From: Candidatus Steffania adelgidicola
Lineage (GTDB): Bacteria; Pseudomonadota; Gammaproteobacteria; Enterobacterales; Enterobacteriaceae
Direction of reading: 5' to 3'
DNA length: 64,000 nt
NCBI RefSeq assembly: GCF_020541225.1
Contig: NZ_CP045889.1
Span: 620,001-684,000, forward strand
In this document: one piece after another, positions 1 through 64,000 of the stretch
How positions within the stretch are numbered: position 1 is the first letter of the stretch
How the letters are laid out: every line of letters begins with the position of its first letter
Translations under genes and position numbers: made by a program
The notes under the pieces: model-generated
Told to the model about the DNA's origin: nothing
Databases searched by the model: none
The model's input: the letters and a program-made list of their open reading frames with translations, nothing else

Positions 1-3000
1 GCAGCTAAGATAATCGCCTTAATTTGTTTTTTATCTAACGGATGAAGTACTCGATTCAAATAAGGATCTTCGATTTCGCCAGGATAATACTTATTCCCCT
101 GCCAGGCTTGTATCAGTTTGTCATGTGCCTCCAGTTGTCGGATTTCCTCTTTGTTAACGCTCTGTGTTACTTTATTGTAACAGTGGGTTAGCCATGCTCC
201 TCCCGACCGAGGTAAAAGTAAAAGAGGTGACGTCATACCCTGAGAGTATCCGTTAATCAGGAAAACTAAAAAATCTTTTGCCTGGCAGCTAGGCAGGGGT
301 GCGAAATGCCATGCTCCGCGCATACCGACTATCCGACTCTCTCCTTTTCCCCCCATAGCGCAATAGACTAGATGTTCCAACCACAACAGTATGCCGTCTC
401 GAGCAGATAGAGTGCCAGGTCGCCACCGTAATAATCCGTTTTCCTGTACCTTTGGCAGCAAACCAGAAAGCAATATATTGTCTAGTTTGATATGAATATC
501 AAGATCCTGTGTATCTAAGAGTCGCCACGCTCTTACTTGCTGAGCAAGCGGTGCCAGCTTTTTAGATTCTTTAAGCCAATATAGTTCACCAAACGCGCCA
601 TAGGGTAACAAGCCGGCGCCACGGACTTGGCGAAACAGTTTTTCAGTACTTTCCTCGTTGATCATTACGTTTAGCAACCGGTTGTTAAGTTGATATCGAG
701 TCAGATTATCTAAGATAAAAGGTTCTTCCCCGAGCAGCTCAATTGAGGTCTGCTGAAAGGAGATCCCTAGACGCTGTACAAACCACGCACGGATCGGATG
801 TCGATAAAATCGCATCAATTCATCTAAACTGATAGTGTTGAAGTCCAGCGGTTTTAACGGGGTGATAAAAGGCGACTCTGGCTTGCCTTCATTTCTGGCG
901 GCTGGTAGCCATTCGTTAGCGAAGCTTTGGAACTTGCTATCGGGTAGAAAATTTTCTGGCATGAAAGGCATTCGACTGTGCCATTGCCACAGATGTGCAC
1001 GTATCTGCTCGGTATTGTTCTCAACATTCAGGTGCATGTCATCAAGTAGATAAAAACTATGTGTGATATAATCACTGAGCTCACTTATGAGTATCGAGGG
1101 ATAGCGTGAGGTATTATCTTGAAGAGTATTGCCGATAAAACTAATATACAGTTTCTCCTGTGCACACAGGAGAAGCTCTAGAAACAGATAGCGCTCACCA
1201 TAACGATCGCTTTGGTCACCATGTCTAGGTTGCTGCGCCATCAGGTCAAACCCTTCTACCATTGGTGTTCTCGGATAAACACCATCATTCATGCCTAGTA
1301 GGCAGATAATACGGTATGGAATCAAGCGCATCGGTAGTAGGGTACAGAAATTTATACCACCGCTTAGAAATCGATGATTAACTCGATTCTGATCTAGCTT
1401 TTGAGCTAGTTGTTCTCGAAGTAGTCTCACTGGTACCGGCTGATTGTATCCCGTTTGTATACCGGATCGTAAGATCTGCTGCCAATAATTCTCCATCAAT
1501 GCAAGCGCCGATTCAGCTTCAGGGTCAGGTAAGAAGAAATCCTCTATCATTTTTCTAGCGCAAGGACCCCAGGAATCTAAAGAGCGCGGTTGTGCAAGCC
1601 AGTCTTGCCATTGACGAAGCTGTTTTAACAGCTCCCCTAGTTGACCAACTAGATTTGCTATCAAGCCACTGGATTCGTCGTAAGGCACAATACCCTGCCA
1701 ATCCCCACTCTTACTTTCCATTGCATAGCCTAGTAGCATTCGAGTTAAACCAAATTGCCACGTATTCTGACCAGTAGCAGGTAACATCAGTTTACGAAAT
1801 GTATCGTCGTCTAACCCCCATCGAATGCCAGACTCTGCTACCCATTTGCGTAGTATGTGGAGCTCTGTCTCATTAATTTTAAAGCGAGCCGATAATGCTG
1901 GTACCTCGAGTAACGCTAGAACCTGTTCAGCCGAAAATCGACTCTGGGGTAATTCGAGTAGGTTAAGAACGGTAAGCACAACAGGGTGGATTGACCGTAC
2001 CCGACTGTCGGAAATAGTAAAAGGAAGATATTGTTCTCTGCCAGCTTTACTAAATACTGATTGAATTGCTGCCGCGTAGCGGTCGATATCCGCTACCATA
2101 ACGATCACGTTATGTGGCTCAATCGTGGAATCTTCCTCAATCATTGCTAACAGACTATCATGCAGTACTTCCAATTCCCTCTGAGGACTATGGCACACAT
2201 GTATGCTGAGCGAACGATCATTCGCTTGGAGTAGTCGCTGTCTCTTATTTCCGGACACTCTATTAGCACTCATGTTTATTAGAGTGTGATCTTCTAGTCT
2301 TAAGATATCGCGCTTTAGTATACTTAAGAGAGAATTACCTGTTGGCTCAATAAATGCATCCACCTGAGCAATGCTGTCTGTCTGGGTCAGTAAGTAGAGA
2401 GTATCAAGTCCTTTCTTGCCCCAGGAGACTAAGAGTGGGTTGTCTATTTTCTGTTCCATCTTTTTATTAATGAATGCGCAAGCTTTTGATTGACTCCGGA
2501 ACAGCCTATCCTCTGGCTGTTCTTGAAAATAACTCTGGCGGTGCTGTGGCAATTGCGCAGGAACAGCAGGATCCCGGATATCTCCCCAGTAATAGCGGCA
2601 GGGATTCCTGAAGAGTAGATGGATATCAATATGGTGACCTAGCGCTATCAATGTGTCAAACTGACTAGGAGATATGGCAGAGATATCGTATATGAAAACT
2701 CTATTCGGTAATCCCGCTAGGCAAATTTTGCTTTGCGTTAGAGTCTGAATAAATCTCTGATAGAGATTAGGGTTATCCCATATCCGTTTCCCTATTCGTT
2801 TTGTTTCAGCTACTAAAGCACACCAAAGCGGTGCCTGCCATCGCTGCGCTTCACCTATTCCTTGAATTAACTCGCCGCGTTCCCAGCGTTCCAACCAATC
2901 AGGACGGTATAGTAGATACTTTTCGAATAGATTTGCTATCTGGGTAACAAACTTGAAAGTTTTATGTTTATCATGATCATGACGCAGATATACGCTTACT

Positions 3001-3317
3001 GTCTCGCAATCCGGCATCTGGCAAAGGCGAAGTAGAAACCAAGTTATCAACGATTTAGAAAATATACTTTTTTGAGGAAGTTCCGGTAGGACACGAGTAA
3101 ACATTTTAGAGATAAAGTCAGCTGGGCGTAAACATTCTATATTGATAGCTATACCAAGATGTTTAGCTAATTCCATTTGTATCCATCGGGCCATATCAGT
3201 GCTTTGCACCAGGATAATTTCAGGCTGGAACGGATCGTGTAGGGGCTGTTCTAAGATTATCCTTGCATTTAGCGTCAGTAGCTGTTCCAGCTGATTTGAA
3301 TGATAAACAGTAAACAT
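1..3317 (-). CDS. recC: RecC, gamma subunit of exonuclease V (partial at left edge)
   Basis: Subunit of the RecBCD helicase-nuclease, which processes double-strand breaks and recognises Chi. The minus-strand frame from the ATG at 3315-3317 stays open to the window edge, about 1105 codons. It matches E. coli RecC (1122 aa) end to end, for example VYHSNQLEQL near the N-terminus, ILVQSTDMARWIQMELAKH, NPCRYYWGDIRDP, HVCHSPQRELEVLHDSLLAM, LLGMNDGVYPR and GAWLTHCYN near the end. I checked the frame base by base through 2440-2600, where overlapping frames could mislead, and found no break. Only about 16 C-terminal residues should lie outside. In enterics recB and recD lie beyond the 3' end. Retention of a 3.3 kb repair gene in such a gene-poor region suggests active use, which is inference. 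Confidence 0.95.
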   Translation of the reverse strand, partial: MFTVYHSNQLEQLLTLNARIILEQPLHDPFQPEIILVQSTDMARWIQMELAKHLGIAINIECLRPADFISKMFTRVLPELPQKSIFSKSLITWFLLRLCQMPDCETVSVYLRHDHDKHKTFKFVTQIANLFEKYLLYRPDWLERWERGELIQGIGEAQRWQAPLWCALVAETKRIGKRIWDNPNLYQRFIQTLTQSKICLAGLPNRVFIYDISAISPSQFDTLIALGHHIDIHLLFRNPCRYYWGDIRDPAVPAQLPQHRQSYFQEQPEDRLFRSQSKACAFINKKMEQKIDNPLLVSWGKKGLDTLYLLTQTDSIAQVDAFIEPTGNSLLSILKRDILRLEDHTLINMSANRVSGNKRQRLLQANDRSLSIHVCHSPQRELEVLHDSLLAMIEEDSTIEPHNVIVMVADIDRYAAAIQSVFSKAGREQYLPFTISDSRVRSIHPVVLTVLNLLELPQSRFSAEQVLALLEVPALSARFKINETELHILRKWVAESGIRWGLDDDTFRKLMLPATGQNTWQFGLTRMLLGYAMESKSGDWQGIVPYDESSGLIANLVGQLGELLKQLRQWQDWLAQPRSLDSWGPCARKMIEDFFLPDPEAESALALMENYWQQILRSGIQTGYNQPVPVRLLREQLAQKLDQNRVNHRFLSGGINFCTLLPMRLIPYRIICLLGMNDGVYPRTPMVEGFDLMAQQPRHGDQSDRYGERYLFLELLLCAQEKLYISFIGNTLQDNTSRYPSILISELSDYITHSFYLLDDMHLNVENNTEQIRAHLWQWHSRMPFMPENFLPDSKFQSFANEWLPAARNEGKPESPFITPLKPLDFNTISLDELMRFYRHPIRAWFVQRLGISFQQTSIELLGEEPFILDNLTRYQLNNRLLNVMINEESTEKLFRQVRGAGLLPYGAFGELYWLKESKKLAPLAQQVRAWRLLDTQDLDIHIKLDNILLSGLLPKVQENGLLRWRPGTLSARDGILLWLEHLVYCAMGGKGESRIVGMRGAWHFAPLPSCQAKDFLVFLINGYSQGMTSPLLLLPRSGGAWLTHCYNKVTQSVNKEEIRQLEAHDKLIQAWQGNKYYPGEIEDPYLNRVLHPLDKKQIKAIILA

Positions 3318-3596
3318 AAATACTTCTCATTAATGTAGGCCTTGCTAGGGCTTGCTAAGCCTTAGGATATATAACCACGTCTGTTAGAACACTAACGTGA
3401 TTTTCTTCAATTCTTAGATAAGGTAAACACCATTCTACCAGCGATAATAATCGAAGAATGGAAGATGATCGCGCAGCAGTTAAAAAACTAGTGACTTAGT
3501 TTTAATGTCACATATTACTATTTGGATTCCTGATTTAATATTAAGTATTCTAATATAGAATACTGTTCTATATTGACCCTATATTTTATTACGATG

Positions 3597-3614
3597 AAAA
3601 ATGAATTCATTTTT
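3597..3614. repeat. perfect 18-bp palindrome
   Basis: The sequence is five A, TGAATTCA, five T, and reads identically on both strands. It lies one base before a much longer hairpin. No gene is adjacent, so it is not an obvious terminator or operator. Confidence 0.7.
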
Positions 3615-3615
3615 C

Positions 3616-3656
3616 CCAGATCAAGTTATTGATCTCTTATCAATAACTTAATCTGG
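3616..3656. repeat. long hairpin, 18-bp stem, 5-base loop
   Basis: Arms 3616-3633 and 3639-3656 are complementary at all positions except one G-T pair, with loop CTCTT. No T-run follows on either strand, so it does not look like an intrinsic terminator. It sits about 300 bp upstream of recC. Confidence 0.75.
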
Positions 3657-4653
3657 TGAGATTGGACGATTTAAAACACTGCTGAGAATAAAACATCATA
3701 ATCATGAGTTCTTTGAAGTCACTTATTAGGCTACATGTGTTTATAAGTAAGTGTTATCGCTTTGCTTTCACTAAGCATTTTCTAATAAAAATCATTGGTT
3801 AAAAAAAATAAAGTTATGTTGGTTTTATTTAAAAATGACGCCGTCTTCCTGTTTTAGGAAGCCATCTAGATTTTCTGCCTATATAACAATATCTTTTCCT
3901 TATTTTTTAATAACTTATTGATGATAATAGGTAATTTTAAAACTATTTTCATCCTTGATTAGAGTTGGATCGTGCTTTACGTAGGTACAAGTAAAAATTT
4001 TAAAATCAATCAGATAACACGAAGTTTTTTGTATTGGGCGTTCAAAAACACTGCACGGATTATTCTATCGCTGTAGTCTCTTCTATTGATTTTAACGTCA
4101 ATCTCACGACATTTATGTAAGAAATCTCAGTTAAGTATTTGCCATGACTCTCTATCGGCTTATGATAGACAATAACAAAGATTTTGTAGTTCGACTTTAA
4201 TCGAATAAATAATGTTTATTAAAATGCTCTAAACTTGACACGTTTTCTAAAACTCTGAATGTTAACATAAAGAATATTCCTAACGCCCTATTAGATTAAG
4301 AAATAATATGCTTGAACGATTGAATTAACTTCTCAAAGAAGTGTTAAAAATTCATTTTCAATTTTATTGAACTAATTAGTATTACGCATCCACTTACACA
4401 TAAAGCTATATAAATACATCACTGAATTATTCGGTATTGTTTTAATTAATCTCGAGTAATAAAATGCAAACAAAATCTATTGGGATTTTTTAAATAGTTG
4501 CGTATAAGATTACGCAAAAAAACAAACCTAGTCATTCTAAAATATGATATGTTTCTAGTATAGACAAAACTGCTTCTACTATGCCTAATTTTTGCAGCAC
4601 GTCATACATAGTTTTAGACAAAACCTCCTATTTTTATGCTAAAGTAATATCTC

Positions 4654-5727
4654 ATGCGTGTTGCTGATTTCTATTTTGAATTACCAAATCATCTAATTGC
4701 TAGATATCCTCGAGCAGAACGAAGTGCCTGTCGTTTGTTGTCTCTAGAGGGACAGACAGGGAATTTGACCCACCAGGTCTTTACGGATTTGCTAGATGCA
4801 TTAACTCCAGGTGATTTACTGGTGCTTAATAATACTCGAGTAATTCCCGCGCGCTTATTCGGTCATAAGGTTACTGGCGGAAAAATCGAAGTCCTAGTTG
4901 AAATAGTTCTCGATGATAAAAGAGTGTTGGCCCAGGTGCGTGCTTCCAATGCATTAAAAGCTGGCGCTGCGCTGTTATTAGGAGATGATCATAGCATTAT
5001 TGCTACTATGATAGCCCGTCACGATTCGCTGTTTGAATTAAAATTTCACGATGTTCGCGATGTGATGACATTGTTAAACGAAGCCGGTCATATCCCTTTA
5101 CCGCCCTATATTGATCGACTCGATGAGAGAGTGGATCGTGAGCTATATCAGACAGTGTATGGGGAACGTCTTGGAGCAGTCGCAGCACCAACTGCCGGTC
5201 TCCATTTTGATCAGTTTGTGCTCGAAGCACTGCGGGCTAAAGGTGTAGAAATGGCGTTTGTCACTCTTCACGTGGGAGCCGGAACCTTCCAGCCAGTACG
5301 GGTGGATAGGATTGAAAAACATCAGATGCATGCGGAATATGTTGAAGTACCGCAAGAAGCAGTTGATGCCGTGCTGGCATGTAGGGCGCGCGGAAAACGT
5401 GTTGTGGCTGTCGGCACAACTTCCGTACGTTCTCTGGAAAGTGCGGCTGTAGCATCAGGTAATCAAATACTTACGCCATTTTTTGGGAATACGGGTATTT
5501 TTATTTATCCAGGTTATCATTTTCGCGTCGTTGACGCGCTGATCACTAATTTTCATCTACCAGAGTCCACCCTAATAATGCTGGTCTCTGCATTTGTTGG
5601 TTATCGCTATACTTTAGCGGCTTACCGAGAAGCAGTAGCGCAGTCCTATCGTTTTTTTAGTTACGGGGATGCTATGTTTATTACTCGCAATCCTACGGCT
5701 GATAAAGAGCAGATAGGAAAGCCCTAA
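4654..5727 (+). CDS. queA: S-adenosylmethionine:tRNA ribosyltransferase-isomerase
   Basis: QueA transfers the ribosyl part of SAM to 7-aminomethyl-7-deazaguanine in tRNA, making epoxyqueuosine, the next-to-last step of queuosine synthesis. The 357-aa protein equals the usual 356 aa. Family signatures are [13 protein letters not shown] near residue 55, [29 protein letters not shown] and the C-terminal [12 protein letters not shown]. The start [11 protein letters not shown] matches E. coli MRVTDFSFELP, although no good ribosome-binding site precedes it. It heads the enteric order queA-tgt-yajC-secD-secF. No sign of decay is seen. Confidence 0.97.
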
Positions 5728-5851
5728 TTAATTACTTGACGCATGCGTCAATGATTTATATCAGTCTTATCCCGATTGCATAAACTGATAACATAAGAAA
5801 CCGCTTTGTGTATCGCTTGGTTGGGTTGATCGAATACGTTTCTTTTATTAA

Positions 5852-7009
<1,158 letters not shown>

Positions 7010-7033
7010 GTGAAATAACGATGAGGAAATTAA

Positions 7034-7366
7034 ATGAGTTTTCTTATTTCTAATGCTGTTGCCTCTATCGATCCTCCATCTCAGTCAAGTCCCTACTCGA
7101 TGCTGGTGATGTTAATTTTTTTTGGTCTGATTTTTTATTTCATAATTTTACGTCCACAGCAAAAACGCGCTCTGCTTCATAAAACATTGATTAGCTCCAT
7201 TTCCAAAGGGGATGAAGTGCTGACAACCGGAGGGTTAGTTGGTAGCGTGAAAAAAGTTACTGATAGTGGCTATATTTTCATCGCTCTTAACGAGACCAAC
7301 GTGGTGCTTATTAAACGTGATTTTGTGGCCGCCGTGTTGCCAAGAGGTACGATAAAAGCGCTGTAA
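7034..7366 (+). CDS. yajC: Sec translocon accessory protein YajC
   Basis: YajC is a small inner-membrane protein that associates with SecDF and the SecYEG translocon. It is 110 aa, identical in length to E. coli YajC. One hydrophobic membrane segment covers about residues 20-40 and is followed by the conserved FYFIILRPQQKR and a soluble part with KGDEVLTTGGLVG. A GAGG ribosome-binding site precedes the ATG. It lies 27 bp before secD, consistent with one operon. Confidence 0.95.
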   Translation: MSFLISNAVASIDPPSQSSPYSMLVMLIFFGLIFYFIILRPQQKRALLHKTLISSISKGDEVLTTGGLVGSVKKVTDSGYIFIALNETNVVLIKRDFVAAVLPRGTIKAL

Positions 7367-7393
7367 GAGCCAATTTTCCCGAAGGGAACTACT

Positions 7394-9241
7394 GTGTTAA
7401 ATCGTTATTCCTTATGGCAGTATATCATGATGATTCTGGTGTTAATCATCGGGTTGCTTTATGCTCTTCCTAACCTGTACGGGGAAGATCCCGCTGTACA
7501 GGTTACGCCTAAGCGAGGTGGCATCGCTACCGAATCGCTTCTAATAAAAATTCAAACCATATTAAAACAACAACATATTACCAGTACATCAATCACCCTG
7601 GAAAAAGGTGCAATTTTGGCTCGTTTCTCCAGCCAGGACATGCAGCTACAAGCTCGTGAAGCCTTGTTAAACGTGCTTGGAAAAAATTACGTCGTGGCAC
7701 TGAACTTAGCTGCAGCCACACCTGCTTGGTTGAATATTCTAGGTGCAGAACCGATAAAACTAGGTTTGGATTTGCGTGGTGGGGTTCATTTTTTAATCGA
7801 AGTAAATATGGATACCTTATTCAATAAACTGCGGGAGCAGGCGATGGATACCTTACGGCGTGATTTATACGATAAGAGGATTCCTTATGTAACAATGTGT
7901 AAAATTAAGAATTACGGCATTGAAGTGTATTTTAGCGCTCCTAAGACTCGTGATGAGGCGATATCGTGGTTGAGAAGCCGTCATCAAAATTTAGTGATCT
8001 CTGATTTTGGAGATAACAGTCTGGATGCCATTTTTACAGATGATTATTTGCAAAAAAACCGCGAATATGCAGTGCAGGAGAATATCAGTATCCTACGTAA
8101 TCGAATCAATCAGCTAGGAGTCAGTGACTCACTGGTACAGCGTCAGGGGAGTAATCGTATTGTAGTTGAGCTTCCGGGTATCCAAGATACAGCTCACGCT
8201 AAGGAAATTCTAGGGGGGACTGCTACAGTTGAGTTTCGTTTAGTTAATCAGTCAGTAGATCTAAACACCGTCGCTAACGGCCATGTACCGAGCGATTCCG
8301 AGATAAAAAACACTCGCGATCAGCAAGTTGTGGTTTTGTACAAAGCAGTTATCTTAACCGGCAATCACATTACTGATGCCCGCACTAGCACTGATGAATA
8401 TCATCATCCACAAGTTAATATTTCCCTAGATAGTGCGGGCGGGAAAATCATGTCCCAATTCAGCAAGAATAATATCGATAAGATGATGGCAACTCTATTT
8501 GTAGAATATAAAAATAGCGGTAAAAAAGATCTGAGTGGTCGATTCATTTTAACGAAGCAAGAGGAAGTTATTAATATTGCCACTATTCAAAGTCGACTTG
8601 GTAATACTTTTCGTATTACCGGGATTAATAATTTTAATGAGGCACGTCAGCTCTCATTACTGCTTCGCGCAGGAGTGTTGATTGCACCAATTCAGATTGT
8701 AGCAGAGTGCACTATTGGTCCGACCTTGGGAGTGAAAAACATTACTCAAGGGTTAAAAGCGTGCCTATTTGGACTGATGGTATCAATTTTATTTATGGTG
8801 ATTTGGTACCGCAAGTTTGGTCTGATTGCCAGCACAGCTTTTATTGTTAACTTAATGTTAATTATCGGAATTATATCCTTATTGCCCGGTGCAACTCTAA
8901 CAATGCCAGGTATTGCGGGGATTGTTCTAACATTGGCAGTAGCGGTAGATGCCAATGTTTTAATTAACGAACGTATCAAAGAAGAGCTACGAAATGGTCG
9001 CACCGTGCAGCAGGCTATTCATGAGGGGTATCAGGGCGCCTTCTCTAGTATCATTGACGCAAATATTACGACGCTTATTACCGTTATTATTTTATACGCG
9101 GTGGGAACAGGATCAATCAAGGGTTTTGCAATTACTACCGCTATCGGTATCGCTACCTCTATGTTTACGGCGATCTTTGGAACACGTGCTATTGTAAACT
9201 TACTTTACGGCGGTAAACGGATTGAGAAGTTATCTATCTAG
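7394..9241 (+). CDS. secD: protein translocase subunit SecD
   Basis: SecD with SecF uses the proton-motive force to pull preproteins out of the Sec channel. At 615 aa it equals E. coli SecD. It shows an N-terminal membrane helix (MMILVLIIGLLYALPNLYG), a large periplasmic domain with GLDLRGGVHFLIEV near residue 125, and C-terminal RND-type helices with AVAVDANVLINERIKEEL, the conserved acidic motif. The start is GTG at 7394, as in E. coli. SecF follows after 9 bp, with its ribosome-binding site over the SecD stop. Confidence 0.97.
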   Translation: MLNRYSLWQYIMMILVLIIGLLYALPNLYGEDPAVQVTPKRGGIATESLLIKIQTILKQQHITSTSITLEKGAILARFSSQDMQLQAREALLNVLGKNYVVALNLAAATPAWLNILGAEPIKLGLDLRGGVHFLIEVNMDTLFNKLREQAMDTLRRDLYDKRIPYVTMCKIKNYGIEVYFSAPKTRDEAISWLRSRHQNLVISDFGDNSLDAIFTDDYLQKNREYAVQENISILRNRINQLGVSDSLVQRQGSNRIVVELPGIQDTAHAKEILGGTATVEFRLVNQSVDLNTVANGHVPSDSEIKNTRDQQVVVLYKAVILTGNHITDARTSTDEYHHPQVNISLDSAGGKIMSQFSKNNIDKMMATLFVEYKNSGKKDLSGRFILTKQEEVINIATIQSRLGNTFRITGINNFNEARQLSLLLRAGVLIAPIQIVAECTIGPTLGVKNITQGLKACLFGLMVSILFMVIWYRKFGLIASTAFIVNLMLIIGIISLLPGATLTMPGIAGIVLTLAVAVDANVLINERIKEELRNGRTVQQAIHEGYQGAFSSIIDANITTLITVIILYAVGTGSIKGFAITTAIGIATSMFTAIFGTRAIVNLLYGGKRIEKLSI

Positions 9242-9250
9242 GAGTGATCT

Positions 9251-10222
9251 GTGGCTCAGCAACAGGGAAATGTTGAAGCATTAAACTACGGTCGTAAAGT
9301 TTACAACTTTATGAGTTGGGATCATCTGGCTTTTACCCTCTCGGTCATCCTCTTAATTGCCTCCATCACGATCATAGAAATAAGAGGCTTTAACTGGGGA
9401 TTAGATTTTACAGGGGGTACAGTCATTGAACTGCAATTAGAAAATGCTACGAACCTAAATCAGATCCGTTCTGCATTTGAGCAGGCAGGATTTATGGATC
9501 TTTTAGTGCAGAATTTTGGTAGTAGCCAAACTATAATAGTTCGTATTCCGCCGATGAAAAATGGATTAGGACAGGAGATCAGTAATAAAGTACTTGGGGT
9601 GATTAATCACGCAACTAATCAGAACGCCGTTGTTACGCGAGTAGCATTTATCGGACCGAGCATCGGTAGCGATCTGATTCAATCAGGTGCTATGGCACTT
9701 TTATTAGCTTTGGTTTGTATATTGATTTATGTGGGTTTTCGTTTTGAGTGGCGTTTGGCAACGGGGGCGGTGTTAGCACTTGCTCATGATGTAGCGATTA
9801 CGCTTGGAGTACTGTCGTTATTTCATATCGAGATCGATCTGACGATTATCGCTGCTCTCATGTCAGTAATTGGGTACTCTCTAAACGATAGTATTGTAGT
9901 ATTAGATCGTATTCGTGAGAACTTTCATAAAATCCGGAATGGCACTTCCTATGATATTTTTAACATTTCATTAACGCAAACCTTAAATCGGACTATCATT
10001 ACCTCTGCCACTACACTTATGGTAGTGGTGGTATTATTGATTTTTGGTGGTGAAATGCTTCGCGGATTTTCGACGACACTATTTATTGGTGTAATTATAG
10101 GTACTGTAAGTTCAATTTATGTGGCATCGGCGCTGGCTCTTAAGCTCGGTATAGAGCGGATACATCTTGTAAAAATAATGGTGGAAAAAGAGGGGGACAC
10201 CCCGTATTGGCGCCTACCTTAA
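9251..10222 (+). CDS. secF: protein translocase subunit SecF
   Basis: SecF is the partner of SecD in the inner membrane. At 323 aa it has the same length as E. coli SecF. It shows a first membrane helix, then [17 protein letters not shown], a periplasmic loop, and the helices with [14 protein letters not shown] and [20 protein letters not shown], the family core. The start is GTG. The 294-bp tail to the convergent glyS has no gene and no convincing terminator. Confidence 0.97.
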
Positions 10223-10516
10223 GTAAGACGAAGTAATTTTGTTTCTGTGTTGATTTCCTTGGTTATGCAAAGCGAACAAAGAATATAATTCTGTCTATGC
10301 GCCAGTTACTACTAGTACCGCTATTCGTGGGGTTCATTAAAAAATCAGCCTTTATTGTAAGCAGATGCTGAAAAAGATAAAATACACGTCGTTAATGCCT
10401 TGAATAAGTTTTTTACTATTTATCTTACTACTTCGAAGTCAGTATATAGTATCCATGCTTTTTTGAGACACACCACTAGGTGGCACCTGGAAAAATCGTA
10501 ATGAAATATATATCTT

Positions 10517-12580
10517 TCATTGTAGTAGTGTCATATCCGCAATTCTCAAGAAAAGCATCCGTAATTGGTTGAGTAGCGTAAGGCGATTCATTCGTATCTG
10601 GCGATCGTCTGTCATGACCATGACGTTATTAAAGAAGGTATTCACTGGATCATGTAGCGTGACCAATTCTATCAGCGCATCCTGGTAACGAGCTTCTTTA
10701 AATAACGGTTGAAGTTTTTCGCTTAATATCGATAAATGAATCGCCAATCTGATTTCCGCTGGATCCTGAAGTATTGTACTTTGTATATTTTGATAAATGG
10801 GATCATGAGATTTTGCTAAAATATTTGATACTCGCTTGTAGACTTCTGCCATCACGGTACCTTGCTTTAGGGTTCGGAAATGACTAACTGCACGTATCCT
10901 AGCATCAAAATCCACCGGGCAGGTCGGTCGGCATGCCAGTACTGCCTGGATCGTATCGTCCCTGTGTCCCTTTTCTTGATACCAGGCACGAAAACGGTTC
11001 AGCATAAAGTTAATAACATTATCCACCACCGCTGGATTGGTAAGCATCTTACCGTATAGGCGTGCAGACTCTTCAATTAGTGATTGAAGATCGAGGGGTA
11101 ACTGTTTTTCTACGATGATACGTAGTACACCGAGGGCCTTTCGGCGTAAAGCGAAAGGATCTTTGTCTCCTCTAGGAAAATCCCCAATACCGAAAATACC
11201 GGTTACTGTATCTATTTTATCAGCGATAGCCACTGTACAGGAGATTGAGGTTGTAGGGAGTATATCGTTAGCGAAGCGAGGATAATATTGTTCTTTTTGC
11301 GCCAGCGCCACTACCTCTAGCTCGCCATCGTGACGTGCGTAATGCATACCCATCTCACCTTGCGAGTCAGTAAATTCAAAAACCATATTGGTTATCAAGT
11401 CGCATTTAGATAATAAACCAGCTCGTGCTGCTTGTGATACATTTGCACCAATCTGATCTGCTATCCAGCTTGCAAGAGCTTCTATGCGTGTGCTCTTATC
11501 TCGTAAGGTTCCGAGTTGTTTTTGGAAGAGTACGGCATCTAGGAATGGCAGTCGATCTTCTAGGCGTTGTTTTCGATCAGTATTAAAAAAGAACTCTGCA
11601 TCTGCTAACCGTGGTCGCACAACCTTTTCATTACCGGCAATAATCTGAAATGGATCTTTTGACTCGATGTTCGCAACGAAGATAAAATACGGTAGTAGAT
11701 TACCTGCAATCCCATACACTGGAAAATATTTTTGAGCGCCTTTAATGGTGTAAACAATGGCTGGTAATGACAAAAATTTTTTTTCAAAACAAGCAGTTAG
11801 AACAACTGGCCATTCCACTAGCGACGTAACTTCTTCCAGAAGGTTATCGTTTATGTCTGCTTCACCGCCTAATTCTTTAGCCGCTGCGGTCGCGTCTCGG
11901 CGAATCGTTTCTTTACGTTGTAGATAATCTACCATTACTCTTCCTCGAGACAGCAATACTTGCGCATATTGATCAGCGTGTTCAAGGTTAATTTTTCGTT
12001 CACCCATAAAGCGATGGCCATACAGAACGCGATCCACCTCAATGTCAAGTACTTTTCCTGGAATTACGGTATTATCTAGCAGAAGTGTCACGGTGTGTAC
12101 CGGTCGAATAAACTCAACATTATTATCACCCCAACGCATCATTTTCGGGATCTGTAGTTTTCCTATAGCAGTATTAACAATGTTGCATAGCAGATCCTGT
12201 ACAGGTTTTCCTTTTACCCGGTTTCGGTATAGTAGCCATGCGCCTTTCTCGGTCGTTAAATGTTCAGCCTCCCTAACTGTGATACCGCAGCATTGTGCCC
12301 ACTTCTCAGCTGCTTTTGTAGGGTTGCCAGCGGCATCGAACGCTATGGCGATAGATGGACCTTTCCTCTCAATATTTTTATCGGCTTGGTTACCGTGAAT
12401 TGAGGTGACCTTGACTGCTAGTCGACGAGGCGTTGCAAACCAATTTACCCTACCGTAGAAGATATGAGCGGTATCAAGTTCTTCGCCAATTTGGGCGGCG
12501 AAGCTTTCTCCTAAAGCACGAAGATTTTTTGGTGGTAGTTCTTCTGTGCCAATTTCCACCAGAAAAGTATGTTGTGCCAT
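10517..12580 (-). CDS. glyS: glycyl-tRNA synthetase beta subunit
   Basis: This is the tRNA-binding subunit of the alpha2-beta2 bacterial glycyl-tRNA synthetase. The 687-aa frame is collinear with the 689-aa E. coli protein from [14 protein letters not shown] to the C-terminal [15 protein letters not shown]. Conserved stretches include [41 protein letters not shown] and [19 protein letters not shown]. It is 9 bp after glyQ with an AGAGG site, so the two genes form an operon. Confidence 0.97.
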
Positions 12581-12589
12581 GTCAGCCTC

Positions 12590-13504
12590 TTATTTATCAT
12601 GCTTTTTACACAATGGAAAACCTAGCTTTTTTCGTGAAACGTAGTAGGCTTGCGCTACCCCTTTAGTCAAGGTGCGGATCCTCAAAATATAACGCTGGCG
12701 CTCCGTAACTGAAATAGCTTTTCGGGCGTCTAGTAAATTGAAAGTATGCGCTGCTTTGAGTATGCGCTCATAAGCAGGTAGCGGTAGCGGGTTTTCTAGC
12801 GCTAGTAGGTTTTTAGTTTCGTTTTCATACTGTTCAAAGCAGAAAAATAGAAAATTTACGTCAGCGTGTTTAAAGTTATACATGGATTGCTCGATTTCGT
12901 TTTGATGGAACATATCCCCATAAGTTATCCGACCTAGTAGTCCATCGTTCCATATTAGATCATAGACGCTATCAACACCCTGCTGATACATCGCCAATCG
13001 CTCAAGTCCATAAGTGATTTCTCCCGTGACAGGCCGGCATTCCAGTCCACCTATCTGCTGAAAATACGTGAACTGCGTTACTTCCATGCCATTTAGCCAG
13101 ACTTCCCACCCTAATCCCCAGGCGCCCAATGTTGGGTTTTCCCAATTATCTTCAACGAAGCGAATATCCTGAATTGTAGGATCTAAACCAACTTCTCTAA
13201 GCGAATTGAGATATAACTCCTGAATGTTTTCAGGCGAAGGTTTTATGATTACCTGAAACTGATAATAATGCTGTAATCGATTAGGATTTTCACCGTATCG
13301 ACTATCAGTCGGCCGGCGAGAAGGTTGCACGTAGGCAGCTGCCATGGGCTCTGGACCAAGAGCGCGGAGGCAGGTCATGGGATGTGAAGTTCCAGCGCCA
13401 ACTTCCATATCCAGCGGTTGTATGATGGTACAACCTTGATTTGCCCAATAATTTTGAAGAGTTAGAATTAAGCCCTGAAAGACTTTTGGATTAAACTTTT
13501 GCAT
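12590..13504 (-). CDS. glyQ: glycyl-tRNA synthetase alpha subunit
   Basis: This is the catalytic class II subunit that activates glycine. It is 304 aa (E. coli 303). It carries [40 protein letters not shown] (tRNA/ATP-binding core) and [19 protein letters not shown]. The start [20 protein letters not shown] fits the E. coli N-terminus. It is first in the glyQS operon. Confidence 0.97.
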
Positions 13505-13548
13505 ACTGAATCTGCATATAATATAAGTGAATGCAATAAGAAAACGCT

Positions 13549-13554
13549 ATTATA
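13549..13554 (-). promoter_or_regulatory. possible -10 box for glyQS
   Basis: A perfect TATAAT lies about 45 bp upstream of the glyQ ATG on the minus strand. The region 17-18 bp further upstream has only a poor match to TTGACA, so the call rests on the -10 and the position. Confidence 0.35.
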
Positions 13555-14878
13555 GGCGCTGCATATTTGGACATGCAGTCCGAATTATACTAATAACGGT
13601 AAATATGTGATATAGATTTAATCAGAATAGTCATCTGGGTTCTTAAATTCTACATGATAGGGAAATTTATAAAAGTATCAAAATGTTGTAATGATGAGTA
13701 TCATATCTTATATTGGCTTTATGCGCCAGAAAGATTTATGAGTACATTCCTGCTTATGGCTGGATAAAACTGCTTACGAATATTTTTATCATAGTGTACA
13801 TATTGTGCAGAAAATTAACCTTTAAGACTACTGACTTAAAAGTTATAATTATTTTATATGAAGTATATGGTAATAACAATTTATTTTCTATATGTTAGAT
13901 AATAAGTGATATCTATATGGGAACAGTAAGTAGGTATGAGCTTTTTTTAAAAGCTAGTAGTCTAAATAGAGTTAAACTCCTGAGTTTATTATTGAATCTA
14001 TTTTTATTATGCTTTTATTAAGAAAAAATTATCTTTAATGCATTAACTAAATTATCTTTCTTCTCTAAGAAATCAGTTTTATTTCCTGAAATTGATATGA
14101 TGTCTTTAAATAATCTAAGCGTAATCGTCTATTAATCTTTCATAGATAATAATAGTGTTTAATTACTAAATGTTAGGTCTCAGCATATTATTAAGATATG
14201 ATCTATCGATCATGATCACATAGAGTGTGATATCAAATTTCCACATATAAAATTCTATTAATTTATCCCTGTATAATTATTTTTATCTGTACCCGATTAT
14301 TACCTATGAGCGATACTCTAATAAGAGTATAGAAATAGGCTCTTTATTAATCTCAGTTTTTTTGTTTTTTTAAAGAGGAAAACCTACTAGAATTGTTTGA
14401 TTGATTTTTATAAAAAAAGGATGTTATGATATTTAATATTTTCTTTTAAAGAACATATGAGTTCAATACACTCTTAATTTACTGCGAGGATCAATGAATA
14501 CTAGATTCTCTAGATGCGTTGTAATCTTAGTGTGTTCAGCGTGCACTTAAATAGGAATCGACCCCATAATTGAGATATAGAAGATACATAAATAAATATG
14601 CATCAGGTAAAGTGAATATAGCGCTGAGATCTGTAATGTTATTACGTTTTCTCTATTTATAAACGGATTTAGATATGTATGGATACGTATTATCATGGGG
14701 TTTAACCCTCAAGTACATTTTATATTATCTTGATCTCAAAGAAGATAAGATAAATCCGTGAGGATTTTATAATAATGTATAAGGCGTCATAACCTGAATT
14801 CACGTATCCATATTAAACGTCTTGCTTCTATAAAGTATCTATTTTTAAAATTCAGCAACGATATAGAACAAGATCGTT

Positions 14879-14901
14879 AGATGGTATATATCTTACCATC
14901 T
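14879..14901 (-). terminator. hairpin downstream of pyrD
   Basis: An 8-bp perfect stem (AGATGGTA with TACCATCT) and 7-base loop start about 35 bp beyond the pyrD stop. No clear T-run follows on the minus strand, so this may only be a 3'-end stabilising hairpin. Confidence 0.35.
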
Positions 14902-14936
14902 ACTATCATTAAAACATCAGCGATGTTTAAGATCGT

Positions 14937-15947
14937 CTAAATATCACTGAGAATATCCTTTATTAAACGAGGACCGTGAAAAATAAACCCCGAATAGATC
15001 TGAATTAATGAGGCGCCTGCCGCTAGTTTCTCTCTAGCTGAAATGAGCGAATCAATACCACCGACCCCGATAATCGGTAATTTCCCTTGTAACTCTGCGG
15101 ATAATTTTTGGATAATTTCCGTGCTACGTAATTGTAAGGGGCGGCCACTTAAACCGCCGATTTGAGAACTGTGATCCATACCCTGAACTAGCTCACGACC
15201 CGTGGTAGTATTGGTTGCAATGACACCATCGATATTATGCCGTATCAAACTATCGCTAATTTGAATCAATTCTGACTCATTGATGTCTGGAGCTATTTTT
15301 ACCGTTATCGGCACATATTTTTGGTGTTGTGTTTGTAGTTCTGCTTGCTTGTTTTTTATTGATCGCAACAGATCATCTAGCGCATCGCCGAATTGCAGTG
15401 TGCGTAGCTCCGGTGCATTTGGTGATGAAATATTCAGTACGATATAACCAGCGTAAGGATAGACCTTTTCCATACAAATTATATAATCATCTATACTTTG
15501 TTCTATCGGCGTATCTTTATTCTTTCCAATATTAATGCCCAGAATACCACCAAAATGGGATTTCTTAATATTTTCAATAAGGTTATTAACTCCGTTGTTA
15601 TTAAAGCCCATACGATTGATCAGCCCTTCAGCCTTCACCAGACGGAAGAGTCGTGGTTTTTCATTACCTAACTGGGCACGAGGTGTAACCGTACCAACTT
15701 CGATAAACCCAAAACCCATGGATCCAAGTGCATCAATATACTCACCGTTTTTATCCAATCCTGCAGCCAATCCGAGCGGATTTCTAAAGACAAGGCCCAT
15801 GCAAGTAACAGTTTTTGTCGGTACCGATTGTCGGAGTAAGCATTTGAGTGGGCTACTGCTAATACGTTTAATCTGCTGCAAAGTTAATTCATGGGCTCGT
15901 TCCGGGTCGAGCTGAAATAACGCCTGCTTGATAATGGGGTATAACAT
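14937..15947 (-). CDS. pyrD: dihydroorotate dehydrogenase (quinone), class 2
   Basis: PyrD oxidises dihydroorotate to orotate with FMN and passes electrons to quinone at the inner membrane, in UMP synthesis. It is 336 aa, the same as E. coli. It shows [30 protein letters not shown]-like FMN contacts, the active-site serine in [23 protein letters not shown] and the C-terminal [20 protein letters not shown] phosphate-binding region. It is a stand-alone gene between long spacers. Other UMP genes in the window are limited to pyrI. Confidence 0.96.
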
Positions 15948-16772
15948 GTGGTCTCCTAATTCCCAGTTTAAATTAAGACAGTATTATCAATCATTGATGC
16001 GGGAAAGGGAATCCATGATAGTGATTCGATATGTGGTATTTTACCTTAACTGAGGTTTTTTTTAAAAATTTTCAGTTGCAGACAAGCATAGTAATTCAGA
16101 TTGATCAGTTTGCTTTCTTTTAAGATGTCTATGAATGGATCTCGTTGAGAGTAAAATATTATGATGAGTAAGAACTCGTTCCTGATTGAAGTAGACTGTT
16201 CAGTCTTTTTGTAGAATGCCGAAAGTAGGTTTATAGGATAACTTCTATACGCTGTTTTGACAATTCGACTATACTCTTTGTATATGGATTTAGCGGTAAA
16301 TTAAAAGCGTGATCCATATCGAATTTCTCACATTGGCTGTGCCATTCATATTTTTCTAAATAATCTCATGTCTCAGTCGTTACATGACTGTCGATTCATT
16401 TCTTCCTATGCATCTACGTATCTTCGATAAAGATGCATGGAAGATTCTGATTGCAGATCTAGCAAGATGCATTGTGCATGGTTTCTCCGCGTAATCGTGT
16501 TTATTTAAAAAAATGGATAGAATCTCTTGATCTCTAACGATGACTAGATGGTTGTGTGAGGTTTGATCAAGTCTCTTTCAGAATGTATTAACGTTTATAT
16601 ACCTAGTAATTAGACTACTTGTTTTAAAATTTTTTATACTATAATTTTAGTTCTTTATATTTTCTTTCATAGGAATATTTACTACTCATGTATATGCATG
16701 AAAAATGATCTACGCCTGATTAAACTTTATTAGATTGTTAGAAGTAAATAACGTAGCACCCGAAATTATTAT
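15948..16772. other. non-coding spacer pyrD-polA
   Basis: No coding sequence. In E. coli, Spot 42 RNA and engB lie beyond polA; I see neither here. An imperfect 14-bp inverted repeat (16401-16415 with 16431-16444, one bulged base) is present, and polA terminator-like hairpins lie at the polA end. Confidence 0.5.
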
Positions 16773-16796
16773 AAAAAGCATTGTCATAAGACAATG
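16773..16796 (-). terminator. intrinsic terminator of polA
   Basis: On the minus strand, CATTGTC, loop TTAT, GACAATG and then CTTTTTAT form a 7-bp hairpin with a T-run about 90 bp after the polA stop. A second hairpin with an 8-bp stem (16803-16823) lies just before it. Confidence 0.6.
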
Positions 16797-16886
16797 TGCT
16801 ACATCTTTCTGGGTAAGAAAGATTCCTCTCTATTAATGATGCATGATTTAGAGTTTTTTCATGTTATCTGGAGTTGAACTCCATAC

Positions 16887-19676
16887 TTAATGCGCTTGGT
16901 CCCAATTGTTACCAACACCTACCGTTACCTGTAAAGGTACGTCAAGAGTGAAGCATCCCTCCATTAGAGCTTTAATACGGATGATTGCATTTTCAAGCGC
17001 GGTATGATGAACTTCAAATATCAGTTCATCATGTACTTGCATAATTATACGAATCGGTAACGATTCCTCTTGTATCCAGGTATCAAGGGCAATCATTGCT
17101 CGTTTAATTATGTCGGCAGCTGTACCTTGCATAGGGGCATTAATAGCAGCACGCTCCGCCACTTTTTTTTTCCTGCTATTTCCCGAGTGATGGATGTCTG
17201 GCAAGTATAAACGTCGTCCGTCTAGGGTCGTTACATAACCTTGAATACTAGCCTGCTTACGCGTGCGTTCCATATAGTTTAAAACTTCAGGATATCGTTC
17301 AAAATAGAGGTTTATATATTTCTGTGCCTCTGATCTTGAGACCGATAATTGACGAGCTAGCCCAAAGGCAGTCATACCGTAAATCAAGCCAAAGTTAATA
17401 GTCTTTGCACTGCGTCTTTGATCGTAATTCACCTTCTTCAGTGGCACCCTGAAGACTTCAGCAGCGGTGGTGCGATGAATATCTTGACCGTCGATGAAGG
17501 CATGTAGCAACCCAGGATCTTGTGAGAGATGCGCCATAATACGTAGTTCAATCTGTGAATAATCCGCCGCTACAATAAGCGCGCCAGGCGGCGCAATAAA
17601 GGCTTTCCGAATACGCCGCCCTTCATTATTCCGAACCGGGATATTCTGTAGGTTTGGATCGCTTGATGACAGACGCCCAGTGGCAGTGACAGACTGATGA
17701 TAAGAAGTATGCACCCTTTTTGACAATGGGTTGATCATTTTGGGGAGTTTATCAATATAGGTGGATTTAAGCTTAGCCAGACTGCGATATTCTAAAATTA
17801 ACTTTGGTAACGGATAGTTTACTGCAAGTGCGGTTAGTACCTCTTCATTAGTCGAAGGGGCTCCACCTGGAGTTTTTTTTAGTACTGATATTTGTTGCTT
17901 ATCGTACAAGATTATCTGAATCTGTTTTGTCGAGGACAGATTAAACGGTTCTTGCGCTAGCTGATGCGCTTCCTCTTCTAGCTTTTTTAGACGCTGAACT
18001 AGCTCTAAGGAATGCGAGACAAGCATGCTTTCATCGATTAGCACCCCAGAACGCTCGATGCGCGACAGAACTGGTACCAATGGTATTTCGACTTCTTCAA
18101 AGATCTTTTTTAGCTCTGGTGATTCCTTAATGCGCGGCCATAACTGTTGATGCAAACGTAATGTCACATTAGTCTCTTCGGCAGCATAAAGAGCTACCTG
18201 TTCCATGGTCATCTGATCAAATGGCATTTGATGGTAACCTTTACTATCTATCTTCTCAAAATCAATACCGCTGTGCGCTAAAAAACGATGAGCTAGACTG
18301 GTTTTATCGTGGTGGCCAGCAACGCTATTCAAGACGTAGGATTCCAGCATAATATCAAAAGTGATCCCTGTTATCTCGATACCGTGCCGTTTTAAAATTC
18401 CGCATTCGAATTTTAGATTTTGACTAATTTTGGCAATGCCAGAGTCTTGAAAGACCGGTTTAAGTAAAGCTAATACTGCGTTCCAGTTGAGCTGATTCGG
18501 CGTATTGAGATAGTTATGCCCCACTGGCAAATAAGCAGCTTTACCCGGTTTCACGGAAAAGCATAATCCTAATAGATTAGCAGTAAGCGTATCTAGCCCA
18601 TCAGTTTTTGTATTGAAGGCGAATGCTCCGGCGTTACGAATAGTTGTGATCCACTTATTCAGCATAATCATGTTGTCAATAATTTGATAGTCGTCTTTTA
18701 AGAAAACCTGCATAGTTCCCTCAACAGCTATCGGGCGATGTCTGATAAAAAGTCCCGGTGAGACGCCACTGATTTTTCCTTTCTCTAGCCATTTTCCAAT
18801 TTTAAGATCGTTTAGCCAGCGTTGAAATTCATAGCGCTGAAATGATAGTGTTAACGTTTGCACCATGGGTGCTTTTACTATCAAATGATCATAAGATACA
18901 TCTAAGGGGACATCAGTTTTAATCGTCGCTAGTTGGTAAGAGAGAAAAGCTACCTCTCGATGCTTCTCAAGCTTAGCGGCTATTGTTTTGGCTCCCCGTA
19001 AGTTCAGGGTGCTAACTTTATCGAGTTGTTGATATAGAGCGGCCACCCCTCCTATTTCCCGTAATAGCACCTTCGCACTTTTCTCTCCTATTCCGATCAC
19101 GCCAGGAATATTATCAGCGTTGTCACCTATCAACGCTAAATAATCAATGATCAGTGCCGGAGGCACGCCGAACTTCAGTTTTACCTCTTCTGGACCGAGA
19201 ATAGTATTCGACATAGTATTAATTATGGTGATTTTAGACGACACGAGCTGTGCCATATCTTTATCGCTGCTGCTAATTAGCACATTACGACCATTGCGTG
19301 CTGCTTCCAGCGCTAGCGTTCCGATAACATCGTCCGCCTCGACACCGTTGATGGATAACTGTGTTAGCCCCATTGCTTTAACCATATGATATATAGGTAT
19401 TATTTGGTCACTTAAATCCTTTGGCATGCTAGGTCTGTGGGATTTGTATTTTTTGAATAACTGATCGCGAAAGGTCTTACCCTTTGCGTCAAAGACCACC
19501 GCTACATGGCTTGGTTTATATTGTTTTAGTATGCTTTTTAGCATATTCAATACGCCATAGATCGCTCCAGTAGGTTCTCCAATACTATTTTTTAATAGTG
19601 GGTAGGCATAATAAGCACGATAAAGATAAGAAGAACCATCTACTAATATTAATGGATTGTTTGTGATTTTGACCAT
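16887..19676 (-). CDS. polA: DNA polymerase I, predicted to lack proofreading
   Basis: Full-length PolA, 929 aa (E. coli 928), for Okazaki-fragment maturation and repair synthesis. The 5'-nuclease domain (1-320) keeps LVDGSSYLYRA, VVFDAKGKTFR, GVEADDVIGT, SSDKDMAQL and GDNADNIPG. The polymerase domain keeps motif A ADYSQIELR, motif B RRSAKTINFGLIYG and motif C QVHDELIFEV. The 3'-5' exonuclease domain is present but its metal-binding carboxylates are changed: D355N and E357K (AFAFNTKTD instead of AFDTETD-type), D424E and D501E, in unshifted E. coli numbering; Tyr497 remains. The metal-A site should be lost, so proofreading is probably inactive. The start matches MVQIPQNPLILVDGSS and is preceded by AAGGA. 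Confidence 0.97.
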   Translation of the reverse strand: MVKITNNPLILVDGSSYLYRAYYAYPLLKNSIGEPTGAIYGVLNMLKSILKQYKPSHVAVVFDAKGKTFRDQLFKKYKSHRPSMPKDLSDQIIPIYHMVKAMGLTQLSINGVEADDVIGTLALEAARNGRNVLISSSDKDMAQLVSSKITIINTMSNTILGPEEVKLKFGVPPALIIDYLALIGDNADNIPGVIGIGEKSAKVLLREIGGVAALYQQLDKVSTLNLRGAKTIAAKLEKHREVAFLSYQLATIKTDVPLDVSYDHLIVKAPMVQTLTLSFQRYEFQRWLNDLKIGKWLEKGKISGVSPGLFIRHRPIAVEGTMQVFLKDDYQIIDNMIMLNKWITTIRNAGAFAFNTKTDGLDTLTANLLGLCFSVKPGKAAYLPVGHNYLNTPNQLNWNAVLALLKPVFQDSGIAKISQNLKFECGILKRHGIEITGITFDIMLESYVLNSVAGHHDKTSLAHRFLAHSGIDFEKIDSKGYHQMPFDQMTMEQVALYAAEETNVTLRLHQQLWPRIKESPELKKIFEEVEIPLVPVLSRIERSGVLIDESMLVSHSLELVQRLKKLEEEAHQLAQEPFNLSSTKQIQIILYDKQQISVLKKTPGGAPSTNEEVLTALAVNYPLPKLILEYRSLAKLKSTYIDKLPKMINPLSKRVHTSYHQSVTATGRLSSSDPNLQNIPVRNNEGRRIRKAFIAPPGALIVAADYSQIELRIMAHLSQDPGLLHAFIDGQDIHRTTAAEVFRVPLKKVNYDQRRSAKTINFGLIYGMTAFGLARQLSVSRSEAQKYINLYFERYPEVLNYMERTRKQASIQGYVTTLDGRRLYLPDIHHSGNSRKKKVAERAAINAPMQGTAADIIKRAMIALDTWIQEESLPIRIIMQVHDELIFEVHHTALENAIIRIKALMEGCFTLDVPLQVTVGVGNNWDQAH

Positions 19677-21105
19677 AGTGTATTTCCTTTTTTAGTTAGC
19701 AAAAATAGGGCGTGACATGTTATAACTGCTACACGGAAATTATATGGATGGCTAGGTCACTTTATTGTATAGGGCAGATTTAAGAACAGAGTTGCTGTAT
19801 TATAACGAATGTTTTTTTTTACTTTGGCAAGCGTGCTTAATGTATTTTACAGCTAGAGAATGTATCTGGAAGCATTCCAGTTCATATTTGATGTACTAAT
19901 ATTAGTAAAGAAGTTTATTGACTTCCCCCCTATGGATGCGTACTGTTTTGATGAGGTTATACAACAGCGTACTCTAATATGTCGGTGTTTCTATAGTTCC
20001 CAATCAGTCACTATAATGTTCATGAGTTCAAGATGTTGTTTACCAAAGATAAGGTGATTGTGAATAGTAAGTTGGCTCTCCTTTAACTTTTATATTGGTG
20101 CAGGGATTACTGTTCTCGTGAACTTAATACTGTCTAGTCATGAGAGTTAATGTCGGAGTTGCATGCCAGAAGCAATCTTGTGGATAATTAAAGTGGCGGT
20201 TTACTCCTTAAGGCCATACCTTGTTATGGTTATGTATAGTTATAGCGCTAAATTTATCGCTACAACGATAGACTGCTTATGTAGTACCGGGATTTGCTAA
20301 TATTTTTCATATCATGATGTATCACACAACAGGGGTAACCAATGTACGTGCCTTGGTGTATTATTTTTCTTTAGATTAAACACAGTTGGTTGATTCCTTG
20401 TTGCTTTTTTGTTGTATTACATACAGGAGTATATCCATGACGGGTTACACTATACCGATATGTTTAGGAATTAAACTATAATACTTGCCTTGCTTAATTA
20501 GTATAGATAGTCAATCACCATCAGAGTAAGGTTGAAATTTATAAATCTTTCAATCAATGTTATTGAAAATAATGTTATTATCCTAGATTTAATGTTTAAC
20601 TAAAATACCCGGAACCTCACGACTTACTTTTTAGTGAGTAGTTTTATCTATGGTTTTTATCTTGTAACGGGTCGTTCCCTAACCATAGAAACGAATTATC
20701 ATGATATTATTCCTTTAATATACACTGTAAAAGGTGACCTCGCTATTTTTAGAGTAAATGCAGAGGGTTCATAGAACAATTCTAGAACGTACGTCCATAT
20801 ATTCACCAGATCTTCATCTGATATAAAGATAAATGAATACAAGTAAAAATGAAACATGTTATCTACATGCGATCTGGATATAACGAAAGCAAACATTGTT
20901 TATCATTATGAGAAACTCAATTTATTCTTACTTTAAATAACCAACTTAAAATTTAGTCGATGAGTTCTATCGAACGCCTGATTGAAAAGTTCTAAAAAGA
21001 TATCTTTGCGGATAGTGTAAGTAATGTACTACGAAAATTCATGATATCATTATAATATCTCACTGCCATGGAAAATCATCAGTATTAAAGGGGGAACGTC
21101 TTATC
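19677..21105. other. 1.4 kb non-coding spacer polA-aroQ
   Basis: Divergent genes flank this AT-rich stretch. Short frames near 19860-20057 and 20699-20896 show no similarity that I recognise and no ribosome-binding sites, so I treat them as chance. A TATAAT at 21051-21056, about 50 bp before aroQ, may be the -10 of the aroQ-accBC operon, but its -35 is poor. Confidence 0.5.
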
Positions 21106-21558
21106 ATGGTCGATAAGTCCCATATTTTGCTTCTCAATGGACCTAACCTAAATTTATTAGGTACCCGCGAGCCTGATAAGTACGGTAAGACTACTCTTAG
21201 CGACATTATTGCAAACCTCAGCACGTTATCGAGTATCTTGGGGGTAAAATTTAGTCATTTTCAGTCAAATGGAGAACATGCCCTAATCGACCGTATCCAG
21301 CAGGCTCAGGGTAACACTGATTTTATTATTATCAACCCTGCTGCTTTTACTCATACCAGTGTTGCGTTACGTGATGCCTTCTTAGCGGTAAATATCCCGT
21401 TCATTGAAATTCATCTCTCCAACGTTCATGCGCGGGAGCCTTTCCGCCATCACTCTTATCTCTCTGATATTGCAGTTGGGGTGATATGTGGTCTTGGTAT
21501 TGATGGGTATCATTTTGCTTTAAAGATGGCGATCAAACGCCTCCCAAAATCCAATTGA
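21106..21558 (+). CDS. aroQ: type II 3-dehydroquinate dehydratase
   Basis: AroQ converts 3-dehydroquinate to 3-dehydroshikimate in the shikimate pathway. It is 150 aa, the size of the type II dodecameric enzyme, which E. coli lacks but Yersinia and Sodalis relatives have. Signatures are [21 protein letters not shown] with the catalytic Tyr, [16 protein letters not shown], and [20 protein letters not shown] with the catalytic His and lid residues. It stands 21 bp upstream of accB, an order typical of those genera and a useful taxonomic clue. Confidence 0.96.
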
Positions 21559-21579
21559 TTTGAGTATGGAACCAGACTC

Positions 21580-22011
21580 ATGGATATTCGCAAGATTAAA
21601 AAACTAATTAAACTAGTTGAGGCATCCGGCATTTCCGAGCTAGAGATCTCTAAAGGTGAAGAATCAGTTCGTATTAATCGTGCCATAGCAAACACAACCT
21701 ACCCAACTTTACAAGAAACTTATACCCCTGCGTTACCCCAGCAGTCTGTAACCTCAGGTGTACCTGCTACTATAAGCGCACATCTTGTGCGTTCACCTAT
21801 AGTGGGGACCTTCTATCGTACTCCCAGCCCAGATGCAAAACCTTTTGTCGAAATCGATCAGAAAGTTAATGTAGGCGATACCTTATGTATCGTTGAAGCG
21901 ATGAAGATGATGAATAAAATTGAGTCGGACAAAGCCGGTGTGGTAAAGGCTATCCTTTTGGATAATGGTCAACCGGTCGAATTCGATGAGCCGGTCGTTG
22001 TCATCGAATAA
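21580..22011 (+). CDS. accB: biotin carboxyl carrier protein of acetyl-CoA carboxylase
   Basis: BCCP carries biotin between AccC and the AccAD carboxyltransferase in the first step of fatty-acid synthesis. It is 143 aa against 156 in E. coli; the shortening falls in the Ala/Pro-rich linker (about residues 45-65). The N-terminal [20 protein letters not shown] and the C-terminal biotinyl domain are conserved, with the biotin lysine in EAMKMMN at residue 109 and the thumb-bearing [16 protein letters not shown]. It is 11 bp before accC. Confidence 0.97.
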
Positions 22012-22022
22012 CGAGGCACCAA

Positions 22023-23408
22023 ATGCTAGATAAAATCGTTATTGCAAACCGTGGTGAAATTGCATTGCGTATTTTGCGTGCATGCAAGGAGCTGGGTATT
22101 AAAACCGTAGCTGTACATTCCACCGCTGATCGCGATTTAAAACATGTACTCTTAGCTGATGAAACTGTCTGTATCGGCCCAGCGCCTTCGATAAAAAGTT
22201 ATCTTAATATCCCGGCTATTATCTCCGCGGCAGAAATTACTGGCTCGGCGGCTATTCACCCTGGCTATGGTTTTCTGTCTGAAAACGCTGACTTTGCAGA
22301 GCAGGTTGAGCGTTCAGGATTTATCTTTATTGGCCCCCGGGCGGAAACTATTCGACTAATGGGGGATAAAGTTTCCGCTATTAACGCCATGAAGAAAGCT
22401 GGTATCCCATGCATTCCTGGTTCTGATGCCCTAACAGGGGAGGATATGGATAAAAACTTTGTTATTGCCAATTGTATCGGTTATCCCATGATCATAAAGG
22501 CTTCTGGTGGCGGAGGCGGTCGGGGAATGCGCGTAGTCTACGCTAAGGAAGATCTAGAAGCCTCTATCGGTATGACTAGAGTAGAAGCGAAAGCTGCGTT
22601 TAATAACGATATTGTTTATATGGAGAAGTATTTGAAGAATCCGCGGCATATCGAGGTGCAGGTGATAGCAGACGGTCAGGGTAATGCTCTTTATCTAGCT
22701 GAAAGAGATTGTTCCATGCAGCGACGTCATCAGAAGGTAGTAGAGGAAGCACCTGCTCCAGGAAGTACCGAAGAATTACGACGTTTGATTGGCGAGCGCT
22801 GCGTTAAAGCGTGCCTGGAAATTGGCTATCGTAGCGCGGGTACCTTTGAATTCTTATACGAGAATGATGAATTCTTTTTTATTGAGATGAATACTAGAAT
22901 CCAAGTAGAGCATCCAGTCACTGAGATGATCACTGGTGTGGATTTAATCAAAGAGCAGCTGCGTATTGCTGCTGGATATCCATTATCTTTAAAGCAGAAT
23001 GATGTAAAGATATTTGGCCATGCAGTGGAATGCCGTATTAATGCTGAAGATCCTATAAACTTCCTCCCAAGCTCAGGAAAAATTACCCGCTTCCATGCTC
23101 CTGGGGGGTTAGGTGTTCGCTGGGAATCACATATTTATGCTGGTTACTCGGTACCGCCGTTCTATGATTCTATGATAGGTAAGCTTATCTGTTTTGGTGA
23201 AACAAGATCAGTAGCTATCGCCCGTATGAAGAATGCTCTAGCAGAGCTAATTATAGACGGTATTAAAACTAATATTGATTTGCAATTGCAGATTATGAAT
23301 GATCAACATTTCCAGCAGGGAGGTGCTGATATTCACTATCTGGAGAAAAAACTTGGTTTTCAGGAAAATAAAGTACTACGCGAAAGGTTTTTAGTTAAGG
23401 AATCATAA
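22023..23408 (+). CDS. accC: biotin carboxylase subunit of acetyl-CoA carboxylase
   Basis: AccC carboxylates BCCP-bound biotin using ATP and bicarbonate. It is 461 aa (E. coli 449), with a slightly longer C-terminal tail. The ATP-grasp features are intact: [15 protein letters not shown] glycine loop, [13 protein letters not shown]-like lid region, [19 protein letters not shown] catalytic strand. The N-terminal [20 protein letters not shown] is canonical. It ends the aroQ-accB-accC cluster. accA and accD are outside the window. Confidence 0.97.
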
Positions 23409-24183
23409 ATAATAGCCTATTAAATATAATTAAAATTAAAATGGCGATGAATGTCAGGAAAAGTGTTGATATATAAAAAATCGTCACTTCCTATTTTTCT
23501 TTGCTCCTCAGTTCCATATTGTTATATAAATCCTCGATTGTGATCTTTTATAGGGCAAGAATACTAGTGAAGGGTGTGGTCGAGGTTAAAGTAACATGAG
23601 GTTTTTCCTCTCGAATTTGTTAACAACCACTCTGAATATCCCTGCTTGATTTGAGACTACTTATCAGCCTCCCCCCTCCATGCTATTGAAATGTGATCAG
23701 GATTCATGGAAGACATACATACTAATCTCTCTGCGAGAGAGTAGCACCATAAAGACAATGAAGTTGATCGTTTGTTTACATGATTTAACGTATAATACCT
23801 TGTATTAGATCATATCTACAGACTGTAGATAACAGTCATGTTTAATCAATTCAAGAGTGGTGTCATAGACGGATTGGTTATCAAATCATCCTTACCTTCT
23901 AATGAAGGGTAAGGGAGTAGAGTGCATGGCTATGTTTGCCTATTAAAGTTCAATATCATCTTAATTCGTATTAAATCGTACTAGTTAGTGTGTCTAACTA
24001 GAAAGTCCATTAAAAAACCCACCCGTATTTTTTTTAAAAAAATCCTATTACCTTTCGGTATGTAACACAGAGTCTTACAATTTATAAGAATTATAGGTAA
24101 TATCGTGACGACCGTAGGTTTTATAAACCTCTGTTACCCCGCGCTGTTTCAATTTTTTAACATCTTATTATTGGACAATATCC
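23409..24183. other. 775-bp non-coding spacer accC-suhB
   Basis: No gene or remnant recognised. An imperfect 10-bp hairpin (CCTTACCTTC, TAAT, GAAGGGTAAGG with one bulge, 23890-23914) lies about 480 bp after accC. A consensus suhB promoter was not evident. Confidence 0.5.
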
Positions 24184-24987
24184 ATGCATCCGATTCTGAA
24201 TATCGCCATTCGCGCGGCGCGAATGGCGGGTAATTTAATTGCTAAATATTATGAAAACCCCGATGCCAGCGATGTCACACAGAAAGGTAACAACGATTTT
24301 GTTACTAACGTTGACCGTGAAGCAAAACGTTTGATTTTTGAAGTTATCCGAAAATCCTATCCAAAACACGGTATTCTCGATAAAGAAAGTAGCAAGCTAA
24401 CTGACGCAGTGACTGACACACAATGGATTATCGATCCACTAAATGGAAAAATTAATTTTACCAAGCGCTTTCCCCACTTTGCTGTTTCTATTGCTGTACG
24501 TATCAAAGAGCGTACAGAAGTTGCCGTGGTTTACGATCCAATGCGAAATGAGCTGTTCACAGCATCTCGCGGTCATGGCGCCCAGCTGAATAGCTACCGT
24601 CTTCGTGTCAGCACGGCACATGATTTAGATGGCAAGATCCTGGCTACAGGGTTTCCTTTTGAACAAAAACAACATGCTAATAGTTATATGACCTTAGTGC
24701 GAAAACTGTTCATTCAGTGTACAGATTTTCGGTGTACCGGCTCTGCAGCGCTAGATCTCGCCTATGTAGCTGCGGGGCGCGTTAACGGTTTTTTTGAAAT
24801 CGGTTTAAAACCTTGGGATTTTTCTAGCGGTGAACTGTTAGTGCGTGAAGCGGGCGGTCTAGTCACTGATTTTGCCGGTTGTAATAATCACTTACGGTCC
24901 GGCAATATTGTAGCTGGTAATCCCCGTGTGGTGAAAGCGCTCTTATTAAGCATGCGCGACGAATTAAGTGAGGTCTTAAGGCAGTGA
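24184..24987 (+). CDS. suhB: SuhB, inositol-monophosphatase-family Nus factor with altered active site
   Basis: SuhB in E. coli is an inositol monophosphatase that also works in the rRNA antitermination complex with NusA, NusB, NusE and NusG. It is 267 aa, the same as E. coli, and collinear throughout (MHPILNIAIRAARMAGNLIAK, PHFAVSIAVRIKERTEVAVV, TGSAALDLAYVAAGRVNGFF, KPWDFSSGELL). The catalytic metal site is changed: Glu67 is Lys (LDKESS in place of TEESG), and DPLDGTTNF reads DPLNGKINF, giving D87N, T89K and T90I. D84 and the D212 motif remain. Loss of phosphatase activity with retention of the scaffold is inferred. nusB is also kept in this window. Confidence 0.95.
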   Translation: MHPILNIAIRAARMAGNLIAKYYENPDASDVTQKGNNDFVTNVDREAKRLIFEVIRKSYPKHGILDKESSKLTDAVTDTQWIIDPLNGKINFTKRFPHFAVSIAVRIKERTEVAVVYDPMRNELFTASRGHGAQLNSYRLRVSTAHDLDGKILATGFPFEQKQHANSYMTLVRKLFIQCTDFRCTGSAALDLAYVAAGRVNGFFEIGLKPWDFSSGELLVREAGGLVTDFAGCNNHLRSGNIVAGNPRVVKALLLSMRDELSEVLRQ

Positions 24988-26275
24988 GTTCTTCAAGAGA
25001 GATGGCGAGGTTCTGTCTAAAAGAGTTGATTTGTCTGATTTAACGATTTGTTGATTTATAGAGGCTGATTCTTAACGATATACTGTGTTTTTTTTCTGTA
25101 TTGTGATAGCTGTTATCTATGGTTTATGTCAAGTTCGGTAGGTTCTGAACGATATCGTTTATAGTACGATATTGGAAAAATTTATCTCAGAAATAGAATC
25201 AGTAAAATTAGACCCACGCTTTAGGTCAGTAATAAACTGGATCCACTATGATAAATGTAGTATATTCTTGCGTGCCACGGAAATTTTATGACGATTAATC
25301 GTAGTTTTTGATGAAAACTAGGTTGTATACTGTACATGGTGTGGGAAATGGATTTTTTTACAAAAAAGATCAATCTGCTAGATATATTTATCGTGCACCC
25401 AATAATCGTTTAAATTTCCAGAAATTCTATAAATTATAGATGTATAAGTTATATTGGATGACATCCACATTATTTCAATAGCGTCATATAATAAATAAGG
25501 TTTTGATTATATAACTCAGTTATTGATTGGAGTGCAAAATAATTTTCATTAAAATGCATATTTGTCTAAATAGCTTTAGATATTTTCCTATATCAAGCCG
25601 CTCTCTTTAGTAGGGCGAATGGTGGAAAGTTATGGGAGATGTTTGCTGAAACTGATATAATAAGCGTTATGTATCTAATGTTATCTCGTATAATTAAGCC
25701 ATATCTAAAGTTGAATGCGTCAGATTCTGTTTGAATATATGGAACACATTTCATATTTATATACAGATAATGGTGTTTATGGATTTAAATTCTTTTTATT
25801 ACTGTTTTTATACCTTGTTGCATATATTGTAGAAATTTAGATTTCACTGCTAGAAAATTAGGCAACAAAATAAAATTTGTTCTATACAATCGCATGGAAT
25901 AAAATATTTATGTATTGAATCGGTTATTCACAGTAGCTTTGGAGATCTATTTAGGTTTTAAAAGCAGATGAAGATATGTCGCTTACTTGAAATTTTCTTT
26001 TGCCTTAGAGCAGATCGGTATCTGGTTATAGAAAGAAATCATAATGGTATATTACTCGGAATTTTGTTTTTATGAGTCATTATTTCTATAAATGAAATTA
26101 AGTGAAGCAGATTAATAGTGTGCGTTCCGACGGATTTACATTTTTATTAAAATTTTTAACCATGGATAATATCCAGCGTTGATCATGTCGAGAAATAAAA
26201 GTAAAAACAATTTTCATCATGAAATAAGAATACATTAGGGATGGTTAAGTTAACCACTATGTGTATTATCAATAG
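24988..26275. other. 1.3 kb non-coding spacer suhB-tRNA-Arg
   Basis: AT-rich sequence, stops in all frames. I recognised no gene, remnant, tRNA or strong terminator. A short inverted repeat (ATATCGT/ACGATAT) occurs near 25160-25182. Confidence 0.5.
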
Positions 26276-26349
26276 TGCATCCGGAAGGATTCGAACCTCC
26301 GACCGCTCGGTTCGTAGCCGAGTACTCTATCCAGCTGAGCTACGGATGC
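26276..26349 (-). tRNA. tRNA-Arg (anticodon ACG)
   Basis: A full cloverleaf on the minus strand: acceptor GCATCCG/CGGATGC, D-arm AGCTCAGCTGGATAGAGT, anticodon loop CTACGAA with ACG, and T-loop TTCGAAT. It closely matches E. coli argVYZQ. The T-stem has one G-T pair. The 3' CCA is not encoded: after discriminator A the gene reads CTA. It follows tRNA-Ser by 7 bp, as in the E. coli csrA-serV-argV cluster, but only one Arg copy remains. Confidence 0.96.
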
Positions 26350-26356
26350 ATCGTTA

Positions 26357-26449
26357 TGGCGGTGAAGGAGGGATTCGAACCCTCGATACAGTTTATGACT
26401 GTATACTCCCTTAGCAGGGGAGCGCCTTTAACCTCTCGGCCACCTCACC
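26357..26449 (-). tRNA. tRNA-Ser (anticodon GCT)
   Basis: Minus-strand class II tRNA with acceptor GGTGAGG/CTTCACC (one G-T pair), anticodon stem-loop CTCCCCTGCTAAGGGAG with GCT, a long variable arm and T-loop GGTTCGAATCC. CCA is encoded. It is homologous to E. coli serV, which also lies next to csrA. Confidence 0.96.
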
Positions 26450-26491
26450 AACGCAAGGGCTATTACAGATACTTAGCACTGCGTATTCGAT

Positions 26492-26519
26492 ATATTACTT
26501 TCTAAGCTTGATAAGTCAA
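26492..26519 (-). promoter_or_regulatory. sigma-70 promoter of the tRNA-Ser/tRNA-Arg unit
   Basis: On the minus strand, TTGACT (26514-26519), a 16-bp spacer and TAATAT (26492-26497) lie about 43 bp upstream of the tRNA-Ser 5' end. Confidence 0.65.
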
Positions 26520-26690
26520 ACCCTTTTTAAATCTTAGTAAGATACAACTTACATAGATTCTCATCCAATCTCTGTCAATTATCGTTTATTACATCTTATG
26601 CAAACGATACTAAATAACATTATTTAAAATCAATGCGATGATTCCTAGGTTATCTATTTATGTACTTCATGTCAAATCAATCAATTGGAA

Positions 26691-26867
26691 TTACGTTATG
26701 ATTTTTTTAGCCGGTATAGCTTGATATATTTCTTTTCGGTATATAGAAACCTCCTTGGGAGCATTGATACCAATGCGGATTTGGTTTCCTTTTACTCCTA
26801 AAATAGTTACTGTCACTTGATCGCCAATCATGATAGTTTCAGCAACTCGACGAGTTAAAACAAGCAT
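26691..26867 (-). CDS. csrA: carbon storage regulator CsrA
   Basis: CsrA is a small dimeric RNA-binding protein that controls translation and stability of mRNAs with GGA motifs. The 58-aa product starts [16 protein letters not shown] and continues [29 protein letters not shown], with the RNA-contacting Leu4 and Arg44 conserved. A longer frame begins at 26945, but the ATG at 26865-26867 has a strong AGGAG five bases upstream and fits the family N-terminus. The C-terminus is shorter than the 61 aa of E. coli. alaS, its usual upstream neighbour, is not visible. Confidence 0.95.
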
Positions 26868-29079
26868 TCTTTTCTCCTGAAAAGATTGAAAAAAAATCGG
26901 ATCTCTAAGTGTCTCACTATTATTAAGCATGAGGTGGATTAGCAAATGATGCTGACTAGATAGTCATGTATTACTCCATAACTCTTTTCTTGTATCTTTC
27001 TAATGTTTTTAACAGCAGATGGCTTACAAGCCGTACATTCACTGTAGATGAGAGTATTGACATGAGTCCGATGTAGTTATGTTGCACCTTTTCCGATTAC
27101 ATAACTCATTGAGTCTGGTCGAAGACTTCTAAATAGACTACATGGTAGTGATAAAATCAATTATTTTTAACGTGCTTAATAGCATTGTTAGTACCTCCTC
27201 CATTTATGGAGGATTCGATAAAAACATCCGTTACTGTTTTTAAATCTGAGTATCTGCTTAAAAAAGTCGCTAAGAGTCGCCTTCCCTAAATATTTTAACT
27301 TCATAAGGTAGATGATTTTCATATACCACAAAGATATTTTACTACATCAATAGTAATTAATGTGCGCTCTAATTATAAGTAAAACGGTATTAGTGTAGTG
27401 TAATTTACAGCTTTAGAGTGGATTTAAAGCATATTCGATACTAGATCGATGTCTATCGACTGATAGGGCTCTATATATAAATAGTCAAATTCCGATTCGC
27501 CTGTTTCGGCATGTTTTAATCTAAAAAACTCGGAAATTTTTTGATGTTTTCTATCTGTGTTTCAAGAGTAATGATAAAATAGAAGTGAGTTAAAATTGCA
27601 CTAGGAACATGATATATTAACTACTGCATTAGTTCTTTAAAGAAAGATGAAGCTCATCAAATTTTGCGATCTATGCAAACAAGAAGTAATGGTGTTTTGA
27701 ACTACTTTAGCATTGGCTATTTCTGCTAAATATCAGATAAAATTTTCATCCTACTCTTCCTGAGTAAATAACGGTTCAATCCTGATTCGGCTATTTCAGA
27801 ATGAAGAATCAATATACGGGGCTAGAGAATTCTCAAGCAGATTGAGAAGAGTGGTTTTCACAGTAAATACGCCTTCTTAAACATGAGATATCGTTATCTA
27901 AAAATGATAAGACAGATATCTTTGATCTCAAATTATGACGTTTAATATCGCTTGGTTTAGATTTGTGCTTTATCTAAATCAGCCCTTCTGCCCTTAAAAG
28001 AAAGTATGGTCTACTATAGGAACGCATCATTGTCTTTTTCCCTTTTCATTTAATTCAGTATCTAGTGAGTGGTAATGCGACTGAGTAACAAGGGGTATAT
28101 ATCTTAATCACAAGGCAAAGAATAGTGAATATACAACCGAATGAGACTCGGTGCGAGGATAACTGTTTAGGTAAAGGATATTAACTAGAAATCATCACCA
28201 TAAATTTGTTTTGATGACATACCTATAATGTGAAAATAGAGTCTATATATACAGAAACACACCTCTTTTTTTACTGGAATATATCTTTGCTAGTGACATA
28301 ATAACCACATTAGCAACTAGGAGAGTGGATATATGTTGCGATCAGAATTATTTAAATAATAAACCTATTTGAAGCGATAAAGATGATCTATCATACTACT
28401 AAGTTTTTCGTGATTTGTGAAATAAAATCTGTGTAATTTAAGTCTAGCTAAACGCAACAAGTGAATTCACTAGCGAAAAGAGCGTCAATGCAGCAGTATT
28501 AACGAGCATGCTCAAGAACTAATAAAATTAGTTTTTTTATAAAAAAACTGGTGCGTCTCAATAGAAAAACAGAATGTCTATGTGAGAATGCCATATATAA
28601 CCTGGTTGAAAGAACAGAATACATCTAAACAAAGTGCTGAATGATAGAATTCTTTTCTAATATTTCTGAGTGAGATAGAGTACATATCTACATACCCCCC
28701 CATTGATTCTGAACTGAATAGAGCGCATATAAAAAGCAAATAAAATCTTCATTATTACATAGATGTCTTTTTTTTAGACTGCTATCTCTAATTAAAAATT
28801 CAGTTAATTGGTGAATTTATGATGGTTTATCTAGAATATGATTCAGGAATCATATTCTAGATAAGAGTTAACTCTTCAGTTATATTTAATCATAAAAGAT
28901 ATATAGCATCCTTTCTTGTAAAAAACAAAAAACTGGGGATTGTTGTCCGATGATATTGGAACAATTAAATAAATTTTATTTGTGGCGCGAGCAAGATATT
29001 AATCTTGTCGTGATTCTTATTCAACTTAAGGTGTTTATTGCATAATTTACAGATGACCTTTTAAGATGAATTTATTATT
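26868..29079. other. 2.2 kb non-coding spacer upstream of csrA
   Basis: By enteric synteny alaS would lie here on the minus strand, but none of its signature motifs could be found. Only a faint GGT-rich resemblance to the AlaS C-terminus at about 27150-27215 was seen, too weak to call. The stretch holds an 8-bp hairpin (27196-27213) and a perfect 18-bp inverted repeat (28827-28864). Confidence 0.5.
28827..28864. repeat. perfect 18-bp inverted repeat, 2-base loop
   Basis: Arms TTATCTAGAATATGATTC (28827-28844) and its exact complement (28847-28864) enclose AG. No T-run or flanking gene explains it; it lies about 220 bp before the ppk remnant. Confidence 0.8.
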
Positions 29080-30215
29080 CTAAGGGAGTTGTGGAAAAGT
29101 GGAAAATACAGCTAATAAATAGAGAGGCACAGATTACATCTATATGTTTATATAAAGTCTTTTTCTTATAAAGAATGTTTTCTTACACACTGAAAGCGGA
29201 AACTTTTACGATAAGATCATCATATGGTATATAACTTCTTACCATTGTTAATGAATCGCAGTTATGCAGTCAAGGGTGTATTAATTAACATAGGTAAGAA
29301 CGATCTAAACACTCAGCACCTTCCTGAATCAATCCATGGAGTAATATGGGTCAGAAAAGCGCGATCGCTATATAGAAATAGAATTAAGCTGGTTTTCATT
29401 TTTAATGAAAGAGTTTCAAAAGAGTCTTTGATAAAGATAATATGCTAAGGACTAAAGCGACATATTCTAAGCATGCTATCTACTGAATCATATCCAGGAT
29501 GATCTATTTGATATAAAACAGGAATGTAATAATTAGTACACTACTTTAGTGTTGAAAATGACACGCAAGAAGATCGGTCTGATTAAGGAATACCAGCTTT
29601 GTCCTTGTGAATACGAATGCTTGTGACACTACTATAAATAGTAACAGCCTTAATAGATTACATCTACGCTAATCCAGCAACAGAAATTGTTAGTTGTATA
29701 TACTACTTAGTTATTTCTAAGCTTTGATTTTCGCATCACTAATAACATACGTCATGCTTTTCATGTCATCGAAAACCTCTACCTCCAGTCAGTTTCATTC
29801 CAATAATAGTATTGGACAAAACTCACGATATATGTTGCATGAAATGATTGACCCAGCGATTGAAAATACACAAGTTAGAGAAGAGATAGACACAGTTCTT
29901 AAGGAGAATAAGTGACCAGATCAGGGGTGAATAGATCGTTTTTGTGCGTCTTCCGATAATCGGAGTGAACATCCGTGTCCTGGTGTGTAGAATGTGCTCA
30001 TTAATCCCGGATTTACCAGGTATTAGCAATAATATCTAAGTAACCAGTATTGTAGATCAGTGTATTAGAACACAGATCGGATCTGTACATGTACGCATGG
30101 AGGGAATAAAAGTATTACTCGATTCTGCCGACTGGATACCCGATAATATTTATTATCGTATTGAAGTGGGGGGGGGTGACACTCCTGGATCTACGGTTAA
30201 AATAACAGGTAACTA
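29080..30215 (+). pseudogene. ppk: polyphosphate kinase pseudogene
   Basis: Fragments collinear with E. coli Ppk appear in changing frames: IERHRLHLY near 29130, LYRNRIKLVFIFNERVS near 29367-29420 (RNQIFLINER in E. coli), DDLFDIKQE and LKMTRKKIGLIKE near 29497-29590, QNSRYMLHEMIDPAIEN near 29808-29868, RMCSLIPDLPGISNNI near 29985-30035, and SADWIPDNIYYRIEVG near 30125-30170. Roughly 320 residues between the third and fourth block are missing, and the C-terminal 60 or so residues are gone. Multiple stops and frameshifts make it clearly dead. Boundaries are approximate. Confidence 0.85.
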
Positions 30216-30239
30216 ATTCAAGTAATCAACAGTATGACG

Positions 30240-31545
30240 CAGACCTTACGTGAACTAAAATCGGTATATTTTTCTGATGATCTTGATCATGAGCTCAAAC
30301 TGAACTTGAGTAGCAATCCAACGTAATCTAAGTAAGCTATCTCAGTCTGTTTGCTGAATAATGATAGGGGTTTACCCCGATGCCCGGTTATGATTGTTGG
30401 GACGCATGCTTTGCATGATCTGGCTAATGCAGTCCCGTTATTAGAATGGGGCTCGGGGTAAACCCTCTATCTAATGGGAATGGTTTCTGACTATAAAGAG
30501 GTTCGATTAATTTTAATTGGTGTTAAGTATATTCAACCCGAAAAAGGACGCAGACTAATAATTGATATTGGCGGTGGCTTTACTGAATTAGTTATCGGTG
30601 AAAACTTTGAGTTTATATTAATTAACAGTCGCCGCATGAGCTACACCTACTTTGGGTATTGATTTCTTCCTTCTAGGGGGAGATAAGTCCTGTTAATTTT
30701 TAGCGCATGCGGCTAGCAGGGGGCGCTATAGCTCGAGACGAGTACTTTACTAACCGCATTATTGGTTAGCAGATAATTCTCAGTGCCTCCGGTATATTTA
30801 AATTAGTTTATAACCTATTTACTGAAATAAGTGCTAAAGATGGATTGATACAACCGAAAAATTCGAAATTAGTGGGAAAAGAAATACTTCAGTTTACTAC
30901 GCATAGTCTAGTAAGGTTATTCGAGAAATGAAAATTATTTCATACCGAGAGTGATGATATTATGCGGCATCATACATGATCTGGCAATCAAAAAACTTAA
31001 TCTGTCTTCGCTAAACATTATAATATCGATAACAATTAAGTTAGGTGGATATAGAACACCATTGGCACTATATTTTATCAGCAGTGACAAACGTAAACGC
31101 CGCTTTAAAATATCTATAGATTTCAGCATGACTAAAATGGGTCTCGCTCAACTAAAGGAGGTTTGTCTTGGCATTAATCACAGCAGTATGCAGCCTTATT
31201 TGACCTGTATTTTAGAATAGACCAACATACCCGTTTTAATTAAGAGCTCCCGATTCTTCTCGCAATATTGCCGAAATATCATCGTAAAGCAATTTAGAGA
31301 GATACTCCCCCCCGCTTTAATCTTTTTTTAAAAAATCAGTTTATGCTTTCCCTAAAACTTCTAGGGCTACAATTATTGATCAATGACCAACGTCAAGATC
31401 TCTCATTGGTAATGGTATACTGATATTTCCCGCTGGCTTTTATCCTAAGTATAAGCTGATTTACCTGGATTCTAAAGCGTGAGCAAGCCTATTGGGTAGA
31501 TCTTCCCGAGGGCTAAGTGGTGATAAAAGCTGAAACCAGTACTCT
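30240..31545 (+). pseudogene. ppx: exopolyphosphatase pseudogene
   Basis: Homology to E. coli Ppx runs in broken frames: SVYFSDDLDHELKL near 30265, VMIVGTHALHDLANA near 30388, [10 protein letters not shown]-type [18 protein letters not shown] near 30555-30610, ASGIFKLVYNLFTEISAKDG near 30785, ILCGIIHDLAIKKLNLS near 30957-31010, GINHSSMQPYLTCILE near 31172, LPKYHRKAI and LINDQRQ near 31270-31395, and LKREQAYWV near 31472. The N-terminal ATPase motif is lost at a deletion junction with ppk. Stops occur throughout. Confidence 0.88.
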
Positions 31546-32264
31546 TTATTCACCAATATGGTAAAGAAGCTCTAAGCTAGACCCGATGTGAGGAATCTGT
31601 GAACTACTTGGTGTGGAAGTATAAGTAATTTATAAAGTGACTTGATACTTTACTCATATAATATTCACAGATAATTTTGTGAATTCTCCGTTATTAATTT
31701 TTCTTCCTTCAACCAGATTATATAATGGTATACTTTTGTGGGTATCACCTCCGTCTAGCTGAATAATCAGTACTTTTCTATCTCAATTTTTTATTTATTT
31801 TTGATTCTATTGATGCTTGATTCCGCGTCCATCTTCTTGCAGCTCTGCATCAGATTCATCCATTGATTTCATATGTGATATATATCATATAAGTTGTTTT
31901 TCAGAAGCCATGAAAAACGCATGATTATGATCAGCATTTCCATAGTTACAAGAGGTCTATGCTTTAATAAAAATTATATGTTGCATATACTATATCAGTA
32001 ATATGCATACACTATGTATCGGCTATGCACTAAGTTAATGAAAAGATTTAAACAATAAACAGCAAAACAAGAGTTCTTCAATATAATATGGATCTTCTGT
32101 GCTATGTGCGCAGAGTGAAGAGGGTGATTAGAATCAAGGCGCTCAGAAATCTAAGAATTTGAAAAAAGATTAGCTATTTATAGCGGTGAGGTAGTTCGAC
32201 GGAAAACTTCTGTCGTTAGTATTTCAGAAATTCAATTTTAATATTTGAGGCGAATCTCCTTAAA

Positions 32265-32301
32265 ATATCAAACGGCACTATATAATAGCGCCGTTTGGTA
32301 T
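32265..32301. repeat. 12-bp stem hairpin
   Basis: ATATCAAACGGC (32265-32276) pairs with GCCGTTTGGTAT (32290-32301) with one G-T pair and a 13-base loop. GC-rich for the area, no T-run after it; possibly an old terminator. Confidence 0.6.
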
Positions 32302-32611
32302 CAATGAGTACTCGAACGTTAACATATGCCCACTCAAGATAGAGTAATAGAATCAGGACTTGCTAGCTTTTCCGGAAGCAAAAGGGGTTTTTAAAGAAAG
32401 GGGAGGGGATTTAGAAGAACACTGCCCCATTGAAGATTCTGGTATAATAGTGCATAATTAATGTTATATAAAAGAGAAGGAGTGCGCTTTATTAGATATT
32501 TTAAAATAGTACTCAGATAAAACTTATGCGAAGACTTCTTGATATTATCTTGTTAGATTGACACATCATGGATGTTAATGCTGTTGCACGACGTGCATTC
32601 CTTACTCTGAA

Positions 32612-32635
32612 ATTCATATATTCATATATTCATAT
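32612..32635. repeat. three tandem copies of ATTCATAT
   Basis: An 8-base unit is repeated exactly three times, followed by further AT repeats. It is probably slippage-derived. Confidence 0.8.
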
Positions 32636-32796
32636 ATATTAGATGAATGTTTGGATAGCGGAGTTCCGTAAGTTTTATATCGCTTATAAAGCCGTCTTAA
32701 TGGTTCTGGTGGTTTTTATTGGCATGTGTTACGAAAGCTCATCAATCTCTGCTGGAGGAACTGAAATACTTATGTGGTTTGTATGGATAACGGGGT

Positions 32797-32836
32797 AGAT
32801 CCCATATCAAAGAATGAGTTCATTGATATGGGATCT
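32797..32836. repeat. perfect 14-bp inverted repeat
   Basis: AGATCCCATATCAA (32797-32810) and its exact complement (32823-32836) enclose a 12-base loop. It lies just before the yheO remnant, with no T-run. Confidence 0.75.
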
Positions 32837-32889
32837 CTCATGCTTCTGTGGGGTGCACAACGGCTTTCTGATAGAATTGTTTACGTTTA

Positions 32890-33195
32890 TTCTACTCACG
32901 CGTGAAGTATAGCGGATAAGCGTCTTTGCATATAGATAAATCTAGAGATACCTTTCTGGTAGATTACACATATTTTTATACTTGCTAACATAAAAAGATA
33001 TAGATGCTTTCATGAGTTTCGCTTCGTCGGTGACGATTCCAGCAGCTTGGCTTTTGAAATCTATGATTTCACGTGCAGAATCCCCAGATATTCCTTCATT
33101 TTTATATAAAGATATCAAAAAATGAAATTAACTCGATCACTGATACGAGAAGCATTTCTAAACATCCGCTCTATTTGCATATATAGTAATACAAC
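32890..33195 (+). pseudogene. yheO: remnant of yheO-type DNA-binding regulator
   Basis: Broken-frame matches to the C-terminal half of E. coli YheO: LCI-stop-INLEIPFW (LCINMNLDVPFS in E. coli) near 32920-32960, SFASSV near 33015, LY-KDIK near 33103, and ISKHPLYLHI followed by a stop near 33155-33185 (ISKHTVYLYI in the helix-turn-helix). yheO directly precedes tusD in E. coli, so position supports the call. The N-terminal half was not found. Confidence 0.6.
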
Positions 33196-33220
33196 ATCAG
33201 AGAATCTTAGGAAAAAAACG

Positions 33221-33613
33221 GTGAATTTAGAATATTGCCTAATGGTAACCGGCCCTCCCTATGGTAGTCAATCTTCCAGTAGTGCACTGCAATTTTCTCA
33301 GGTTTTACTAGCGTGCGGTCATCGTCTCAGCACGGTATTTTTTTATCAAGAAGGGGTTGCTAATGCGAATCGCCTGATCGCGCCTGCTAGCGATGAGGTG
33401 GATCTAGTGCGAGCCTGGTACCACTTAGCGAAGCTATATCACATTGGACTGCATGTTTGTATCGCCGCCGCTCTTCGCCGTGGTGTTACGGATGCCATAC
33501 AGGCCTCTCTGATTAAACATACTGGCGAAAATCTTCAGACAGGTTTTGAGTTCAGCGGCCTTGGCTGGCTAGCTCAGGCAGCGCTGAGATGCGATCGCTT
33601 TATTCAGTTTTAA
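33221..33613 (+). CDS. tusD: sulfur-relay protein TusD
   Basis: TusD with TusB and TusC takes sulfur from TusA and passes it via TusE to MnmA for 2-thiouridine at tRNA position 34. The chosen GTG start gives 130 aa (E. coli 128) and places [15 protein letters not shown] against MRFAIVVTGPAYG, with AGGA upstream. A longer frame from the ATG at 33122 would add residues from the decayed yheO tail and is unlikely. The active cysteine in [11 protein letters not shown] is conserved, as is [12 protein letters not shown]. tusC follows after 7 bp. Confidence 0.92.
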
Positions 33614-33620
33614 GGATGAG

Positions 33621-33983
33621 ATGAATCGTATTGCTTTTGTTTTCACTCACGGACCACACGGCATTGCAGCTGGACGGGAAGGACTCGATGCGCTTTTAGC
33701 TACCTCATCACTGACAGAGAAGAATGTGGGTGTATTTTTTATTAGTGACGGTATACTTCTGCTACTATCACATCAACAGCCAGCGAAAATTCTGGCACGC
33801 GATTTCGTTGCCACTTTTTCTCTTCTGTTGCTCTATGATATCGACAGGATTTATCTTTGCGCTGATTCCGCCGCAGAGCGTGGCCTCGATGCTAGTGCTG
33901 ACTGGATTCTAACCCCCGAATGGTTGTTAGCCTTAGACTGGAGAGAACGTTTAGAAGATTATAATATCGTTTTGACATTTTAA
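33621..33983 (+). CDS. tusC: sulfur-relay protein TusC
   Basis: Part of the TusBCD heterohexamer. It is 120 aa (E. coli 119). [31 protein letters not shown] matches the family N-terminus in kind, and [10 protein letters not shown] and [13 protein letters not shown] match the core. An ATG with GGAT upstream follows tusD closely, supporting co-translation. No decay was seen. Confidence 0.94.
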
Positions 33984-33997
33984 CGCTGGAGATTTGT

Positions 33998-34285
33998 ATG
34001 CTCTATATTTTAAATCATTCTCCCTATGCATGCGATCTATCAGCAATGCTACGTACCGTACGGTACGGGGATGATCTTCTGCTTCTGTCTGATGGTGTTA
34101 TCGTTGGTCTGACGGGCTTACCTGTCTTGCGTGTGTTGATTCGCTCTCCATTGACAGTGCACGCATTAGAAAATGATATTGCTGCTCGTGGATTATCTGC
34201 ACATTTTTCGCCTAAGATTGCAATAATCAATTATACTGACTTCGTCCGGCTTACTGAAAAACAAACACAGCAAATAGCGTGGTAA
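33998..34285 (+). CDS. tusB: sulfur-relay protein TusB
   Basis: Third subunit of TusBCD, 95 aa as in E. coli. It shows MLYILNHSPYACDLSAMLR, GDDLLLLSDGVIVGL and the conserved C-terminus IINYTDFVRLTEK ending in AW. It lies 14 bp after tusC. The str promoter starts 25 bp downstream, so tusDCB and rpsL are separate units that may be partly joined by read-through. Confidence 0.94.
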   Translation: MLYILNHSPYACDLSAMLRTVRYGDDLLLLSDGVIVGLTGLPVLRVLIRSPLTVHALENDIAARGLSAHFSPKIAIINYTDFVRLTEKQTQQIAW

Positions 34286-34310
34286 GGATAGGACGGGGAA
34301 TATATCTTAC

Positions 34311-34339
34311 TTGACACCTTTACCGGTCAGCCATAAAAT
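34311..34339 (+). promoter_or_regulatory. str operon sigma-70 promoter
   Basis: TTGACA (34311-34316), a 17-bp spacer and TAAAAT (34334-34339). The block resembles the known E. coli rpsL promoter, including the CCTTT after the -35 and TTCTGCGTCCTC after the -10. The leader runs about 75 bases to rpsL. Confidence 0.92.
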
Positions 34340-34421
34340 TCTGCGTCCTCGTACTGTGCCTCGCGGGATTATAAAACAACTTATTAAGTGTTTACGAAAC
34401 CAAACCCAGGAGTTTTATTAA

Positions 34422-35360
<939 letters not shown>

Positions 35361-35435
35361 ATTGTATAAAAGTAGTTAGATGCCAACTCGGCGGACGCTC
35401 TTCACCTTGTCCTACCCCAGTAATCAAGGACTCAA

Positions 35436-37544
35436 ATGGCTCGTATAACACCTATTGCACGCTACCGTAATATTGGTATTAGTGCGCATATCGACGCTGG
35501 TAAAACCACTACGACTGAACGTATTTTATTTTATACAGGTGTCAACCACAAGATCGGTGAAGTTCATAATGGCGCTGCAACTATGGACTGGATGGCGCAG
35601 GAACAAGAACGTGGTATTACAATTACTTCAGCCGCGACAACCTGTTTCTGGGACGGGATGGCTAAACAGTTTCAATCTCACCGAATTAATATCATTGACA
35701 CCCCAGGACATGTTGACTTCACTATCGAAGTAGAGCGTTCTATGCGAGTACTCGATGGGGCCGTCATGGTATACTGTGCAGTAGGTGGTGTTCAGCCACA
35801 GTCTGAAACCGTTTGGCGCCAGGCAAATAAATATAAAGTACCGCGCATCGCATTCGTGAATAAAATGGATCGTATGGGTGCGAACTATTTGCGTGTGGTT
35901 AAACAGTTAGAAACCCGTTTGGGTGCGAAAGCGGTTCCAATTCAGCTTCCTATCGGCGCTGAAGAGAAATTTACCGGTATTGTTGATCTGGTAAAAATGA
36001 AAGCTATAAATTGGAGCGAAGTAGATCAAGGCGTGACCTTTACGTATGAAAAGATCCCTGCCGATTTGACAAAACAGGCTGACAAATGGCTCCAGCACTT
36101 AATTGAATCCGCAGCCGAAGCGTCTGAAGAACTAATGGATAAATATCTAGACGGCGAACATCTGACAGAAGAAGAGATTAAGCACGGTCTTCGTCAGCGT
36201 GTCTTAAACAATGAAATTATCTTGATCACCTGTGGTTCAGCATTTAAGAACAAGGGGGTTCAGGCAATGCTAGATGCTGTCATCGAGTACCTGCCTGCGC
36301 CGACAGATATTGCCTCCATCAATGGAGTGATCGACGACGCTCAGGAAACTCGCGCCGAGCGGCGGTCTAGCGATGATGAGCCATTTTCAGCGCTAGCGTT
36401 TAAAATTGCTACTGATCCGTTTGTCGGTAACCTAACTTTTTTTCGTGTGTATTCCGGTATTGTAAAATGCGGCGACGCCGTGCTGAACTCAGTAAAAAAT
36501 AGGCGAGAACGTTTTGGCCGTATCGTGCAAATGCACGCTAATAAACGTGAAGAAATCAAAGAAGTGCGTGCCGGTGATATTGCTGCTGCCATCGGACTTA
36601 AAGACGTGACTACCGGAGATACTCTCTGCGATCTGTCTTCTCCTATCGTCCTTGAGCGTATGGAATTCCCAGAACCAGTGATCTCGGTTTCCGTAGAGCC
36701 GAAAACTAAGGTCGACCAAGAAAAAATGGGTTTAGCTTTGGGTCGACTGGCTCAGGAAGATCCCTCTTTTCGAGTGTGGACTGATGAAGAGTCTGGTCAG
36801 ACTATCATTGCTGGTATGGGTGAATTACACCTTGAAATTCTTGTTGACCGTATGCGGCGTGAATTTAATGTGGAAGGCAACGTCGGGAAACCCCAGGTTG
36901 CCTACCGAGAAACGATCCGCTCTATTGTTGAACAAGAAGGTAAATTCATTCGTCAGTCTGGTGGTCGAGGTCAGTTTGGTCATGTATGGTTGCGTCTTGA
37001 ACCGTTGGAATCTAGTGGAAAAGGTTACGAGTTTTTGAATGAAATCGTTGGAGGGGCAGTGCCTAAAGAATACATCCCTGCGATAGACAAAGGGATTCAG
37101 GAGCAGATAAAAAACGGAATTCTAGCAGGCTACCCTATTGTAGACGTCCGAGTCGCCGTCTTTGATGGCTCGTATCATGAAGTCGACTCGTCAGAAATAG
37201 CGTTTAAAATCGCCGCTTCTATAGCGTTTAAAGAAGGTTTTATGAAAGCCATACCGGTTCTCCTAGAGCCCATTATGCAGGTTGAAGTTGAAACGCCTGA
37301 AGACTATATGGGTGATGTCATTGGTGACTTAAACCGTCGTCGCGGTATGATTGACGGTATGGAAGATACCACAACTGGCAAAACCATTTGCGCCCAGGTC
37401 CCCCTATCTGAAATGTTTGGGTATGCTACTGATTTACGTTCACAAACTCAGGGCCGTGCTTCGTACTCCATGGAATTTTTGAAGTACCATGAAGCACCGA
37501 ACAACGTGGCTCAAGCCATTATCGAAACCCGCAGAGCTAAATAA
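35436..37544 (+). CDS. fusA: elongation factor G
   Basis: GTPase that drives ribosomal translocation. It is 702 aa (E. coli 704). The G domain has [15 protein letters not shown] (G1), [11 protein letters not shown] (G2), IDTPGHVDF (G3) and VNKMDRMGA (G4). Domains II-V follow, with [14 protein letters not shown] and [13 protein letters not shown] at the C-terminus. An AAGGA site precedes the ATG. Third gene of the str operon. Confidence 0.98.
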
Positions 37545-37590
37545 GCTGAAAGGGTTGTAATTAATATCCCGTGCATTCACTTTTTGGTAA

Positions 37591-38802
<1,212 letters not shown>

Positions 38803-38826
38803 GCTAGAAACGTTTCGACCTTTTTG

Positions 38827-38879
38827 AGGCGGCTCTAGTGTGAAAAGTGTTATCCCATACTTTTACACTAAAGCCGCCT
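38827..38879 (+). terminator. long hairpin after tuf
   Basis: A stem of about 20 bp begins 24 bases after the tuf stop: AGGCGGCT plus TAGTGT plus AAAAGT on the left pairs with ACTTTTACACTA and AGCCGCCT on the right, with one mismatch and one bulge, and a 10-base loop. No T-run follows, so it may act as a 3'-end stabiliser or a degraded terminator. Confidence 0.55.
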
Positions 38880-39221
38880 ACACTTATCAGATATACCCAT
38901 GAATTAATAGGAAAAATAGTTTGCTATATACCATTAATTTTATTAATGCGTATCTTTTCTGATTTTAAAAACAACAGCTCCGCAACATTTATAATGTGAT
39001 CATATGGAAAATCATACCTCTCTAGTTATGGCTAATACTATAGCCGAAATAAAAATAGCATTAACTTGCCATACTCCCCCATAATCATTTTCATTATTTA
39101 CTCCTCTTTGAGAGGAATCAATATAGGAGTAAGTTACTCAACTTTAATCAAGAGAATTTTGATTATAGCACTACAGAGATCAGCGTAACTTGATGTTAAG
39201 TCCTTAAATAGAATTGAATAT
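38880..39221. other. 340-bp spacer tuf-pgpA remnant
   Basis: No gene. It holds a nested hairpin (TACTCCT at 39109-39115 with AGGAGTA at 39125-39131). Confidence 0.5.
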
Positions 39222-39621
39222 ACATGCCAGTATTCATGCAAAACCCAGAACACGATGTTAGCAACGATGAGCCCCGCCACTACATCGTCAATAATCATAC
39301 CAACACACACTCCCAGTTATTGCGCGGTAAGCCTATTAAAGTAATCCAGATTCCGAGAAATTTGTCCCAGACAATGCAACCATGATCGTGGATGCCCACA
39401 TCTCTTGAAGTTCGATGGCAGCAGTATATTCCCAGGCATAAACTGAAGATGAGTATAACTGAATAAAGCGGCCATGGTAGTAATATAAGAAAGCACCAAA
39501 TCGGAATCGCTATGAGAGCACTCAATGTACCGGGCATCCAGAAAAATGTGCCACTGCCGAAACCCGTAGCTAGAAAATGCCACGGGTTGGAAAGTTTTAT
39601 TCGTTGCTTAGCAATTAACAT
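39222..39621 (-). pseudogene. pgpA: phosphatidylglycerophosphatase A pseudogene
   Basis: An open stretch of 108 codons (39295-39621) matches the first part of E. coli PgpA: KLSNPWHFLATGFGSG, then HDHGCIVWDKFLGIWITL. The stop then cuts it, and about 30 residues are deleted. The next block, GMIIDDVVAGLIVANIVFW at about 39245-39301, continues in another frame. The VWDEF acidic residue is also changed to Lys. The enteric order nusB-thiL-pgpA is kept. Confidence 0.88.
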
Positions 39622-39689
39622 GTTGATTATTATTCAATATCGTCCTTTTTTCAAATGATCATATCCGTACCAATCGTACTCTACGATTT

Positions 39690-40612
39690 TGTGATGACGT
39701 ATAAATTAAACTCCTGCGCTATTGGGTATGATCTGCTCAATACAGGTAAATGGACATCGGTATGACTTAGTGCGACATTTAGCGAAAGGATATTAATTTC
39801 AGACACTGTAAAGCATAGTTCATAATCTTCACCACCACCTAGTGCCCATCGAAGCGCCTAATCTAGTGTAGCATGACGAACTAGTGCTGATGAATAAGAA
39901 ATATTATCTAAGTTAATACTAGCGCCACACTCGCTACTCAAAAGAATGTGCTGTAAATCTGTTGTCATATCGTCGGAGATATCGATGGCAGCACTGGCTA
40001 GATTAAGAATCGCCTGCCCATGTACAATTCGTGGCTTTGGACGTAAATAACGAGTAAGTAGATAATGCCGATCTTGTGCATCTGTTACTTTTAATCGATT
40101 TTGTAGTATCGCTTGACCCGCGGCGCTATCTCCTAATGTACCAGTTACATATATCCAGTCACCGATGCGGGCGCCGTTGCGAGTTAGTGCTCTTCTAGCT
40201 GGAACTAATCCTTGGATGGTCAGAGTTAAGCTTATTGGACCTCGGGATATGACGCCACCAATGAGCTACATATCATAATAAGCCAACTGCTGAAATAGGT
40301 TATCGCTAAAGGCAACGAGCCAGTCTTCATCTACTGAAGGCAAGGTTAAAGCGAGAGATAGCCAAGCCGGAACACCGCCCATGGCAGCAAGGTCACTGAG
40401 GTTAACTGCCAGTGACTGATAACTCAAATCGGACGGACTAATATCCGGAAGAAAATGCGTGCCGGCCACTAACGTATCGGTACTAACCGCAATCCATTTT
40501 TTTAGTTACCGATAGCAGAGCACAGTCATCGCCGATACCAAGCACTATATCTCCGCGCACGCTCTGCATTCGGTTGACATAGCGCTCAATGCGGTCAAAC
40601 TCACGACATTCT
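39690..40612 (-). pseudogene. thiL: thiamine-monophosphate kinase pseudogene
   Basis: Nearly all of ThiL is still readable: [72 protein letters not shown], and [13 protein letters not shown]. It is broken by a frameshift in a 7-base A run (40497-40503), by TAG at 40266-40268 after AYYDM, and by TAG at 39858-39860 before ALRWALGGG. No start codon remains at the 5' end. The high similarity implies recent inactivation. ThiL makes thiamine diphosphate. Confidence 0.9.
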
Positions 40613-40675
40613 ATACTTTATCCAAATATGTCTTGATACTGACTCGAGAGTAATAGTGTATACGTCCTTCCTGAA

Positions 40676-41095
40676 CTATTTCCTATTGGGACGAATTTGT
40701 GGAGCAACTTTATCTAGCACTGCATTAATAAACTTATGGCTTTCTTCTGCGCCAAAAGTTTTAGCGAGCTCGATAGCTTCATTGATCGCAACTTTATAAG
40801 GTACATCATGATGTTGACTTAATTCAAATAGTGCAATACGCAATACTGCCCTCTCTACATATCCCAGCTTTTCCAACTGACGAGAGAGATGGGGCACCAT
40901 AAGTGTATCTAATTCCTTAGCATTCGCTGCCGCACCGATATAGAGATCATGGAAATAAGGAATATCCACATCAGACGTATTCTCTTCTGACAAAAAATAA
41001 ATTTCAATATCGGCAATTTCATTATCTGATAATTGCCATGAGTAGAGTGCCTGAAGGGCACATTGACGAGCACGGCGACGAGCAGCTGGTTTCAC
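40676..41095 (-). CDS. nusB: transcription antitermination factor NusB
   Basis: NusB binds boxA RNA with NusE (S10) to protect rRNA transcription from termination. With GTG at 41093-41095 it is 139 aa as in E. coli, reading [22 protein letters not shown]; a GGGGA stands 5 bases upstream. An upstream ATG at 41116 would add seven residues and lacks a ribosome-binding site. [32 protein letters not shown] is conserved in full. In enterics it directly follows ribH; here 1.9 kb intervene. Confidence 0.94.
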
Positions 41096-42985
41096 AACAT
41101 TCCCCTTTACTTTCATAGCATATTTCGCAATGCAATATGGTTTGTTTTTTAAAAAATTTAGATTGAACTATATATTAATCTCTTACAAAGAGTAATGACC
41201 TCTTATTACTTAATACTAATGAGACCTATATCTAATTTTGAAGCTAAAGATTTTGGGACAATATTTTTTAGACTGTATATGAAATAGAAATTCTATAAGC
41301 GCTTCAGTATCCTCGATCTTTATAGATGCCATAGTATCTTGATATGATATTCTATAATCAGTCTCTGTAGATAACTTGTTGATTGATATTCATTGTAACT
41401 AAATATTTATATATCAATAAGATAGCTACTAAATTTCCTTCGGTTTTACCTTTAGCGCCTGGTAAATCAGCAGGTGATGATCCGTTTAAAGTTTATAAGA
41501 AATATAGTGTATTGGCAGTGTTTTGCCTTATCTAGAGATATTCTCAATTACATTCGCTAACTGGATGAGTGAATTTTTAATGATGTATTCTGCAGCGTTG
41601 CTTTTTTTGTTACGTTATCTTGTGACAATTTCCTATTATATTGCTTAGGAATAACCAATCCTAATAAGACAAGAGGATCCTAAGTTAATAAAGAGTGAAG
41701 ACAGAAATCGCAGAGTATCGATTTAAAGTGGAGGTGAGTTAATAACTGATCTGAAGTATAACTTAAATATTATAAGTAGATAGTTATCTACCTCTAAGAC
41801 GATGTGTCATCATATTTTATTCTTATGATGATTTGTTACTAAAATTATCTACTTTCGTGAGTAACTGGCGTGAGTATAATAATCAGGAATCGAAATTACA
41901 TTACTGTGTAATATTGAAAGTATTAAATAAAGTCGAACAGATATATACTTGAATATCGTTGGTATAGCAAGTAATACTTTTAAATCAACAAATTCTATGC
42001 TAGTACTAAATACTAGTTTATAGAGTACTTTTTATTTATTGTGCAATATCAAAATAATTATATCGATCCTGATCGCAAAGCTTTCTACATAGTTAGACTA
42101 TCATTTGTTGATAACATTTTTGAATTGTAATATATTATTAATAAGGACAAGGTATTAGTAGATAGAAAAATGTGACTTGAATATATTCATATACTATCGT
42201 TCAACAGAGTTGTTATATAGTTAGAAAAAAAGAAAATCTCTATATAATTTGTTTATCTGATATGCACTAAATGTATACTTGGAAAGTAAATATACTGGTT
42301 AAACCAGTGAGCTTGATTATTTTAAGTTGGTGCTATGCTGAGCACTTAGATATCCACCCGTGTATTTACTAGAGAACCACTAGTTAATTTTCCAATTAAG
42401 AAAATTTCTTTCCGACTTGATATAATATTTTCTTATTCTGAGTTAAAGTCTTTTGACTAGAGTATCATCTTGAGGTAATATCGGGGTGAAATAATTTTCA
42501 CCAAAGAATTTCTTGAAACATATATGGTTTTGTTATATGTATTCCAGAATTGCGCATCGGTAGATATAGGAGAGTATAAAAATGTTCCTATATATAGAGA
42601 GAAATTTGTTTCAACTTCACTAAGTTTCATTAGAATGAATATGGGGGTTTTATATAACCTAGCGATTAGATTTTTAGTATTATTTTCTATGCTCTTATCA
42701 CCCTCGACCGGGGGTTGGTATATGAATACCAACCCCCCCTATAAAAAATAGGGGTAAGCATTTTCATGCGAGCGCTAACCTCTCTCCTCTAAGGGGAGAA
42801 AACATTATTGTATTTAATCAAGCTACATACAGGCTTCCTATTTATCCAGAATACAAGTTCTGAACTTAGAAATACTAATTATCTAGTTATGCGAAACCTA
42901 TCATTAAAATATTCTTCTCTAAACTATATGTTTTAATGCCTACCATTTTATAAAAATGGTAAGGAATACGGTTACATAAAATTAT
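41096..42985. other. 1.9 kb non-coding DNA between nusB and ribH
   Basis: In E. coli ribH and nusB are about 20 bp apart. Here the space is AT-rich and full of stops, with no gene, IS end or remnant that I recognise. Two overlapping short frames near 42457-42751 on opposite strands are created by the palindrome at 42710-42752 and have no ribosome-binding sites. Confidence 0.5.
42710..42752. repeat. overlapping alternative hairpins
   Basis: GGGGGTTGGTAT (42710-42721), loop ATGA and ATACCAACCCCC (42726-42737) form a perfect 12-bp stem. The C-run of its right arm can instead pair in CCCCTAT-AAAAA-ATAGGGG ending at 42752, so the two folds exclude each other. It lies about 250 bp beyond the ribH stop. 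Confidence 0.65.
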
Positions 42986-43465
42986 TTAAATCAACGGTGA
43001 TTTAATCATCTTGAGCACATTGATCATTTCCAGTGCGCTCAGTCCAGCTTCTGCACCCTTGTTTCCGGCTTTAGTTCCAGCACGTTCGATGGCCTGATCA
43101 ATACTCTCCGTAGTCAGTATGCCGAAGGCAACTGGTAATTCGTAACGAGCTGACACCCTAGATAAGCCAGTGCTACATTCGCCAGCGATAAATTCAAAAT
43201 GAGCAGTATCGCCACGGATCACCGTGCCTAGTGCTACAATCGCATCATATTTTTGGCTATCAGCTAATGCCCTAGCTGCCAATGGTAATTCGTAGGCGCC
43301 TGGCACCCATACTAAAGTAAGATTTTCATCTTTAACCTGGCCAATGCGTTTTAAAACATCGACAGCACCACTTAATAGGCTTTCATTGATGAAATGATTA
43401 AAACGAGCAATGACAATAGCGACATGTGAATTGGGGGCTGCAATAACACCTTTAATAACGTTCAT
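42986..43465 (-). CDS. ribH: 6,7-dimethyl-8-ribityllumazine synthase
   Basis: Also named ribE in E. coli. It condenses the ribityl-pyrimidinedione with dihydroxybutanone phosphate in riboflavin synthesis and forms capsids of 60 subunits. It is 159 aa (E. coli 156). [38 protein letters not shown] and [15 protein letters not shown] (active-site loop) are conserved, as is [19 protein letters not shown]. It starts 31 bp after ribD. Confidence 0.97.
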
Positions 43466-43496
43466 GGTGATTCCTTATGAAATACAAAAGCTGATG

Positions 43497-44660
43497 CTAA
43501 CATAAGTTCTTATCTATAAGACAAGTTAATTCAGCGCTCTTGCTAGGTTTTAGACGTAGGCGGATATCAGGCCCGATCTGCTTGATATTGATCAGCTGAA
43601 ACTCTATAGCTTGGTGGAGTTGCTCAAGTCTAGGAATGAAGCAAAGTGGTCGGGCATTATTCCCCAGCAATTTTGGCGCCTGATACAATATCAATTCATC
43701 TACCAGCCCAGTACTCAACAATGCACCTGCAAGAGTAGCACCAGCTTCTATCCATAGTGTGTTAATCTGACGACACCCTAGTTTCTTTATTAGTAGCACC
43801 AGATCAAGATGCGTGCTATCAGATCCTTTTCTATGTGATAGAAGAAGCTGCTCAACAGATGCAGGCCACGCTAGATTGTCCTGTTTTAATCGAGCTAACC
43901 AAGTCTTCCCTTCACCCTGGATAATCCGATGAGCTGGGGTTACTCGATTAGTGCTATCGATTATAACGCGAATGGGTTGACGTAAGCGCTCCTGCGGGTA
44001 GAAGGTTTGGATATCCTTAGGTAGCATTGGCCAGGACACTGTTAAATCGGGATTATCGGTTAGGACCGTGGTTGCGGTAGAAAGAATCGCATCGCTTTCA
44101 GCGCGCCAACATTGTACATCCTGCCGAGCTTCGGGAGACGTAATCCATTTGCTTTCTCCCGAAGCCATAGCTGTGCGGCCATCAAGAGATGAGGCAAGTT
44201 TCAGTCTAATCCAGGGAAATCCGGTGCGCATACGCTTAAGAAACCCAGGGTTTAGGGCTTCTGCCTCTGCTAGCATTAAACCATAACGTACTTCAATGCC
44301 CGCTTGCCGAAGTTGGTAGAAGCCGCGTCCCGATACTTTTGGATTAGGATCGGATATTGCAGACACTACCCTAATTATACCAGCGTTTATTAATGCATTT
44401 GCACAGGGCGGCGTTCGGCCATGATGGCTACAGGGTTCAAGTGTGATATAAGCGCTAGCACCGCGCGCTGCATCCCCCGCCATACATAGTGCATATATTT
44501 CAGCATGTCGCTCATCAGGGTGTTGTTGATGGTAACCCTCACCGATGATTTGTCCCTCACGCACGATAACACAACCAACATTAGGATTTGGCGAAGTACT
44601 AAATCGTCCTCGTTGCGCCAGTTCAAAGGCACGTGCTAGAAAAATCTCATCATACTCCAT
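43497..44660 (-). CDS. ribD: bifunctional riboflavin deaminase/reductase
   Basis: RibD deaminates and then reduces the pyrimidine intermediate of riboflavin synthesis. It is 387 aa against 367 in E. coli, with a longer C-terminal tail. The zinc deaminase domain (1-145) has ERHAEIYAL and LEPCSHHGRTPPC; the reductase domain has LKLASSLDGRTAMASGESKW, IDSTNRVTPAHRI and WIEAGATLAGALL. It lies upstream of ribH. nrdR, its usual partner, is absent. Confidence 0.96.
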   Translation of the reverse strand: MEYDEIFLARAFELAQRGRFSTSPNPNVGCVIVREGQIIGEGYHQQHPDERHAEIYALCMAGDAARGASAYITLEPCSHHGRTPPCANALINAGIIRVVSAISDPNPKVSGRGFYQLRQAGIEVRYGLMLAEAEALNPGFLKRMRTGFPWIRLKLASSLDGRTAMASGESKWITSPEARQDVQCWRAESDAILSTATTVLTDNPDLTVSWPMLPKDIQTFYPQERLRQPIRVIIDSTNRVTPAHRIIQGEGKTWLARLKQDNLAWPASVEQLLLSHRKGSDSTHLDLVLLIKKLGCRQINTLWIEAGATLAGALLSTGLVDELILYQAPKLLGNNARPLCFIPRLEQLHQAIEFQLINIKQIGPDIRLRLKPSKSAELTCLIDKNLC

Positions 44661-45567
44661 AGCTATAATACCCCAAAAAGTAGTGTATTTATTAAATAAT
44701 TAGTTTTCATCAGCATTGGGGGAATTCTTCAGGATAGAACCCAATGTTTCGACGAAATGTAATTTCAAATCTTACATCAAAATAAAGATAACCATTTATC
44801 CCATTTAGAATAATTTTATTTAATGGTTATACCATACCATTTTGGTACAGATATATCGATAGACCAAGATCGTGCTCTATATCAAGCACTACATATAAAG
44901 AAATATGAAATATATGGCTATAAGCCGGTATTCGTTTAGAAGTTCAAAAAGAAGCCTGTATCGGTTTTATCGTCTACTGTGATCTATTTTATAAAGACAT
45001 TTTATTTCTTAGTAATATTTGTAATAAGATGGTTACTTATAATTCTTTTTAAGAAAAACGTGTTTGAATAGACTCACTCTAATCAAAATCTAATAATGAT
45101 CTTTAAAATTTGAATTATCTCTTGGGTAACTCTTAATTTTTAGTAATTTATCATCATTTACTAAGTGCATATAGTAAGCATTATTTCTATGTATACAGCT
45201 TGGTAATTTACATTATATAATGTAGACTAATAATAGAATTATTATTACAACTATATCTTTTTTATTTTTTCGGCAGTATTTAATTAGATTTATAATATGG
45301 CAATTATATAAGTGAATATTTTATTAGAAATCTAAGATTAATCATATTTTATTGCATATTGTATTTCTTCTGGAAATATAATATCATATATCATGATTAC
45401 CGATGAGAGCTGAAATACAAAATAGCCTGATATCCATGTGTTTTCTCGATTCTAGAACTAGATTAAGCGCGATACATTCGTAAAAAACGGCGTTTAATAA
45501 CCCGCCAATATTAAGATTAATTGAGGATACAAAAGGAATAAAAACGATCTTTATTAAGATCTACATA

Positions 45568-45597
45568 TTGCATATATCATCAAGATGATGTATGCAA
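45568..45597. repeat. 14-bp hairpin, 2-base loop
   Basis: TTGCATATATCATC (45568-45581) pairs with GATGATGTATGCAA (45584-45597) with one G-T pair and loop AA. First of three clustered hairpins. Confidence 0.7.
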
Positions 45598-45639
45598 ATT
45601 CAGTGATTACGTGATAATTGCAGATCCGTTACGGCGATC

Positions 45640-45663
45640 TATATACTCCTAAAGGAGTATATA
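45640..45663. repeat. perfect 11-bp hairpin, 2-base loop
   Basis: TATATACTCCT pairs exactly with AGGAGTATATA around loop AA. Five A follow on the plus strand. Confidence 0.7.
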
Positions 45664-45721
45664 AAAATGATAGGCCAATTTTGAACTTAAGTAATATTAC
45701 GTAGAATATGACTTGTTTAAA

Positions 45722-45753
45722 AACATCTTATCACATCTTGGGGATAAGATGTT
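45722..45753. repeat. perfect 11-bp hairpin, 10-base loop
   Basis: AACATCTTATC (45722-45732) and GATAAGATGTT (45743-45753). The flanks TGTTTAA and TTAAACA extend the symmetry with a 2-base bulge. Confidence 0.65.
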
Positions 45754-46062
45754 AAACATTGGTTATTAATAACTCATTTGAATACCCACTTCCTTGTTTA
45801 TCACTTTAACATTTTCTAGGGATTTTTGCGTCTAATTACTAATACTAGTTAGTATCTAAAAATTTTATGAAAATAGATGCATCCAGTAAAAACAGAAGAT
45901 TATATTCTGTATATATATTAATTATATGTATATACAGAGGAATAGTTATTAGCGCATGTTGATTATTGATGATGAAAATCAGACTCTTATTAATAAGGAA
46001 GTGTTATAAACATTAATTAATTCCAAAACTGTTTATTTAAATATGGTAAGCTTAGTGTACAG

Positions 46063-46527
46063 TTAGAAAGCAGGGTAAATTACCGCTTGATATTCAAACT
46101 CTTTTTCGCAATATTTACACTGTAAATGCATCTTTTCTCTTCGAATGTAAACATCAAATCCAGATGCCACCGTTTCCCTTCTGCTAATACAGTTAGAATT
46201 AGGGCAGGTGAGTACGCCATCTATACGCTTTGGTAGCATTAATATCTGTTTACGCACTACATCGTAATTATCGATACGGTTGACTGTAGCGCGGGGCGCA
46301 TAAATAGCTAGTTGATTGGCTTGCTCTGTAGTCAAGAAAATATTCTCTAGCTTGATAATATCTTTTTTTCCCTGCTGGTTAGAGGGTAAATTTAGCCCAA
46401 TAGTAATGCGTTCATCAGTAGTAGTCAGCTTAAACAGACTTAATAGTATCATGCCTACCTGCGCTGGAATATGATCAATGACTGTGCCGCGTTCAATAGC
46501 TTCTACCTGCAACTTATTATCTTGCAT
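46063..46527 (-). CDS. pyrI: aspartate carbamoyltransferase regulatory chain
   Basis: PyrI is the allosteric subunit that binds CTP and ATP and holds PyrB trimers together. It is 154 aa (E. coli 153). [33 protein letters not shown] and [11 protein letters not shown] match the nucleotide-binding domain. The four zinc cysteines are present at 108, 113, 137 and 140 (CPNSNC, CKYC). An AAGGAA site precedes the ATG. pyrB, which should end just upstream, is not recognisable. Confidence 0.96.
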
Positions 46528-47486
46528 AATAGATAATTCCTTTTTAATACAGGTTTGTGTATTAGTGAGATGATTGAATTTTGTACGCGACTATGCGGGC
46601 AGTCGCAATAAGATATCTTTAGATAGCCGATTCCTAAAAAATATTGTGTTTTCGACATCATTTAATTTTAACTGTATATCAATGTTGATTAGGAAAAATG
46701 TTTTTATAGACCTGATAATATTATGTTTGAGATTCTCTGAGAGAAGTTAAGTAATTTATATTAAAAATATTATTTACGTATATTACGGTTTTTCGAACTT
46801 ATGTAATCGAGTTAATTTCAAGTTCATACTTTATTCAATGTTTTATAAAGTACTGATATATATGTTTTTAACATGAAGGCAGTTAATCATCAACAAGTAC
46901 AAGAATAAAAATATAGACTCTAATTTAAAGATGCTGTTCTTATTCTTCATGGTTTGATTTAAATCAAGAAGAATGCTTATGGCATTCGTGTATCGTTCGC
47001 TTTAGAACGTGCGCTAAGAGTCTTTTGTTGTGTAATGATGAATATAAAATACTTAGTAAAAATTCCCTTTGTATTCAAAACAACCGATTATTCCTTTGAA
47101 TTTCAGCGTATAATAATGTTAGAAAAATATTTGTACCATCAAGAATCTAGATTTATTACTGAGGATATCAGCGATACTCAGAGACATCATCTGTTTTGAT
47201 GGATTGGGTATTAAATTCTGAATAAAAACATAAATTATATTCACGCTAAGTCGACTTATAAGAATGCTGTTAGATAATCAAAAGTCTTGTAATGACTTTA
47301 CTTTTCAACCGATTTATAAATAAATCGGGGTTAGAAGCGTAAAGTTTTATCACGGGTGATGAACCCTGAGGCATGCAAAAGAAAACAGTACAATTTTTTA
47401 TAAAGAAAGCGAAGATGAGTGTTTTATTTTATACATCTTAAAAGATGTATAATATGGCTTAGTGTTTTTTCTCATTCATCCCGACC
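46528..47486. other. 960-bp spacer where pyrB would be expected
   Basis: No PyrB signature (carbamoyl-phosphate loop, HPLPR motif) could be found on the minus strand. Only the 30 bases before pyrI might echo the last PyrB codons, which is not convincing. A cruciform-like element, ATTCTTC with GAAGAAT enclosing TTGATTTAAATCAA, lies near 46940-46975. Confidence 0.5.
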
Positions 47487-47812
47487 TTGAGTAATCATCT
47501 GCTTTCTGACCGTTGTATACAAATAGATAATCTATTTAGTCGTCTGACCAGCGAAAGTCCCGCAACTGACACGCTTGCTTATAATCTTTTACAAAAAGAT
47601 AAAGGGTATTATAAAATAACGGTAAGCGTTACATCTTATACGCAAGATGCACTGGATATTTTTTACTCAATAACCACCATCCTATCCTGGGAGCCAGGTT
47701 CAAGATGAAGAAAACAAAGCAGCTGAAACGACTGGAAAAGCCGGTATAAAATGGTTTCATTATGGCATTGAAAAACTAATTTTTCATCAATTTTTAACTT
47801 TAATAATTTAAC
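47487..47812 (+). pseudogene. small heat-shock protein (IbpA/IbpB family) pseudogene
   Basis: A 73-codon stretch reads IDNLFSRL, then YNLLQKDKGYYKITVSVTSY, aligning with FDRLFNHL and [20 protein letters not shown] of E. coli IbpA. After a stop near 47708 a shifted frame continues DEENKAAETTGKAG and IKWFHYGIEKLIFHQFLTL, matching [25 protein letters not shown]. The C-terminal alpha-crystallin strands are missing. It could derive from ibpA or ibpB. Confidence 0.72.
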
Positions 47813-47921
47813 AATAAAATAAGTTATCAGGACATATGCCGAAGTAAAAATAAGATAGGAGTTAGTGAGTCAAGTCTTTATAATGCATACCCAAGTGTTA
47901 ATCCTCCATGGAGATTTTCCT

Positions 47922-48641
47922 ATGCGACCAGCAGGTAGAAGCGTAGAGCAATTACGTCCAGTAACTATTACTCGTCATTTCACTCAACATGCGGAAGGAT
48001 CGGTGTTAATAGCACTCGGAAAAACCTATGTTTTATGTACTGCGACGGTAGAAGAAGGTGTACCCCGCTTTCTAAAAGGGAAAGGTCAAGGTTGGATCAC
48101 TGCCGAATACGGCATGCTACCGAGATCAACCCACGTCCGCAATCTTCGAGAGGCAACAAAAGGTAAGCAGGGTGGTAGGACTTTAGAAATTCAGCGCGTT
48201 ATCGCCCGTTCGCTGCGCGCAGCAGTGGATTTGAGCAAGCTAGGTGAACACACGATTATTTTGGATTGCGATGTTTTACAGGCAGATGGTGGTACACGTA
48301 CGGCATCTATTACTGGTGCTTGTGTCGCGCTGGCTGAAGCTTTAGTTACCATGCAACAGAGAGATCAGCTCAAAACCAATCCAATCAAAGGATTTGTCGC
48401 GGCAATTTCAGTGGGAATGGTAGGAGGGGAAGCTGTTTGTGATTTAGAATACTCAGAAGATGCAGCAGCTGACACTGATATGAATGTAGTAATGATGGAA
48501 GATGGTCACATCATTGAGTTGCAGGGAACCGCAGAAAAATCGCCATTCAGCCAGCAAGATCTTAATACGCTAATTAAATTAGCTAGTAGTGGTATTGATG
48601 CCTTGATTAATATACAAAAAACTGCGATGGAAAGAGAGTAA
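47922..48641 (+). CDS. rph: ribonuclease PH
   Basis: Phosphorolytic 3'-5' exonuclease that trims tRNA 3' ends. With the ATG at 47922 it is 239 aa (E. coli 238) and begins MRPAGRS as in the family; GGAGA lies 7 bases upstream. A longer frame from 47865 would add 19 unrelated residues. [41 protein letters not shown] and [19 protein letters not shown] are conserved. Unlike E. coli K-12, the C-terminus is not frameshifted. The pyrE gene, usually next to it, is not here. Confidence 0.95.
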
Positions 48642-49032
48642 GTTAGCGAGATGTTTGAATGTTTCGTATCTTGTGATATAATATGGTATCGTTTAATATT
48701 TTGAATGGCATTTCAAAATCTATTCATTCTATAAATAATTATTTTAAATACCTTATTTTAAAATATTCTGTTTTTATAGATAAAGATAGTCTAGTTTTCT
48801 TGCCTTTAATATCGCTAAAGAGTATGGATTTCCTCAGCGAAGCATTTCCAATATTAATTTCAGGAAAAGTTATCTCATAAGGAAGATATCCAGACCTTTT
48901 CAAAAAAAACATAAATTTGATTTAGATATATATAAAAGAAAAAATACAATGAAAGGAGGGTGTAATCTCTATACTCTTTTTGTGCTCTAAACGATCAAAT
49001 CAGAGGACACCCTTTTTAGTTGTGGATTCAGG
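48642..49032. other. 391-bp spacer between convergent rph and ptsI
   Basis: No gene. crr, which follows ptsI in enterics, is absent and no remnant was seen. It holds the terminator-like element at 48957-49017. Confidence 0.55.
48957..49017. terminator. possible bidirectional terminator rph/ptsI
   Basis: AGGGTGT (48957-48963) pairs with ACACCCT (49007-49013), followed on the plus strand by a T-run (49013-49017), with A/T-rich flank on the other side. The loop is long (over 40 bases) with a partial inner stem, so the call is weak. Confidence 0.35.
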
Positions 49033-50760
49033 TCAATGAATCTTTTTTTCTTTCATAAAGTTATTGACTAGGTTCATTAACTCAATCGATGTTGGAAGAG
49101 ATAAGGCTTTCTCTGCTAGTATCTTAGCCTCAATAAAATTAACGTTGCGAATTATTTTCTTTATGCGTGGTATAGAGATTGCACTCATGCTGAATTCATC
49201 CAGTCCCATACCAACTAGAAGTAGGGTAGCTCGTTCATCTCCAGCCAGCTCACCACACATGCCGGTCCATTTACCTGCAGCATGCGATGCGTCAATAACT
49301 TGTTTAATTAACATGAGTACAGCCGGTGACATAGGATTATATAAGTGAGAAATAAGCTTATTACCTCGATCTACAGCAAGAGTATATTGAGTTAGGTCAT
49401 TTGTTCCAATACTAAAGAAATCCACTTCTTCTGCAAGATGCTGCGCGATAACCGCTGCAGCAGGTGTTTCCACCATCACGCCAACTTCAAGGTTATCATC
49501 AAATGCTTTTTTTTCTTTACGTAGTTGCGTTTTTAACAGAGAGAGCTCTAGCTTAAGTATCCTCACTTCCTCTACGGATATAATCATAGGATACATGATA
49601 CGTAACTTTCCAAATGCAGATGCTCGTAAAATTGCGCGTAGCTGTGGATGTAATATTTCTTTACGATCTAGTCCAATACGGATTGCCCGCCAACCCAGAA
49701 AGGGATTTTCCTCTTTCGGAAAATGCATATACGCTAGATCCTTATCGCCGCCGATATCCATAGTTCGCACAATAATTGCACCTGTGCGAATGGATTCTGC
49801 TATCGCTTTGTAAGCTTGAAACTGTTCTTCTTCACTGGGCAAGAAATCACGGTCCATAAAAAGGAATTCCGTACGATAGAGGCCCACACCTTCCGCGCCG
49901 TTACGTTCCGCTCCGGCCACGTCACGTAGAGTGCCAATATTAGCGCAAATTTCCACTCTATGACCATCAAGCGTGATGGCAGGAAGATCTTTTAGTTTTG
50001 CTAGTTCGCTTCTTTCATTGTTATACTGACTTTTTAGTGCTTTGAGTTTTTGGAGTATCGCTGGTTTTGGATTGATATAAATCTGGTTATTAATGGCATC
50101 TAGAATTAAATAATCGCCATTCGTGACTTGTTTAGTAATCGTACCCGTCCCAACGATAGCCGGCAGCTCTAGAGAGCGCGCCATAATGGATGTGTGAGAA
50201 GTCCGACCACCGATATCAGTAACAAATCCCATTACTTTGTCGAGATTTAACTGCGCTGTTTCTGAAGGTGTTAAATCTACAGCTACCACGATGGCTTCTT
50301 CATGAATTTCGCTTAGGTCTGTAATAGGGATGTCAAGAATATTGCGTAGTAAACGTTTACCAATATCGCGTATATCGATAGCGCGTTCTTTTAGGTATGC
50401 GTCTTCAAGCTCTTCTAGAGCTTTAGCCTGTGTTTCAATCACGGTATAGACAGCTGCATCTGCTTTCATGAGATCTTCTTTAATAAGAGCTATAATATCC
50501 TGTTCAAGTTCTTCGTCTTCTAACAGCATGATATGACCTTCGAAAATAGCTTCCTTTTCTTCCCCAAAGATTTTACCTGCTTTATTTTTAATTGCTTTTA
50601 GTTGCGAAGAGGTTTTATCGCGTCCAGAAAGAAAATGTTTAATTTCCCGACTAACCTGGTTTTCGGTGATCTTGTGCCGATTGATAATGACCTCATCTAC
50701 TTTCAGTACAAGAGCCTTACCAAAGGCGATACCTGGTGATGCTAAAATGCCTGAAATCAT
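49033..50760 (-). CDS. ptsI: PTS enzyme I
   Basis: Cytosolic phosphotransferase that takes phosphate from PEP and passes it to HPr. It is 575 aa, as in E. coli. The phosphorylated His189 lies in [14 protein letters not shown]; the PEP-binding domain has [45 protein letters not shown] and the cysteine motif [13 protein letters not shown]. It is 49 bp after ptsH. crr, the third gene of the enteric operon, is missing. A sugar-specific PTS enzyme II is not in the window. Confidence 0.97.
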
Positions 50761-50809
50761 AACGTTACCTTACTTATGACATATTTTGAGTAAAATACCA
50801 AGCTGACTC

Positions 50810-51067
50810 TTATTCAAGCCCTACCATTAGTTTCACTAAGTGTTCAACTGCCTGTTTTTCATCCTCACCTTCTGCAGCGATAGTAACGATGCTACCCTTT
50901 GTTAAACCTAGGGTTTGTAGTTTAAATAGGCTTTTTGCGCTAGCGCTTTTGCTATTTGAGTGTACTGTGATTTCGGAAAGAAAGCTTTTGGCTTCCTTGA
51001 CAAACTGGGCGGCGGGACGCGTATGCAGACCATTAGGAGCGGTAATCATAACGTCTTTCTGGTACAT
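50810..51067 (-). CDS. ptsH: PTS phosphocarrier protein HPr
   Basis: HPr carries phosphate from enzyme I to the sugar-specific enzymes. It is 85 aa as in E. coli. Active His15 is in [20 protein letters not shown], and Ser46 is in [15 protein letters not shown]. It heads the ptsHI pair, downstream of a 385-bp spacer that separates it from cysK as in E. coli. Confidence 0.97.
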
Positions 51068-51452
51068 TTAATTTCCCCAACTTATTAGTTAATATGAGTG
51101 TTATGGAACTAAAGTGTAGGTTAAGAAATTTACTTTAGTTTATATTTTGATCACAGAGTTCACGGTGCAATTGTGGGCCATATTCTTTTTGATAAGAGTA
51201 TCAGTGTATGAAGTGTTTTATTGTCCCGGTTAGGAAAAAATTCTTTTGGTATTGACAATTCTTTCACGGTTTATGGAGAGTCTTCAGACTCGTATATATA
51301 TTGATTTATCATTATAATAAGCAGTATGATTAATTTTATGCTTGGGATTAAGTATTCACTTAAATACAAGACGGGACCAATAAAATCAATTCGCGATAGG
51401 TTAGAAATATGATCAAGTCCACAAAAATGACTATAGTAGGTATGCTGATGAT
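51068..51452. other. 385-bp spacer cysK-ptsH
   Basis: It should hold the ptsH promoters. A CRP-like half site (TGTGATC, minus strand, near 51150) is visible, but a full site and clear -35/-10 boxes are not. A small 6-bp hairpin (GAGTCT, AGACTC) lies near 51280. Confidence 0.4.
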
Positions 51453-52409
51453 TTAGGCAAAGTCAATAGAGTTAGAAAATAGCACAGTACTAAGATATCG
51501 CTCGCCGGAAGAGGGTAGTATTACCACAATGTTCTTGTTAGCAAAGTCTTTCTCTTCTTGTAATTTCAGCGCCGCCGCGAGGGCGGCGCCAGAGGAAATT
51601 CCGGCTAGGATGCCTTCTTCTTCCATCAATCGGCGCGCAGTAATAATCGCTTCATTATTAGTAATTCGCTCTACCCGATCAATAAGAGTTAGATCTAAAT
51701 TTTCAGGAACAAAACCTGCCCCGATTCCCTGGATTTGATGTAAACCTGCCTTGATTATATCACCAGCTAGAGTCTGTGTGATAACTGGAGAGGCACTTGG
51801 CTCCACCGCAACTATAAACACATTTTTCCCCCGAGTGTGTTTTAAATAACGACTTACACCCGTAATGGTACCGCCCGTGCCTACGCCAGCAATAAATACA
51901 TCTAACTTTCCGTCAGTATCTTGCCAAATTTCTGGGCCAGTAGTTTTTTCATGGATTGCTGGGTTGGCTGGATTACTAAACTGTTTTAGCATCAAGAATC
52001 GATCGGAATCAGTTTCAACAATTTCCTCCGCTTTAGCTATAGCCTCTTTCATTCCTTTTATACCATCAGTTAATACTAGATTAGCACCTAGCGCCTTCAT
52101 GAGCTTACGCCGCTCACTGCTCATTGTGTCAGGCATCGTTAGCGTTAGCTTGTAGCCACGAGCTGTCGCCACATAGGCTAATGCAATTCCCGTATTACCA
52201 CTGGTCGGTTCCACAAGCTCTACTCCAGGCGTTAGGACTCCACGTTTTTCCGCATCCCAAATCATATTGGCACCAATTCGGCATTTTACACTGAAACTAG
52301 GATTACGGGATTCCACCTTCGCTAAAATGCGGCCATTACCAATACGGTTTAAACGAACTAGCGGGGTGTGTCCGATAGTCTGTGAATTATCTTCATAAAT
52401 TTTGCTCAT
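51453..52409 (-). CDS. cysK: cysteine synthase A (O-acetylserine sulfhydrylase)
   Basis: CysK makes cysteine from O-acetylserine and sulfide with PLP. It is 318 aa (E. coli 323), with a shortened and altered C-terminal tail after [14 protein letters not shown]. The PLP lysine is Lys42 in [31 protein letters not shown], the phosphate-binding [15 protein letters not shown] and [14 protein letters not shown] are intact. The order cysK-ptsH-ptsI is enteric. Confidence 0.97.
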
Positions 52410-55085
<2,676 letters not shown>

Positions 55086-55717
55086 TCCTGGCGTAAACAG
55101 CGTACTCTTAGTACCGAGCTATGCGGTAGTTGGGTTGAATATTTTTTTTAAAATTATCCCCCTCTTCCGAGTTTCGGGGGATGGCTTCGCTTTCCTTGTG
55201 ATGAAGTAAATCTTACTAAAACCAAATAGAGATATCAGATGCACTATAATACATCCATCGATCTTGTATCCTATTTTTATGTTAAGTAGTGATAAAATTA
55301 TTTACTGTGCACTAGTATAAAGAGAAAGCTCTTGAGTAACCTTTTTTTTCTAATATAAAACGGGATGCATTAATCACTATATCTAAAGCTATCTGTTTTT
55401 CATAAGCCTTACTCTTTTCTATTTTCTTACTTATGGCTATCTTTGCTTTATTAAATGGAGAAATGACGAGTGTATTGGAAAGTATTTGATGAGAGATATA
55501 GTTTGTATAACGACTTATGCATACTCTGACTTTTATAAAAAGTCATAATATTGTTTTATATATTAATTTAACGAAGTTATAAACAGCAGTGCTATTATGA
55601 AGGTATTCTACCTACCGTCCTCTCGCATTGACTAGAATACATCAAATATATAATTAAAACTACTTCGATAGTATCTGTATAAATTACTCATCAATACTAA
55701 TAATGGTGATCTCAGCA
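55086..55717. other. 632-bp spacer between convergent argG and rep
   Basis: No gene. A 7-bp hairpin (ATCCCCC at 55156-55162 with GGGGGAT at 55176-55182) lies 70 bp after argG and may help end its transcript, but no T-run follows. Confidence 0.45.
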
Positions 55718-57745
55718 CTACTCAATTAACTCTGCGTGTTTTGCCAGTTGGGCACGAAGCTTCGCTAGATGACTAAGACCGTGGTTCATCTTATCCTCGG
55801 CGCTGACCGATTTACCGACTTGCTCCCAGTGTAAATCATTTTGTGGTAGCTCCCGTAAGAAACGGCTTGGTTCTGGTTTAACTAATGCACCATATTGACG
55901 CCTTTCACGGCACAGGGTAAAGGTTAACTCTTTTTTAGAACGGGTTATACCAACATAGGCTAAACGGCGTTCTTCTTCAATATTATTATCTGCGATACTA
56001 TTTTGATGCGGTAAGATCCCTTCCTCCATACCGACTAAGAATACATAAGAGAATTCTAATCCCTTAGAAGCATGTAACGTCATTAATTGCACTTGATTTA
56101 AGTCTTCTTTGCTCGCATGATGCTCTATCATATCGCGAAGAGTAAAATGAGTCACTACCTGTTCTAGGGTCATCGCCTCATTCAGATGGGTTCCAGTAAG
56201 CATTTCGGTTATCCAACAGTATAGAGTATTTACATTTTTTATCCGAATTTCTGCCGCTTTAATACTGCGAGAACTCTGATATAACCATTTATTATAGTCA
56301 ATATCTTCGATAAGTTTTCGAACTACTATTAGCGGTTCCTGCTCAGCCTGATGCGCGAGACACTTGAGCCATTGGGTAAACTGTTGTAGTGATTTAAGCC
56401 CCCTCCCGCTTAACGTTTGCTCTAGCCCAAGATCGAAACTAGCTGTGAATAGACTCTTTTCCCGGTGTGTTGCCCAGGCACCTAATTTCGCTAGAAGTGC
56501 TGTACCGATCTCTCGGCGAGGGTGATTTACTACCCGTAAAAATGCACTATCGTCATCAGGGTTGGTGAGGATGCGTAGATAGGCGAGAATCACCTTAATC
56601 TCTGGGCGTGAACAAAGCGATTTTCCCCCGGAAATTCGATAAGGAATACGGTTTTGTATAAGCATCTTTTCAAATAGTCCTGATTGGTAATTGTTGCGAT
56701 ACAGAATAGCGTAATCACTATAGGAAGTCTTTTTAAGAAATTGATGGGTAATTAGCGATCCCACGACTCGTTCGGTTTCATGAATTTCATTATTAGCGGT
56801 GATAACCTTTAGAGGTTCGCCATGATCCATTTTAGAAAACAGTTTTTTTTCAAAAATATGAGAATTATTAGCAATGAGCGCATTTGCAGCATTTAGAATT
56901 CGCTCAGTAGAGCGGTAATTCTGTTCCAACTTGATCACCATAAGAGATGCAAAATCTTTCTGGAGAAGTGCTAAATTTCTTGGCTGAGCGCCACGCCAGG
57001 AGTAAATGGACTGGTCTTCATCGCCCACCACAGTAAAACAGCCGGTTAACCCAACCAGCAGCTTTATCAATTCATACTGACTAGTATTTGTATCTTGATA
57101 TTCATCCACCAACAGATAGCGAAGCTGGTTTTGCCAGAATTCGCGAATGGTATTATCATGTTGTAACAGTTTGGTAGGGCGCAGAATTAAATCATCAAAA
57201 TCAAGAATATTACAGGCAATCAAATGATTGTTATAAAGCCTATAAAAGTGAGCGAAAAGTTTATCCTTCTCCGAATGGCTAGCTGCCTCCGCTTGTGCCG
57301 GTAAGAACAGATCATTTTTCCATTTGGAAATGGTGGAGATAACCTCGTTTAGTAAATCTTTATCTCCTTTCAGCCATGGTTCAGTAAGTTCTTTAAGTAG
57401 TGCTAACTGATCTTCCTCATCAAATAGGGAAAATTTCTCCTTTATACCAATTGCTTTATATTCTCGCTGAATAATTGCTAATCCAAGAGTATGGAATGTG
57501 GCGACGGTTAATCCACGCGCCTCATTTTGACCTAATGTGTGTATTACTCGTGCTTTCATTTCACGCGAGGCTTTATTAGTAAACGTAACCGCCGCAATAT
57601 GGCACGGTTGATAACCACAGTGGCGAATTAAATAAGCAATTTTATTTGTGATCACCCGGGTCTTACCCGCACCAGCCCCGGCCAGCACCAGGCAGGGTCC
57701 GGTAACACATTCGACGGCTTTCTGTTGACTCGGATTAAGGTGCAT
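55718..57745 (-). CDS. rep: ATP-dependent DNA helicase Rep
   Basis: A 3'-5' superfamily 1A helicase that clears proteins and restarts replication forks. With the ATG at 57743-57745 it is 675 aa (E. coli 673), beginning [20 protein letters not shown]. Motif [14 protein letters not shown], motif [10 protein letters not shown], motif [20 protein letters not shown], motif [14 protein letters not shown] and motif [13 protein letters not shown] are intact. A 25-residue longer frame from 57820 is disfavoured. uvrD was distinguished by the Rep-like C-terminus ([16 protein letters not shown]). Confidence 0.95.
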
Positions 57746-57885
57746 AAGTAATTCCCGGATAAAAGAGCAATGAGAAAAGAAGATGATTGCAGGAGAAAGT
57801 AGTGCCAAGGTTAATCTCAAGAATGCTTGGGTTAGAGATTAGTATACATAAATATTACTGTTTCTGTCATAGGGTTAAATAACCT

Positions 57886-57910
57886 CGTAAGAGCCTTACG
57901 TATTATTTTT
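57886..57910 (+). terminator. intrinsic-terminator-like hairpin
   Basis: CGTAAG, loop AGC, CTTACG, then TATTATTTTT. It is in the plus sense, opposite to rep, with no gene known to end here. Confidence 0.5.
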
Positions 57911-57949
57911 CCCTCGACCTTTTGACTTTTTTAAGTAACAACACCACGA

Positions 57950-57974
57950 CTGCTCTAGGAGAGCAGCTGTTTTT
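57950..57974 (+). terminator. second intrinsic-terminator-like hairpin
   Basis: CTGCTCT, loop AGG, AGAGCAG, then CTGTTTTT. It is a compact 7-bp stem with T-run, in the plus sense, 50 bp after the previous one. Confidence 0.55.
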
Positions 57975-59288
57975 CATAGAGTGTTGTTTGATCAGTTTCC
58001 TTAATAAGAAAGTGGGTTTTATCTATCTTGTTTCATATAGACTCCCCCCCTTATTCTGCCGGATCCTGATACTTTTTCTGTATATAAATCTATTCTTGCG
58101 CATAAGTGTTTTTTTTGTTGTTTGTCTGTGACATTAAGAAGATGGCTTTATCTATATGTACATTAGAGATAACGTTTTTTAGACCCAATGAAGATAAAGA
58201 GACAAATAATGGTCGAAAACACATAAAAAACATAAAAGTTATAAAAATATGCTATCTACTAGTGATAGACTTATTTGTTTACCTGAAGACGTATAACATC
58301 TTCTAAAAATAGCACTATTAGTCTCAATGTTACAGTACTACTTGTGTAATTGCAAAGAGCATATCCCGATATATAGCTATGAGTTATTGATGCATATATG
58401 AAAATGTTACGCGATATGAATCAGATAGCATGTCCACACTATTTTTTACAGATTTCTAGATCCCCCTTCACGTTAATATTCTTTCCTTTTATAAAAGATT
58501 TACAGACACATACCGATTAAATACTTGAGAAAAGTATCAATCAATAATATTAATTTTAATAATTCGGGGTATAGTAACTATAGCTAAGGCTATAGTGTCC
58601 TATGTAAAATAGATAGACAGTATTTTTCTACTACTAATGTCATAACAAAAATATCTGATGCTAAGCAATGATAAAAAGCGAGTGGAAAAACGCTAAAAAT
58701 GAAGATATGTGTATGGATTGTATTTTTAATCAATATGTTAGTTTAAATGCACTTATGGCAAGTGCAAATCTTCTCATCATTTTCAGCGATAAATACATGG
58801 CTAAGTTATCGCTATAGTTGTTATCTGTTTAAAAACGAGTGAACTATAGTTTATTTATATGAATATAACCTAAAGTTTGTAGAGAATAGAATGAATTTCG
58901 ACAACAGCATTGAGATTAAGAAGGGAGTCTCTATGTTAAAAGAGATACCTGTGTTCCTCTCCTTACAGAACGTGAGCTGAAGACACAACTGTTATATCTG
59001 GTTTCTCTTTGACTAAGAGAAGTATCTTATTGTTCTGTATCATATCTTTGATATGGAGTATCATTAATTAGTTTACATTAGCAGAAGGCAATCGATTTAT
59101 TACTAAAATTGAATTTACAATTATTAAACAATATATAGTAAAAGCAATCTTGTGATCCTTGGGTAGTAATAAAAATCACGTTTATTAAATTAGCACGATT
59201 TACTGATTATAACGACTATAATACCGGGGAGTCCCCGGTATTACTGGGTTTTGAAGTTTTATTTTCGACCATAAAGCAGCAGAACGAC

Positions 59289-59963
59289 TCAAACAATGTT
59301 AAGATATTTATGCATTTGCATCGAAAATCGCCAATTTCGGGCGATGCATGTTGCGATACATAAGCGGGTGGCTATTTCTTTCCTGTTTACTGGCTGTAGT
59401 GCAATAATCCGTTTTTTTTCATCTTTTATAGATTGAAGTAGTGTATCCAGTTCATCAATATCGCGTTGCCGAGATACGGGATACTTGATTTCATCACTAC
59501 GGCTTAGCGCCTGGGTTAGTAGAGGTAGTCCGCCTCGCATGTTAATCTTGGGTGACAACGTCACCCAGGTTTTCAGTGTGCACTGAACAGTTTGAGTACC
59601 ACTTGTTTCAATTTGACATGTAAATCCGCATAGTTCTAGTGTATCAGTTAACGGCATAAGATTATATAAACAAGGCTCTCCTCCAGTTATTACTACATGC
59701 CTTGCAGTCCAGGCTTGCTTCAGGATCATCTCGATAATCTCTTCCTCCTTAAGGTTAGCCCAGCAACTGCTAGCGGCGTTTTTTAGTAGTATTGCCTCCC
59801 TGTGGACTTGATTAATTGGGGCCTTTTCCCAGGTATGTTTAGTATCACACCAGCTGCATCCTACAGGACATCCCTGCAGACGAATAAATATCGCCGGCAT
59901 GCCGCTGAAATGGCCTTCACCCTGGAGTGTCTGGAAAATCTCATTAAGTGGGTAGTACCGCAT
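59289..59963 (-). CDS. queE: 7-carboxy-7-deazaguanine synthase
   Basis: QueE is a radical-SAM enzyme that makes the 7-deazaguanine ring for queuosine. It is 224 aa (E. coli 223). The variant cluster motif with three Cys is LQGCPVGCSWCDTKHTWE; VVITGGEPCLYNLMPL and CQIETSGT are conserved, and the C-terminal NWRFSMQMHKYLNI matches E. coli. It lies 140 bp downstream of eno, as in E. coli, and complements queA and tgt at the other end of the window. Confidence 0.95.
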   Translation of the reverse strand: MRYYPLNEIFQTLQGEGHFSGMPAIFIRLQGCPVGCSWCDTKHTWEKAPINQVHREAILLKNAASSCWANLKEEEIIEMILKQAWTARHVVITGGEPCLYNLMPLTDTLELCGFTCQIETSGTQTVQCTLKTWVTLSPKINMRGGLPLLTQALSRSDEIKYPVSRQRDIDELDTLLQSIKDEKKRIIALQPVNRKEIATRLCIATCIARNWRFSMQMHKYLNIV

Positions 59964-60103
59964 ATAAATCTCATGATGACAGGTTCGGATAAAACTTACG
60001 TGTTATTTCCCGATGGAACAGCCATGGGAACTGCAGTTGGCTCGAATGATTTCAGTTTTTTCGAGAAATACGAAACTAGTTAGTGACAGCGTCGCACCTA
60101 GGT

Positions 60104-61405
60104 TTACACTTGCCCTTTGACTTCACGTAAACCGTTGAATGGTGCGCGTGCGCCTAGCGCTTCTTCAATACGAATTAGCTGATTATATTTAGCTACACGG
60201 TCCGAACGGCTCATTGAACCAGTTTTAATCTGTCCAGCTGCTACTCCTACCGCTAAGTCAGCGATTGTTGCATCTTCGGTTTCTCCGGAGCGGTGAGAAA
60301 TAATGGTAGTATAGCCGGCATCCTTAGCCATTTTTATTGCTGCTAGTGTTTCAGTTAAAGAACCAATCTGGTTGAATTTAATAAGAATTGAGTTAGCAAT
60401 CTTTTTCTCAATACCTTTTTTTAGTAACTTAGTATTGGTTACAAAGAGATCATCTCCCACTAACTGGATTTTGTCGCCCAGTATTTTTGTTTGATAAGCA
60501 AAACCAGCCCAGTCCTCCTCGTTGAGCCCATCCTCGATAGAAACGATCGGATACTGCTGGGTAAGATTTTCAAGATAATGAGTAAGTAATTGAGAGGTAA
60601 ATCGTTTTCGTTCTCCTTTCAGGTTATAGTCTCCGCTAGATGCTTCAAAAAATTCAGAAGCTGCGCAGTCTATGGCTAAAGTAATGTCTTTACCGAGCAT
60701 ATAACCAGCTTTCTCAACCGCTTCTTGGATAATGGCTAGGGTATCGCTGTTGGATTTCAGGTTCGGGGCATAGCCACCTTCATCGCCTACCGAGGTATTC
60801 ATTCCGTTCATTTTTAATACATCCGATAAATGATGAAACACTTCAGATCCCATACGGATTGCTTCTTTCATGTTTCGCGCGGACACCGGTTGAATCATGA
60901 ATTCCTGGAAATCAATATTATTATCAGCGTGTTTACCACCATTGATGATATTCATCATCGGTAACGGCATGGAGAATTTACCTGGAGTACTATTTAGCTC
61001 CGCTATATGCGAATATAGCGGAATTCCCTTTGCTGCTGCACCAGCTTTAGCGGCAGCTAATGAGACTGCTAAGATAGCGTTTGCACCAAATTTAGATTTG
61101 TTTTTTGTACCATCTAGGTCAATCATGATTTGATCTAGGGTTACCTGATCTTTAGCATCTTTATCCATGAGGCCTCGGGCAATAGGGCCATTGACTGCAT
61201 CAACTGCCTTAGTCACGCCTTTTCCTAAAAAACGAGACTTATCTCCATCACGGAGCTCTAGCGCTTCATATGAGCCTATCGAGGCGCCAGATGGTGTAGC
61301 AGCCAGACCAACAAATCCACCTTCTAGGTGGACTTCTGCTTCTACAGTGGGATTGCCACGAGAATCTATAATTTCACGTCCAATGACTTTTGTAATTTTA
61401 GACAT
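60104..61405 (-). CDS. eno: enolase
   Basis: Glycolytic conversion of 2-phosphoglycerate to PEP, also a degradosome subunit in enterics. It is 433 aa (E. coli 432). [33 protein letters not shown], the metal ligands in [10 protein letters not shown] and [21 protein letters not shown], and the catalytic [16 protein letters not shown] are intact. AAGGAAAC precedes the ATG. pyrG, directly upstream in enterics, is not found. Confidence 0.97.
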
Positions 61406-62454
61406 TCATGTTTCCTTTTCCTTTGATACGATCGAAATCTCAGCATATGAAGGTTTTCTAGAAAACCGGCCGATCTCTAATTTTTTATTGCTTTTACGAT
61501 TATTCATATTTTCAGAAAGCTCTTATAAAGAATCATAAATAATGCGTGCTTTCACCATCGGCTAGAAGGTGAGCGTCAGATGAAACTGACTAATAATAAA
61601 ACACGGATGAAGTCATGTGTTAAATAATTTCTTTTGGCTTTATCCTTACCTGATGAGTCTTCCCCGTCAATATATTCTGACTGTCTTCACTTAAATTTCT
61701 TGATAATGATAAATGATTAAATATTATTTAGGATTCTTATCCTTAAAGAGATGATTTTAGGAGCAAGAGGTTTGATTCACGTATCTGTATTAAAGGCAAT
61801 CATGATGGATTCATTAGGTATATATTTTCCATATGTTCAGTTCTATCAAACAGAACCTGATACATGGGCCATATAACCTTCCATACTAAAAAACAATTTA
61901 AATTTACTAACAGTATGCATCAGAGCTATAGCGTTTAGGTCTTCTCGGTTTTAAAAGATAAGAATAAAGTTCACTCTTTTCTCTTATTTTAAGCGTATAA
62001 CCAATACTGAACATTATCAAAATTCAGCTTATATGGCTACATAACTTACTTTTTATATCATCTTGGCTAAGAGCAAGTTTATGTGTTGCGTACTACTTTT
62101 CTGTTTTGTTTTCTCTGATACCAATTTATCTTTAATTGCGTGACATATCTAAAATACATAGGAAAATACTCCGATGAATACCACTAAACTATGATCGCTA
62201 TGTAAAGTACAATTCTTATTAATTTAGCACATGCTTCTATTCTAGAAGTCTTCCTGTTTGTGTGAGTGATATGATCAAAAATGAATTTTTGATAAAAACA
62301 AACCATCATCTCAGGATGCTATAACAAATTTCAGTAAGACTTTAAATAGGGGATGATCCATTATTATTCAATGCATGCTATTGTGTTTATGATAACCATT
62401 ACGAAATCATCCCCCCATACCTTGAGTAATTAGCATTAATTTCGAAGATTATGC
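61406..62454. other. 1.0 kb spacer upstream of eno
   Basis: pyrG is expected here on the minus strand by synteny. I saw no CTP synthase motif; a short resemblance near 61550-61580 to the PyrG C-terminus is too weak to claim. The eno promoter was not identified. Confidence 0.45.
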
Positions 62455-62483
62455 TTGACTATAAAAACTTAATTTTTTATAAT
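62455..62483 (+). promoter_or_regulatory. sigma-70 promoter of tRNA-Ser(GGA)
   Basis: TTGACT (62455-62460), a 17-bp spacer and TATAAT (62478-62483), 29 bp before the tRNA. It is a near-consensus promoter. Confidence 0.9.
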
Positions 62484-62512
62484 TATTCTGTTTGAGTGAT
62501 AAACTAGTTGAT

Positions 62513-62602
62513 GGTGAGGTGACCGAGTGGTTAAAGGAGCACGCTTGGAAAGCGTGTATACGCGTAAGTGTATCGAGGGTTCGAATCCCTCTCTCACCGC
62601 CA
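62513..62602 (+). tRNA. tRNA-Ser (anticodon GGA)
   Basis: Class II tRNA with acceptor GGTGAGG/TCTCACC (one G-T pair), anticodon stem-loop ACGCTTGGAAAGCGT with GGA, a long variable arm and GGTTCGAATCC. CCA is encoded. It matches E. coli serW/serX. It lies alone between eno and zwf. Confidence 0.96.
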
Positions 62603-62670
62603 GGATGATGACCAGTTTTTTTTATTATCACTCCAATGAAGTTAATATTGTTTTTTTTAATATTTTGAGA

Positions 62671-62705
62671 TGGATATAGTATCATATTAGACGATACTAT
62701 ATCCA
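62671..62705. repeat. perfect 13-bp inverted repeat
   Basis: TGGATATAGTATC (62671-62683) and its exact complement (62693-62705) enclose a 9-base loop. It lies 69 bp after the tRNA-Ser gene; T-runs near 62650 precede rather than follow it on the plus strand. Confidence 0.7.
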
Positions 62706-62791
62706 TATAAGCAGATCATAGAGAAATCGTACATATATTATTTTTTGAAAGTCCTGAAAAGGGATTTCTAGATCAGCGATAGAATATTTTA

Positions 62792-62830
62792 TAGATTCAA
62801 GCTTTCTTAGATGAAAGCAGTCTGAATCTA
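62792..62830 (-). terminator. hairpin after zwf
   Basis: TAGATTCA with TGAATCTA and GCTTTC with GAAAGC make a two-part stem with a small internal loop, 12 bp beyond the zwf stop. The following minus-strand sequence is A/T-rich without a clean T-run. Confidence 0.45.
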
Positions 62831-62842
62831 TTACGGTAGGAA

Positions 62843-64000
62843 TCATGCAAACTCATTCCATGAACGTCCATCACGAGTAATCATCGTGCCAGATGCTACT
62901 GGTCCCCAGGTGCCCGATGGATAAGGTTTGGGAGCGGCATGGTCTGATGACCATGCTTCTATAATTGAATCGACCCATTTCCATGCCTCTTCTACTTCGT
63001 CACGGCGAACAAATAGCGCTTGAATGCCACGCATGGTTTCTAACAGCAACCGTTCATAAGCGTCGGAAAGATGCGCCTGATTAAAAGTTTCACTAAAGCT
63101 CAGATCTAATTTCGTAGTCTGTAGACGATGTTTATGATCCAAACCTGGTACCTTATTTAAAATTTGAATATCCATTCCTTCATCCGGCTGTAAACGTATA
63201 GTCAATTTATTCTGTGGTAATTCCTGATAGGAATTACGAAATAGATTCAGTGCCGGTTTTTTAAAAAAAACTACTACTTCAGAGCATTTAGTTGGTAAAC
63301 GCTTTCCAGTACGTAGATAAAACGGTACGCCTGCCCATCGCCAGTTATCAATATCAACGCGGAGGGATACGAAAGTTTCTGTTTGGCTATTCTTATTTGC
63401 GCCCTCTTCTTCTAAGTAACCAGGTACTTTTACCCCCTGAATAAATCCGCTCGTATATTGCCCACGAACAGTAGTATCATGCACGTTGTTACGATCTATA
63501 AGACGTAGTGAACGCAACACTTTTACTTTTTCATCACGGATACGATCAGTAGTGAGATCCGAGGGAGGGGACATGGCTATCATGGTTAGAATTTGTAAAA
63601 GATGGCTTTGAATCATGTCACGCATTTGGCCAGCTTTATCAAAATAACCCCACCGGTTTTCAATGCCGACCTCTTCGGCAACTGTAATTTGAACATGATC
63701 GATGGTGCGATTATCCCAATTTGAGACAAAAAGAGAATTAGCAAAACGTAATGCCAATAAATTTAACACGGTTTCTTTGCCTAAATAATGGTCAATACGA
63801 TAAACCTGGCTCTCGTTAAAGTATTCAGCGACCTGATCGTTGATTATCTTTGAAGAAGCTAGATTAGTTCCTAGCGGTTTTTCCATGACCACCCGGCTTG
63901 GTTCCCGATTTAAACCGGCTTCACCTAGACCCTTACAGATTGCTCCAAAAGTTGTAGGAGGCACGGCAAAGTAATTGACTGTTATCCTTGTCTGCTGATT
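62843..64000 (-). CDS. zwf: glucose-6-phosphate 1-dehydrogenase (partial at right edge)
   Basis: Zwf oxidises glucose-6-phosphate to 6-phosphogluconolactone and makes NADPH. The frame is open to the window edge, where [18 protein letters not shown] matches E. coli from about residue 108 on; the N-terminal nucleotide-binding part lies outside. The active-site [47 protein letters not shown] and the C-terminal [22 protein letters not shown] are conserved. An internal ATG at 63964 is not the true start. Confidence 0.96.

Follow-up and report, generated by a model that had tools for sequence, protein, structure and literature searches.

A SuhB without its phosphatase site in a reduced, symbiont-like genome

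Why would a bacterium with a shrunken, symbiont-like genome keep an intact suhB gene when the phosphatase site of its product is broken? We addressed this question for a 64,000-nucleotide stretch of DNA from Candidatus Steffania adelgidicola (referred to as the window in the rest of the paper; contig NZ_CP045889.1, positions 620,001 to 684,000), in which a first-pass annotation made from the sequence alone had proposed that suhB codes for a natural phosphatase-dead Nus factor. To determine whether this proposal holds, we examined the catalytic residues of SuhB in the window and in a large set of small and larger genomes, the selection acting on the gene, and the presence of its partners in rRNA antitermination. 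The results support the proposal, although the loss of phosphatase activity and the Nus function remain inferred from sequence, and the annotation's setting of reduced symbionts proved too narrow.

Sequence of SuhB and of its catalytic site

The open reading frame at 24184-24987 (+) codes for a protein of 267 aa without internal stop. It is the only PF00459 match of the 1.37 Mb single-contig genome (E 8.2e-67, over the cut-off), it aligns without gaps to E. coli SuhB (PDB 2qfl and 6ib7) over residues 1-266 with 71% identity, and it falls below the CysQ cut-off (92.7 against 228.8 bits), as expected from a SuhB orthologue rather than from CysQ. The nearest named relatives are Sodalis (80% and 79%), and the genome is the only species of its genus in the collection searched. 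That the bacterium is a host-restricted symbiont is inferred from its genome size and kinship. Another listed open reading frame of the window, of 76 aa at 26275-26505, overlaps tRNA-Arg (acg) and tRNA-Ser (gct) genes on the other strand and is almost certainly spurious.

The TEES motif reads DKES (E67K, codon 24382-24384 (+)), and DPLDGTTNF reads DPLNGKINF (codons 87-90 at 24442-24453 (+)), in which D87N lies at 24442-24444, G88 is kept, and T89K and T90I lie at 24448-24453. In contrast, D84, D212, D44 and K34 are kept. By established knowledge of inositol monophosphatases, E67, D84, D87 and D212 hold the Mg2+ ions and T89 helps activate the water. The protein is therefore very probably dead as a phosphatase, by inference and not by assay. 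Within the window alone, the enrichment of such changes is only suggestive, as 3 of 8 first-shell residues are among 21 changes at 165 columns nearly invariant in relatives (hypergeometric p = 0.066). An AlphaFold2 prediction using 20 close sequences was unusable (pLDDT 36.5) and was discarded. The case is carried by the comparison with other genomes and by the CysQ control described below.

Recurrence of ligand loss and its limits

To test whether these changes are special to this genome, we extracted SuhB from 104 small-genome (<2.6 Mb) species, 102 of which belong to the same family as the window genome, and from 115 rows of larger genomes. At least one of the four metal ligands is changed or deleted in 100 of the 104 small-genome sequences (referred to as dead below) and at least two in 96; in the family alone the count is 99 of 102. 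The four intact small genomes are G036, G063, G051 and G008 (G numbers designate individual genomes of the collection). These counts include one partial sequence (198 aa) and treat deletions at residue 67 as changes, but the numbers with at least one and at least two changes stay 100 and 96 without the latter. Of the 115 larger-genome rows, 114 keep all four ligands, the exception being G143 (4.3 Mb, close to Sodalis), which carries E67K. These rows comprise E. coli, 80 named loci of unverified genome size that are the best hits of a search, and 34 genomes of the collection; some genomes are in twice, there are 109 distinct proteins, and the set is biased to close relatives of the window. Seven small family members with a SuhB match (G335, G367, G378, G392, G395, G397 and G423), most of the large family genomes, G366, and G028 (49% complete, SuhB in pieces) are not part of the comparison.

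At columns nearly invariant in the larger-genome rows, the 12 catalytic-site positions keep their residue in a mean of 30% of dead sequences, compared to 57% for the rest (permutation p 0.001). Interestingly, N91, which sits beside the lost residues, and W81, Y59, Y117, F125, N136, L190, Y194 and E222 are unchanged in 100 of 100 dead sequences. The pair E67K plus D87N occurs in 9 of the 104, the window included.

As a control for general decay we used the paralogue CysQ, which shares the fold and the motif. Among 67 genomes searched, CysQ could be read in 23 (a 24th piece, in G051, was unreadable), and all 23 keep E64, E65, D83, D86, G87, T88 and D205 while being 43-70% identical to E. coli CysQ. 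Nineteen of these are small genomes with a dead SuhB (43-69% identity) and a twentieth is G143. The loss thus concerns SuhB and not this fold in general, although the window genome itself has no CysQ.

To estimate how often the site was lost, we scored the dead or alive state on trees. A SuhB tree including 43 of the 104 small-genome sequences needed 8 changes but was poorly supported. For this reason we also used a NusA tree of 61 rows, 55 of which were scored (27 dead and 28 alive). This tree needs 10 changes of state (9-11 over bootstraps), at least 4 of them forced by well-supported branches. Since regain of several ligands is implausible, these are mainly losses.

Reading more of the order showed that a small genome by itself does not explain the loss. 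All 8 further small genomes of other families in the order are intact (of the two already among the 104, G063 is intact and G080 changed), and of 30 small genomes elsewhere in the class, selected by us by hand, 23 are intact and 7 changed. Conversely, reduced genomes are not the only ones to lose the site. Of 29 further large genomes of the order, four of which belong to the window's family, 25 are intact. The four changed are G060 and G085 (one genus of another family, 5.1 and 4.8 Mb, both E67K, D87N and D212E), G068 and G062 (3.5-5.1 Mb for the four), while G092, of the same genus as G068, is intact. Inside the window's family, however, the association with reduced genomes is nearly complete.

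Selection, Nus partners and autoregulation

Comparison of the window suhB with five Sodalis-type sequences gave dN of 0.11-0.12 and dS of 1.4-1.8, hence dN/dS of 0.064-0.085, with dS near saturation. The window end branch is much longer than those of the Sodalis rows, so most of this change is in the window line. Pairs of dead SuhBs within a genus gave ratios of 0.09-0.51, all below 1.

E. coli SuhB binds the AR2 domain of NusA, and changing K251 and L254 cuts the affinity over a thousandfold (PMC6614801). Both residues are kept in the window. The genome also codes for NusB, at 40697-41080 (-) of the window (660697-661080 of the single contig of the genome; E 1.6e-43, no stops), as the first-pass annotation had noted, and for NusA, matched over 1-494 at 80%. 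To test whether SuhB and its partners are kept together, we compared 80 genomes. AR2 was not matched in 13 of 17 genomes without SuhB compared to 6 of 63 with it (p 1.4e-7), and NusB was absent, below cut-off or broken in 11 of 17 compared to 0 of 63 (p 1.2e-9). By genus, AR2 or NusB was gone in 6 of 7 compared to 4 of 52 (p 3e-5), and beyond this genus count the tests are not corrected for phylogeny. G139, whose NusB is split with stops, and the below-cut-off NusB of one genus (g134) were counted as not intact, whereas G140 and G322, in which the N-terminal part of NusB is missing or out of frame, were counted as intact. Absence of SuhB was judged at E <= 1e-30, except for G134 (1e-20) and for G059 and G082 (1e-3), so weak remnants may be missed. 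G134, a 1.2 Mb relative, has no SuhB match at its threshold and no NusB over the cut-off while keeping NusA matched over 1-494. G171 (8% contamination) and G361 (190 contigs) lack SuhB while keeping both partners. The six genomes with SuhB but no AR2 match fit the report that AR2 is dispensable for SuhB joining the complex (PMC6614801).

The rRNA leader of the window genome contains the boxA TGCTCTTTAAAA 136 nt upstream of 16S (144 nt in E. coli), with one mismatch, and 0 of 200 shuffles gave a match as good. A second 16S-like stretch of the genome, outside the window at 1310572-1312098 of the contig, scores only 428 bits against 1562 for the good copy and is possibly a decaying rRNA gene. We fetched the leaders of 40 of 62 genomes, namely 28 SuhB-bearing, of which 27 were usable (that of G013 had 22 bases), and 12 without SuhB. 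A boxA within two mismatches was found in 21 of the 27 and in 5 of the 12, so boxA does not vanish in step with SuhB.

In E. coli, a boxA in the suhB leader lets the Nus complex repress suhB (PMC5725501). Of the 115 larger-genome rows 111 have this boxA within two mismatches, compared to 8 of 103 small-genome leaders (0.1 expected by shuffling). In the window it is eroded (24151-24162 (+), AATTTTTTAACA, compared to AGTTCTTTAACA in Sodalis and CGTTCTTTAACA in E. coli), with four mismatches to the consensus and two to the Sodalis form. The -10 hexamer of relatives, TATACT, reads TACCCC at 24135-24140 (+) in an alignment made by eye, and a promoter scan lists no site there, leaving expression of the gene unproven. 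The feedback thus seems to be shed along with catalysis in most of these lines. Nevertheless, two relatives with a dead SuhB, G212 and G037, have a perfect boxA 12-mer starting 33 nt before suhB, so the feedback site is kept there.

A probable Nus factor and its known counterparts

Altogether, the reading that we favor with good, though not full, confidence is that the window gene codes for a SuhB that very probably cannot act as an inositol-phosphate phosphatase, because two of four Mg2+ ligands and the catalytic Thr are replaced, but which is kept under purifying selection as the SuhB subunit of the rRNA antitermination/maturation (Nus) complex with NusA, NusB/E and boxA. A main reason for not being more confident is R184C (codon 24733-24735 (+)). 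R184 is invariant in the 109 distinct larger-genome proteins but is Cys, Ser or Tyr in 61 of 100 dead sequences, and in E. coli R184I and G173V may abolish RNA polymerase binding and complementation (Wang et al. 2007). The window also has Arg at position 173 (G in E. coli, S in Sodalis), but this column varies in larger genomes too. The R184 surface may be dispensable here, or the contacts may have changed.

Early decay of suhB by drift, with the active-site changes being part of general erosion, could account for the 21 changes at nearly invariant columns, R184C among them, and for the altered -10 hexamer and leader boxA. We consider it unlikely given the full-length frame, the dN/dS of about 0.07 with most of the path on the window branch, the persistence of near-full-length dead SuhB in smaller genomes (0.3-0.9 Mb), and the intact CysQ sites of the 19 small genomes with dead SuhB (the window genome itself has no CysQ). 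A role outside the Nus complex, such as direct ribosome association, would suit the six genomes that keep SuhB without an AR2 match but appears improbable in view of the association of SuhB with NusB and AR2. Least likely is that the protein still hydrolyses some phosphate ester with a shifted metal site. Although D84 and D212 remain in the window, T89 and T90 are lost too, 76 of the 104 small-genome sequences have lost three or all four ligands (66 if deletions are not counted), and the replacements differ between lineages.

A broader hypothesis, which we regard as somewhat more likely than not, is that turning SuhB into a dedicated, catalytically dead and usually feedback-free Nus factor is, in this family, a near-universal and repeatedly evolved step of genome reduction in host restriction, so that the Nus role is the only selected function of SuhB there. 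The same conversion, including the very pair E67K/D87N, would also have arisen in large genomes of another family. Our literature searches, which left out most subscription journals, listed no report of this parallel loss. SuhB is still treated as an inositol monophosphatase in metabolic models, while in E. coli its main role is in rRNA transcription. A Buchnera model left suhB out as unconnected to biomass (PMC2649895), suhB is listed among ancestrally essential genes of Enterobacteriaceae, with an asterisk for strains that miss the threshold (PMC11481867), and a table row for the aphid groups Calaphidinae + Phyllaphidinae names suhB, which we take to mean gene loss (PMC11188193). Around a hundred natural SuhBs with a broken metal site, mostly in genomes that keep NusB and AR2, are a replicated natural separation of function. 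They provide ready-made alleles for asking which surfaces of SuhB the Nus complex needs and warn against assigning IMPase reactions in symbiont models.

The closest known system is E. coli SuhB, both Nus factor and inositol monophosphatase (NP_417028.1; PDB 2qfl, 6ib7, 6tqn/6tqo), with which the window protein is collinear over its full length and shares K251 and L254, while E67, D87, T89, T90, R184 and G173 are replaced and the -10 hexamer and leader boxA are altered. In phosphatase-deficient E. coli SuhB mutants, by the statements of two papers, catalysis is lost while the suhB phenotype is still rescued. The first-pass annotation had invoked a D87N mutant of this kind, a claim supported in substance by the statements that the activity is not needed for the suhB phenotype (PMC6614801; PMC4807359), although no paper in the library searched mentioned SuhB together with D87N. 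The window protein differs in being natural and in having lost several residues, and its function has been inferred rather than assayed. The SuhBs of G060 and G085 share the E67K and D87N pair but carry D212E in addition and come from large genomes. Finally, pseudophosphatases such as STYX and MK-STYX (PMC8907265) are likewise phosphatase relatives kept without catalysis, but they are eukaryotic and probably belong to an unrelated phosphatase family.
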